47,964 nucleotides of DNA from Halococcus salsus. Lineage in GTDB: Archaea; Halobacteriota; Halobacteria; Halobacteriales; Halococcaceae. Both the position numbers and the translations under genes were made by a program. Within the stretch, counting starts at the first letter, position 1, and each line of letters opens with the position of its first letter. The DNA is taken from assembly GCF_009900715.1 (NCBI RefSeq), contig NZ_JAAAJC010000011.1:1-47964 (forward strand), in the 5' to 3' direction. Under the pieces are notes generated by a model. That model was not told the origin of the DNA, did not search any database, and was given only the letters and a program-made list of their open reading frames with translations. Below are positions 1 through 47,964 of this stretch, piece by piece.

Positions 1-65
1 TGACAGTTCTTAGCAATATACGAGCGTCACTGACCACCAATCGGCAGCTCAAACTGGGAGAAGTC

Positions 66-389
66 ATGGGATGGGCAAGTATCTTAATGAGCCTCTGGAT
101 AGGGCTCACGGCGATCACTGACGAGGCTTGGATAGCTGGCGCACTTTTTCCAGTGGGAGCACTAGCATTCGCAATCGGGATGGCTGCCAAGCAGCGGGCC
201 TATGGTTTTCTACTGCTGAACCTCACCGGCCTGTTGCTCGTTTCAGGAGTAGTGGTACTTGGATATCCAGCGGAGGCCAGCCTCCCTCTGCTTATCGTTG
301 CTGGTGGCTTTTTCAATGGGTTAGTCTTGCTTCTGGGGTACATATATCCGGACCTACACGGCGAGCCTGCCAGACCAAACTCGGTATAG
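66..389 (+). CDS. small multi-pass membrane protein, unknown function
   Basis: A 107-residue protein that I do not recognise. Most of it is hydrophobic, with about four membrane segments (roughly residues 4-17, 24-42, 48-66 and 72-94), so it is probably an integral membrane protein. The ATG is preceded by GGGAG about 8 nt upstream, a good ribosome site that supports this start. The C-terminal 12 residues are polar. There is no motif for catalysis or binding, and the gene stands alone before a non-coding gap, so no role can be proposed. Confidence 0.6.
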   Translation: MGWASILMSLWIGLTAITDEAWIAGALFPVGALAFAIGMAAKQRAYGFLLLNLTGLLLVSGVVVLGYPAEASLPLLIVAGGFFNGLVLLLGYIYPDLHGEPARPNSV

Positions 390-656
390 ATCTTTCCAGA
401 GCGATCGTGCGTCCAACCCAGTCATAAGGCCCTGCAAAGGCCACTCTCTATGTGTGATCTGATAACAAGAGATCAGACGAAGTTGACGCCTGTTCGTGGT
501 ATTCGTTGAATAGAGCGATCGTCCACGCTACGAGCTCGGGATTCGTTGGGTCGAAGGAGTCGTATCGACCGTAGCGAGGCCACCATTAGTGGATGTGTTC
601 GTGCCCGATTTAGCCAAAGGTTCAATTCGTCACCACGAGAATGTCGCCAGGAAGGC

Positions 657-1079
657 ATGAACCTCCGCCCGAACCGCGTTGATGTAGCAGGTCTTGTTAT
701 CGCCATGCTCACCCTGCTGGGCAGCCTTGCGTTCTGGAGTCAACTGCCCTCGCGGGTAGCGATCCACTTCTCGGCGGGTGGTGATCCGAACACGGTGGTT
801 CCGAAAGCGCTCGCGGTGGTACTTCTCCCAGTCATCATGCTGGGGTCGCTCATCGTAATGCGAGCCGCCGCCTACTACGACCCACCGGACGACGGTCGAG
901 TGTTCGTCGTGACCGCTCTCGGGACGATGCTGTTGCTCGCCGCCATCCAGTTTCTCGTCCTCGGATGGAATCTCGGCTATGCAATATCGATGGACGCCGT
1001 TCTCGTCGGCGCGGTTGTATGGGCAATCGCGCTCGTCGCTTATTCGTACCATCGCACAGGGACGATTGTCAGGACGTAA
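657..1079 (+). CDS. DUF1648 membrane protein (SdpI N-terminal-like)
   Basis: A 140-residue membrane protein. I chose the ATG at 657 because an upstream GGAAGG lies just before it and the residues encoded upstream are arginine-rich and unlike a membrane-protein start. After a first membrane helix comes a stretch with PSRVAIHFSAGGDPN and then two or three more helices. This arrangement, one helix followed by an extracellular 'LP.rv..HF...G.pn' motif, is typical of the DUF1648 domain found at the N terminus of SdpI-type immunity and signalling proteins. The SdpI C-terminal domain is absent, so the function is unknown. Neighbours give no clue. Confidence 0.7.
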   Translation: MNLRPNRVDVAGLVIAMLTLLGSLAFWSQLPSRVAIHFSAGGDPNTVVPKALAVVLLPVIMLGSLIVMRAAAYYDPPDDGRVFVVTALGTMLLLAAIQFLVLGWNLGYAISMDAVLVGAVVWAIALVAYSYHRTGTIVRT

Positions 1080-1208
1080 CCATACCACGCTCTCTGAGAT
1101 TCAACTCACTCGATCTTGACCATCCTCGGTCAAATGGCTCACCAAGACAGTATGAGTTCAACCAAAACGTGATGACTGCATTCCGACCTGACAACACTTC
1201 TGTTCGAT

Positions 1209-1979
1209 TTACGTAAGAAGCGATTGAGTAGAAACGAGAGTCAAATCATGTGTAGAAGCCGCATTTCGGAGTACAGCAACCCGTTGTGAGATCTCATCAG
1301 GAGTGTGGCTATCCGACCCGAGAACAAACTGAATTCCCTGCTCGGTGAACACATCAAGCATTCCCGGATCTGGATGCACACGCCCGAGCGAGCGTAGGGC
1401 ACGCCCAGCGTTAACTTCCGGGACGACTTTCGAGCCATCGAGCGCACTCGCAACGCGCTCGTAATCAATTCGAGTCGTGTGTCGGCGCAACGCAGGAATC
1501 CGCTCTGGGAGGTCGAGATGACCGAGAACGTCGAACAAACCGGACTCGACTAGTGAAACGACAGCATCATAGTATCGCTTGACGGCAGCACGACACTCTG
1601 GTTCGTCAGCAGCATCATACTGGCTCCCACTCGTATAGTCGTATTCTCCTGCAAAGTGGACACTACCGATAGTGTACGCGAAATCAGCTGTTTCAAGGAA
1701 TGTCTCGATTCGAGGTTCAGTCCCCTCGGCATAACTCACTTCGGCAGCATCGTATAGCCGCAGATCGGTTGTCTTTCGCTGTCTGTTGATGTCCGCACGG
1801 CGCTGTTCGTACGTCTCGACGAGATCGTAGCGTGCCCGCCGACCAAAGTCGTCGTCAGTAACGATGCAGTGGTCCGTGAGTCCGAGCGCGGTCAAGTCTG
1901 CTTGTTCGGCTGCCACGACCATCGCACCAAGATCAGACCCATCCGAGTAGGTTGTGTGGGTATGAATATCGGTATTCAT
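1209..1979 (-). CDS. PHP-domain phosphoesterase
   Basis: A 256-residue stand-alone PHP domain, the metal-dependent phosphoesterase fold used by histidinol phosphatase and PolX. The metal ligands are visible in order: HTHTTYSDGS at residues 6-15, LTDH near 35, the GSVHF region in the middle, LGHLDLPERIP near 155, and LGSDSH near 220. The set appears complete, so it should be an active hydrolase. Its ATG overlaps the stop of the ComB-like gene by 4 nt (ATGA), which implies translational coupling. Being the last gene of the cluster after a ComB-like phosphatase and an ECF transporter, it may dephosphorylate a related metabolite. This is inference, since the PHP substrate cannot be read from sequence. 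Confidence 0.85.
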   Translation of the reverse strand: MNTDIHTHTTYSDGSDLGAMVVAAEQADLTALGLTDHCIVTDDDFGRRARYDLVETYEQRRADINRQRKTTDLRLYDAAEVSYAEGTEPRIETFLETADFAYTIGSVHFAGEYDYTSGSQYDAADEPECRAAVKRYYDAVVSLVESGLFDVLGHLDLPERIPALRRHTTRIDYERVASALDGSKVVPEVNAGRALRSLGRVHPDPGMLDVFTEQGIQFVLGSDSHTPDEISQRVAVLRNAASTHDLTLVSTQSLLT

Positions 1980-2725
1980 CGGTTCTCCGTCGTCCCGCTC
2001 ACGTCATAGAGCCGTTGCCCATTCATTTTCGGAACGGCGTCCCGAGTATCAAACGCTAATGCGTACTCATAGAGGTCTGTGCGCTTGATCTGTGGTTTCG
2101 TCTCGTACTTTGGCCCCTTGCTGAACTTGACTATCTCTCGATATATTTCACGCTGCTCGTCAGTAAGAGGATTGTCGTGAAGGTGGCGGGCGACATACAA
2201 CGCGCCGACGACATCTTCAGGGGAGGGCTTACCTTTTGAGCCTGCTGCAACGAAGTACGTCTCTTTGCTACTTCCTCTGAGATGCTCGGCGACTGCCTTC
2301 CCGTTAGTTAGTCCAGCAACATATATATCGACGTCATCACTAGCGGCTGATCGGATATCAGTGATTACGTTACCCCCATTAGTGGAGGTCATGGCTGTCG
2401 GCCGTCCAGCAACATCGATGCTCTGGACGAAACTTGGTGAATTGAAGAAGTCGTACCCTTCTTCTCCCCGGTAATTCGGGCCGGAACTGCCCCCGATCTT
2501 CGCATCTGGGTAGGTCGCTTTGAACGATGGCTCGTTGCCCCGTTCTTCTGTGATATAAATGTACTCTGCGCCATTAGCGAACAATTCAGGGACTGTCGTC
2601 GAAAATTGGGCGACATCGACGACGACGTAATTCCCTGGGAGTGGGTCGTCGGGGATCATTCCGCGCCCAGGAATCATTTGCTCCAAGACTTCCGACTCGA
2701 ATGCACTGTCCGTAGCCAAGCTCAT
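1976..2725 (-). CDS. ComB-like 2-phosphosulfolactate phosphatase family protein
   Basis: A 249-residue protein with the hallmarks of the ComB family of Mg-dependent phosphatases: an N-terminal VVDVAQFSTT (the family's D-hydrophobic-S-T-T strand), GGSSGPNYRG, the FFNSPS block and the TSTNGG motif near residue 115. ComB hydrolyses 2-phosphosulfolactate in coenzyme M synthesis. Haloarchaea do not make methane, so the substrate here is probably different (inference). It is translationally coupled to the PHP gene and follows ecfT after a 160-nt gap, on the same strand as the ECF operon. Family assignment is good; the substrate is not known. Confidence 0.8.
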   Translation of the reverse strand: MSLATDSAFESEVLEQMIPGRGMIPDDPLPGNYVVVDVAQFSTTVPELFANGAEYIYITEERGNEPSFKATYPDAKIGGSSGPNYRGEEGYDFFNSPSFVQSIDVAGRPTAMTSTNGGNVITDIRSAASDDVDIYVAGLTNGKAVAEHLRGSSKETYFVAAGSKGKPSPEDVVGALYVARHLHDNPLTDEQREIYREIVKFSKGPKYETKPQIKRTDLYEYALAFDTRDAVPKMNGQRLYDVSGTTENR

Positions 2726-2765
2726 AATAGCACCTCAGGCGTTCGAGGTAAAAAGAACGCTAAGA

Positions 2766-2782
2766 GCCGTATTTATTAGTTT
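2766..2782 (-). promoter_or_regulatory. possible TATA element upstream of the comB-like gene
   Basis: Read on the minus strand, an AATAAATA stretch lies about 50 nt before the ATG at 2725, within the 160-nt gap that separates this gene from ecfT. If used, transcription would start about 24 nt before the ATG. It would let the comB-PHP pair be expressed apart from the transporter. Weak support: only the AT-rich octamer is visible. Confidence 0.3.
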
Positions 2783-2885
2783 TGTGAGGTACAGCTTACT
2801 CCGTATCTTATTGAGCGCTACCTACATCATCTGAGAACGGAACGCAGAGTCGAAACGGTTCCCGGATCCTCTAGTTGCGGTATCG

Positions 2886-3698
2886 CTAGAGGAAGGTAGC
2901 AATTCCAACAACGACAACTAAAGAACCAATAAGAAATCCTACGTCGATGAACCGGACCCGCACACCTTCTAATTGAAGTTCTGCGCTTTTGTCGTCGTGG
3001 AGAGAGTGTGAGAAGCCACGAGCTTCCATGGCTTCCACAGTAACGCGGCTTCGCTTAGCGACGTTGAAGATCATCGGATAGAAAGCACGCATCGACAGTT
3101 TGAGCAGATAGAGATAATACCGCCATCGAAACCGACCTGGCGAGTCGGGAGCTGAACTTCGTAGTCTGAATGAGTTGACGAGGTCATGATATTCTTCGAA
3201 CAATACTGGCAACATTCGGTACCCATAGGTAATGAGGAAAGTGAATTGGCGCGGAACCCCGAGACTTTGAAGTCCTTGTGAGAGTGTCTTCGGTCCCATG
3301 CTTGAGAACACCGCTAAACTTGACACCGAGATGATTGTCAGCTTTAACGTGAATGGGATCAACGCCTGAACGGCCGCGATCGGGTCTCCTGTAAAAGCCG
3401 TTACGAGAGCGTACGATACCAGTGTCGAGGCTATCGTGAAAGCCATCAGCCCGACGAGGAAGACGCTCACTCGTGATAGGACTGCAAGCACCGACACGAA
3501 CACCAGTAGCCCGAGGAGAACTGTGGTATCGTAGAACAGCCAAGGGATGAAGAGAAAAGCTGCGTACCAGAGGAGCAGAACTCGTGGATCAAGCCGATGG
3601 AGAAACGAGCCCTCGTTTTCGTACGCCGTGCGTAGGAGATCAGTTTTGATCGCCTCGACCGACGTAGCATCACGCAAACTGTCCAGCGGCGTCACCAT
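2886..3698 (-). CDS. ecfT: ECF transporter transmembrane subunit EcfT
   Basis: A 270-residue integral membrane protein of the CbiQ/EcfT family, the scaffold of energy-coupling factor importers. It has an N-terminal 'LHRLDPRVLLL' segment, typical of EcfT, about five membrane helices, and the coupling helix with VEAMEARGF near residue 225. The Ala-Arg-Gly triplet is the family signature that contacts the ATPases. The ATG overlaps the 3' end of the ATPase gene by 7 nt, so the two are coupled. Order on the minus strand is S component, ATPase, EcfT, as in dedicated (group I) ECF systems. Confidence 0.9.
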   Translation of the reverse strand: MVTPLDSLRDATSVEAIKTDLLRTAYENEGSFLHRLDPRVLLLWYAAFLFIPWLFYDTTVLLGLLVFVSVLAVLSRVSVFLVGLMAFTIASTLVSYALVTAFTGDPIAAVQALIPFTLKLTIISVSSLAVFSSMGPKTLSQGLQSLGVPRQFTFLITYGYRMLPVLFEEYHDLVNSFRLRSSAPDSPGRFRWRYYLYLLKLSMRAFYPMIFNVAKRSRVTVEAMEARGFSHSLHDDKSAELQLEGVRVRFIDVGFLIGSLVVVVGIATFL

Positions 3699-5434
3699 TT
3701 TTCCTCCCCGATGATCCTTGTCTCTGTCGACGCTGAAGCCCCCTCAAGACGGTTAGCGAAGGCATCGACAGTCAGCGGTGGCAAGTCAGATCCGAGTTCT
3801 GCCCCTAATCGGACTACCTGTGGTGGTTGGAGATTCGCTTGCTCAAGTGGACCGAGGTTGGCGAACACGTCGGCTGGCGGTCCATCGCTGATAATGTCGC
3901 CATCGTTGAGGACGACGACCCGAGTTGCCCACGATGCCGCAAGCTCAAGGTCGTGAGTTGCGACTACGACAGTCTCAACCCTTTTACCAGCCCGATCAAG
4001 GGTACGATTGAGTTCCTCTCTACTGGCAAGATCAAGACTCCCGGTGGGTTCGTCAAGTAAGACTATCGAGGGATCCGTCGCCAGACCGATCGCTAACGAC
4101 GCACGCCGCTGCTGTCCAACACTGAGCAGTCGGCCATCTCTTGCTTGCAGGGACTCCAAGTCGAGAAATTCAATGACGTCATCCACCCGTTCGTCAGCGT
4201 CGGGGTAACCCCTATCGGACAGGTAATGGGCTACATCGGCACGAACGCTGTCCGCAATGAACATCTCCTCTGGATTCTGTTTGACGTAGGCGATTTCTTC
4301 CGCTAACTGTTCGGGCAGTACGGTGTCAGTATTTGTTCCGTTGACAACAATACTTCCCGAATCGGGTGTTTCTAGCCCGGTTATCAGCTGCAGAAGTGTC
4401 GATTTTCCGGCTCCGTTACTGCCAACAAGTGCAACTCGGTCATTAGGGTACAATCCCAACGATATCCGGTCGAGAACCGTTTTAGTCCCATTTTGCAGTG
4501 TCTCGTATGAATGTGAGACATTGTTAATAGAGATCGTGGGGTCGTCTCGTCGTCGTGTCTGTTCTCCTTTATCAGTCCGATCTCTACTATTGATCTCCGA
4601 GTTGCCAAACCAATCAATACCATCTGCAAATGTTACTGGAAGTGTATTATCATCAGTGGAAACACGCTCTGCAATGCGAGTGACCTGCGGTGGATGTACG
4701 TCCTGTGCTCGGAGGTCTCCCAACTGATTGAGTGCTGCCTCAACCGGCAGCTTCCAACTAACGGCTCCGTCTTCCACCAGTACGACGCTGTCACAGTACT
4801 CGGCGACAAACTCCGTCTGATGCTCGATCGTGACAACAGTCTTCCCGTATACTTCATTGAGACGAGCGAGGTGTTCGTAAGTTTTACGAGCGTTAATTGG
4901 ATCGAGCTGCGCGGCTGGTTCGTCAACGACGAGAATCTCAGGGTCCAAGGATAATGCTGCTGCCAGCGCTACTATGTGTTTCTGCCCTCCGGATAACTCC
5001 CAGATGAATCTATCTTCGAGTCCATCGAGACCGAGAAGGTCTATTGTTTTGTGGGTTTTTTCGCGGTAATCGTCGTGTCCGTAGTTCATCGGCGCGAAAG
5101 CCACTTCTTCGAACACCGTTGGACTGACGAGTTGGTTATCGAACTCCTGAAAAACATACCCCACATGTTGTGATAGTGCCGAGACGGAACTCGTGGGAAC
5201 ATCGTGTCCAGCAACGGTAACTCGTCCTCGAATATCCCCCTCGTAAAAATGGGGTATGAGTCCGTTGAATGATTTACAGAGTGTTGTCTTTCCTGATCCG
5301 TTGCCACCGATGATAGCAACGAACTCACCAGGGTCAATAGAGAGGTCAGCCCCGGATAGCACCTCGTCGTCGGTTCCTGGATACCGAAAATGCAGGTCCT
5401 CAACGACGATACGGGAGTTGTGTGTGGACTCCAT
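3692..5434 (-). CDS. ecfA: fused double-domain ECF transporter ATPase (EcfA-A')
   Basis: A 580-residue protein made of two ABC ATPase domains in tandem. Domain 1 (about 8-235) has Walker A GGNGSGKTTL, signature LSGGQ and Walker B ILVVDEPAAQLD. Domain 2 (about 300-520) has Walker A GSNGAGKSTL, a slightly changed signature LSVGQ and Walker B IVLLDEPTGSLD. Both catalytic glutamates are present. The roughly 60-residue acidic linker between them is hydrophilic. ECF ATPases usually occur as two proteins or one fusion, and this is a fusion providing both halves. It sits 2 nt from the S-component gene and overlaps ecfT, so one transcript encodes the whole importer. The C-terminal 50 residues after domain 2 are variable. 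Confidence 0.92.
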   Translation of the reverse strand: MESTHNSRIVVEDLHFRYPGTDDEVLSGADLSIDPGEFVAIIGGNGSGKTTLCKSFNGLIPHFYEGDIRGRVTVAGHDVPTSSVSALSQHVGYVFQEFDNQLVSPTVFEEVAFAPMNYGHDDYREKTHKTIDLLGLDGLEDRFIWELSGGQKHIVALAAALSLDPEILVVDEPAAQLDPINARKTYEHLARLNEVYGKTVVTIEHQTEFVAEYCDSVVLVEDGAVSWKLPVEAALNQLGDLRAQDVHPPQVTRIAERVSTDDNTLPVTFADGIDWFGNSEINSRDRTDKGEQTRRRDDPTISINNVSHSYETLQNGTKTVLDRISLGLYPNDRVALVGSNGAGKSTLLQLITGLETPDSGSIVVNGTNTDTVLPEQLAEEIAYVKQNPEEMFIADSVRADVAHYLSDRGYPDADERVDDVIEFLDLESLQARDGRLLSVGQQRRASLAIGLATDPSIVLLDEPTGSLDLASREELNRTLDRAGKRVETVVVATHDLELAASWATRVVVLNDGDIISDGPPADVFANLGPLEQANLQPPQVVRLGAELGSDLPPLTVDAFANRLEGASASTETRIIGEEKW

Positions 5435-5436
5435 TT

Positions 5437-6288
5437 TTAGGCGGATTGCGTTGTCCGGTACCAGATAGCAACAATAACGACCACGGCGACGACGATAGGG
5501 ATAATAATGTAGCTCTGTCCGTACGTTGCGAGGAATTCCGGTTCCCAGACGATGTTGATAGCACCGCCAACTTCGCTGGCGGCCTCAGCCACGAAAGCCA
5601 CTGGAGCCCCGACAACGATTGCTAATAGTGCCGTGAGCGAGAACCCTCTCCACATCGAAGCCCCTCGCTCGCCTTCGAATGGTTCCATACCAAGCAAGGG
5701 TTCGATCTTCCCGTGTAGCCGAGGGTAGAGGTAGAGGGCCGGGATAACTCCAAAAATGATACCTGTTATAAGCATCTGAACGAGGAAATCGACACCCTCG
5801 AGGACAACGATGCTCTCAGGGAGTCCGGGCACCGCCTCTAACTCTTCAACGCCAACATACACTTTGCCGATGTCGATCAACGTCGCAAAGAATTCCTCAA
5901 GTCCCTCGGCGAGGAACACCACGATCACCAGCTGCGTGGTGTTTTCTGGATCCTGTAGTAGTTGAGCTGCAAAGTAATAACAGACCGAAATCAGCAACAG
6001 ACCTTCTACGGCTCCCAGACCGTCGAACTCGCCGAGCAATATCTCACCGAACACGATTTCGCCAACTGGAACAGCCAAAGCAGCCCAGTACGTTCGGAAT
6101 AGTAGGACCAATACGATCGGTATAAAGATAAATCCACCTACACCGAGTTCGAGTGGCCCAACTGCGAACTCTGGCATTATTTCCGTGATTGCGTTCTGTA
6201 ATCCTGTGAGAGACATGACAAGAATGAACACTATCATGTCCTGTTTTCCCAGCGAGAATCTACTTCCCGTACCCGTTGATGTACTCAT
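5437..6288 (-). CDS. putative ECF transporter substrate-binding (S) membrane component
   Basis: A 283-residue membrane protein with about six to seven hydrophobic helices. I chose the ATG at 6288, five codons inside a possible TTG start at 6303, because TTG is rare and the TATA-like box fits the ATG better. It is the first gene of the operon and lies 2 nt before the double ATPase gene. Position and topology make it the S component, which binds the substrate of the ECF importer. I do not recognise it as a named S family (biotin, thiamine, riboflavin, cobalt or nickel), and the C-terminal half with VPGLPESIVVLEG and a second block of helices is longer than the usual ~200 residues. Substrate unknown. 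Confidence 0.7.
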   Translation of the reverse strand: MSTSTGTGSRFSLGKQDMIVFILVMSLTGLQNAITEIMPEFAVGPLELGVGGFIFIPIVLVLLFRTYWAALAVPVGEIVFGEILLGEFDGLGAVEGLLLISVCYYFAAQLLQDPENTTQLVIVVFLAEGLEEFFATLIDIGKVYVGVEELEAVPGLPESIVVLEGVDFLVQMLITGIIFGVIPALYLYPRLHGKIEPLLGMEPFEGERGASMWRGFSLTALLAIVVGAPVAFVAEAASEVGGAINIVWEPEFLATYGQSYIIIPIVVAVVVIVAIWYRTTQSA

Positions 6289-6324
6289 GCTACAGAACGT
6301 CAACTAACAAGCACCTACTTGAAT

Positions 6325-6336
6325 GGTTATAATAGC
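6325..6336 (-). promoter_or_regulatory. TATA-like box of the ECF operon
   Basis: On the minus strand a TATTATAAC sequence is centred about 42 nt before the ATG at 6288. In archaea transcription begins about 26 nt downstream of the box, which would leave a leader of about 15 nt. The surrounding 275-nt gap is AT-rich and holds no other feature that I can support. Confidence 0.45.
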
Positions 6337-6578
6337 TGTACCGGCCAGTATGGGGGTCTCAACTAATCACAATAGGAATACGAACCTTCTGTAGTAGCTG
6401 TAATATGGAGCAGGAGTTACCTCACGGTGTGGATTGCTACAGACTCATTCTTTTTAGGGGAACGAGAGGCAAAACCCGTAACCATCCATATGAGAGCAAT
6501 AGACCCATATCTAGCAAAAGGAGGCGCTTGAACACCTGGTAGCCGCTATAGCGGATTCATCTGTTAGGAAACTATCCG

Positions 6579-6734
6579 CTACCGTCTGATCCGAGAGTCG
6601 ATGACCTTGTTTTGCTGGGCCGACCACTCCTCGTCTGGGTGAGTTCTGACGTACTCAGCCCACTGCTTGACGAATTCGTGTCGCTCGGCAACGTTCTTGC
6701 GCTGTTGTTCTCTAAGCTCGTCTAAGTTCGTCAT
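6579..6734 (-). CDS. 51-residue acidic helical protein, partner of recombinase fragment
   Basis: A short protein beginning MTNLDELREQQRKN and ending VIDSRIRR. It is highly charged and predicted to be helical throughout, with a WAEYVRTHPDEEWS centre. It begins inside the 3' end of the recombinase-like ORF (23-nt overlap in another frame), an arrangement suggesting translational coupling. I believe that such small proteins follow serine-recombinase genes in other haloarchaea, but I cannot verify this here. Function unknown. Confidence 0.55.
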   Translation of the reverse strand: MTNLDELREQQRKNVAERHEFVKQWAEYVRTHPDEEWSAQQNKVIDSRIRR

Positions 6735-6900
6735 AGGCGTCAGTCACCTCCAGTTCGGTAACGTATGTTTGTAGGCGGTCTTCATCAAGCTGTTCCTCAA
6801 ACACCTGATAGAGATGCAGTGTGCCCTCAAAGTCGCGCTGGCGAGCGAGGTTCTGGTCGGTGGTACTCACCCGGCAGTAGAGAGCAGTCTTCTCCGACAT
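6712..6900 (-). pseudogene. truncated serine recombinase (resolvase) remnant
   Basis: The ATG at 6900 opens with EKTALYCRVSTTDQNLARQRD, which is the N-terminal strand and catalytic-serine motif (YCRVSTTDQN) of the resolvase/invertase family. A full catalytic domain needs about 130 residues and the subfamily about 200, but this ORF ends after 62. After RQRD the sequence changes abruptly to an acidic FEGTLHLYQVFEEQLDED segment, which does not continue the fold. An internal deletion therefore joined the start of a recombinase to another C-terminal segment. It could still be translated. The remnant lies at the edge of the defence-like island and may mark an old integration. Confidence 0.6.
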
Positions 6901-7204
6901 TGGCGTACTTTCTGCCACCCCTGTATTCGACTTATAGCTGCCCCACTTCCCGCCAGTCTAGTGGGAAACTATAGCTTCCTGCCAGTCCTTTCGAGCAGGC
7001 GTTTCCCCAATCTGTAGTGAGGCGTCTGTCCCTCTACATTGTTCGGCGACTCCTTTTTACTCCACCAACACGTATTGTATCTATAATTCAGTGGACTGAA
7101 TTGGAAACGACCTGGTCCCTCGGCAAAGGTGAGGTTCGACTCCTCACTAAGGCCATCAATTCCGCGAGAGCGAGGGGCAGGTCGTGGAGGTGCTCAATGG
7201 AGTA

Positions 7205-7336
7205 ATGCGAGAGATCGGTATCGGTTTGATCACGAGCATTGCTCTTTCCGGACTACCTTGTGTGGTTGCGGTCGCAGTCGGTGCAGCGGCAGTCGGCCTT
7301 TCTCTCGCGGTTGACGCAAAGAAACATCTATCCTAA
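7205..7336 (+). CDS. 43-residue hydrophobic mini-protein
   Basis: An ATG ORF of 43 residues with one long hydrophobic stretch rich in Ala, Val and Gly (about residues 5-38) and a basic tail (DAKKHLS). A GGAGGTG motif lies about 12 nt upstream. It could be a single-span membrane peptide. It converges on the membrane-anchored gene at 7347 with only 10 nt between the stops. Evidence for coding is limited to composition and the ribosome site. Confidence 0.4.
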   Translation: MREIGIGLITSIALSGLPCVVAVAVGAAAVGLSLAVDAKKHLS

Positions 7337-7346
7337 TCCGACTATG

Positions 7347-8057
7347 TCACTGGGTATCTGCAGATGCTGAATCTCCAATGTACTGGACACGGGGTTGCTT
7401 GGGTGGTTCCCAGCCAAGCTTACGGCGTAATTTCCACCAGCAGGTTGGATACTCTCGTTGAATAGTTAGAGTACCATCGTTGATACAGAAGTATACTTTC
7501 CCAGAGCGAGGTCCATGACCGTCACATGCGACCGTATACTCAACCTCATAACAACCATCCTCTGTAAATCGACGACGGTCATAATACAACGTAGCTATAT
7601 CCTGCTCGTACACGGTGTTTTCAACGTAGATATCGTGACGTTCACCCTCTGATCCAATGAATCCAGACGTCCGTTCCTCTTTGATCATAAGTGGTGTCTC
7701 TGCCACCTTCGATATTTCACTTGCATCTGGATCGTATCGCCAATTGGTGAGTGTGAAAGAGAGGTAAACATCCTTAGCAGGCGCATGACCGGCATTATGC
7801 AAGGTGAGTTTGCCTGAGATACTGACACCGTCACCGTCAGAGTCTACAATGGGATCGTGTGTGTCAGGTTGCGCATCTAAAATTAAAGCCGGACTTTTAT
7901 AGTATCTCTGATGAATGACTATTCCTGTCCCGACAATGGTTGCCAGTCCGCCGGCCTCGGGACTGAAGATAAGTGAACCTAGCCAACCAAAGAATAGACT
8001 CAACTGATGAATCACAGTTTCAATGAATGACAAGACAAGACTGAAGATATCGATCAT
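7347..8057 (-). CDS. membrane-anchored protein, last gene of the methyltransferase-helicase operon
   Basis: A 236-residue protein, taking the ATG at 8057 rather than a TTG at 8084 that would overlap the helicase. Two hydrophobic segments span about residues 4-32 and 38-50, followed by a soluble, mostly beta-rich domain with SISGKLTLHNAGHAPAKD, the 'neutral loss of hydrogen-bonded strand' pattern seen in Ig-like or CARDB-like sandwiches. No catalytic motif is evident. It begins 10 nt after the helicase stop, so it is probably co-transcribed with the AbrB-like, methyltransferase and helicase genes. A membrane component at the end of a restriction-like operon could act as an effector or sensor, but this is speculation. 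Confidence 0.65.
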   Translation of the reverse strand: MIDIFSLVLSFIETVIHQLSLFFGWLGSLIFSPEAGGLATIVGTGIVIHQRYYKSPALILDAQPDTHDPIVDSDGDGVSISGKLTLHNAGHAPAKDVYLSFTLTNWRYDPDASEISKVAETPLMIKEERTSGFIGSEGERHDIYVENTVYEQDIATLYYDRRRFTEDGCYEVEYTVACDGHGPRSGKVYFCINDGTLTIQREYPTCWWKLRRKLGWEPPKQPRVQYIGDSASADTQ

Positions 8058-8067
8058 ATCGGATGGC

Positions 8068-10992
8068 TCAGGTAGATAGTACAAACGACGCGTTCACTAG
8101 GGTTGGTTCTTCGGGCGTCACATGCCTGTCTTCTTCGAGTTGAGCTAGTTCTCGGTCTTGCTCACGTCGGAGGTTCTCAAGATTTCGGCGTGCGTTCCCA
8201 ATGGGGGCACTCATATCCGCTCCTTCCTCGGCACGCCGCTGGTAGGTTTCGAGCCGTTCCTCCCACGTGCCGATTCGCTCGCTGAAGTGCTGCTCTGCGT
8301 GTTGGCGCTTGATCGTGACCTCACGCTCGCGTTCGTCGCGTGCTTCTTGGGCGAAGCCTTGGACCTGCCTCCACGCTTCGTCGTCAGCAATCTGGTGAAG
8401 TGACGATGCTGCTCTCGCTAGTTGCTGAATCGTCGATGGTTCTACTACCTCCGGCGAAAGTGTCGACTCGATAGTGGGGGTGTCAGTTGTGACAGTACCA
8501 TCTTCGGTCACATACAACTGGATGAATTTCTCGGTGACGGCTTCGCCCGAACCCGCGACATATCCGACACGGAAGTTGAACAGAATACCGGGCGACACAT
8601 CGTCGGTCGTCGTCTTTGCCCCGACGTTACCCGCTATTTGCTTACCGCCGAGGCAGTAGTCGATGACTGCCTGAACGAGTGGATGGTCAAGCGCTATGAA
8701 CGATACCTCGTCGTGCTCCATCGCCACATCCCTCGTGAACGTTGCGTGTTCGTACTGCTGGTCGACCCGTTCGCCGGTCAGAACCCTCGGCACGTCGAGC
8801 TGGAAAATGTCGCCACCGGCCCTCGCTGGCCCCGGACGAACACCTCTGATGTCCCCTCCAAACACGTCGAAGAACTCGCGGACGAGCATCTCGATATCTG
8901 TCTCGCTCACCTCTCCCTCCCGACTCCGCTCGATCACGTCGAGGATCTCGCGATCTTCCTCCGAGAGATCAAATCGGTCCCGGATCAGGAAATCCCCCTC
9001 GACGGTCTCGAGAGCCTCCTTACGCTCGTTGATCGCACGGTCGATATCGGCGATGACCTCTTCGGTCGGTGTATCGGCCCCGATCGCCGCCATGATCTGC
9101 CCATCGAGGTCGATATTCTCCAGAACCCGACCGAGCACGTCCGAACGCATTCCGAGGTCCTCTTCGATCTGGTCGAGTTTCTCGATCAGGAGATTCAAGA
9201 TCTCGCTCTCGCGCGTGTCTTTGAAGAACAAGTTGCGGATCTCGACCGTTCGGTCCTGCCCATAGCGATGGAGCCGCCCCATTCGCTGGTCGATACGGAT
9301 AGGATTCCACGGCAGGTCGTAGTTGACCATGATATGGGCGAACTGGAGATTGAGCCCCTCGCGGGCGGCATCCGTGGCGAGCAGGATGTTCGCCTCGTTC
9401 TCGAACTTCTCCTGTTCACGTCGACGGCGGTCCTGGCTGAGGTCACCGTAGATCTGGGCGACGTCACGATCCTCGAAGATGGTATCTCGGAGGTATTCGA
9501 GCGTGTCCGTGTACTCGGTAAAGACAAGGACTTTCTCGTCTGGATCGCCAGCGAGAACCCCCTCAACGTACTCCTGAAGGAGACGAGCTTTCGAGTCAGT
9601 CGTAATGTCCTTTGCCTGTTGCCAAAGGCGTCTCACACGTTCGAGCTCCTCTTTGATCTGTTCTCGATTCAGGGTGATCGTCACCGTCTCCAACTCGGTT
9701 TCGACACGGGAGCGCTCGGCGTCGGTGAGCGTCTCGGGTTCGGTACTGTAGCGTGGAATGAGACCCTGAACGTCGTCTGAAAGGTCCTCGGCGACTGCAT
9801 CGTTTTGGATGGCGCGCATCCGGTTTTCGAGTGACTTCCGGATGGCGTAGATACTCGATACCAGCCGTTTCTGGTAGATGACCATCGTGAACCCTGCCGT
9901 GTGATTTTCCTCCTGCTGAGCGAGGTTGTAGTACTCCCGAATATACTCGGTGACGTCGTCGTAGAGACGACGTTCTTCGGGTGTCATCTTCACAGGGAGC
10001 GCCTCAATGTTCTTCTCGGGGAACATTCGCGTACCGTCCATCTCGTACATTCCATCCTTCAGACGACGGATCATCAGGTCGTCGAGAGCGTCGGGCGTGA
10101 TCTGGCTCTCGTGGGAGAATCGGTAGGGATCGAGGAGTCCAATGAGAAAGAAGAACTGGTCGGATTTGCCCTTGTGTGGCGTGCCGGTGAGGAGGATCAG
10201 TGCATCAGAGTTATGGGCCACTGCCTCGCCGACCATGAACCGCTGCGTTCGCTCGACTGACTCGTCACTGCCGCGTCGAGCGGTCAAGTGGTGGGCCTCG
10301 TCGAAAACCGCTGCGTCCCAGCCTTCTTCGAGGTTCTGGAGGGCTTCGAGCACGTCGTCTTGCTTGGCGAAATCGATCGACGTGATAATGAGGTCCTCTT
10401 GGAGCCATACGTTCTGGTTCGGATGGGAGCGACGGTAGGTCCGGACGGTGTCGCGGTCGTAGATAACGAAGTTTCGGTCGAACTTCTCGCGCATCTCTTC
10501 TTGCCACTGCACCGTGAGCGGCGCTGGCGCAACGATGAGAACGCGGTCAGCCCGACCACGGGCGATGAGCTCCTCAATGACGATACCGGCCTCGATGGTC
10601 TTACCGAGACCGACCTCGTCGCCAATGAGATACCGGTGGTCGTAGGAGTTCAGGATCTCGTAGGCGGCTTGGACCTGGTAGGGTTCGATCTCGATGCGGT
10701 TGTTCGTTAGCGAGAGAAAACGGTCGTAGCGGTAGGCCAAGTCGAGACGGGTTGCTCGTTCACGGAGATCGACGTGAACTGGGTCGTCGATCTGCTTTGC
10801 TACAAGACGGTCGACCACCGAATCGACTTTCTCGATATGGGGAAGTCCACTCGGGAGTTTGCGGAGCTGCCCATCGGTTGTGTAGACGTGGAGCAGGTCA
10901 CCCCCACCGTCGCGCTCTTCGATACGGGTAATCTCACCCTCGCCACCCGCGAACGTGACGTGGTCTTCGACCTCGAACCCGGAGTCAGTCAT
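8068..10992 (-). CDS. SNF2-family helicase of a restriction-like operon (DrmD-like)
   Basis: A 974-residue superfamily 2 helicase. In order it shows an N-terminal SH3-like region (DHVTFAGGEGEITRI), motif I DEVGLGKT near residue 130, motif II DEAH near 235, motif III LLTGTPHKG, helicase C motifs with LATDAAREGLNL and motif VI QRMGRLHRYGQ near 575, and a long charged, coiled-coil C terminus. This is the RapA/SNF2 type of DNA translocase. The ATG at 10992 overlaps the methyltransferase stop by 8 nt, so the pair is coupled. Pairing of such a helicase with a large adenine methyltransferase recalls DrmD-DrmMI of class 1 DISARM, but drmA, drmB and drmC are not nearby. Confidence 0.88.
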   Translation of the reverse strand: MTDSGFEVEDHVTFAGGEGEITRIEERDGGGDLLHVYTTDGQLRKLPSGLPHIEKVDSVVDRLVAKQIDDPVHVDLRERATRLDLAYRYDRFLSLTNNRIEIEPYQVQAAYEILNSYDHRYLIGDEVGLGKTIEAGIVIEELIARGRADRVLIVAPAPLTVQWQEEMREKFDRNFVIYDRDTVRTYRRSHPNQNVWLQEDLIITSIDFAKQDDVLEALQNLEEGWDAAVFDEAHHLTARRGSDESVERTQRFMVGEAVAHNSDALILLTGTPHKGKSDQFFFLIGLLDPYRFSHESQITPDALDDLMIRRLKDGMYEMDGTRMFPEKNIEALPVKMTPEERRLYDDVTEYIREYYNLAQQEENHTAGFTMVIYQKRLVSSIYAIRKSLENRMRAIQNDAVAEDLSDDVQGLIPRYSTEPETLTDAERSRVETELETVTITLNREQIKEELERVRRLWQQAKDITTDSKARLLQEYVEGVLAGDPDEKVLVFTEYTDTLEYLRDTIFEDRDVAQIYGDLSQDRRRREQEKFENEANILLATDAAREGLNLQFAHIMVNYDLPWNPIRIDQRMGRLHRYGQDRTVEIRNLFFKDTRESEILNLLIEKLDQIEEDLGMRSDVLGRVLENIDLDGQIMAAIGADTPTEEVIADIDRAINERKEALETVEGDFLIRDRFDLSEEDREILDVIERSREGEVSETDIEMLVREFFDVFGGDIRGVRPGPARAGGDIFQLDVPRVLTGERVDQQYEHATFTRDVAMEHDEVSFIALDHPLVQAVIDYCLGGKQIAGNVGAKTTTDDVSPGILFNFRVGYVAGSGEAVTEKFIQLYVTEDGTVTTDTPTIESTLSPEVVEPSTIQQLARAASSLHQIADDEAWRQVQGFAQEARDEREREVTIKRQHAEQHFSERIGTWEERLETYQRRAEEGADMSAPIGNARRNLENLRREQDRELAQLEEDRHVTPEEPTLVNASFVLST

Positions 10993-13900
10993 CGCCGACT
11001 GCCTCTTCAACGATCTCGATCTCCTCGTCAGTCAGGCCGTAGAGTTCGTAGACAATCTGGTCGATGAGATCGTCGGTCTTCTCGATCTTCGCGTTGAGTT
11101 CGGCGGCGCGTTCCTTGACGTCAAGATAGCGCTCTAACCCACCCTCGACGTCGGCGAGTTTCGGGAGGGTCAACGCTTCGAGCCTATCTAGCGGCGAGAT
11201 GGACTTGGTGGCCGTCTCGCGAAAGCCCGCGAAGCCACCCGCCTCGTCCGCCGCGTGGGGCACGAACGCCTCGACCAGCCCGCGCTCAGCCTCGGAGAGC
11301 CCAACAAATTCCATCGCGGCCTGGGGCTCGGTCTCCGTGTACCCCCAGCGGTCCGTCTCGTGTGCGTCGGGATCGTCGGGTTTGTACCGCGCCGTCGCCC
11401 GCACCACGAGTTTCGAGCTCTCGCTCGTGACGCTCACCGACCCGATCCGGAGGCTCTCGTGGTCGGCGGCGGTCGCAGTGAGTATCGAGTCCACGAGGCC
11501 CGCCGGCGGTTGGTAGCGCTCGCCGAGGGGCTCGCCGTCCGCGTAGTTGCCGAGGTGGTCGGGGAGGGAGAGATTGAGTGCATCCAATTCTTCTCTTAGT
11601 TGAATTGCGTTTTTACCAAGCTCTTCCAATTTTTCGTCTTCAGCGGCCGCTTTGTCGATAGGTATTTTCTCTACATGCACAGCTCTAAATTCCTGATAGC
11701 CACCTCGTAAACCAGATAATTCGAACTGGATCCAAAAATAAGCGAGAGTAGAATTAAGAACCCCGAGTAAAGCATGGTTCTCTAATGGTATGGCATATAA
11801 CTTATCATTTATGTAATTGCTATTGGTATCGAGTGTGAAATTTGGTCCTTTCGATATTACTGGGTAGATTATCTTAGAACGCTCCAGTTCCTCGTAGTAA
11901 TCGCAAGGTCGCAGTTCCCACCAGAATTCGCCTCTGTCATATCGACTCCTCGCGTCCGCTTGAAATTCTGAAAGGTGGTCTGATATCTGTGGATATTCGG
12001 ATTGGAACCATTCCCAAGCTTCTTCTTCATTCTGTTTACCGGATTGTTGTTTTGTCCATCCGGATGGAACACGGATCAAGTATCGATCGTTATACTCGGT
12101 CCGGAATTTGTGTACGTCTTCACCTTTGAGAAGGGGGTATACATGTTCAGAACTCTCATCAAGTTGGTGTGTATTTTGGCCGTTGAGAATGAATGCGTCA
12201 TTTAATCCAGTGAGTATTCCACGATAAAGCGGCACATCAACATATTCAGATAAGGAAATAGCTTCGCGTTCTATGTCACCAACAACCTTTGATATTTGTG
12301 GATTCTGTAGCCTCCACTTCTCACTAGATATCGAGTTCTGAAGAACCTCATATCTGGATTGCTTCACTACATTCGAGAGATCACTGAACTTTAAAGATTC
12401 GATATTAGCGACGGATATCGCGTGATTCGAGGGTGGCTGGTTTTTGCTCAACAGGAGAATAAGTGGATATGCACTTACAGATCTGGTGAAAACAGGGAGT
12501 GAGTGAAAGTCCACAACCTGTGAAATTGTAGTATCTTCCGCCAACATTCCTCTGAGATGTCTGCCGTATTCAGCATGGACAAATTTATTGGAAACTATGA
12601 ATCCGAGACTTCGTCCGGACCTCAATGCGTCTCTTCCAGCTTCGATAAAATACGTGTAGAGATCAGCCGCACTGTGGTATGCCTCGTACCGTTCTGATAA
12701 ATAATCCTTTGTGGTAGCTAATTGCTCTTGTCGTACGTACGGCGGATTCCCGACCACCGCATCAAACCCAGGATTCGCCCTATCGGAGCCATCGACTTCG
12801 TAGAACGCCTCGGGGAATTCGAGCTTCCAGTGGAGGAAGTCGTGCTCTGTGGCCAGTGCCTGGGCGCTTTGGAACCAGTCAGTTTCCTCAACGGCGGCCC
12901 ACTCGTCCGCGGAATCGAGCGCCCGCGCCATGCGTTCGTAGGCCCCACTGGGGAGGTCGAGGCTGAAATCCTCGGCAGTCTCGACGTTCGCCATCGCTAC
13001 GAGTCGTGTTCTGAGGTCGTCGCGTTCGATCTCGCGGTAGCGCCGTTCCATTTCCTTCACGTCCGCGAGGTCGGTGTTCTCGATCGCGATGAACTCCTCA
13101 TACACGTCCATCAGGTGGTCGATGGTGCCCCTGCGAACGGCACCGAAGTCGGCCAGCGAGGTGTTCGGGCCGTCGCTCGCGTCAGTGTCGAGTTCGTCGA
13201 TCTCCTCGATGTCCGACCCCACGAGCGAGTTCCCGGTCTTCAGGTGGTGATCGAGAAACGCGAGCGGCTGTTCGGCTGCCAGCGTCCGAAGCCAGAGCGA
13301 GACCTTCGCCAACTCGACGGCGAGCGGGTTCACGTCCACCCCGTAGATACATTGCTGGGCGACCTGACGACGGGCCCAGTTGATGTCTCGACTCTCGCCA
13401 ACGGTCTCGACACCCTGCTGTTCGGCTTGACGCTCCTGTGCGTCGATAATCTCGCGAGCGAGATAGTCGATGGTGTTCGTCAGGAAGTGCCCGCTCCCCA
13501 TCGCCGGATCGAGGATCTTGAGGTCGAACACCCGCTCGGCGAACTCCGCTGCGAATCCCGATTCATCCTCCGTATCGAACCCAATCAGGTCTTCTCGAAT
13601 GTCCTCAACCAGCGGGCCGAGGGTGTTCTCGACGATGTATTCCACTACGTATTCCGGCGTGTAGTACGAGCCAGTTGCCTTGCGCTCGCCCGCGTCCGTT
13701 GTCAGGTACACTTCGCCCGACTCAACGACCACCTCGTCACCCTCCTCGGCAGGCGCGTACTCGCCATTGTCCAACGTGAGCGGGCCATCGGCCACGTTGA
13801 GTTGGTATTCGAGCAATCCCTCGTAGATACTCCCAAGGTGGCGGACGTCAAGCGAGGAATAATCCACGAACGTCTTCCGATCGCTTCGCGTTCGGCTCCG

Positions 13901-15109
13901 AGTCAGGAGCTCGATGACCTGCGCGAGGTACTCGTCACCGACGACGTGCGAGGCCAGAAACCGGGTCTCCGGACTGTCGTTCTCACCCGGATTCGTCCGG
14001 AACAACCCGCCGTTGTACGCCGGGACGTAGAAGTCTTCTCGGGGAATGCCCCGCGATTCGCTTCCCCGGTCAATGAGCTGGAACAGCCCGTCGATCTGAT
14101 TCCAGAGTTCGTTCTGCCAGCTCTGGTACTCCGGCCGGTCACTGTCAAGTTCCTCGGCGACCTCCTGCTTGATCGTATTCAGGCTGTACGAGTCCCGATA
14201 GATCTCGTTGTCAGTATCGAGGAGGTCTCGACCTTCGCTCTCGGCGTACAACACGAAAATGAGCCGATAGAGGTAGATAAGCGAGCTATCGTGGATCAGG
14301 TCTAAGTCCTCGGCACCGAGGTTGTTTTCGGGATACTGCAGAAATCCCTCGGCGAGCGACTGGATCGCATCGTAGATGTTGTCCTGGAGGTCGGCCCCGA
14401 GTTCCTCGGCGAAGACGTTGCTTCCCTCGTACACATCGTTGAGGAAACAGTCACCGCTCGCGTCCGGCAGAAACGCCTCGTGGCGGAAGAACAGATAGAA
14501 GTATTTGAACGCCTCCAAGTCTCCGGTTTCGAGGATCGTCGGGAGGTCAACCTCGTAGTACGAATCGAGACGGTGGCTGGTCGGGCCGTAGTACAGTCGC
14601 CAGTACTCGCCGTTCGTGAGAACCGCCCACGTCGTCGGTGTCTCTTGGAGATAAACGTGAATCTGGTAGCTCGGGTTCTCGAAGTCCCGCTGTCGGCTCC
14701 CTCGTGTATCGAGTTTTCGCCCCCAGCGCTTCGCATCGGCGACAGCGACAGCGTTCCCGTAGAAATCGCCACCCTCCTTCCGTCGCCGGAACGCATTGCC
14801 GGCTGCTTCCTCCGAAGTGAAAAAGCCGTAGTCCGGTCGTCGGTCGCCTTTCTCGACGCTCTCTTCGACTTCGAAGGGAATACCCAACTGTCTGAACATC
14901 GGACGGATGAACTTCTCTTCGAGTTGGGACTCGTTTCGGTCGGGAGCCAAGTCACGCTCGCGCTCCCAGAGTGCAGCGATGTCGTCGTACGCCTCTTGAA
15001 TCTCGGATTCCGAAACCGACGCCCAGTCATCGGTTTCGGGGAGATGCTCGTCGAGGTAGTGGTTCGAGAACAGATCGCGATTCGTCCGGAATTCAGTTGT
15101 GTCCTGCAT
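10985..15109 (-). CDS. type IIG-like restriction nuclease-adenine methyltransferase fusion
   Basis: A 1374-residue protein. Residues 90-130 hold a PD-(D/E)XK-like nuclease motif (P92-D93 ... D125-A-K127). A helical middle follows. The methyltransferase core has motif I DPAMGSGHF near 533 and catalytic motif IV NPPY near 785, marking an N6-adenine methyltransferase of the Eco57I type. A target-recognition region (about 797-1175) follows, and then a helical C terminus with coiled coil. It would both modify and cut DNA with one specificity domain, as type IIG enzymes do. The nuclease assignment is weaker than the methyltransferase one. It begins 6 nt after the AbrB-like gene and overlaps the helicase gene. 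DrmMI of DISARM is an alternative name for the family. Confidence 0.88.
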   Translation of the reverse strand: MQDTTEFRTNRDLFSNHYLDEHLPETDDWASVSESEIQEAYDDIAALWERERDLAPDRNESQLEEKFIRPMFRQLGIPFEVEESVEKGDRRPDYGFFTSEEAAGNAFRRRKEGGDFYGNAVAVADAKRWGRKLDTRGSRQRDFENPSYQIHVYLQETPTTWAVLTNGEYWRLYYGPTSHRLDSYYEVDLPTILETGDLEAFKYFYLFFRHEAFLPDASGDCFLNDVYEGSNVFAEELGADLQDNIYDAIQSLAEGFLQYPENNLGAEDLDLIHDSSLIYLYRLIFVLYAESEGRDLLDTDNEIYRDSYSLNTIKQEVAEELDSDRPEYQSWQNELWNQIDGLFQLIDRGSESRGIPREDFYVPAYNGGLFRTNPGENDSPETRFLASHVVGDEYLAQVIELLTRSRTRSDRKTFVDYSSLDVRHLGSIYEGLLEYQLNVADGPLTLDNGEYAPAEEGDEVVVESGEVYLTTDAGERKATGSYYTPEYVVEYIVENTLGPLVEDIREDLIGFDTEDESGFAAEFAERVFDLKILDPAMGSGHFLTNTIDYLAREIIDAQERQAEQQGVETVGESRDINWARRQVAQQCIYGVDVNPLAVELAKVSLWLRTLAAEQPLAFLDHHLKTGNSLVGSDIEEIDELDTDASDGPNTSLADFGAVRRGTIDHLMDVYEEFIAIENTDLADVKEMERRYREIERDDLRTRLVAMANVETAEDFSLDLPSGAYERMARALDSADEWAAVEETDWFQSAQALATEHDFLHWKLEFPEAFYEVDGSDRANPGFDAVVGNPPYVRQEQLATTKDYLSERYEAYHSAADLYTYFIEAGRDALRSGRSLGFIVSNKFVHAEYGRHLRGMLAEDTTISQVVDFHSLPVFTRSVSAYPLILLLSKNQPPSNHAISVANIESLKFSDLSNVVKQSRYEVLQNSISSEKWRLQNPQISKVVGDIEREAISLSEYVDVPLYRGILTGLNDAFILNGQNTHQLDESSEHVYPLLKGEDVHKFRTEYNDRYLIRVPSGWTKQQSGKQNEEEAWEWFQSEYPQISDHLSEFQADARSRYDRGEFWWELRPCDYYEELERSKIIYPVISKGPNFTLDTNSNYINDKLYAIPLENHALLGVLNSTLAYFWIQFELSGLRGGYQEFRAVHVEKIPIDKAAAEDEKLEELGKNAIQLREELDALNLSLPDHLGNYADGEPLGERYQPPAGLVDSILTATAADHESLRIGSVSVTSESSKLVVRATARYKPDDPDAHETDRWGYTETEPQAAMEFVGLSEAERGLVEAFVPHAADEAGGFAGFRETATKSISPLDRLEALTLPKLADVEGGLERYLDVKERAAELNAKIEKTDDLIDQIVYELYGLTDEEIEIVEEAVGDD
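11580..12720 (-). other. AT-rich specificity-domain segment inside the methyltransferase gene
   Basis: This part of the methyltransferase gene encodes about residues 797-1175, directly after NPPYVRQEQLA, which is where Eco57I/TaqI-like enzymes keep their DNA-recognition domain. By eye the DNA is clearly richer in A and T, with many AAT, TTT and ATA codons, than the GC-rich gene on either side. The reading frame is intact. The simplest reading is that the recognition domain was replaced by recombination with a gene from another source. Confidence 0.6.
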
Positions 15110-15115
15110 TGGGAG

Positions 15116-15310
15116 TTATTCGGCGGGAGTGACGATGAGAAACCGTTCTGTGTCTTTGCTGTCGATGACGGCGTGGGCGATATCTTTTGACTCTGCAATA
15201 TCGAGATTTACCAAGCTATCAGTGGTGAGCCCGAGTTGGTTCAGTTCGCGCCCGGAGACATTGATTCGACCGGATTCCCCAGAGTTGTGCCCAACCTTTT
15301 TCTGAACCAT
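15116..15310 (-). CDS. AbrB/SpoVT-like small DNA-binding protein
   Basis: A 64-residue protein starting at the ATG at 15310 (MVQKKVGHNSGESGRINVSGREL). The GRINVSGRELNQLGL stretch resembles the swapped-hairpin AbrB fold, in which a 'rv.ip...r..lgl..Gd.v' strand-turn pattern binds DNA as a dimer. It ends 6 nt before the methyltransferase start, so it leads the operon and probably regulates it or itself. The longer upstream frame is rejected because it runs through the promoter. AbrB-like antitoxins are an alternative, but no toxin partner is seen. Confidence 0.65.
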   Translation of the reverse strand: MVQKKVGHNSGESGRINVSGRELNQLGLTTDSLVNLDIAESKDIAHAVIDSKDTERFLIVTPAE

Positions 15311-15336
15311 ATTGTTACTGTCATTATTGAGCGTCT

Positions 15337-15344
15337 GTTTATAG
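15337..15344 (-). promoter_or_regulatory. TATA-like box of the AbrB-methyltransferase-helicase operon
   Basis: On the minus strand CTATAAAC is centred 30 nt before the ATG at 15310. That spacing puts the expected transcription start at or next to the start codon, so the operon message would be leaderless. A second box, GTTTATG at 15401-15407 on the plus strand, is centred 34 nt before the DUF262 gene, giving two divergent promoters in a 127-nt gap. Confidence 0.5.
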
Positions 15345-15437
15345 TCTTTTCCTAGATGAAGCAGAATACCATCGTACTGTCGGGCCTCATTTGGGGGAGT
15401 GTTTATGCGTGAGTCACTACAGCATGGATGATAACGT

Positions 15438-17270
15438 ATGAAAGCAGACACTCTCACTTTGAGGGATATATTCCAGAAAGAAACCAGATACGTGGTCCCG
15501 ACTTTTCAGCGTCCGTACGTTTGGAACGAAGAGGAGCACTGGCAACTCCTCTGGGACGATCTGCACCAAGTGGTCGAAGAGTTCCTAGCTGAGATGGGTG
15601 AAGCAACTATCGATAATCTCGGGTTCGACGGACCTGAACAATCCCCACACTTCTTGGGTGCAATAGTACTCGAGCAGCGCTCGACTTCCACAAGCACTCT
15701 CGACACCCGAGAGGTTATCGATGGGCAGCAACGGCTCACGACGCTACAGATCCTTCTCTCCGCCGCGAGAGATGTAGCACTCGATGAGGGGCTTTCCCAG
15801 GAGGCATCCATGCTGCGCAGCCTCATATACAACAACAGGAACCTGATCCGCGAAGAAGAACACCAGTTCAAAGTCTGGCCGATAGAGCCGGATCGGGATG
15901 CCTTTCGAGCAGTGATGCGGGAAACAGACGAGGGAGATGACTCTCGCAAAACAGAGCAAGAGCACAAGATAGCAGAGTGTTATCGGTACTTTGTCGATGA
16001 GGTGCGTGATTGGTCACAGGAGAGTCAGTATTCTCCAAAGAAGTGCATTAGTGCGCTCACAACCGCACTGTGGGGATTGGTCCGGGTTGTGGTGATTGAT
16101 TTAGAAACGTTGGATGATTCGCAAGTCATATTTGAAACACTCAATGCCAGAGGGACACCTCTATTGGCAGGAGACCTAGTCAAGAATTTCCTCCTCCGGC
16201 AGGCCGACCATGACGGCCTATCGGCTGACGAACTTCACCAAAAGTATTGGGAGCAGTTCGACGAAGACGAGTGGAGAGAAGAGGTCGTTCAGGGACGTCT
16301 GGAACGCCCACGGATCGACGTTTTTCTCACCTACTGGCTCACTATGCGGACTGCGAGCCGAGTTCGTGCTAAGAAGCTTTTTCCAACCTTCCAGAACTAT
16401 CTGAAGACGACTGATAATTCGGTGGAGGATGTGCTCATAGATATCGACCACTACGCTCGTGTCTATGAGACATTCTCCGCTCCTTACTCAGATGACCGTG
16501 AGGGCGTGTTTTTCAAACGACTTGACGTCTTGGACACTACGACGCCGATCCCGGTCCTCCTCTGGTTGTATGGAGACGAGTCGATTCCACCCAGGCAACG
16601 TCGGACCGCCGTCGAAGCGATAGAGAGCTGGCTCGTACGGCGGATGCTCTGTCGTGTTACAACCAAGAACTACAATAGAATCTTCTTAGAGCTACTTTCT
16701 GACCTCCAGGACAGCGAGCCAGACAATGTAGCTTCCACCGTCATAGAGTTCTTCAAGGACAAAGAAGGGGCAAGCGAATACTGGCCCACAGACGAGGAAG
16801 TTCGGCAAACGATGGTCGAGAAGCCATACTGGAGTCGCATTAATCAACGACGGCTAAGAATGGTCTTCAGAGCATTTGAGAGGGAGCTGCGAGACACAGG
16901 ATATAGCGAAGGACTAGAGATCTCGCAGAAGCTCCATATCGAACATATCCTCCCTCGTGAATGGGCCCATCACTGGGACTTGCCAGGAGTGGATCCTGAA
17001 GAAGTTGAGCGGATCGAGCGCGATGAAATGAAGCATACAGTCGGGAACCTAACAATCCTTACTGAGAAGCTGAACCCCACCATCTCGAACGCTGCGTGGG
17101 ATACAAAGCGGGAAGCTATCGACGACCACTCAGTTTTATTACTCAACCGGCGACTCGTCGACCGATGGCACGACAATTGGGACGAGAACACTATTGCGGA
17201 GCGAGGGAGATGGCTTTCGGAACTCGCCGTAGGTATCTGGCCAGGACCAACGTCTGATCACTGGCGATAA
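15438..17270 (+). CDS. GmrSD-like DUF262/DUF1524 nuclease (type IV restriction family)
   Basis: A 610-residue single-chain protein. The N-terminal DUF262 (ParB/Srx-like NTPase) domain shows FQRPYVW at residues 23-29 and DGQQRLTTL at 95-103. A helical middle follows. The C-terminal DUF1524 HNH-type nuclease shows HIEHILPREW near 510, then NLT.L..LN and a final SNAAWDTK block. In GmrSD enzymes these two domains cut phage DNA carrying sugar-modified hydroxymethylcytosine and use nucleotide hydrolysis. All key motifs are intact. It diverges from the methyltransferase operon across 127 nt with its own TATA-like box, so the two systems share an intergenic control region. The modified base recognised in an archaeon is unknown. 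Confidence 0.9.
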   Translation: MKADTLTLRDIFQKETRYVVPTFQRPYVWNEEEHWQLLWDDLHQVVEEFLAEMGEATIDNLGFDGPEQSPHFLGAIVLEQRSTSTSTLDTREVIDGQQRLTTLQILLSAARDVALDEGLSQEASMLRSLIYNNRNLIREEEHQFKVWPIEPDRDAFRAVMRETDEGDDSRKTEQEHKIAECYRYFVDEVRDWSQESQYSPKKCISALTTALWGLVRVVVIDLETLDDSQVIFETLNARGTPLLAGDLVKNFLLRQADHDGLSADELHQKYWEQFDEDEWREEVVQGRLERPRIDVFLTYWLTMRTASRVRAKKLFPTFQNYLKTTDNSVEDVLIDIDHYARVYETFSAPYSDDREGVFFKRLDVLDTTTPIPVLLWLYGDESIPPRQRRTAVEAIESWLVRRMLCRVTTKNYNRIFLELLSDLQDSEPDNVASTVIEFFKDKEGASEYWPTDEEVRQTMVEKPYWSRINQRRLRMVFRAFERELRDTGYSEGLEISQKLHIEHILPREWAHHWDLPGVDPEEVERIERDEMKHTVGNLTILTEKLNPTISNAAWDTKREAIDDHSVLLLNRRLVDRWHDNWDENTIAERGRWLSELAVGIWPGPTSDHWR

Positions 17271-17399
17271 GCTTCTGCGTTATTCGAGAGAGTTAGTCTG
17301 CCGGATACGCTTACTCTGCTGGTAGAATTGTTGACGAACGCCGCGCTCCCGTCACGAACCCTCTGACAGTCAAGCGTCCGAACGAACGCGAAAAAAGAG

Positions 17400-18653
17400 C
17401 TACTCTACGGTCCGGGGTCGGCCCCAGCTCCCACCTGCGTTGTGAAGCGAGTCGACCAATGAGTGAATGATAGGTTCCAGATCCGATGTTGGAGAGTCAA
17501 CTTGTACGGCAGGTAGCCGTGCAATATCACTGCTAACGCCGCCCATTGAACCTGCACCCATTGCATCTCTCATACCTCCGACAGAGGCGCCCCGTGCCCC
17601 GACTAGACTAATGAAACAGTAGAACGGGTATGCGCATTCTTGCTGAGTGAGAAATTCGATGAAGGTTGGAAATGCGGTTTCAAGACAGTTTTCAACATGA
17701 CCAGATGAGATCAGTGGATTTCCGCCATCTGGGTTGTTATATGAGGTTGCAGTCAAGGCTTCAATCACACCAGATCTAAATGTTTGGGTAATGGTTGCAA
17801 ATGTGTTGGGAGGGTTCGTGGCCATTCTACCATGGAGGTATCCATTCTCGGTATAGCGACCTTCCCCGATGTGTCTTCGATCAGCGGCAAGTAGCACTGG
17901 CCGCGTATTATTGTCTGGCTGAAGGCCTTGGGAGGCAGCAGCCGGATCAAGTGTTCCTTCTACGGAGAAGGCATTGCTCGGAACAACGTGAAGCACTACT
18001 TTGGGTTGGGGGGCCAAAGGGAGTGCGAGATCGTCAGCTTGAATCGCAGCGAGCCTATCATCTCGGAACTCTTGGGCGCGTTCAACCACTAAGTCTCCCT
18101 GAAGTATTGCCCGGCGTATAGCTCCAGTATCAAGTTCTGATTTCCCCCCGGAACTCCGTTCGTAGAACCTATTCTTGACTGTCTCTCGGTGAGGAGATCG
18201 CCAACTTCTCTGAACTCGCATCACCAGAATTGAGCCCGTTTTCGAGGGGGAATGTTCAGCTACGTACTCCTCATAGTCCTCAGTCACCTGGACTTCCTCA
18301 ATCTCAATTAGATGCTGTGGGATTTCGGGGTCGGTGTTTCGCTTGATGATGTCGACCCATCTCAGAATGGTTTCATCTACGTCCTCGTAATGAGTGGGCC
18401 AAAACCCTGAGGCGGTACGTTCCTCGTCAGCCATCCCGATGACCATATCACCGCCAGAGGCGTTAGCAAACGATACCACTTCCCCCACAGTCGTCTGCTT
18501 ATGACCGCTATTGTCTGGATTTTGTTCTCGTTTAAACTCTAACTCTTTCCCCTCTGGGTACCCGTCCTCGATTGCGGTAACTAAGGTATCCATGGAAAGA
18601 TTCTGCCAATTATCCAATAGCATGAGAGATGGGTCGTCTTGGAGGTTCATCAT
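17400..18653 (-). CDS. AlbA_2 / Schlafen-like putative DNA- or RNA-binding protein
   Basis: A 417-residue protein. The start at 18653 (ATG ATG pair) follows a GGCGGT ribosome-like site. A longer start at 18740 would run through the divergent promoter. Residues 25-180 form an AlbA_2 (Schlafen AlbA) domain: GKELEFKRE, then VVSFANASGGDMVIGMAD. Schlafen-type domains act on nucleic acids, and several are RNases in antiviral defence. The remaining 230 residues contain a beta-rich region and no ATPase motif, so this is not the usual AlbA_2-ATPase fusion. It is divergent from a trypsin-like protease gene, 101 nt apart. A joint defence role is inferred, not shown. Confidence 0.75.
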   Translation of the reverse strand: MMNLQDDPSLMLLDNWQNLSMDTLVTAIEDGYPEGKELEFKREQNPDNSGHKQTTVGEVVSFANASGGDMVIGMADEERTASGFWPTHYEDVDETILRWVDIIKRNTDPEIPQHLIEIEEVQVTEDYEEYVAEHSPSKTGSILVMRVQRSWRSPHRETVKNRFYERSSGGKSELDTGAIRRAILQGDLVVERAQEFRDDRLAAIQADDLALPLAPQPKVVLHVVPSNAFSVEGTLDPAAASQGLQPDNNTRPVLLAADRRHIGEGRYTENGYLHGRMATNPPNTFATITQTFRSGVIEALTATSYNNPDGGNPLISSGHVENCLETAFPTFIEFLTQQECAYPFYCFISLVGARGASVGGMRDAMGAGSMGGVSSDIARLPAVQVDSPTSDLEPIIHSLVDSLHNAGGSWGRPRTVE

Positions 18654-18754
18654 ATTACCGCCAAACAATCTGTTCGGTATATTGGGGCTATGTGTCGTTG
18701 CGTTCAGCTTAATCGGCGAAAGCAATTTGTGTGCCTGCACAATTATTATATATT

Positions 18755-19537
18755 ATGTCGGGAAATTCTCAACCGACAGGGGTCAGTCCGCTGTACGCGA
18801 CTACAACTACTATCAAATTTCCAAATAGCGACGGCCACGGAACTGGCTTTTACTATAATCATGGCGACAGAACATATCTAATCACTAACCAGCATGTTTT
18901 GAGAGATATCGATGAAAATGGGGATGTAGTCCATAATCCCGAATCGGTACGAATTTTCGTCAGAAATTTCCCAGATATAACTCAGCTATCGTACATAGAT
19001 ATTGACCTTTCTGATGGTATGGGCAGCGATTGGTATCGGCATCCCAGCGACACGGATGTGGATGTAGCAGTAGTTCCGACAGACTGGAACCTGACTGCGC
19101 TTTACGGTGGAGATCCACAAACAGGCAGTCTCGCATTTTCCAGAGAGCACTTCATATCTGATCCTGGTAGGATTAGCGGTGGAGATACAGCGCGAATAGC
19201 ATGTTACCCAGGAATATTTGTCGGCACAAATATGGGCCTTCCAGTTCTTCGAAATGCCCTCATCGCGAGCCCATATGGCGTGAACTTTGACGGATCACGT
19301 CTTTTCGTCACTGATGCCCGGATGCACCCGGGCACAAGTGGGAGCCCTGTTCTTGCATCGCCAGAATCTATGATGCAATCTCAAAACAGAATTACAGTGG
19401 GTGGTCCGCGAACCGCGCTGCTTGGAGTGCACTCCGCGACATTCAAACAAGAAGCGGTTGACCCTGGAGAAGAGTGGTTAGACCTCAATGTAGCATGGTA
19501 TGCAGAAGTCATACCTGAGATTATCGACAGCATCTAA
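18755..19537 (+). CDS. trypsin-like serine protease
   Basis: A 260-residue chymotrypsin-fold protease without signal peptide, so it acts in the cytoplasm. The triad is visible: H47 in TNQHVL, an aspartate at 101 or 103 in DTDVDVAVV, and S197 in GTSGSPV. GHGTGFY near 27-34 is the family's N-terminal strand. The ATG at 18755 is used rather than a GTG at 18731. An AT-rich stretch (about 18737-18751) lies directly before the ATG and may serve the divergent AlbA_2 gene. Cytosolic trypsin-like modules recur in prokaryotic defence loci, and the neighbourhood supports that, but the target protein is unknown. Confidence 0.85.
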   Translation: MSGNSQPTGVSPLYATTTTIKFPNSDGHGTGFYYNHGDRTYLITNQHVLRDIDENGDVVHNPESVRIFVRNFPDITQLSYIDIDLSDGMGSDWYRHPSDTDVDVAVVPTDWNLTALYGGDPQTGSLAFSREHFISDPGRISGGDTARIACYPGIFVGTNMGLPVLRNALIASPYGVNFDGSRLFVTDARMHPGTSGSPVLASPESMMQSQNRITVGGPRTALLGVHSATFKQEAVDPGEEWLDLNVAWYAEVIPEIIDSI

Positions 19538-19551
19538 CTCGCCTATTTGTC

Positions 19552-20527
19552 CTACTGGTCGAATGTATAACGGGCGTAGGTGATGAAAACCGTATCCGCG
19601 TTCCCACCGGGGTCGATGTGTAGAACACTGTCCCCGCGCTGCGAGACGCCATTGAGCGTGACTTCATCGTTCACAGCCCCCTCCTGATAGAATCGGGTTT
19701 CGTTCGCGTCGGCGTCTATCTCTATTCGGAGCTTCGTCGCCTTTCGAGCATTGGGGAGAGTGGCGGGTACGCTGTCGATTTGGCCGTTCACGTACTGACC
19801 GTTCTGGAGGTCGAGATAGGGGCCGCGCTCGGGCTGTTGAAGTCCGTTCCAGCCGACGAGGGCTGCGTCGTTGAGCGGTCCCTGATTGTCCGTTCCGTAG
19901 ATAACTTCGACGATGGTGGTCCCCAGTAGGCCGTAGTCGAGCGGGTTCCCCTTCTGAGAGATGACGCCGAGATCCATTTCTCCCTCAATATTCGGCCCGG
20001 CGTGAGACGCAAGCCCGTACTGGTGGTAGATTCTCCGTTGCGCGTCGAGCAAGCCGAGAGACGGCCGACCCGACCATACTCTCGTTATTCCGGACACCGC
20101 CGGCAAGCGTTGAGGAAAGCGCGCCACCACGCGCGTGGAGGTTCGACAATGCGCCGCGGTCGGCATCCGAACTCGGGAGGAACGAAGCAGCGGCACCGGC
20201 GAGGCCACCGGCGGCCTTCCCAACGATTCCTTGCTTCCCCTGCGCCCCCTGTGCGAATCCTTGACCAAGCGCCTGTCCGGCGTTGATCCCCTTCTGGAGC
20301 ATTCCTCCGATTATGGGGATATCAGAGACGTTGATATTTTTCAACGCCCGAAGAGTGCTGAGGAACGCGTCTGCGGGGTGAAGTATCGCGTTGAATGCTG
20401 CGGCCGCAGGCCCAGAGGAAAGCGCACCGCCGATAATCGGGATATCACTCACCGAGAAATTCGATAGTCCCGAGAGGGCTGCCCGGAACGTATCGACGGG
20501 GTTGAGAACCGCGTTGAGGCCGCTCAT
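19552..20527 (-). pseudogene. frameshifted probable virus structural protein
   Basis: Two reading frames join into one protein. The 5' part (20527 to about 20060) is Gly/Ala-rich with an internal repeat, SVSDIPIIGGALSSG and NVSDIPIIGGMLQKG, each following a 'HPADAF..LRALKN'-like segment. The 3' part (about 20060 to 19552) starts at LDAQRRIYHQYG and is a beta-rich domain ending ITYARYTFDQ. One base lost near 20050 separates them. The hydrophobic repeats and the beta domain suggest a virion protein (internal or spike/capsid) of a haloarchaeal virus. I cannot assign a virus family. It sits between defence genes and may be a relic of an integrated virus. Confidence 0.5.
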
Positions 20528-20722
20528 CACGGCGTCCGTCCCGCCAGCCAAGTCGAACAGCCATGCCGCTATTCCGAGGCCGGGTCGGTGGAGACGAAAG
20601 ACACGCAACGAGCGGAGACAGCCTGCAGTGAGGCGCGATATAGCGGAACCCGTTTTTGAACTTTGATTCACAGACCAACATAAGAGGGCAACGATTACGG
20701 ATAGGTGTCTCTTAAGTCGGAC

Positions 20723-22831
20723 ATGCCTCGGATTTGGGACAAAGCAATTGAAGACGAGCTGCATTTGAAAGTTGACGAGACATGGTGGGAACTAACTGAA
20801 AGAAGTACTACGCCAGAGAGCGATCGAACAGAGTTGATTGCGCGCATCAAATCTTCGGAGGAGTCCATCAACGGAAATGGCTCACTTGATAGTATACTTG
20901 ACAATTTGGATCAGGTTATTGAAACCGCAAACAGGATTTACAAAAACTACCATTTAAATGAGATTGTCGATGTTTACCGGTGTTTGAGACATGATGCAGA
21001 TGAAGCTCGTGATCTGAAATCGGACGCACATACGGAACTTTCGTCCCACTATGATTTCGACTTAAAAGATTTAAAGAAGATGATTCAGTCAGAGAATTTA
21101 GACATCAAAGCAAACGATGTCCACAGCCGAGTCTGTGAAGTGATATCTAATGAATCCGAACGTCCAGCGAAAGAAGAATTGGACCTTGACCAGATCAGTT
21201 CGGACTTGGCTATGGTTCGCTCTAAGATTGCATCTGAAGCGGCAATCGAAAAATACGTTCGAAGTCTTGTACACGATCTTCGGGGGTATATGCATGGAGT
21301 GGATTCTCTGAATGATGATTTGCTTCAAAATACAATAAAAAACATACAAGCAGAGTTGCTAATGTCTGGTTGGGATAGAAAAGCCCTGCAAAAATTGCTG
21401 CAGCGATTCTCCACAGAGGATGCATCCACAGCTGAAGACCGAGTTGATAGGTTTTGTGACGGGATTCTGGAGAAAGGGGACAAAGAAACCCTCTACATCC
21501 CGATGCCGAACTTACCCTCAACCTGGATGGGAGAACAAGTAGGTGCCGTCAAATTCCACTCAGTTGATTCCGAATCACTCGATATAGAGAACCGAATGGG
21601 AGATAGGGAGAGCTTCAACAAAGCTGATTTTGAAGCAATCGCGGAAACAACCGTGGAAGGGCCAGTAACTACTATTAAAACGCAGAAGGCTAAGGAGAAC
21701 ATTTCTCGTTCGTTGGATGTTATCAATTTTGGAAGTGACGAGTCTATCGTACAGTCTCCTTTCTATGAGCCGTCAGTCACATACTACCGACTCAACGGTG
21801 ATGATGAATTCGAGTTCATGAGCATGGGCTGGACGCGGCGGTACAAATTGGGACGACATGGCCATCCAGAAGCAAGCGTCAAGTCAAAGAAAGAAGTGTT
21901 TAGATCGTATCTGAATCACGACACAGATACTGTATTAGGGAGCAACTTTGAGGACGCGATACGGTGGCGGAGGTTTGGGATGCAGAGCCCAGAGCCGGAG
22001 CAACAGTTTCTGAACACCATCATTAGTCTTGAGTGCTTGTTAGCCCCTCACAAAAACGATGGGAAATACCAAGTGTCCGAGCGGGCATCAAAGCTTCTTC
22101 CTATTGCGGGAGAAAGCGAGAAGTCGTACAAGGACAAGTTCGTTTCGGCATATGACATCAGGAATCGAATCGTACACGATGGTGCACGCAATATTCCTGA
22201 ACTGGAACGACATCTGAAACAATTGAAAGAAGACACTGGAATCATTTTGCAAAAGACCGCAGAGCACCTTGACGTATCCAGCAACTTGGAGAACCTGATT
22301 GATAGCGTAGAGAGTGAGTACCGGAGAAAGAAGAAGGAAATTGAGAAAAGCTCGCCCTTTATGCTAGGGAGAGAAATAGTAACCTCCGGCGCACTGATCG
22401 AGTCCGGCGACCACCGGCATGGTAGAGTTGATATGACCACCCAACTAGTAGAGGATGGACGCTTTGCGTATTACGAAGCCAAGATCAAAGGGTTCGAAGC
22501 AGAATCTCCGCTCAACTTCACAATCAATGAAATATTCTCGATCAGGTTTACCTACGACGGCCAGACTTACTATGCAGACCCAGTTTGGTTTCCCAACAGA
22601 GAGATACCCCAGGTGAGGAATGCTAGTGATAAAGAGAATGTTCTGGTTAGGTGGGAAAACATGGAATCGCTTAGTAAGGCAGAATCGATTAAGCGCCGTC
22701 TGAGGGAACGTTGCAATTTGATACGTCGTCAAGCCGAGAGTGTAGCCCCGCAATGGGCTGTAGGAAGCATGAAGTCAGCGCTCAGTTGGGGGTCTAAGAC
22801 TAAGCGATGGATTGGTACAAGTAATAACTGA
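20723..22831 (+). CDS. large HEPN-domain protein (ApeA-like HEPN), candidate defence RNase
   Basis: A 702-residue soluble protein. The ATG at 20723 is preferred to a GTG at 20705. The N-terminal 270 residues are helical and charged. A beta-rich middle follows. At about 420-500 is a HEPN-type region with FLNTIISLECLLAP, a RASKLLP helix and YDIRNRIVHDG, whose R-N-R-I-V-H is the RX4H catalytic motif of HEPN RNases such as the ApeA group. A long coiled-coil segment and a C-terminal beta-rich domain end the protein. No nucleotidyltransferase partner is adjacent. Codon use is AT-richer than the core genes, which hints at transfer. It ends 10 nt before the left 560-bp inverted repeat. Confidence 0.65.
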   Translation: MPRIWDKAIEDELHLKVDETWWELTERSTTPESDRTELIARIKSSEESINGNGSLDSILDNLDQVIETANRIYKNYHLNEIVDVYRCLRHDADEARDLKSDAHTELSSHYDFDLKDLKKMIQSENLDIKANDVHSRVCEVISNESERPAKEELDLDQISSDLAMVRSKIASEAAIEKYVRSLVHDLRGYMHGVDSLNDDLLQNTIKNIQAELLMSGWDRKALQKLLQRFSTEDASTAEDRVDRFCDGILEKGDKETLYIPMPNLPSTWMGEQVGAVKFHSVDSESLDIENRMGDRESFNKADFEAIAETTVEGPVTTIKTQKAKENISRSLDVINFGSDESIVQSPFYEPSVTYYRLNGDDEFEFMSMGWTRRYKLGRHGHPEASVKSKKEVFRSYLNHDTDTVLGSNFEDAIRWRRFGMQSPEPEQQFLNTIISLECLLAPHKNDGKYQVSERASKLLPIAGESEKSYKDKFVSAYDIRNRIVHDGARNIPELERHLKQLKEDTGIILQKTAEHLDVSSNLENLIDSVESEYRRKKKEIEKSSPFMLGREIVTSGALIESGDHRHGRVDMTTQLVEDGRFAYYEAKIKGFEAESPLNFTINEIFSIRFTYDGQTYYADPVWFPNREIPQVRNASDKENVLVRWENMESLSKAESIKRRLRERCNLIRRQAESVAPQWAVGSMKSALSWGSKTKRWIGTSNN

Positions 22832-22840
22832 CAGAGATGT

Positions 22841-23399
22841 TTATGTCGATTATTCTACTGTCGAAAAGGTACTCCTTTCCAACTATCCCAGCCACTTCAA
22901 CTCAGCTTAGCCACTCTACAACACTTACGTCTTATACTTTGTTTGCTACCTACACTGGGTAGAGTGTGCACACGGTTCAAAATTGATTGGTCCGCGACTT
23001 CGGGAGCGGCTCCGGTAGACTCGGGGACTAGTCGTTGATTTGGATCATGTTATTGCAGTGCGTACAAGGGATTTGATCCGTCGAATCCGAATCGTCGTAT
23101 TCTGTTTCCTCTCCACAGTTATCGCAGGTGATCGTTGCCATGCCATCTATCTTCGTTCTGCCGTTTCATGAGGATTCCGCGCGCCTGTGCGACCATGTGC
23201 CCGCACGTTCGGGACGGCTGTAAGCACTACAACAGTAGAGATAGAAGCAACAACACGGGGGTCACGTATCAGTTGCCACACGCTGCCGATCATTCTCGCG
23301 AGTTCTACCCACACCATCAACAGTACTCTCATAGGTAGGTCGGCACCTGTATCTTACCAAACAGCAGAACACAAGCATTCGTTAGGCGTTAGGTAAGAT
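22841..23399. repeat. left copy of a ~560-bp inverted repeat (IR-A)
   Basis: This stretch matches the reverse complement of 47289-47846 over its whole length, by eye about 80% overall and about 96% in the embedded 37-residue gene (110 of 114 positions). Outer edge: TTATGTCGATTATTCTACTG. Inner edge: a TATCTTACC/GGTAAGATA hairpin at about 23349-23400. The pair brackets about 24 kb. Such inverted homology could allow the intervening segment to flip. Confidence 0.9.
23028..23141 (-). CDS. 37-residue zinc-ribbon mini-protein (left copy)
   Basis: It encodes MATITCDNCGEETEYDD at the start and ends PCTHCNNMIQIND. Two CxxC pairs (C6/C9 and C27/C30) make a zinc ribbon that nearly fills the protein. 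The copy at 47546 differs at only 4 of 114 bases, three silent and one Ile/Val, while the flanking repeat has diverged more. That pattern indicates selection on the protein, so I regard it as a true gene. Such small zinc-ribbon proteins are common in haloarchaea, and their roles are mostly unknown. Confidence 0.75.
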   Translation of the reverse strand: MATITCDNCGEETEYDDSDSTDQIPCTHCNNMIQIND

Positions 23400-23416
23400 A
23401 CGAAAAGACGTGCGGC

Positions 23417-23518
23417 TCACTCACCAGTAAGACGAACCTCGTGAATCTTCGCGTGATCGAGTGCTTCGAATAGTGTTTCACCCATCCACTCGCACTCGGT
23501 ACATTCGTAACGCGGCAT
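23417..23518 (-). CDS. 33-residue C2H2-type zinc-finger mini-protein
   Basis: MPRYECTECEWMGETLFEALDHAKIHEVRLTGE-like ORF: C6 and C9 in YECTEC and H22 and H26 in LDHAKIH fit a C2H2 zinc finger with ordinary spacing. It ends just inside the left IR-A repeat and lies 8 nt downstream of the SnoaL-like gene on the same strand, so the two may share a transcript. Its function is unknown. Confidence 0.6.
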   Translation of the reverse strand: MPRYECTECEWMGETLFEALDHAKIHEVRLTGE

Positions 23519-23526
23519 ACCAGAGT

Positions 23527-23883
23527 CTATACTTCATCGCGGTCGGTGTACGTATAGCGTCGTGTGATTACCTCGTTCTCGAACTCATGGAAGTCAGCAA
23601 ATCCAAACCGGACCTGCTCGCCATGTTGCTTCCCAGTGAACGAACCCCGGACCGCCGCGGTGAGGTCCTCAACGATCACACTGTGAATCTCATGGCTGCC
23701 ATCTTCAAGCGGGCGACCCGATTCGTAGAATTCCCTGAGCGCATCCCGTCCTTCGATAGGAGGCTGTCCTGGCCGCTCGTAGCGAATATCTTCAGCAAAG
23801 AGTCTCACAAGGTCATCATAGCGAGCTGCGTCCACGAGCTCATAATACGTCCGTACTACCGACTCCGGAGTAGTGGTCGCCAT
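23527..23883 (-). CDS. SnoaL-like / NTF2-fold protein
   Basis: A 118-residue protein of the SnoaL-like (NTF2) superfamily. The pattern is clear: VVRTYYELVDAARYDDLVRLFAEDIRYERP, then GRDALREFYE, then a strand with FGFADFHEFENEVITRRYTY. These alpha+beta cone proteins bind or convert small hydrophobic ligands, for example as isomerases or hydrolases, but the family is too diverse for a substrate call. Length is typical. It is the first gene inside the left repeat and is followed by the C2H2 mini-protein gene 8 nt away. Confidence 0.85.
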   Translation of the reverse strand: MATTTPESVVRTYYELVDAARYDDLVRLFAEDIRYERPGQPPIEGRDALREFYESGRPLEDGSHEIHSVIVEDLTAAVRGSFTGKQHGEQVRFGFADFHEFENEVITRRYTYTDRDEV

Positions 23884-24117
23884 GGATGGAAATACTGGCT
23901 GGAGTTGCTTAAACTGCCGTGAAGAGTATCATTGAACAACGTTTACATCCAAAAGTAGAACAGAGACATTAGTACCTCTCAAAATCCCGTGTACTGGGAA
24001 CCCTTTATTCTCAAACGGATTGTTCGATCCGCGGCTAACATGATAGAGATCTGGTTGTGAATGTGTTCGATGGCACTCTCCCCAGACTTCTTATTCGATG
24101 ACGCAACCATCGGTCCC

Positions 24118-24306
24118 ATGCATCCCCAGGACCAGTTACTCCTTGCTGAGGCACTCATCGTATTCGCTGGTGATGCCCGCGATATCTCCCCGCGCCAGCG
24201 CCGTGCGTGGGAGCTCGCTGACCAGTTGCTCGCCGAGGCGAACATCTCGCACGAAGCGCTCGTCACCCAAGTCGATGACGAGTGGTCGGGACCCGACCGC
24301 GATTAG
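24118..24306 (+). CDS. 62-residue hypothetical protein
   Basis: The ORF from ATG 24118 gives an acidic helical protein ([22 protein letters not shown] ... [10 protein letters not shown]). Codon use with GC-rich third positions looks coding. Longer starts at 24070 or 24061 would add up to 19 residues. It converges with the thermonuclease lipoprotein gene and overlaps it by 4 nt. No family recognised. Confidence 0.5.
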
Positions 24307-25472
24307 AGCGACTCGCAGGCTACACCGTTGTCGTCACCATCGAGACCCGATGGGTCGCTCGGGTCGTCCTCAAGGACCTGCTGGGCGGCTTCCTGGGAGT
24401 CGAAGTCCGAGCAGTCGTAGGGGTCGCTCGCATCGCCGCTTGGGGTAGGCGTCTCGACACCACCATCACCGCCGGACCCGGATTCCGGTTCCGGGGTCGG
24501 GGTAGGCGTTGCGGTCTCCTCGGCGTCAAAGTCCCAGAGGCCGACATCGTTCGAGCGTGCCTCCTCTTCGGTGCTGTCGAAGTCCTCGCGCAGCGAGAAC
24601 GAGGAGTCGTAGACACGGGCGTAGCCCTGGTCGAGGAGTTGCTGGTTGAAGTTGGTCTCACCCACGTAGATGTACGCGAGCAGACGGCCGAAGCTTCCGC
24701 GACGGTCACCCTCGTCATCAGTCACCACACGCACGGTCTCGCCCTCAAGTTCCTCGGTAGCATACTCACTGGCCTGCTGACCCCAGTTGTAGAGGTGGTC
24801 CCGCGCGGCGTCCGTCTCCGGGATCCCCTCGTACTCCTCGGGTGAGACATCGCCGAGAGACGTCTCGGGCGTGTCAACACCGATGAAGCGGATAGTGTCA
24901 GTCTCGCCGTCCTCGAACTCGACTTCGAGGGTGTCGCCATCGATCACGCGGGTGACCGTCGCCTGGCGGGCGTCACCCGAGACTCCCTCGGGAACCGAGA
25001 CACTGGGTTCTGGTGTCTCGGTCGCAGTGGGTGTGGGCGTCGGAGTAGGCGTTGCAGTCGACGTAGGGGTCGGCGTAGGAGTAGGTGTTGGAGTAGCCGT
25101 AGGCGTTGGTGTCGGCGTAGGGGTAGGTGTTGCAGTCGGTGTCGACGTGGCTGTTGGAGTGGCCGTTGGGGTAGCAGTAGTGGTCGCCGTCGCGGTCTGT
25201 GTTCGGGTCTGAGTCTGAGTCGCTGTTGAGGTAGTCGTCGCCGTTGCCGTCGGGGTAGCGGTTTGGGTTGCGGTTACCGTCGCAGTCATCGTCTCTGTCG
25301 ATGCAGTCGTTGACGGTGCGCTCGCCGCGGTTTCGGAATCCGGAGCGTTCGTCTGCTCACCACCGGCTTCGCCGGTAACGACGGCGGTACTGCCCGAATC
25401 CGAGCCAGTACCGCCACATCCCGCGAAAACGAGAGCAGCGACGAGAACGAGCGAAAGTAGCGTTCGGTTCAC
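24303..25472 (-). CDS. secreted thermonuclease lipoprotein with Thr-Pro linker and Excalibur domain
   Basis: Using a GTG start at 25472 (an ATG at 25544 would add 24 polar residues), the protein begins with a signal peptide and lipobox LVFAGC, so it is a lipid-anchored exoprotein. A low-complexity Thr/Pro/Ala linker of about 100 residues follows, probably O-glycosylated and spanning the S-layer. Next is a staphylococcal-nuclease-type domain ([24 protein letters not shown], then GRLLAYIYV and DVGLWDF) with the catalytic Asp/Arg positions present, then a second TP-rich spacer, and a C-terminal Excalibur calcium-binding motif (DCSDF ... DGDDNGVAC). It should degrade extracellular nucleic acids. 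The nuclease-Excalibur pairing is known from Bacillus-type exonucleases. Confidence 0.88.
25068..25300. repeat. low-complexity TP/TA codon repeat in the lipoprotein linker
   Basis: The DNA is a run of near-identical hexanucleotides (GTCGGC, GTAGGT and relatives; ACC-CCG and ACT-GCA type codons on the coding strand) encoding alternating Thr-Pro and Thr-Ala. Such runs change length by slippage, so linker length may vary between strains. Confidence 0.85.
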
Positions 25473-25544
25473 TGTCGCTATCAATCGAAAAGAACTATAA
25501 AAAGTGTTTGGGTGGTGATTACTCGTTCGATCCCTCAGGAACAT

Positions 25545-25860
25545 CCGGAAGGTCCACCGTCAGGGTGTGGATGTCGGGCTCGAAAGTTTGAGCAGCGCGA
25601 GAATGTGCTGTGAGCGCCGTGGCCATCGCCCATATGCATCCACCATCGTTTCCGGAGGTAAAGGCAGCCCTCTGTTGGGATCTTACCCAGGAATCATCAC
25701 CCGAGAAGAGAGAGAGCGAGGCCTGAGAGGCGCTTAACCAGACCCTCTGTCACCTCTTCGGCATCCACAACATGGAACGCTAGTTCATCGTTTTGTTAGC
25801 GAAGTCAGTTGATGGGTCCCGTACTTGCCGGCTGTAACACTACTCGAAACTTGTTTATAA
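25545..25860. other. intergenic region with TATA-like box before the HTH gene
   Basis: A 316-nt gap between divergent genes. No coding sequence is convincing. A TTTATAA box at about 25852-25858 directly abuts the ATG at 25861, which is too close for an archaeal promoter of that ATG. It fits a GTG at 25885 as a leaderless start instead. Confidence 0.5.
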
Positions 25861-26811
25861 ATGAGTTTCCTACGATGTTACACCGTGCTCCGGCGCATCG
25901 AACTTGAGGTCCTCTCTACCATTGAGTCCGGCGACACGGTCTCCGAACTCGCAACGAAGCTCGATCACAGTGAGAGCTACCTCTCCCGTGCAATCGCTGA
26001 TCTTGTCGAGAAGAGGCTCGTCTACACGGAACGTGACGGCCGCCAAAAGCGGGTCGTTCCCTCTGATAGTCGAGCCGTCGAGGTCTATCAGAACCTCGTC
26101 CGCCAGCACTCCCACATCGACTTCCCGGAGCTGTTGACCGGCAAGACACTCGAAATGCTGTATTATTTCGATCAGCCGCGAACCGTTTCCGAGATCGCCG
26201 ACCGGAGCGACAACTACCGCAACACGGTTAACCGAGTCCTCAAACAACTTCGCGACCGTGGTCTCGTCGGTACGGACGACGGCCGCTACAACTTCAATGG
26301 CGACTTCGACCACCTACACGAGTTCGCACGCGAGCTGGCCCACCATCTCCACCGACAACGCCTCAAAACGGTCGCCTCGAACGGGACGATTCTCTGGGAA
26401 GATTTCGATGAATTTCTCGCCCAGACAGACACAAAGGTTGAAACAGAGCACTTCTATGAAACCGGCCTCGCTCGGTTCGCGGCATTCGACCTCCAGTTTC
26501 TGCTGACCCGCCATCGCTACTACCTCTACTCCGAGGATATAGAGGCAGTCTCACCGGCGGAGCTCTGTTGTCACACGTTGCTGATCGACGACGACACCCG
26601 CTACCGCTCGTACTGTCTACTCTTGCTCAGTTCCGTCGATGTCAACGAGAGCGAGTTTCGAGAACGAGCAACGAAGTACGGCCTCGAAGACGAAATCGAC
26701 AGCCTGATCCGATATCTCGAGACACAAGGAGCACTCAGCGACGAGCGCCTCCCCGAGTGGGACGAGTTCCAAGAGTTGGCGGCTGACTACGAGGTGTCAC
26801 TACCACGATGA
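25861..26811 (+). CDS. two-HTH transcriptional regulator, partner of a nucleotidyltransferase
   Basis: A 316-residue protein with two winged-helix motifs: residues 15-60 (SGDTVSELATKLDHSESYLSRAIADLVEK) and 83-120 (TVSEIADRSDNYRNTVNRVLKQLRD). The C-terminal 170 residues are alpha/beta and unassigned. Its stop overlaps the ATG of the nucleotidyltransferase gene by 4 nt. This layout matches AbiE-like toxin-antitoxin pairs in which an HTH antitoxin precedes an NTase toxin. The true start may be GTG 25885, in which case the protein begins just before LRRIELEVLS, since a TATA-like box abuts the upstream ATG. Confidence 0.75.
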   Translation: MSFLRCYTVLRRIELEVLSTIESGDTVSELATKLDHSESYLSRAIADLVEKRLVYTERDGRQKRVVPSDSRAVEVYQNLVRQHSHIDFPELLTGKTLEMLYYFDQPRTVSEIADRSDNYRNTVNRVLKQLRDRGLVGTDDGRYNFNGDFDHLHEFARELAHHLHRQRLKTVASNGTILWEDFDEFLAQTDTKVETEHFYETGLARFAAFDLQFLLTRHRYYLYSEDIEAVSPAELCCHTLLIDDDTRYRSYCLLLLSSVDVNESEFRERATKYGLEDEIDSLIRYLETQGALSDERLPEWDEFQELAADYEVSLPR

Positions 26812-27611
26812 GGCCCACATTCGGGCGAGAATATATCGAAAACGAGTTCCAGCGAATCGCGGATGAGCTGTCTGAGCCGCTCACGGTCTACCTGATCGGT
26901 GGTGGCGCAATGGCGTTGCGTGATCTCAAGGAAGCGACGAAGGATATCGACTTAGTCGTCACAGATGGCGACGCGTACGGCCAGCTGTGGGCTGTCCTGA
27001 TGGATCGTGGGTATGCGGAGGTACAATCGCTGGATGCCGATTATCGGGCGCTGGGTGCGACGAGCTGCGTCGAGAACGAGGATGGCTGCCGTCTCGACAT
27101 CTTCAATCAGCAGGTCGCGAACAAACTCGTGTTGACCAAGGGAATGCGCAACCGAAGTGAGCCGTTCCTCGCGACCGACCGATTGACCGTTCGGCTGGTC
27201 AGTAATATGGATATCTTCCTATTCAAACTGATTGCGGGCCGTGACGACGACATCGAGGACATGAACATGCTCGTGCAGGCTGGCCTCGACTATGACGTCG
27301 TCCAAGATGAACTCGAAGTCCAGATCAACCGGCTCGGCGACGACCAGTTCGCAACCTTCGCGAACGAAGCCCTGGTCGATCTCGATGAGCGGTACGGGGT
27401 GACCACGCCGATCGAGGACCCCATCCGGGAGCTAACAGACCAATATTACCGCGGACTCGAAGTTCTCCAAGCACTCGACGAACCGATGACTATCCACGAA
27501 CTGGCCACTGATCTTGGATTAGACATCGATGTGGTCCAAGACAGGGTCGCGTATCTTGCCGAATTCGACCGGATATACCAAGATGGTGAAACAGTCAGTC
27601 CGATGGATTAG
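26808..27611 (+). CDS. DUF6036-like nucleotidyltransferase, putative toxin of a TA pair
   Basis: A 267-residue protein of the polymerase-beta-like nucleotidyltransferase fold. The core motif is LIGGGAMALRDLKEATKDIDLVV (residues about 28-50), the hG[G/S]...DhD pattern with D45 and D47 as metal ligands, and a third acidic residue likely at CRLDIF near 86. The C terminus ends in a small HTH-like segment (IHELATDLGLDIDVVQDRV). Families of this type (AbiEii, MenA) modify tRNA or other targets and act as toxins. Start codon overlap with the HTH gene shows tight coupling. Toxicity is inferred from the layout. Confidence 0.8.
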   Translation: MRPTFGREYIENEFQRIADELSEPLTVYLIGGGAMALRDLKEATKDIDLVVTDGDAYGQLWAVLMDRGYAEVQSLDADYRALGATSCVENEDGCRLDIFNQQVANKLVLTKGMRNRSEPFLATDRLTVRLVSNMDIFLFKLIAGRDDDIEDMNMLVQAGLDYDVVQDELEVQINRLGDDQFATFANEALVDLDERYGVTTPIEDPIRELTDQYYRGLEVLQALDEPMTIHELATDLGLDIDVVQDRVAYLAEFDRIYQDGETVSPMD

Positions 27612-28112
27612 TCTGATCTCTAATCCTACTTAGAGGGAAGGCGGTTATCGGTCTGGGAACTCGTCCCCAGTTGGTTTCGTTATCCACCCGGCACATATGC
27701 TCGCTGCTACAATCGTTACTCGTGCTTAGCTCTCCAATCTTGAGTACACTTTCCCAAATCTCGACTCTCGCTCTCATCGGATTTCTCGACTGGTCTAAAG
27801 AATATGGCGTCGAGACGGTTCAACAGCTCTCGAAGCGAGCCCTATGAGAGTCGTGGCTCATCTTTCGGTTTTCCTCCTCAAGACGGAGCTTGTTCTGCTG
27901 GTCGCTGATTCTTTTAAGTACTTCTGGCGATAAGGTGAAGATACGGGAGAGGATCGGCGAGTTCTGCGCGGGATAGAATTCTGCAGAGACGCATCCTTCA
28001 ACTCTCAGTATCCAATACGGTCTAAGCCATTACCAGCAGCGGGATCCGGGACCGAAATCACTAACGAGCGCGTCGCCCTCCTCCCGAAGTCTTCCTCTAG
28101 GGAGTGTTTGAG
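27612..28112. other. intergenic region with a possible minus-strand gene remnant
   Basis: No complete gene. On the minus strand, from about 28040 to 27828, a start-less frame of about 70 codons reads SPILSRIFTLSPEVLKR followed by a charged helical tail (QQNKLRLEEENRKM) and a stop. It looks protein-like and may be the C-terminal relic of a lost gene. The rest shows nothing I can support. Confidence 0.3.
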
Positions 28113-28268
28113 GAAAATGGGCCGGCCGGTTTGACCCCCGGCCCATGGTTCGCGTATACTCCTACGCACGGTGTCCCTGTGTTGGCCGCACGTAGTACAG
28201 GCAACACGCCTGCATATCTCAATACAGGTTAGGACTCCTTAGTTCTTGTTACCAAATAACACATCACA
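28113..28268 (+). ncRNA. structured RNA candidate, left copy of inverted repeat IR-B
   Basis: It matches the reverse complement of 45362-45518 at roughly 85-90% by eye. On the plus strand four hairpins are visible: 28117-28125 with 28138-28146 (9 bp), 28152-28156 with 28163-28167 (loop TACTCC), 28168-28171 with 28177-28180 (extendable by a base shared with the previous stem), and CAGGC/GCCTG at 28198-28202 with 28208-28212. Every stem difference from the other copy keeps pairing by G-U wobble on this strand only, which indicates that this strand is transcribed. No known RNA family recognised. Confidence 0.55.
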
Positions 28269-28757
28269 TCCAGCGCTTGGTCCCGTGGAGAGAGGCGTGT
28301 TTTACACTGGCATTTCCCCTGTTATCCTGCTCCCTCCTTCCGTATGATCTGATTCTCTACGTGTGCATAGTGACGATCTACAATTCGTCAGGCCGAGGTG
28401 TAAACCATAATTCTTGGATACATTGAATGTGGAAAAGTTCTGGAGAAGCCCATGTCAGCGATCTCAATGCACCCCTGCCATGAGTAAATTCAGGGAACTA
28501 TTAGCTACTGTCAGAGAGTGCCGGAATAGTCATGCACATAAGTGGGTGCTCTCTTCGCAGTGAAAGGCCGTGATGAGGGTGGCCCAACCCCATTGTCTCA
28601 TGACAGGTCACCGGATGGGAAATGCCTACCACAATTCCATGACTGGCCTACCATCCGGCCGATTGTTCAGTGTATCTCGTATGTAATAATTGTTTTGTCT
28701 ATTAAGAACAGAGCATGAATGGGAATACTGACGAACAGTGCGGCAACCGAATCCCGT
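28269..28757. other. intergenic region, nothing recognised
   Basis: An AT/GC-mixed stretch of 489 nt between the structured repeat and the Lrp gene. I see no coding frame, no IS end and no clear repeat in it. Confidence 0.5.
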
Positions 28758-29228
28758 CTACTCGCTTGATGAGGTGTCTGTGTCGATCTCGAACTGGTCG
28801 TGTTCGCTCACCTTGTTCAACACGACACTGGTGTTGGACTCGTTGATTCCGGAGTCGTTCAGGAGGCTCTTGATCTGGCCGTTCATATCGTCGGTGTCTC
28901 TGAACTTCCCGATCGCGATGATATCGAACCCGCCGGTCACCTCGTAAACCGAGAGTATCTGGTGATGTTCGCGGAGGCTGTCAGTCACATCCGAAAGCGC
29001 GGTTCCTTCTACCGTGAGTTGCATGATGGCTGTGACGTCGTATCCGAGTGCATCGTAGTCTACAGTGGGCGAATACCCACGAATCACACCCGTTTCTTCG
29101 AGCTCTTGAAGATGATTTGAGACGGTTGTCACCGAGACATCAAGCGTCTCGGCGAGGCTTCGCAAGCTTGTACGTCCGTTGCCCAGCAATTCGTTGATGA
29201 GGTCAGTGTCGAGGTTCTCGTACACCAT
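28758..29228 (-). CDS. Lrp/AsnC-family transcriptional regulator
   Basis: A 156-residue regulator. The ATG at 29228 is chosen because the upstream frame passes through the promoter box and lacks the family pattern. Residues 4-50 form the Lrp winged helix ([44 protein letters not shown]). Residues 68-140 form the RAM/AsnC ligand domain, with [16 protein letters not shown] as its signature. Lrp proteins assemble as octamers and sense amino acids. Haloarchaeal members often control amino-acid or nitrogen genes. No target is evident nearby. Confidence 0.88.
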
Positions 29229-29242
29229 TCCCAAGAGTCTGT

Positions 29243-29251
29243 CTATAAATA
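29243..29251 (-). promoter_or_regulatory. TATA box of the Lrp-family gene
   Basis: Minus-strand ATTTATAG lies about 20 nt before the ATG at 29228, so the message would be leaderless or nearly so. This box also argues against the longer ORF that runs upstream to 29381. Confidence 0.5.
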
Positions 29252-29486
29252 AAGAATATCTTTCGAAAACAATGGAGAGAGGCATGAGGGCGGACAGCCG
29301 ATCTGTCCTTAGCCGGTTGGTATGCTTGACCGGGGAACTCACGAAATTCGCTGTCTCCGTCTTTCCCAGAGGACCACGCACTGGGCGAACTCAACCGGCT
29401 ACATCCAATGTATATGCCATAGTACAGACCTTTTTCATTCCCAGTTACAGCGTTCGACAATAACTACCGAACACGAGTCTCCTCAA

Positions 29487-29671
29487 ACAGTGTCTAGTCG
29501 AAAATCTCCTCGAACGACGTTCGTCCATTGAGCGCTTGATTCGGTCGGTCGTGGTTGTAGTGATGCTTGAACCACCGCAGCCAGCACCACGCGCTGGGTG
29601 AACTCCCCCGCCAGAACGAGCCAAAGCGGTCGATTCGCATTGTTACGGTTTGAAATCACTTTTCGAAATTC
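29487..29671 (-). pseudogene. IS6-type transposase remnant (C-terminal end and one terminal repeat)
   Basis: It starts with the IS terminal sequence CAGTGTCTAG and encodes, on the minus strand, MRIDRFGSFWRGSSPSAW ... NHDRPNQALNGR, the C terminus of the same transposase that is complete at 41265-41945. Only about the last 50 codons remain. An IS5-type element begins about 28 nt to its right. Confidence 0.85.
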
Positions 29672-29699
29672 TAGATGTGGCGCATCAGATTAGAAAAAA

Positions 29700-30630
29700 C
29701 TGCTCTGTTGAATCGAGGGACGGCAGCAGGATAGACCGTCACATCGGTAAGGATGAAGCCGAGGAAGACCGATATGGTGGAAGTGGATCTCCTCGACTTC
29801 ATGAGAACGTGTAAACGTCTGATCAAACAAGCGTTGGGGACGAGCGCGAGCGAGTCCACCAACGGACTCGCCCGCTGGAAACACGTTCTCATTCACTGTT
29901 ATCGGCTCGAAGACGACCATAGCTACCGCGAAACAGAAAATCGTCTCCAATGTTTCAGCGAACTGCGCGAAATCCTCGAACTCGATCTCAACGATGTTCC
30001 GGACTACTCCACGATCTACAAGTCGTTTGACCGCCTCGAAATGCGGGTTTGGCGGGCGTTGCTCCGCGTTTCTGCGGAGCAACTCCCGCAGTCCGGTCAC
30101 GTCGCCCTCGACAGCACCTTCTTCGAGTGCGGGCACGCTTCGTCGTACTACCTCAAGCGGTCGGATCGAGACGTAAAGACGCTGAAAGTCACCACAATCA
30201 CCGATACGGAGTCGCTTGCTGTGCTGGATCTGCAGTGCTCGGTCGAGTGGAAGCACGATACGAAACTCGGGCCGCAGGTCGTTCGGCGAAACGCCGACGA
30301 CCTGCTGTCAGTCGCCGCTGACAAGGGATTTCACGACTGGATGAGCAAGTTCGAGTTCTATACGCTTGACGTCGATCCACTCGTCCTCGAACGCGGATCA
30401 TCGACAGAGACGGTTGGCCACAACACGCTAATCCGGGACGCTGGGTACTCTCAGCGGTGGATGTCCGAGACGTCGTATTCGACGACGAAGCGCTCGCTCG
30501 GCTCCGCCGTGCGAGCGCAGTTCTGGTATCGTGAATTCCGTGAAATCGTCCTGATGTTCTCTATCTCGAACATCGAACAGCTTTGTGAACCACTGTGATC
30601 ACCGCGCCGTCCCCGGGTTCAACACGGCAG
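29700..30630 (+). mobile_element. IS5-type insertion sequence (copy 1)
   Basis: Imperfect terminal inverted repeats of about 25 bp lie at 29700-29724 (CTGCTCTGTTGAATCGAGGG...) and 30606-30630 (complement CTGCCGTGTTGAACCCGGGG...). Between them is one transposase gene with little spare sequence. No target duplication could be confirmed. The element sits immediately upstream of the small gene at 30645. Confidence 0.75.
29753..30598 (+). CDS. IS5-family transposase
   Basis: A 281-residue DDE transposase. Visible catalytic blocks are ALDSTFFE (first Asp near 120), LSVAADKGF (second Asp near 188), and SETSYSTTKRSLGSAVRAQFWYREFREI near 240-265, which carries the third acidic residue and the Y-(2)-R-(3)-E-(6)-K-like signature of the IS5 group. 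Length is normal and the frame is intact, so it may be active. It differs clearly from the copy at 44236 and from the remnant at 38723. Confidence 0.88.
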   Translation: MKPRKTDMVEVDLLDFMRTCKRLIKQALGTSASESTNGLARWKHVLIHCYRLEDDHSYRETENRLQCFSELREILELDLNDVPDYSTIYKSFDRLEMRVWRALLRVSAEQLPQSGHVALDSTFFECGHASSYYLKRSDRDVKTLKVTTITDTESLAVLDLQCSVEWKHDTKLGPQVVRRNADDLLSVAADKGFHDWMSKFEFYTLDVDPLVLERGSSTETVGHNTLIRDAGYSQRWMSETSYSTTKRSLGSAVRAQFWYREFREIVLMFSISNIEQLCEPL

Positions 30631-30644
30631 TTGAAACAACGCGT

Positions 30645-30875
30645 ATGGATGAAGGGCGACGGATACCGCCGTTCGCCGAAGACACGCTCGCGGTGGTGAC
30701 CGACGCGGCCGGCGGGACCGGCGAAGCCCTCCCGCGAGACGAGGCTCTCGACGTGATCACCGATGTCGAGCGGTTCAACAAAGCCGACGCCGAAGACGCA
30801 CTCGCCCAGCTCGAAAGCCGCGGGTACATCTACTTGGTTGACGGAGAGGTCCGTATTACGCCGACTGACGAGTGA
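30645..30875 (+). CDS. 76-residue winged-helix-like protein
   Basis: An acidic 76-residue protein with a compact helix-helix-strand pattern (RDEALDVITDVERFNKADAEDALAQLESRGYIYLVDGEVRI) resembling a winged helix, including the wing at GYIYLVDGEVRITP. It could bind nucleic acid or protein. The ATG lies 15 nt from the IS5 right end, so the IS may have removed or replaced its native promoter. Confidence 0.65.
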   Translation: MDEGRRIPPFAEDTLAVVTDAAGGTGEALPRDEALDVITDVERFNKADAEDALAQLESRGYIYLVDGEVRITPTDE

Positions 30876-31044
30876 GCGGCACTTCGCTGGGATACAGCCA
30901 GCAAGATCGTCTCAGAAGGGAGAGGCGGGAATTTTCACTTTCAGTCCGCTTGGACAGCATCTATCATCGTCCGATGGATAGCCGAATAGAGGGACGGAAC
31001 GGGTCCGGACCTCGAAAAGCGTGTCACACGCTCCTTTCCCTTTC

Positions 31045-31194
31045 ATGATACAGACAGTCAGACGAATACTCTCGCGCAGGACAGAGGAGTCGATCGTTGA
31101 GTGCCGTGATTGCGGTGCGACCGTCGAGCCAGAGGCTGGTTTCTGTCCACGATGCGGGTCAACCGAGATCGCCTCCTACGAGATCACTTCATGA
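31045..31194 (+). CDS. 49-residue zinc-ribbon protein
   Basis: The ORF MIQTVRRILSRRTEES followed by CRDCG and CPRCG gives a classic two-knuckle zinc ribbon (C20/C23 and C34/C37) after a basic N-terminal helix. Haloarchaeal genomes carry many such proteins. Function is unknown. It was missed by length-limited ORF calling. Confidence 0.7.
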   Translation: MIQTVRRILSRRTEESIVECRDCGATVEPEAGFCPRCGSTEIASYEITS

Positions 31195-31358
31195 ACTGGA
31201 AGGGGGGGTGGGAAGTGGAGCTGCTAATCTCGTCTCGTCCCGTGCCCGTCCACAGCGACGTGGAGTATGGACTGAATCGCGCTCCGGAGCCGTGATTTTC
31301 TCCGGAAATACGGTGTGTCGCCAACGGCTATTTAGACATCGACTCTCTGAATTCGAGC

Positions 31359-32375
31359 ATGGCAATCCCGTTCGGCGCGACGTGGGGCACGCTGATCGAG
31401 CGGTGTGAGGAACTGCCCGACGAAGCGACGCTCATCACGCCGCTGGCTTCGAAACGGTTCCGGATCACCGACGTACAGGACCAGCGAATCATCATCGAAG
31501 ACGTCGACTCGGGTGACTCACAGCCCCTGCAACGCGAGCAGTTCGAAGCGCTCGCCGAGCACACTCGTGAGGCAAGCGAGGGCTACGAGCTCGAACGCTT
31601 GCCGCCGAAAGCCGAGCCGTACGCGGCAGTGCTTGCACTCCACCCGCGCTACGTACTCGATGAACGCGAGAACACACTGACCGAACTTAACGAGGCCGAC
31701 GAGAGCGCAGTGCTAGACGATGCCCCGCACTTGTCGATGAGCGCGGGCGCGAACGACGAGCAGGACAGCGAGCGCGAAGAGCCGGACATCGACGTCTATT
31801 CGGATATGCTGCTGTTGATCGACGCACTGGAACGCGAGGAGATGAGTGCCCTCAGCGACGTCGAAACGCCCGTGCTGGTCAACCTTTACACCTTGTTATC
31901 GGACGTCCAGCGCAACGCCAACGACCTCCGTAAGGACGTGACTGAGGTCCTCTTAGAGCGTGTCGGACACGACCGGCCAGTACACGGTCAGTACGGGTCG
32001 GTTCAGCGAACGACCCGGCGGAACCGCTCGCTGAAAGACGACGAGGAAGTGCTCGACGCGTTCGCAGAGACTGGCATTGACCGCGAGCAACTCGTCGGCG
32101 TTGACCGCTCGAACGTCGAAGAGGCACTGGATGTGGTTTCAGTCCCCGAATCGGCCGTTTACGACGTGAGCGAAAGCGAGTACGTGCGCAAGGCCGAGGT
32201 GGACGACGAGCGTAAAGAGACGCGCTTGCAGGGGTTGAAAGACCGGCTGGCGGTGAGTGACGACCCCGAGGCAGATGTCCTGCGCCAGGAAGTCGAACGG
32301 CTGGAACAAGAGATTGAGGAGCTGACTGAATTCTCGCCAGCGAGTTCGTTCGAGACACAGCTAGAGCAAGGCTGA
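31359..32375 (+). CDS. 338-residue acidic hypothetical protein with C-terminal coiled coil
   Basis: Not recognised. Residues 1-75 are beta-rich (GATWGTLIERCEELPDEATLITPL and ITDVQDQRIIIEDVDSG). A disordered acidic stretch follows near 125-145, then a helical domain at about 150-200 (SDMLLLIDALEREEMSALSDVE), and a heptad-like coiled coil at the end (LRQEVERLEQEIEELTEF). The N-terminal part might bind DNA or a protein partner. Codon use is typical of the host, and the start is supported by the first long acidic frame. Confidence 0.7.
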   Translation: MAIPFGATWGTLIERCEELPDEATLITPLASKRFRITDVQDQRIIIEDVDSGDSQPLQREQFEALAEHTREASEGYELERLPPKAEPYAAVLALHPRYVLDERENTLTELNEADESAVLDDAPHLSMSAGANDEQDSEREEPDIDVYSDMLLLIDALEREEMSALSDVETPVLVNLYTLLSDVQRNANDLRKDVTEVLLERVGHDRPVHGQYGSVQRTTRRNRSLKDDEEVLDAFAETGIDREQLVGVDRSNVEEALDVVSVPESAVYDVSESEYVRKAEVDDERKETRLQGLKDRLAVSDDPEADVLRQEVERLEQEIEELTEFSPASSFETQLEQG

Positions 32376-32587
32376 GACGAGAGCACGGAGGTTTGCTGCC
32401 CGACAGTTGGTACAGCTTTCGTGAGTGCTGATTTGCCTCGGCAATCGGGTCATGCCATTTTGTAGACTGACAATTAGAAAAAAACTGCGTATGCATGTGC
32501 ATGGGTTTCTCTATCATATTCATTCATGTTGTATGATAATAATATAATGCAAAAGGTGGATATGGCTTCAATAACTACTGTTACTCT

Positions 32588-33421
32588 ATGACAATTCGTT
32601 CGGCCCAAGTGGGAACATCGGTGGGTGAGAATCTTCGGACGATCCTTGCCGAGGAGAGTGGAGTGGTGAGTGCAGTTGGTTTCGACGAGGACACAACACG
32701 CGCACTTATCGAGATACTCGCCAACAGCGAGCAACCACCGAACGTACGCTTGCTCGTCAGAGAAGACATGTTGAAATGGCTGCGGGATGATTTCGTGCTG
32801 GCGAGCACAGCGGCGGAATTGCTCGCAGCGGAGATGCTGGAACTGCGCGCCGCTGCTGGGCGGCTGGATGGCGAGTTGGTGGTGACAGAGGAGACGGTCG
32901 TCTCACTGCTCACACCGGATGACGAACAGAGTGCAGCACTCGTGACCGACGACGAGGAGTTCGTCGCGGCGGCTCGCGAGCACTGGAGTGATCGCTGGGA
33001 AGATGGCGAGCAGTTCGACCTGCGAACGCCGGCGTACTCGCGAGTGGTGGACTCACTCGGCGAGGAGTTCAACTCGGAGATGGAGTCGGACTTTCGGACG
33101 GCTCTGGAGTCGGTTGAGACTATGGACGGTGAGGACGAATTGGACGAAGTGGGGCTGAGTCTGCTGGTGGCAGCGAAACACGAACAGCTACTGTACGATA
33201 TTTCGCACTGGGGTGAGGATGTCGGTGTCGCGAGCAAAGCAACGTTCTCACGGACGAAGACTCAGTTCGAAGAACAGGGACTGCTGGAGACGGAGAAGGT
33301 GCCGATCGACGTGGGACGGCCGCGTTTGCGTCTGGTGTTGGGCGAGGAGCGGCTCCGCGAGGCGGACGTTGAGGAGTTGGCAAGCGTCGCTCGCGAGCTG
33401 CTCGCGGCGGCTCCGGCTTAA
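32588..33421 (+). CDS. TbsP-like (DUF5821-type) transcriptional regulator, paralog 1
   Basis: A 277-residue haloarchaeal protein. The N-terminal ~180 residues are alpha/beta (GVVSAVGFDEDTTRALIEILANS; LLVREDMLKWLRDDF; LVVTEETVVSLLT). The C-terminal 80 residues hold an HTH (DVGVASKATFSRTKTQFEEQGLLETEKVPIDVGRPRLRL). This is the layout of the TbsP family, which I recall as a regulator cooperating with TrmB in Haloferax metabolism; the name is from memory. Its paralog lies at 46384. An AT-rich region precedes the gene and probably holds the promoter (ATAATATAATG about 45 nt upstream). Confidence 0.7.
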   Translation: MTIRSAQVGTSVGENLRTILAEESGVVSAVGFDEDTTRALIEILANSEQPPNVRLLVREDMLKWLRDDFVLASTAAELLAAEMLELRAAAGRLDGELVVTEETVVSLLTPDDEQSAALVTDDEEFVAAAREHWSDRWEDGEQFDLRTPAYSRVVDSLGEEFNSEMESDFRTALESVETMDGEDELDEVGLSLLVAAKHEQLLYDISHWGEDVGVASKATFSRTKTQFEEQGLLETEKVPIDVGRPRLRLVLGEERLREADVEELASVARELLAAAPA

Positions 33422-33527
33422 TCAGAGGACGGACCGAGAAGGTATTCGGAGGGGTGAGGATGGTATATTGTGGTATGTATTTTACGGCCGTGAAGAACTT
33501 ATTGCTCCCTCGAAATTGTCACATTGT

Positions 33528-34358
33528 ATGTCAACGAGTCTTGCTCAGCGGCTCCGAAGTGCGGTTAGCAGACGAACGATGCTCAGAGTGACCGGTGGAG
33601 TAATTGGAACGTCACTGCTGAGCGGAACCGGTCTCGCAGAGCGGGGACGTGATCACCGCGGGCCACGTATTACTGCCCATCGTGGGTTCGCTGGAACGTT
33701 TCCACAGAACACCATCGCAGCCTTCGAAGGTGCCTCACAGCTCAAACCCGACCGCATCGAGATCGACATCATGCCCTGTGCCGATGGCGAGATAGTCGTC
33801 TTCCACGATGATCGTCTCGACAACCTCACCAACAAAGAAGGAGCGGTCTCACAGACATCTTCTGAAACTGTGCTCCAAGCAGAAATTCTCGAAAGCGGAG
33901 AGACGATTCCGACACTCACAGAAACACTCGATGCTGTCCGGCCGAGCATTACGATGAATATCGAGTTCAAGGGTTCGGGTAAACTCTCATGGGAAGAGGT
34001 CGCCCGTCGCACCTTCGAAACCACTGACCAGTTCCCGCACGATATCTTTGTCTCATCGTTCGAAACTGACGCCTTGGAAGCAGTCCGAACAGTGTCTCCC
34101 GAAGTACCCATCGGGAAGCTTTTTGGAGCTAACAATGAGCAGAACCTCAAGGTCGCTCGCCGACTCGATGCTGAAGCAGTCAATCCATCTCAGGGTACGC
34201 TCGACGAAGAATTGGTCGAGACAGCTCACGACGAAGGCCGGGATGTGAACGTCTATACGATTCAAAACTGGGAGCAAGCCGATCGGGTGGTCGACCTAAA
34301 CGTCGATGGGCTCATTGCGGATTACCCCAGTGTGCTTGAGTTCCCCATTGCACGGTAG
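33528..34358 (+). CDS. Tat-exported glycerophosphodiester phosphodiesterase
   Basis: A 276-residue enzyme of the GDPD/UgpQ family. The ATG at 33528 gives a twin-arginine leader (SRRTMLRVTGG) followed by a hydrophobic stretch, so it is exported folded. The catalytic start is ITAHRGFAGTFPQNTIAAF (His-Arg near 51, Asn-Thr near 61), then EIDI with two acidic ligands, and VVFHDDRLDNLTN with the second catalytic His. The ending GLIADYPS is typical of the barrel. It would release glycerol-3-phosphate and an alcohol from glycerophosphodiesters outside the cell, serving phosphate and carbon scavenging. All key residues are present. Confidence 0.92.
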   Translation: MSTSLAQRLRSAVSRRTMLRVTGGVIGTSLLSGTGLAERGRDHRGPRITAHRGFAGTFPQNTIAAFEGASQLKPDRIEIDIMPCADGEIVVFHDDRLDNLTNKEGAVSQTSSETVLQAEILESGETIPTLTETLDAVRPSITMNIEFKGSGKLSWEEVARRTFETTDQFPHDIFVSSFETDALEAVRTVSPEVPIGKLFGANNEQNLKVARRLDAEAVNPSQGTLDEELVETAHDEGRDVNVYTIQNWEQADRVVDLNVDGLIADYPSVLEFPIAR

Positions 34359-34515
34359 TCTTGAGGAACGCTCACGGCGATATAGTCGGCGCGCGACCCG
34401 GGTCTTGGATCGTGATTGAAGCGTGGGGATAATCGTGTCCTGGCTACACGCTATTCTTATAGCGATTACGCGAATCGATGTCGCGGGGTCCGTCAGTGAA
34501 GGGCAGAAATCGGAT

Positions 34516-35112
34516 TCACAACCCACCCGGGGGACGGCTCCCATCAAAGATCTCGTCCATTGCGTTCGAGAGTACGGAAAACGGCTTGTTGGTGTGGAAG
34601 GTCACGTTTTCATACGCCTGCTGGATGTGTTTTTGTTCAGGGTCCGTGTGACTGGCTTTGAGCGACTCCAGTTCTTCGACGAGTCGCTGAAGCTCGTCTT
34701 CGTTTTCGATGATTTCGGCGGTGAGCGCGAGGTCTTTGATGGATTTGGCCGCGGCGCGCCGCACACGGCCATCACCGTCGGTGAGTGCATCGAGATACAG
34801 CTCGCACAGTCGTTGACGATGGGAGGCTGTTTCGTTGGTGGTGTGGTCGCCCGGTAGTGCGTCGTCGATGAACTCCGAGCCGACCGTTCGGAGTGCCAGT
34901 CGAGGATACAGCTCGGCTGCAAAGCGGATCGCGGACTGGCGCTGGTAGCCATCGCCCTCGGCATACAGCTCACGGCAGATTTTGAACCCCTTGTCGAACA
35001 GTTTCGCCCGTTCTTCGAGATCCATCTCGTGGACTTCATCGATTGCGCGATTCACCTGGTCGGTGTCGCCGGACCAGAGAGCCTCGGAAAACGCGGTAGG
35101 TGTGCGCTCCAT
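34516..35112 (-). CDS. 198-residue helical-repeat hypothetical protein
   Basis: An all-helical acidic protein without membrane segments. Pairs of helices such as SAIRFAAELYPRLALRTVG and GRVRRAAAKSIKDLALTAEI, the latter with the 'd.r.Rraaaksi.dla' pattern of HEAT-like repeats, suggest a scaffold that binds another protein. No enzyme motif is present. The ATG at 35112 is good. It is transcribed away from the CcbP-like gene. Confidence 0.65.
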   Translation of the reverse strand: MERTPTAFSEALWSGDTDQVNRAIDEVHEMDLEERAKLFDKGFKICRELYAEGDGYQRQSAIRFAAELYPRLALRTVGSEFIDDALPGDHTTNETASHRQRLCELYLDALTDGDGRVRRAAAKSIKDLALTAEIIENEDELQRLVEELESLKASHTDPEQKHIQQAYENVTFHTNKPFSVLSNAMDEIFDGSRPPGGL

Positions 35113-35272
35113 ACGCGGCCGTTCACGATACAGCCGCGTAACTCCTCGGGATGGACTGAAATGACCGTGGTGCCCGTACTTCTACGGCTGTGATTGAGCA
35201 CCCTTTGTGCGGGTCGATAGGTAGGTTCGCTCATCCCGACCATCTTCCGTCCAGGGTGAGTACTGGTGGGCC

Positions 35273-35629
35273 ATGACACGTTCCGAGAAAGACGAAGACC
35301 GAGAAGAACGCATTGAGATGGAGATCATCGTCGATACCTACAGTCCGGAAGAGCAGGCGATGGGCTGGCACGCCTATCTGGACGACACGCTGGACTTCCC
35401 GTTCGAAGCGCGCTGTCTCACCGAGCGCGAAGAATCCCCTCTCAAGGAAGGCGAAACCGTACGCGTGATCGGAATGCCAACGACAGAGCCGACGCCTCGC
35501 AAGCAATTCGTGACTATAGAGTGGAAGAATCGGGAGCTTGGCGTGCCACTCAAGCAACTGGAGCCGGTCGACGCCAACAGTACCACCGAACAAGCGATCG
35601 CAGACTGGCACTACTGGCTCGACCGCTGA
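35273..35629 (+). CDS. CcbP-like calcium-binding protein
   Basis: A 118-residue acidic protein matching the CcbP family: EIIVDTYSPEEQAMGWHAYLDD, LDFPFEARC, SPLKEGETVRVIGM, FVTIEWKNRELGVPL, and the ending AIADWHYWL. CcbP was described in the cyanobacterium Anabaena, where it buffers free calcium during heterocyst formation. The haloarchaeal role is unknown. The full family pattern is present and length is normal. Confidence 0.8.
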   Translation: MTRSEKDEDREERIEMEIIVDTYSPEEQAMGWHAYLDDTLDFPFEARCLTEREESPLKEGETVRVIGMPTTEPTPRKQFVTIEWKNRELGVPLKQLEPVDANSTTEQAIADWHYWLDR

Positions 35630-35749
35630 CAGTCCTCCGGGTATCCGATGGAATCACTCCGTACCCGCAGAAGTGCAGGCAGATGGCCCGAAACCATCTC
35701 TCCTCCAATCAGTATAGCTTATTCGGGTCGCGGTTCTGGCATCTACCAG

Positions 35750-37210
35750 ATGCGGATCGAGTTCGACGGGGGCACGCTCCTGCTTCGAGAGGCTGGTGAG
35801 GACGTTCCGTACGCGGAGTGGGACGACCGGGTTGACGACTACCGCGCGCCCGCGTATCGCTACCAGCCTCTGCTCGAATGGGCTGACGCATGGGACGATG
35901 AGAACCCTACCTCCGCTACACGGGAGTCAGCCCACCAAGAGACCATCCAGTCGGCGACTGTTGCGGTCGAGGATACGGCTCGGGCCTATCCTGCCCTCGC
36001 GCTCGATCCGGCGCTCCAGATCGAACCACGCGAGTACCAACAGGCGGCGCTCGATGCGTGGCGCACTCATGACCGACGCGGCAGCGTCGTCCTTCCAACT
36101 GGAAGCGGGAAGACGTTCCTGGGTATCCAAGCCATCGCAGATGCCGGTGTCGCTGCGCTCGTGGTCGCGCCGACGATCGATCTGATGAACCAGTGGCACG
36201 CCACCCTCACCAACGCCTTCGGCGATCAACTGCCCCGTCAGAGCGGAGACGAATCCGGACAGGCGGTCGGCGTGCTCGGTGGCGGTACTCACGAGACCAG
36301 GTCGATCACGGTGACGACCTATGACAGCGCGTATCGCTACATCGACGAGTATGGCGACCAGTTCGGGCTCCTGATCGCGGACGAAATCCACCATTTGCCA
36401 GCCCCGACCTATAGACAGATCCCGGAGATGGCCATCGCGCCATATCGTCTCGGGCTCACCGCCACCTACGAGCGCGCCGACGATGCCCACGAACTCCTCG
36501 AAGACACCGGTCTCATCGGCCCAGTCGTCTACGAAGAGGAAGTCGACGAGCTCGCCGGCGAGTATCTCAGCGAGTACGAAACCATCCACATGCAGGTCGA
36601 GTTGACCGACGACGAACGCTCCCAGTACGACGAGGAGTACGGCATCTATCGTGAGTATGTCGACACGCACGACTTCGACCTCTGGAAAGCCGAGGGCTAT
36701 CAGGAGTTCCTCGCGCACACCTCCTACGATTCTGACGGCCGCCGAGCGCTGATCGCCAAGCAGCGCGCCGAGGAACTCGCACGCACCGCGGCGAAGAAAC
36801 TCGATACGCTGGACACACTCCTTAAACGCCACCACAACGATCGGACGATCATCTTCACCGCGAACAACGATTTCGCCTACGAGATCTCCCAGGAGTTCAT
36901 CGTCCCCTGTATCACTCATCAGACCAAGACCGACGAGCGTACGGAAATCCTCGAACGGTTTCGGACTGGTGAGTACTCGATCTTAGCGACCTCGCAGGTA
37001 CTGGACGAGGGGATCGACGTGCCCGCCGCGAACGTCGGGATCATCCTCTCTGGGAGCGCGTCGAAACGCCAGTACGCCCAACGTCTCGGTCGGATCCTGC
37101 GTCCGACCGACGAGCGCCAGCCCGCGCGCCTCTACGAGATCATCGCCACGAATACGATGGAGAACTACGTCTCCCAGCGCCGCCGCGAAGGCGTCGAGGC
37201 AGAAGCGTGA
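35750..37210 (+). CDS. xpb: XPB/Rad25-type DNA helicase
   Basis: A 486-residue superfamily 2 helicase. The ATG at 35750 (MRIEFDGG) is preferred over an upstream frame with no family similarity. An N-terminal damage-recognition-like domain is followed by motif I PTGSGKTFLG, motif II DEIHH, motif III GLTATYERAD, and the C-terminal domain with motif IV TIIFTANND, motif V ATSQVLDEGIDVP and motif VI QRLGRILR. XPB unwinds DNA in nucleotide-excision repair. Its Bax1 nuclease partner starts 34 nt downstream, the usual archaeal XPB-Bax1 pair. The pair lies in a mobile-looking segment, so this may be an extra copy beside a core one. Confidence 0.9.
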   Translation: MRIEFDGGTLLLREAGEDVPYAEWDDRVDDYRAPAYRYQPLLEWADAWDDENPTSATRESAHQETIQSATVAVEDTARAYPALALDPALQIEPREYQQAALDAWRTHDRRGSVVLPTGSGKTFLGIQAIADAGVAALVVAPTIDLMNQWHATLTNAFGDQLPRQSGDESGQAVGVLGGGTHETRSITVTTYDSAYRYIDEYGDQFGLLIADEIHHLPAPTYRQIPEMAIAPYRLGLTATYERADDAHELLEDTGLIGPVVYEEEVDELAGEYLSEYETIHMQVELTDDERSQYDEEYGIYREYVDTHDFDLWKAEGYQEFLAHTSYDSDGRRALIAKQRAEELARTAAKKLDTLDTLLKRHHNDRTIIFTANNDFAYEISQEFIVPCITHQTKTDERTEILERFRTGEYSILATSQVLDEGIDVPAANVGIILSGSASKRQYAQRLGRILRPTDERQPARLYEIIATNTMENYVSQRRREGVEAEA

Positions 37211-37244
37211 CCGCGACGGTGACCAGCGGAGTGAGACAAGAACC

Positions 37245-38597
37245 ATGCTGACGGCTGATCTCGCGCGCTCACGGACATCGGACGGCGAGGTGACGCCACT
37301 GTTCATCGATCCCGATGATGCACGGTATCGGGAGACGGCGAGCGAGTTGATCGAGCTCTTCGAGACGCACGTAGGCGAACCGAAGGCCGACCTCGATACG
37401 GCGATCGACCAGCTGACGGTGGCTGATACCGACTACAAGATCATCCAGGGGTTGGCGAAACTCCTGCGCGACGAGTGCGATTTCGAGACGGTAGCGGCTG
37501 CCGAGCCGCGCGAGATCCGCCAATGCTTGTTCGAACACGCGAATGATTCGTATCCGATCGTCCGGCAGCCGACGCTCGGCGAAGATACCCAGAAGCTCGA
37601 CGTCTACATGGCGGTCGCCGACGACCTCGGCATCTCACTTGCAGAGTGTCATCAGGGAATGTACGCGGATCTAGATGCGAACAACCGCCTCGTGCGCTTC
37701 GGCGATCAGGTCGCCGAGTCGGTCGAACTGGACACTGACGGGACGACCAGCACGACTCAGTTGACCGGTCAGAGTGAGGAGACGTACAAGGGTGAGGAAC
37801 TCACCGTCGAGTGGCTTCTAAATCGATACAACCTCGCGCTTGCGCAGGCGGTACTCTACGATGCGACCGAATTGCGGATTCGGGTCTGGGACCATTTTGC
37901 GACAATATTCAGCTATGTGAAGCTGTTCGGGCTGATGCACCGAATCTATCCGATCGATGAGCGCGGCGAGCGCGTCTCGAGCACCGATCTCGCGGAGGGG
38001 TACGAGGCGATCTTGGACGGCCCGGCCTCGCTGTTCCGGCAGTCGCGCAAGTACGGCATCCGAATGGCGAATTTCCTGCCTGCGTTACCTCACTGCGAGC
38101 GGTGGGACCTCACGGCGGAGATTCTCACTGACGAGTCAGCCAACGAGACGCGGAAGTTGACGCTGGATCAGACGACGGGACTCCAAACACACTACAGCGC
38201 AGGCAGTCAGTACGACAGCGATCTCGAACGAACGCTCGCCACCAAGTGGGAGCGGGCGAACACGGAATGGGAGTTGGTCCGTGAGGATGACGTGATCGAT
38301 CTGGGAGCGGAGGTGCTGTTACCGGACTTCGCGCTCGAACATCCAGACGGCCGACGGGCGATTCTGGAGATAGTGGGCTTCTGGACGCCCGAATACCTCG
38401 ACGAGAAGCTCTCCAAGATTCGTCAGGTCGATGTGGAGAATCTGGTCTTAGCGGTCTCGGAAAATCTCGACTGCACGAGCGAGGACATCGACCTCGGGGC
38501 TGACCGAGTGCTCTGGTTCAAGACTGGCATCCACGTTTACGATGTGGTTGATCTTGTCGAGGAGTATGCAGCACAGGCACACTCTGTTGGACCCTGA
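37245..38597 (+). CDS. bax1: Bax1-type nuclease (DUF790), XPB partner
   Basis: A 450-residue protein of the DUF790 family. The N-terminal half is helical (MLTADLARSRTSDGEVTPLFI is the family start). The C terminus carries a PD-(D/E)XK nuclease motif: LPDFAL ... AILEIVGFWTPEYL, with the conserved Asp, Glu and downstream tyrosine region visible. In archaea Bax1 binds XPB and cuts near the bubble it opens, acting as an XPG-like nuclease. It lies directly after the XPB gene, as elsewhere. No truncation is seen. Confidence 0.9.
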   Translation: MLTADLARSRTSDGEVTPLFIDPDDARYRETASELIELFETHVGEPKADLDTAIDQLTVADTDYKIIQGLAKLLRDECDFETVAAAEPREIRQCLFEHANDSYPIVRQPTLGEDTQKLDVYMAVADDLGISLAECHQGMYADLDANNRLVRFGDQVAESVELDTDGTTSTTQLTGQSEETYKGEELTVEWLLNRYNLALAQAVLYDATELRIRVWDHFATIFSYVKLFGLMHRIYPIDERGERVSSTDLAEGYEAILDGPASLFRQSRKYGIRMANFLPALPHCERWDLTAEILTDESANETRKLTLDQTTGLQTHYSAGSQYDSDLERTLATKWERANTEWELVREDDVIDLGAEVLLPDFALEHPDGRRAILEIVGFWTPEYLDEKLSKIRQVDVENLVLAVSENLDCTSEDIDLGADRVLWFKTGIHVYDVVDLVEEYAAQAHSVGP

Positions 38598-38722
38598 GTA
38601 GAGACGGTCCCAGTACACACTCCCATCAAACCCTGTTTGCGGGCCCTAAGAGGATGTCATAGAACGGTTGGCTGATATTCAGCCAGCACCAGAGAACCCG
38701 CTACTGCCGAGACCGAATAGGA

Positions 38723-39030
38723 GGCTTCTATTGAATCCGCAGAGGGCGAAAGGATTCACGGTTTGACGGCCTGTTCGACGTTGTAGACGGCGGCGGTGAG
38801 CGAGATTTCACGGAATTGGCGATACCACGCTCGCGCCCGGATGGCGGAGCCGTACGAGCGCTTGATCACCGATCGAACGCTGGTGGTAGCGTTCGGTCTC
38901 GATGCGCGTGTTGTGCGCGTGAACGATGCGAAGACACGGTGTTTGATGAGCGGACAAACGCCTTTGGCTCGGAGAGCCTCGCGGAAGCACATATCGTCGT
39001 AGCCTTGTCGGCGGCCAAACTGAGCAGGTC
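38723..39030 (-). pseudogene. IS5-type transposase remnant with frameshifts
   Basis: The left edge has the IS5-like end GCTTCTATTGAATCC. On the minus strand the frame gives CFREALRAKGVCPLIKHRVFA, then KRSYGSAIRARAWYRQFREISLTAAVYNVEQAVKP, the C-terminal third of an IS5 transposase, while the LLSLAADK block is in another frame. Frameshifts and loss of the first half make it inactive. At its right edge it is fused to an IS6 end. Confidence 0.8.
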
Positions 39031-39097
39031 TCCGAGGTTCATGGACGTCTTCGCTACGACCTGCTCGCTTCTCAAGCCACCTCATCTAGACAGTGTG
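39022..39097 (-). repeat. IS6-type 5' end remnant fused to the IS5 remnant
   Basis: The sequence GAGCAGGTCTCCGAGGTTCATGG followed by the CTACGACCTGCTCGCTTCTCAAG region and a terminal CTAGACAGTG matches the 5' end of the complete IS6 element at 41930-42001. The ATG and first codons (MNLGDLL) of the IS6 gene continue directly into LSLAADK of the IS5 remnant; the shared Asp-Leu-Leu codons form the junction. Confidence 0.75.
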
Positions 39098-39258
39098 CTG
39101 TCAGCGGTACTATAACCTACCCGACAAAACCTATGGTACAGCACTCACCGCACCACAGGACGTAATTGACTGGGCAACACTACCCAGCGTCTGCTTGTCG
39201 GGTGACTCATGGTGGCGGAGAGTAATCTTCATCCGAATCAGATGTCGCCTACGGTACC

Positions 39259-40041
39259 TCAGCCTGAATTATCTAATCCTTCCTCTTGATACTTCTCCCA
39301 ATCGATATCTTCGTCAATCATCCACCGAAATGCCTGTAATGCCGCAATACCATCGTCTGTGAGACTGAGAACCTTGTTCCTCCCCTGTTTCGCTTCCTGA
39401 ACCCATCCTCGTTCCTTTAAGGGCTCCACGATGTTTGTATCTAACAAGCGATACTTACCTTTGCTTTCCACATTTTGCCGGATATACGCTAAACTCTCCT
39501 TCTCACTGAAATGGATGACTTCACCCTTCGTCGGTGGTCCTTCATACTTGGTCCAGGTATCAATAAATTCGAGCACACTCACCTGCTCCTTATCCGGTGC
39601 ATCGATCGGGTACTTCGGAAGATTATCCACATCTATGATCGAACTTGGATCATCAGTATAATCCTCCGCCTTCACGTAGTACGTATTTGCTCCCAGCACC
39701 ATTGACGCGATCATTCCGGCAACCGCTGTTACCTTGCTGCCAGTAGAAATGTTCACATAAACATCATCGTCAGCGTGCGTCGAAATGACTTCAGCGATAG
39801 TGCCAAGCGACGAATATAGATCAAAAATATCGCAGTATACCTCCTCATGGCTGATACCGCGCTCATCAAGCGCCTCTATTACACGGTTCCATTTATGCCG
39901 CCCCTTACTATCCTCCGCGTCTTCCTCATGACCGATCAAAACAACGCGATCAGCCCGAAAGTGCTCTGCGGGGGTGACAATCCGCTCGTACTCGTATCCA
40001 ACCGGCATAACATGCACGCGTTCACGAACGTCCCAGTCCAT
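39259..40041 (-). CDS. CARF-like domain plus winged-helix transcriptional regulator (HFX_2341/DUF6293 type)
   Basis: A 260-residue regulator. The ATG at 40041 follows GGTGGGAG, a good ribosome site, so I prefer it over a start nine residues upstream. Residues 1-140 have the Rossmann-like CARF pattern: HVMPVGYEYERIV, then VYVNISTGSKVTAVAGMIASMVLG, the 'vNiTgGtK' motif used in Csa3-type proteins to bind cyclic oligonucleotides. A winged helix follows (about 150-245, with RLLDTNIVEPLKERGWV). CARF-HTH proteins usually control CRISPR genes, yet no CRISPR is in this window. A 17-nt palindrome overlaps its promoter. Confidence 0.82.
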   Translation of the reverse strand: MDWDVRERVHVMPVGYEYERIVTPAEHFRADRVVLIGHEEDAEDSKGRHKWNRVIEALDERGISHEEVYCDIFDLYSSLGTIAEVISTHADDDVYVNISTGSKVTAVAGMIASMVLGANTYYVKAEDYTDDPSSIIDVDNLPKYPIDAPDKEQVSVLEFIDTWTKYEGPPTKGEVIHFSEKESLAYIRQNVESKGKYRLLDTNIVEPLKERGWVQEAKQGRNKVLSLTDDGIAALQAFRWMIDEDIDWEKYQEEGLDNSG

Positions 40042-40083
40042 GCTCCCACCTACTAATCGCTGGTACAAAAGTCACGTGGTTGT

Positions 40084-40108
40084 CGTACTATCGTACTATT
40101 ATAGTACG
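40084..40108. promoter_or_regulatory. palindromic operator overlapping the CARF-regulator promoter
   Basis: CGTACTAT appears twice in direct order (40084-40091 and 40092-40099), followed after one T by its complement ATAGTACG (40101-40108). The last two form a perfect 17-nt palindrome around a TATAATAG-like core, about 50 nt before the ATG at 40041. The overlap of a symmetric site with the TATA region suggests repression, probably by the gene's own winged-helix product. Confidence 0.6.
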
Positions 40109-40188
40109 GTAGCACCGTGATTGTGCGACAAGTTTAAGTACGGACAAAGCCCTATCGTCGTAAAACGTCGGACTCCCCGCTCCGACCT

Positions 40189-40359
40189 ATGACCGGACAC
40201 CCGGAAAAGACAAACTCGGCCCGTACCCGCCTGCCAGCGAACCACGGGCCGAAGGCGCAGCCCTCCAACCGTCCCAACTTCGAGCCGCCAAAGGGATCTT
40301 GGGAACCCCGCGCGAGCTGGAACGAATTTCGGGCCTATACAGGCCTTAGGAAGGACTAG
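40189..40359 (+). CDS. 56-residue basic, proline-rich hypothetical protein
   Basis: The ATG at 40189 opens a frame beginning MTGHPEKTNSARTRLPANHG and ending SWNEFRAYTGLRKD. It is basic and Pro-rich, unlike most neighbours, and has no recognised domain. Its G+C-rich third codon positions and position before another plus-strand gene make coding plausible. A TTTAAG box about 55 nt upstream could be the promoter. Confidence 0.4.
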   Translation: MTGHPEKTNSARTRLPANHGPKAQPSNRPNFEPPKGSWEPRASWNEFRAYTGLRKD

Positions 40360-40402
40360 TGAAATACCTTCCCCTCGCTGACGGTGGTCGAAGACCCGCC
40401 AT

Positions 40403-40960
40403 ATGAGTTCAACAACAGACTCACCAAACGACACCGATCACACGCCGTGGAACGAGCTAACCACGGCACGACGACGCGTAGCACTGACGACCGCCTACGT
40501 CCACGGACCGGCCACGTTCGAGCGTCCGAACCTCTTGGAGCAGACCCAAGAGACAGACGACTTGGACACGGTTATCGACGACGTGGACCGCGTCCTCACC
40601 AGCCTCCAGTACACGACACTCCTCAACGAACTCGTGACGGACGGCTACCTCCACCAGGAGAAACAGGGCGGCAAGAACCCAATTCTCCTCGACCTCGACT
40701 ATGAGGAGGACCGCGACGACTACGAGACGGCCCCTTACGGGTACCTCAGCCGGTTACACTCGGTGGTAGACCAGATTCTCGACCGAGAGGATCTACGTCG
40801 AGCGGACCTAGAGGTGGACGACGAGGACGACTTCAACGAGATGCGCGATGCCGTGAACCGCACAGTAGGGCACACGGTGCTCGTGACGGTTGCTGACGCG
40901 AGTCAGTACCGGTTCACGGAGACGACCTACGGTCTCGTCCAGTCGAAAACCGAGGCGTAA
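40403..40960 (+). CDS. 185-residue acidic hypothetical protein
   Basis: Not recognised. The N-terminal region (WNELTTARRRVALTTAYVHGPATFERPNLLEQ ... LLNELVTDGYLHQEKQGGKNPILLDL) looks like a winged helix with a wing, so DNA binding is possible. The C-terminal half is acidic, with a predicted helix and a strand (HTVLVTVADASQYRF). It begins 43 nt after the small basic ORF. Confidence 0.6.
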   Translation: MSSTTDSPNDTDHTPWNELTTARRRVALTTAYVHGPATFERPNLLEQTQETDDLDTVIDDVDRVLTSLQYTTLLNELVTDGYLHQEKQGGKNPILLDLDYEEDRDDYETAPYGYLSRLHSVVDQILDREDLRRADLEVDDEDDFNEMRDAVNRTVGHTVLVTVADASQYRFTETTYGLVQSKTEA

Positions 40961-41248
40961 GCGACAACGAGGACGGTCCTCCGGCCTTCCCTCATTCCTC
41001 GTCGGGGACAACGTAGCTACGCGGTCAGCGTAATCTCCAAGATCGCACCTTTCGTCGTCTCTATGCTATCTGCCTCAGGATCAGGACTGTGGTGGTATAC
41101 CTCCGGAACAGGGCGATGACCCTTTCTATCTGGCTTTTCCGGCATCAGCACATAATACCCGCTTTCATGGTCACGCGCTTGCTGGGAAGTCCGGGCCCGA
41201 ACCCGGTAATACTCTTCATCATATCCCGGTGGATTCTCTCACATTACC

Positions 41249-41256
41249 GATTCAAC
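41249..41256. repeat. left 8-bp target-site duplication GATTCAAC
   Basis: GATTCAAC directly precedes the IS6 left end and is repeated exactly at 42002-42009 after the right end. Eight bases is the duplication length of the IS6 family. Confidence 0.9.
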
Positions 41257-42001
41257 GGTAGTGTCTAGTTGAGAGCCTCCTCAGCTGGCGTTTGTCCATC
41301 CAGCGCTTGATTCGGTCGATCGTGGTTGTAGTGGTGCCTGAACCGTCGCAGCCAGCGCCGCGCGCTGGCTGGACTCCCCCGCCAGAACGAGTGAAAGCGG
41401 TCGATTCGCATCGCCACGGTCTGGAACCACTTCTCGATGAAATTCCGTTCGCTGTAGTTGAGTCCGGCGCGGAGATCAAGGCGAGCCAAAGCCGTGAGAT
41501 ACCCACCTGCGTCGGTGAGAAACTCGGTATCTGAGACTTCATGCTTCTCGGTGAGACGAGAGAGGAACGCCGCCGCGGGGTCTGTCCCGCGGCGGCTGAA
41601 CACGTCGACCTCCAAGAGCAGCTTGGAATCCGTGTCGATGGCGGCGTAGAGCCACTTCTTCTCGCCATCTACCTCGATTTGTTTCTCGTCGACGGCGACC
41701 CGCGACGGCTTCGCCGTCGGCGGGTCTGCCTGGGCCTCTGAGAGTGCGTGCGTCCAGTTCCAGACCGCTCCGTGTGAGCGATCAACGCCGAGCCAGTCGA
41801 ATACCGCGACGATCTCCCGCAGCGACAGCCCCATCGAATGGAGACGCACCCCGAACACCCTGACGGGTGTCGGGGTGCGCTCATTCTCCCAAACCTCATC
41901 ACAATCCACGTTCAACGTCTCTCTGAGCAGGTCGCCGAGTTTCATGGTCAGTGCTCGCTACGACCTGCTCACTTCTCAAGCTACCTCAACTAGACACTGC
42001 C
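41257..42001 (-). mobile_element. complete IS6-type insertion sequence
   Basis: A 745-bp element with terminal inverted repeats GGTAGTGTCTAGTTGAG (left) and the complement GGCAGTGTCTAGTTGAG (right), 16 of 17 identical. It is flanked by the perfect 8-bp duplication GATTCAAC. It carries one intact transposase gene. All parts are intact, so it may be recent and active. It interrupts a hypothetical gene. Two older remnants of the same family lie at 29.5 and 39.0 kb. Confidence 0.95.
41265..41945 (-). CDS. IS6-family transposase
   Basis: A 226-residue DDE transposase. The catalytic residues are visible in RVAVDEKQIEVDGEKKWLYAAIDTDSKLLL (first Asp near 96), FLTDAGGYLTAL (second, near 140) and NFIEKWFQ (Glu near 170), followed by a C-terminal NHDRPNQALDGQTP segment. 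Length is standard for IS6/IS26-like enzymes. An N-terminal Zn-finger or HTH-like region (LSLREIVAVFDWLGVDRSHGAVWNWT) precedes the catalytic core. IS6 transposons move by cointegrate formation. Confidence 0.95.
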   Translation of the reverse strand: MKLGDLLRETLNVDCDEVWENERTPTPVRVFGVRLHSMGLSLREIVAVFDWLGVDRSHGAVWNWTHALSEAQADPPTAKPSRVAVDEKQIEVDGEKKWLYAAIDTDSKLLLEVDVFSRRGTDPAAAFLSRLTEKHEVSDTEFLTDAGGYLTALARLDLRAGLNYSERNFIEKWFQTVAMRIDRFHSFWRGSPASARRWLRRFRHHYNHDRPNQALDGQTPAEEALN

Positions 42002-42009
42002 GATTCAAC
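42002..42009. repeat. right 8-bp target-site duplication GATTCAAC
   Basis: Second copy of the target duplication; see the left copy at 41249-41256. Confidence 0.9.
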
Positions 42010-42135
42010 CGTCATCTTCCGTCCATCAATCAAATTTTGGTTACTTGTCACTGTGAGCTCGTCACCCGGTCGTAAGCGGTAGAGAAGGCTTTCGATCTGC
42101 TCTGCATCACGGTCGATTTCTTCGATAGGCTTCAT

Positions 42136-42681
42136 GATCAACGGTAACAAACTACATTATACTCATCTGTTGGTGCGCTGGCTGACTGCCACTGTATCCC
42201 GCAGTTGCGGAGATGCGCCCGGAACGTAGCTGGACTCTGTAGCATCGGCTCTATGATTATCTGGGTGAAATATGTCAGTCTCAAGAGAGAACTCCGACAC
42301 CGTCACCCTGTCAATAGACACATGGTTGCTGACACCCTGTCAGCGACCCCGTGTAGTTCATTAGAAAGAGAGGATGTCAGTAAGAACCAAGAGAAGCTAT
42401 TACCGAGCGAGCATGTAAGTTTGCAAGCTCGATATCAGCGTACTCTGGATTGGAGAGCAAAGGACGAGTAAAATTCGAGGGGCTCAGTGAGTTTCCTCGG
42501 TGGTTTTGTAGTGATCTAAGAGAATCAGGTCCCAGGGAATCCCCGCACGCTTGGCCATATCCGCGAGCAACCACGGTGCTACCACTCTTCGAAATGCTAT
42601 CATTCTGTCTCAATAACCGGATTTTCGTGCTGGCACTGCAAGCGTTATTGACCCGACCAGGGTAGAAGCGAGCAACTGGGG
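42136..42681. other. intergenic region, no gene recognised
   Basis: Between the disrupted gene and the MFS transporter gene. Several short frames exist, but none has family-like sequence. A minus-strand TATA-like box near 42156-42162 probably belongs to the disrupted gene. Confidence 0.45.
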
Positions 42682-43890
42682 TTGTTGGATACGCTGATCT
42701 CTCTACGACAGGAAATAGGCACACTGTGGGCTGGCGGAAAAGGGAAGAAACTGGTCGCGATAGCGCTCGGATGGGGCCTCCTGAACGGGACGCGGATGAT
42801 CTATCCGGTGTTGTTGCCATCGCTGAGTGAGAGCTTCGACCTTACGCTCACCACTGCTGGCTTGTTGGTCACCTTCATCTGGATCACCTACGCGATCGGG
42901 CAAGTCCCGGGTGGTGCGCTGGCCGATCGATACGGTGAGCGGACGATACTGACAACGGGGTTGATGATCGTCGCCGGTGCAGTGTCGTTGGTCGTTCTCG
43001 CCCCGACGACGTGGAGCTTGTTCGCTGCAACCGGACTGATCGGTGTTGGACTCTCCCTGTATCCCGTTGCCCGGATCACCGTTCTTTCGGACCTCTATCC
43101 CGACCGCATCGGCCGTGTGTTGGGGATAACGATGGCAGCAGGCGATACTGGTCAGACAGTCCTTCCGTTGGTCGCTGGCGTTCTCATCGGCCTCACGTGG
43201 CAGGCCGGCCTCGTCTTCGTCGTGCCCCTTCTCGTGGTGGTTGCGATCGCCGTCTGGCGAGCGCTCCCATCGACCGTCCCGTCCGACACGGCAGACACGG
43301 AGCTGACCTTCCAACGAGCGACGAACGTTCTCCGTGAACTCTACCACCCGACGTTAGTGATCATGGTAGTTATCCTAACGTTATATATCGGCGTTTTGCA
43401 GACGTTCTCGGCATTCTATCCCACGTATCTGATCAACGACAAAGGGTTTTCCTCGACGACAGCGAGCGCGCTCTTCAGTCTGTTCTTCGCTTTCGGTATC
43501 GTCGCGAAACCGCTTGCCGGGGTTGCGTACGATGTGATCGGGATTCGGCGTTCGCTTCCGGTCATACTCAGCGGAGCGATCGTCGGATTCGCCCTTCTCC
43601 CCTTTCTCGATCAGTTCTGGTTACTCGCAGCAGATACAGTTCTCATCAGTTCGATGCTGGGGTCGGGTGCAATCACCCAATCATATCTCTCGGAAACGAT
43701 TCCACCGGAGATAGAGGGGACGGGGCTAGGAGCTGTCCGATCAAGCGCTTCGTTGCTGGCCTCCATGGGACCGGTGCTCTTCGGCGCTGTAGCCGAGCGC
43801 GGATTTTTTAACGAGGGGTATCTCTCGTTAGCACTGCTGATGGCTGTTGTCACGTTGCTCACGTTTCGACTTCCTGCCGAAGCCAATTAG
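42682..43890 (+). CDS. MFS transporter
   Basis: A 402-residue membrane protein of the major facilitator superfamily with about 12 helices. The loop 2-3 signature is present as GGALADRYGERTIL (residues about 78-91), and its mirrored partner in the second half as KPLAGVAYDVIGIRRSL. The start is a TTG (42682 or 42685), which is unusual; no ATG lies near in frame. Substrate is unknown: similar carriers export drugs or import organic anions. No neighbouring metabolic gene helps. Confidence 0.85.
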   Translation: MLDTLISLRQEIGTLWAGGKGKKLVAIALGWGLLNGTRMIYPVLLPSLSESFDLTLTTAGLLVTFIWITYAIGQVPGGALADRYGERTILTTGLMIVAGAVSLVVLAPTTWSLFAATGLIGVGLSLYPVARITVLSDLYPDRIGRVLGITMAAGDTGQTVLPLVAGVLIGLTWQAGLVFVVPLLVVVAIAVWRALPSTVPSDTADTELTFQRATNVLRELYHPTLVIMVVILTLYIGVLQTFSAFYPTYLINDKGFSSTTASALFSLFFAFGIVAKPLAGVAYDVIGIRRSLPVILSGAIVGFALLPFLDQFWLLAADTVLISSMLGSGAITQSYLSETIPPEIEGTGLGAVRSSASLLASMGPVLFGAVAERGFFNEGYLSLALLMAVVTLLTFRLPAEAN

Positions 43891-44203
43891 AGGTCTGACT
43901 TTTGGAGCTAGTTGTGACTGTTTTCCCCATCTTGAATATCGATCACTTCAAGGATAACGAAAGTACATCCAGCCAATTCGGCGTATCTAGCGAATCAGAG
44001 AGCTCCGACGACGACTAAAAGAGTGCCTTCTGGATGCATGCCCGACATCATATTGCCGGACAGAAATGGATACGGTACGAGTGTATCCACAGTGTCCCGA
44101 TATGGTACGCTAGGGTGGCAAAGTATGCGAGGCAAATCCCCGCAACGGTAGCACCGACCGGCCTTGCCCTGTTCTCGATGTGAACTACATCCCGTGTTCG
44201 GAG
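43891..44203. other. intergenic region, nothing recognised
   Basis: A 313-nt gap between the MFS gene and the left end of an IS5-type element. No frame, repeat or promoter stands out. Confidence 0.45.
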
Positions 44204-45140
44204 GGCTCTATTGAATCGCTGTAAGGCAGTAGATTTCACTGTTTGACGGAGCGTTTGATGTTGTAGACGAGGCACATCAGGGCGATCTCCCGAAACTCTC
44301 GATACCACTCACGCGCTCGCACGGCGAAGCCGAGCGAGCGCTTCACGGCTGAGTTCACCGTTTCGGTCATTGACCGCTGTGCGTAGAGATCCTCGTCGAT
44401 TCGAGCGTTGTGAGCGTGGTCGTACGGTGCGAAGATCCGGTGTTTGATTAACAGCCGTATTCTGATTTCACGCAACCGCTTGGGGAGTGCGTTCTTGTCG
44501 TAGCCTTTGTCTGCAGCAAGAGTCCGCAGATCGCCCGCGTTCCGGCGGGCGATCTGCTCGCACAGGTCGGCGTCACTTCCCCCAAGCGTGGTCGAGCAGT
44601 GCACGTCGAGGACGGCTTGGGATTCTGTATCGACGAGTTTGGTAACTTTGAGTGTCTGAATGCGGTAGTTGGTACGGTGGCAGTAGTGGCGGCTGGCGCG
44701 GTCTCGGTCGTAGAACGTGGCGTCGAGGGCGGCGTGTTCGGACGGGTCGTGCAGCTGCGCCGACTGGCGCAGCAGCACTCGACAGAGACTCATCTCGATC
44801 CGATCGAGTGCCTTACACAACGTCGACGATGCAGGGAGATCGGCCGCGTTGAGGCCAATCTCCCGAAGTATTTGTGGCATCTCCTTCAGCAGATCGATGG
44901 TCATTCGGTAGGTAGTATCGAGGTAAATCCGGAGACAGTGCAGTGAAACGAGGGCGTAGTCGGCGAATCCGCCGCCACCGTTCGGGGCGGCGGATTCGTC
45001 TCTATCGCCAGTAACGTTTTGAGCCACCAAACGCATCGCTCGGTGAAGCGAGAGATCTGGGTCATGATCCACACCGATCTCTCGCTTCAGCGCCTTTGAT
45101 TTAGCGACTGATCCCGCCGCCTAGTGATTCAACAGATCCC
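44204..45140 (-). mobile_element. IS5-type insertion sequence (copy 2)
   Basis: The left end GGGCTCTATTGAATCGCTGT (from about 44204) and the right end, complement GGGATCTGTTGAATCACTAG (to about 45140), form imperfect terminal repeats like those of copy 1. One transposase gene fills the element. Exact edges and target duplication could not be fixed by eye. Confidence 0.7.
44236..45072 (-). CDS. IS5-family transposase
   Basis: A 278-residue DDE transposase if started at the GTG at 45072; an earlier start is possible because the frame remains open toward the IS end. Catalytic blocks are ALDATFYDRD, LRTLAADKGYDKN and SMTETVNSAVKRSLGFAVRAREWYREFREI. It resembles the remnant at 38723 in its IKHR.FA segment and C terminus. 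No frameshift is visible, so it may be functional. Confidence 0.85.
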   Translation of the reverse strand: MDHDPDLSLHRAMRLVAQNVTGDRDESAAPNGGGGFADYALVSLHCLRIYLDTTYRMTIDLLKEMPQILREIGLNAADLPASSTLCKALDRIEMSLCRVLLRQSAQLHDPSEHAALDATFYDRDRASRHYCHRTNYRIQTLKVTKLVDTESQAVLDVHCSTTLGGSDADLCEQIARRNAGDLRTLAADKGYDKNALPKRLREIRIRLLIKHRIFAPYDHAHNARIDEDLYAQRSMTETVNSAVKRSLGFAVRAREWYREFREIALMCLVYNIKRSVKQ

Positions 45141-45361
45141 AGATGACTCAGCGTGGCCGCCGCGAAATCGAGGCCCGTCGCGAGTGGGAAGAACAATACG
45201 TTGCTGCCGAGGCTTGATAGCCACCGCTCACATATCAAGAACGAAACAATGAGCGATGGGAATGGTGTTGTGACGAGTCTCACATCCCGAACTGCGGTTT
45301 GAGAGGGATTGCTGACCGCGAGCGTGAAACGTCTATTCTGGAGGACGAGACCAAACGTCGA

Positions 45362-45518
45362 ATGTGTTGTGCTATTTGGTAACAAGAACTAAGGGGCCCT
45401 AACCCATAGCGAGACATGCAGGCGTGTTGCCTGTACTACGTGCGGCCAACACGGGGACACCGCGCGTAGGAGTATACACAAACCACGGGCCGGGGGGCAA
45501 ACCGGCCGGCCCATTTTC
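45362..45518 (-). ncRNA. structured RNA candidate, right copy of inverted repeat IR-B
   Basis: Reverse-complement copy of 28113-28268. Read on the minus strand it keeps the four hairpins. Relative to the left copy, stem changes are A to G (opposite T) at the end of stem 1, C to T (opposite G) in stem 2, and A to G plus T to C in stem 3. All preserve pairing in RNA read from this strand, while the opposite strand would have A-C mismatches. Its flanks differ from those of the left copy. Confidence 0.55.
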
Positions 45519-45741
45519 TACCCAGACATCTGTTAGTGAATGGCTTCGGAAGCAGGGCAGAGGTTGGGGAGCAAGGCTGAGAAAACACTTTGGAGGTCAG
45601 CTCAAGGTGATTGTTCTTTTGTAGGGCTCCACAGTAGTCAAATCGTTCGAGAGGGTTCTAATCTGTCCCAAATCGGATGAGAGATAGACCACTGAGATAC
45701 GTCAATCACTTGTCTGAGAAGCGTAGTAGGAAAGGCCGCAA

Positions 45742-45899
45742 GGACGGTCACAAAGCGGGACAGTCGGCGATGCTGATGTGCCCTGTGCTCCCGGTGGCGA
45801 CGGAAGCAACAACCCACACCATATCAACGAAACCATTGTTCCGGGCTGTCTCGCGTGAAAACCGTACTTCGTCATCATCTTAGCGATAGACCAATGCTC
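45742..45899 (+). ncRNA. tandem structured RNA candidate, unit 1
   Basis: First of two diverged direct repeats. Shared landmarks are GGTCACAAAG near the start and CGCGTGAAA followed by CCG..CTTCGTC near the end. A closing stem pairs 45755-45763 (GCGGGACAG) with 45846-45854 (CTGTCTCGC), nine pairs with one G-U. The stem can extend to about 13 pairs with one bulged G. Short overlapping reading frames exist but are not conserved between units. Confidence 0.5.
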
Positions 45900-45946
45900 A
45901 TAGCCACACGTTTATTGTTGACGACATACTCAGCCCAGATACGAAG

Positions 45947-46118
45947 GCGGTCACAAAGTGAGGTGGTGGGCGTTGCCGATGTGCGCTGGACCCCCAGTAG
46001 CGTTGGAGGTAGCAAACGCCGATCACGTGTGTACCCCAACACATCATCGAAAGCATAGTTCCTACCACCTCGCGTGAAATCCGCTCTTCGTCGTAACTTA
46101 GAGAGTCGGAGCATCAAC
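45947..46118 (+). ncRNA. tandem structured RNA candidate, unit 2
   Basis: Second repeat unit, about 200 nt after the first. The same stem is formed by different bases: 45958-45970 (GTGAGGTGGTGGG) with 46061-46073 (CCTACCACCTCGC), 13 pairs with two wobbles. Compared with unit 1, three base pairs changed on both sides (A-U to G-C, C-G to U-A, A-U to G-C). An inner stem GGCGTT/AACGCC is also present here. Confidence 0.5.
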
Positions 46119-46383
46119 CTGCGGAACAATCACTGTTGGGTCGTTCTGGCTGGAGAGAAAAGCCTAGAAAGAGCTCCTTCTGAATAAGAAGTTCAAGTTA
46201 TTTACCTGGAGACCTCGGACGGGCCTACACATTTTAGATAGAGCAGATATCAAGCCAATACCGCTGATAGTCTACCAAACTATCACACTACTACGCTTGA
46301 ACTTCGTCGATCTCTTCAATACTAATATGACACACTTATCACTTAGACAAAAGACCGATACAGCTCCGAAGTAAGGTTAGTAT

Positions 46384-47211
46384 ATGGTACCTAATCAACC
46401 GATTACAGAGATATCCAAGTCGAATCTCCTCAACGAAATTCTCGAGAATGAGTCACACGACCTCCTTTGCACTGGGTTCAATGAAGCTCTCGTTGAGGCA
46501 CTCATCACCGTACTCGAGGAAAGAGATGACCCACCGACTGTCCATCTCCTTGCGACCACATCCGTATTGAGATGGGTTCGAGACGATTTCGACCTGGCGA
46601 GCGGGGCTGCAGACCTTGTTGAGAGTGGAAGGCTCTCATTACGGGCAGGCGAAGGCACATTTGAGAATCAATTGGTCATCATTGAGGAGTCAGTTGTTTC
46701 GCTTGTCACCACCGGTGAGAACCCTGTAGCTCTCCCAACTGACCACGAGGAATTCGTTGGTGCAGCAAACGAAAAGTGGAACGACCGTTGGAACCGGGCC
46801 GAAGAGTTCTCACTCCGAACCCCAGGACGCTCACGGATTGAAGAGTCCCTAAGGGAAGAATTCGGCTCGGCGGTCGAGACGGATTTCCGAGCGATGCTTG
46901 ACGCTGTTGGGGGTACTCGTAGCGATGAGAATCTTGACGTGGTAGACATCTGCCTTCTCGTGGCTGCCAAGCACGAACTCCTCCTCTACGATATCTCGAA
47001 CTGGGGCGAGGAGGTCGGCGTTGCGAGCAAGGCAACCTTCTCGCGAGGGAAGAACACTCTCGAAGAGGGCGGGCTGATCGAGACCGAGAAGGTCCCGATC
47101 GACGTTGGTCGGCCGCGTCTCCGACTTCTCTTCGGTAAGGATGAACTGCAGGACGCTGATATGGACGCTCTCCCAAGTGTCGCTCAGCGATTGCTCTCAG
47201 AAGCGGCATAG
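46384..47211 (+). CDS. TbsP-like (DUF5821-type) transcriptional regulator, paralog 2
   Basis: A 275-residue protein similar along its whole length to the one at 32588. The C-terminal half is nearly the same: LLVAAKHE, LLYDIS.WGE, VGVASKATFSR, then ETEKVPIDVGRPRLRL. The N-terminal domain is more diverged, which suggests a different ligand or partner with the same type of DNA-binding domain. The ATG is preceded by AAGG. Its product ends about 80 nt before the right IR-A repeat. The family name TbsP is from memory. Confidence 0.7.
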   Translation: MVPNQPITEISKSNLLNEILENESHDLLCTGFNEALVEALITVLEERDDPPTVHLLATTSVLRWVRDDFDLASGAADLVESGRLSLRAGEGTFENQLVIIEESVVSLVTTGENPVALPTDHEEFVGAANEKWNDRWNRAEEFSLRTPGRSRIEESLREEFGSAVETDFRAMLDAVGGTRSDENLDVVDICLLVAAKHELLLYDISNWGEEVGVASKATFSRGKNTLEEGGLIETEKVPIDVGRPRLRLLFGKDELQDADMDALPSVAQRLLSEAA

Positions 47212-47288
47212 TTCTTCCAGTTGGTTTGACAGAGCCTACTGGCCCTTTCCTAAGTTGCAATGAAAATTCGGGCTGGTTCGAAATGGAC

Positions 47289-47846
47289 TCTTACCTAACG
47301 TTCGGACCGAGATCAGGTTCGATTGTTTGGTAAGACGTTAAGCACCAACCGAATCCCGGCAGAGTTGTTGATGGTGAGTAGAACTCGCGAGAAGAATCGG
47401 CAACGTGTGGTGAGCGGCAGGCAAGTGCTTGCGTTGTTGCTTCCGATTCTGTTCCTGTAGTACTTACAGCTCCCTCATATGTGTAGGCACATGGTTGCAC
47501 AGGCGCGCGGAATCTTCATGAAATGGCAGAACGAAGGTTGATGGCATGGCAACAATCACCTGCGATAACTGTGGAGAGGAGACAGAATACGACGATTCGG
47601 ATTCGACGGACCAAGTCCCTTGTACGCACTGCAATAACATGATCCAAATCAACGACTAGTCTCCGGGTCTATCGGAGCCGCTCTGGGAGTCGTGGATCAA
47701 CCAATTTTGAACCGTGTGCACACTCTACTCAGTGTAGGTAGTAAACAGAGTAGAAGACGTAGGAGTCGTAGAGTGGCTAAGCCGAGTTGAAGTAACTGGG
47801 ATGGTTGGAAAGGAGTACCTTTTCGACAGTAGAATAATCGACATAA
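47289..47846. repeat. right copy of the ~560-bp inverted repeat (IR-A)
   Basis: Reverse complement of 22841-23399. The inner edge has the TCTTACC/GGTAAGA hairpin (47289-47333), and the outer edge reads CAGTAGAATAATCGACATAA. The plus strand also folds a long hairpin AGAATCGG ... CCGATTCT at about 47395-47449, which is less perfect in the left copy. It contains the second copy of the 37-residue zinc-ribbon gene. Confidence 0.9.
47546..47659 (+). CDS. 37-residue zinc-ribbon mini-protein (right copy)
   Basis: Identical to the left copy at 23028-23141 except for one Ile to Val change at residue 24... within TDQVPCTHC. Two CxxC pairs form a zinc ribbon. The four base differences from the left copy (three silent) contrast with the more diverged flanks, supporting a real protein under selection. 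An alternative ATG 5 nt upstream is in another frame. Confidence 0.75.
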   Translation: MATITCDNCGEETEYDDSDSTDQVPCTHCNNMIQIND

Positions 47847-47865
47847 GTAGGTCAATACTCATTGA

Positions 47866-47964
47866 GATACTGAACTCTATTTCGACCACGCCATCCGGCT
47901 CGCTCAGGCGCTTCGCAGCGACTTCGTGCTGAGTGAGGAACTCGACAAAGCGATTGAGCTCTCT
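47866..47964 (+). pseudogene. partial coding sequence at the window edge (start missing)
   Basis: From about 47866 the plus strand reads ELYFDHAIRLAQALRSDF and then VLSEELDKAIELS without a stop to the window end. An in-frame TGA at 47863 and no start codon before it suggest that the gene lost its 5' end where the IR-A repeat joined. The family cannot be told from 30 residues. It could instead be a complete gene in which I misjudge the frame. Confidence 0.45.

Follow-up and report, generated by a model that had tools for sequence, protein, structure and literature searches.

A family of structured RNAs in Halococcus with a bulge-helix-bulge at the foot of the stem: candidate genes for excised, circular RNAs

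The window (the whole 47,964-nt stretch of Halococcus salsus DNA analysed, contig NZ_JAAAJC010000011.1) carries two diverged units, U1 and U2, the second beginning 203 bases downstream of the first (Table 1). The units share direct repeats at 45745-45812 / 45948-46015 (72% identity) and at 45850-45873 / 46069-46092 (88% identity). The stem of U1 is formed by GCGGGACAG (45755-45763) and CTGTCTCGC (45846-45854), and that of U2 by GTGAGGTGG (45958-45966) and CCACCTCGC (46065-46073); the full units are longer than these stems. Between the two stems both bases are changed at pairs 6, 7, and 8 (A-U/G-C, C-G/U-A, and A-U/G-C, respectively), while at pairs 2 and 4 the change is one-sided, with a G-U in one of the units. 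The repeats, both stems, and the five changed pairs had been reported in an earlier note made from the sequence alone, and proved correct to the base; that note saw just a pair and missed the dispersed family to which it belongs. The folding energy of U2 is 4.3-5.7 standard deviations below that of dinucleotide shuffles (z-score -4.3 to -5.7). Since U1 is only 0.8-1.7 standard deviations below its shuffles, folding energy alone is not decisive, and it is the homologs that decide.

A TbsP-like transcription regulator gene lies downstream of the units, and an IS5-family transposase gene (44236-45072, minus strand) is found ~670 bases upstream of U1. The segment 45423-45520 contains an inverted repeat with arms at 45423-45436 and 45440-45453, and after it a G+C-rich palindrome plus TTTT (GGCCGG...CCGGCC...ATTTTCT). 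It has no Rfam match and, judged only by its appearance, might be a further small RNA gene or a terminator.

Table 1. Features of the repeat pair and its surroundings (positions in the window; excised RNAs are predictions).
Feature	Position	Strand	Remarks
U1 of the RNA family	45738-45880	+	cmsearch R2 135.1 bits, E 1.4e-33
U1 BHB, 5' strand	45743-45765	+	outer GACGG 45743-45747, UCAC 45748-45751, bulge AAA 45752-45754, inner helix start 45755-45765
U1 BHB, 3' strand	45844-45866	+	inner 45844-45854, GUGA 45855-45858, bulge AAA 45859-45861, outer CCGUA 45862-45866
Predicted excised (circular) RNA of U1	45754-45860	+	107 nt; inferred, not observed
TATA-like box TTTATT	45911-45916	+	25-30 bases before U2; read from sequence
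U2 of the RNA family	45941-46099	+	cmsearch R2 130.5 bits, E 2.4e-32
U2 BHB, 5' strand	45946-45968	+	outer GGCGG 45946-45950, UCAC 45951-45954, bulge AAA 45955-45957, inner 45958-45968
U2 BHB, 3' strand	46063-46085	+	inner 46063-46073, GUGA 46074-46077, bulge AAU 46078-46080, outer CCGCU 46081-46085
Predicted excised (circular) RNA of U2	45957-46079	+	123 nt; inferred, not observed
TbsP-like transcription regulator gene	46384-47211	+	NF047393 360 bits (cut-off 300); PF19138, PF23336

A DNA search of the H. salsus genome revealed further copies on three other contigs. Two covariance models were built, R1 from seven copies and the broader R2 from 32; U1 and U2 are both in the training set of R2, and the score of U1 is therefore high by construction. 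The covariance-model search of haloarchaeal genomes that the earlier note had proposed was run and yielded 40 copies, all within the genus, in 8 of the 10 Halococcus genomes: 7 in H. salsus and between 0 and 20 among its congeners, with 20 in one of them. The same kind of search found no copies in the three remaining genera of Halococcaceae. Over 391 haloarchaeal genomes spanning 86 genera, no match outside Halococcus was convincing: the five obtained at class level, with E of 0.002-0.009 per genome, are what chance alone would give over 391 genomes and were dropped. Within our sample, the family is thus limited to Halococcus; the search over the 391 genomes ran with stricter filters, and very diverged relatives could have escaped it.

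The copies are both dispersed and clustered. Tandem copies are present in the window (two), on contig G006:C105 (at least five), and on G006:C6 (at least four). Two R2 matches lie on plasmid unnamed4 of Halococcus dombrowskii (NZ_CP095009.1, 164740-164893 and 312797-312951), with none on the three other plasmids of the same strain. This plasmid also bears a 16S rRNA gene (8573-9501 of locus L250). A blastn search of the repeat pair against plasmids and phages gave no match, although the covariance model finds the plasmid copies. A loose sequence-motif scan of the genome contigs returned what appear to be chance matches, and the same motif in viral contigs gave model scores at chance level only. 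All H. salsus copies sit on four contigs that together make up ~9% of the assembly, and the examined parts of the copy-bearing contigs have a G+C content of 53-55% vs 60% around the rRNA operon, which suggests accessory DNA. Similarity between unrelated loci is confined to the RNA unit; a search around the L057 copy revealed no clear syntenic empty site.

The fold was evaluated in an alignment of 39 copies fitted to R2 (most rows also trained R2). In this alignment 93.6% of the cells are paired and 35 of the 38 pairs show two-sided changes. Pairing falls to 34-41% once the partners are slid by one to three columns, none of 500 shuffles reaches any of the five covariation measures, and the slid controls also remain below. 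The same stem emerges from structure-free alignments of the two sub-groups, with two-sided changes at 13 pairs in the window's sub-group (7 copies) and at 11 in the G+C-rich sub-group (19 copies); aligned apart, the sub-groups give an identical foot. A single MAFFT alignment of both was discarded, as the 3' strand was off by one base between the sub-groups and the fold was poor. A by-eye attempt at an additional helix, GGCGNYG / CAU.GUUCC, worked for some copies but not for others, and the helix is not claimed. G-U pairs outnumber A-C combinations by four to one (170 vs 43 cells), therefore selection acts on the plus-strand RNA. A coding explanation was rejected: each frame is open in at most 18 of the 39 copies, and the spacing of the core is not kept in threes. 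The earlier note had taken the changed pairs as a conserved RNA fold transcribed from the plus strand, which would have been refuted by the absence of significant covariation or by homologs conserved as protein-coding frames; the fold held, the strand is supported, and neither refutation occurred. We regard the membership of the pair in a genuine family of structured RNAs as practically certain.

The two-sided changes also bear on the possibility that the units are non-autonomous DNA transposons (MITE-like) whose inverted arms fold by accident. Such elements would be dispersed multi-copy units, as these are, and the IS5 transposase gene lies upstream. Against this, the changes preserve pairing across very diverged copies, and the excess of G-U over A-C sets the two strands apart, as would be expected for an RNA but not for a DNA hairpin, so that we regard this explanation as very unlikely.

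No match to Rfam 15 was found over any unit (the only hits were sub-cut-off chance matches of snoRNA type, none over a unit), in line with the earlier note, which knew of no haloarchaeal RNA family with this shape. A C/D-box guide RNA was considered and rejected, the exact C box RUGAUGA being present in 0/39 copies and the D box CUGA in 16/39. No description of such a haloarchaeal family was found in the open-access literature searched; subscription papers were outside its scope and priority is unproven. The family is likely to have been unlisted before.

The foot of the stem, which the earlier note had missed, is a canonical archaeal bulge-helix-bulge (BHB) of the hBHBh' type. In both sub-groups it consists of an outer helix, a central four-pair helix that is followed immediately 3' on each strand by a 3-nt bulge, and the long inner stem. 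All four central pairs are formed, with differing sequences, in 29/39 aligned copies; of these, 27 combine the helix with two 3-nt bulges and thus have the complete 3-4-3 foot, and five more copies miss one central pair. The bases differ widely, and both bulges are 3 nt long in 32/39 copies. Covariation is observed at all four pairs of the central helix (helix 2), and helices 1 and 3 are paired in 91.7% and 92.5% of cells, respectively. The remaining 7/39 copies have no intact foot (some are truncated or decayed matches), therefore not every copy need be processed. For U1, the same consensus was predicted independently from the structure-free alignment of the window's sub-group, and the minimum-energy fold of U2 by itself displays the 3-4-3 foot; in single-sequence minimum-energy folds the motif is visible in some copies only. 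A strict BHB scan matches 15/39 units, with 0.1 expected from shuffles, while the mirror polarity is matched in 2/39. As a polarity control, the 16S and 23S processing stems of H. salsus gave one match each in the same polarity and none in the mirror polarity.

The haloarchaeal (Haloferax) tRNA-splicing endonuclease EndA strictly requires the hBHBh' motif, and its products are circularised (PMC7714728). The criteria are met here: a four-pair central helix, two 3-nt bulges of the right polarity, and flanking helices; cleavage and ligation are inferred. It could be argued that the RNA is a linear structured small RNA, in which the 3-4-3 foot binds a protein or adds stability and always remains uncut. 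This would predict the fold and covariation equally, and no cleavage data exist. However, sequence turnover has left the exact 3-nt bulges, the exact 4-bp helix, and the polarity that EndA uses intact, the foot matches the rRNA processing stems of the same genome, and EndA cuts such motifs wherever tested in Haloferax, in one case outside tRNA and rRNA (PMC7714728). A linear, uncut RNA is consequently considered unlikely.

Our preferred reading is that each unit is a stand-alone RNA gene whose inner RNA is excised by EndA and ligated into a circle, to which we assign a probability of roughly 0.74; cleavage and circularity are inferred, in the absence of transcript data. Every unit would be its own gene in Halococcus, with transcription starting at the stem foot or close to it (~50 nt earlier in one sub-group), and the RNA would fold into a rod closed by the hBHBh' motif. 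The host EndA would then cut between the second and third base of each 3-nt bulge, releasing an inner RNA of 100-124 nt (median 115.5 when a cut after the second base of each bulge is applied to the alignment), and a host ligase, probably RtcB, would close it into a circle. EndA processing is likely, and the circular product is likely too, with a slightly lower degree of confidence. The segment after the apical hairpin varies freely, and the core GGCGNYGCYG / GUGGCGA / CGAAA..CAU.GUUCC, with GUGGCGA in apical position, is conserved and would be the working part. Because this core is unpaired, a binding partner may be argued for, and the core would most likely be the surface on which a protein or another RNA docks. 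The genes would multiply through local tandem duplication and on accessory DNA.

Upstream of the units, TATA-like words occur ~20-30 bases before the unit in 6/39 copies and are nearly absent farther upstream; no clear TATA-like promoter box was found upstream of U1. In other copies, words resembling CGAAAG..CTAC occur around -31 to -35, and in one sub-group a related word is located at -81 to -90, the sequence between word and unit being conserved. These words are promoter-like by position only, and their use as promoters is inferred. Seven copies (L062, L060, L064, L066, L065, L220, and L068) share a conserved 5' extension located ~35-85 bases before the unit, lying between the promoter-like word and the unit, with GUGC..GCAC and GUUGGG.UGCUCACCC.CAAC. 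The extension could be an additional domain of the RNA, or possibly a separate small RNA.

The earlier note had left open whether the pair is a leader of the TbsP-like gene or a free RNA. A cis-acting leader is suggested by U2 ending 284 bases before this gene on the same strand, and by a TbsP gene near two other H. salsus loci. These three are the only RNA loci with such a neighbour, all in this genome; at one of them, L054, the TbsP gene is upstream of the RNA unit, and the gene order contradicts a leader. In other genomes the RNA adjoins unrelated genes, and both annotated copies, those of the H. dombrowskii plasmid, lie in ~1.2-kb intergenic gaps facing a convergent gene. The leader reading is not supported and all but excluded, the free RNA is favoured, and the TbsP-like gene is likely not part of the RNA system. 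Of the same region, it can be noted that window 45335-45868 + 46330-47449 corresponds to L054 7955-8488 + 6832-7954 as two blocks joined in opposite order (one comprising the upstream region and U1, the other the TbsP gene and the region that follows it); the junction falls exactly between the blocks, as if, possibly, a ~2.1 kb segment had once been circular or tandem.

No gene recurs beside the copies, and no mobility protein is repeatedly found there, which is relevant to the last alternative, an intron-like or selfish RNA element spreading in non-coding DNA and removed from transcripts by EndA, the circle having no cellular task. This is supported by the copy number varying from 0 to 20 among congeners, by the tandem arrays, by copies on accessory contigs and a plasmid, and by the L056 copy directly before a same-strand gene, like the BHB intron in the HVO_1309 5' UTR. 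On the other hand, the conserved unpaired core and the promoter-like words at a fixed distance suggest a gene of its own, no copy was identified inside a coding gene, and the recurring mobility protein is missing. We consider this reading less likely but cannot rule it out, and it overlaps with the preferred one because the excision step is common to both.

Several known systems resemble the Halococcus family in part. Archaeal pre-tRNA introns, such as the circular C/D-box intron that Haloferax and Halobacterium carry in tRNA-Trp (PMC7714728, PMC12558985), likewise have hBHBh' at the base and an inner RNA of ~100 nt, and are substrates of EndA with a circle as product; unlike them, the Halococcus units lie outside a tRNA gene in many dispersed copies, with promoter-like words and without a C box (0/39). 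The 16S and 23S pre-rRNA processing stems of H. salsus have the same BHB geometry and enclose rRNA, whereas the units enclose an unrelated RNA. In Haloferax volcanii, the BHB intron of the HVO_1309 5' UTR is outside tRNA and rRNA, is cut in vitro, and its circle has been detected (PMC7714728), but it is a single 46-nt case in one mRNA leader, in contrast to a multi-copy family with a conserved inner fold. The omega-RNAs of IS200/IS605 elements in haloarchaea are circular, dispersed RNAs of mobile DNA (PMC12558985), reported without a BHB and as part of transposon genes, whereas no gene recurs beside the Halococcus family. Likewise genus-specific and of similar length is the 108-nt insert in 5S rRNA reported in all Halococcus examined (PMC7530397); kinship with it was rejected, as R2 matched none of five rRNA-locus sequences searched with E up to 5. 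5S rRNA was found in 9/10 Halococcus genomes (L226-L234), with a large insert at the expected place where read out, and the standard 5S model scores only the portion before the insert.

BHB circles are known from the maturation of tRNA and rRNA and, outside these, only from rare single cases. If the preferred reading is true, what is new here is a family of stand-alone RNA genes, present in many copies, that is organised around the tRNA-splicing cut site. The analysis yields a covariance model, exact predicted junctions, and a named species with copies (H. dombrowskii, plasmid unnamed4). In a bolder reading, which we hold to be as likely right as wrong, Halococcus would possess a class of genes devoted to circular RNAs: dispersed and duplicating genes that stand alone and whose RNAs mature via the tRNA-splicing machinery, the circles having a cellular or selfish task to which many diverged copies contribute. 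Should the preferred reading be correct, the archaeon, or an element living in it, would make circular RNAs as a product in their own right.
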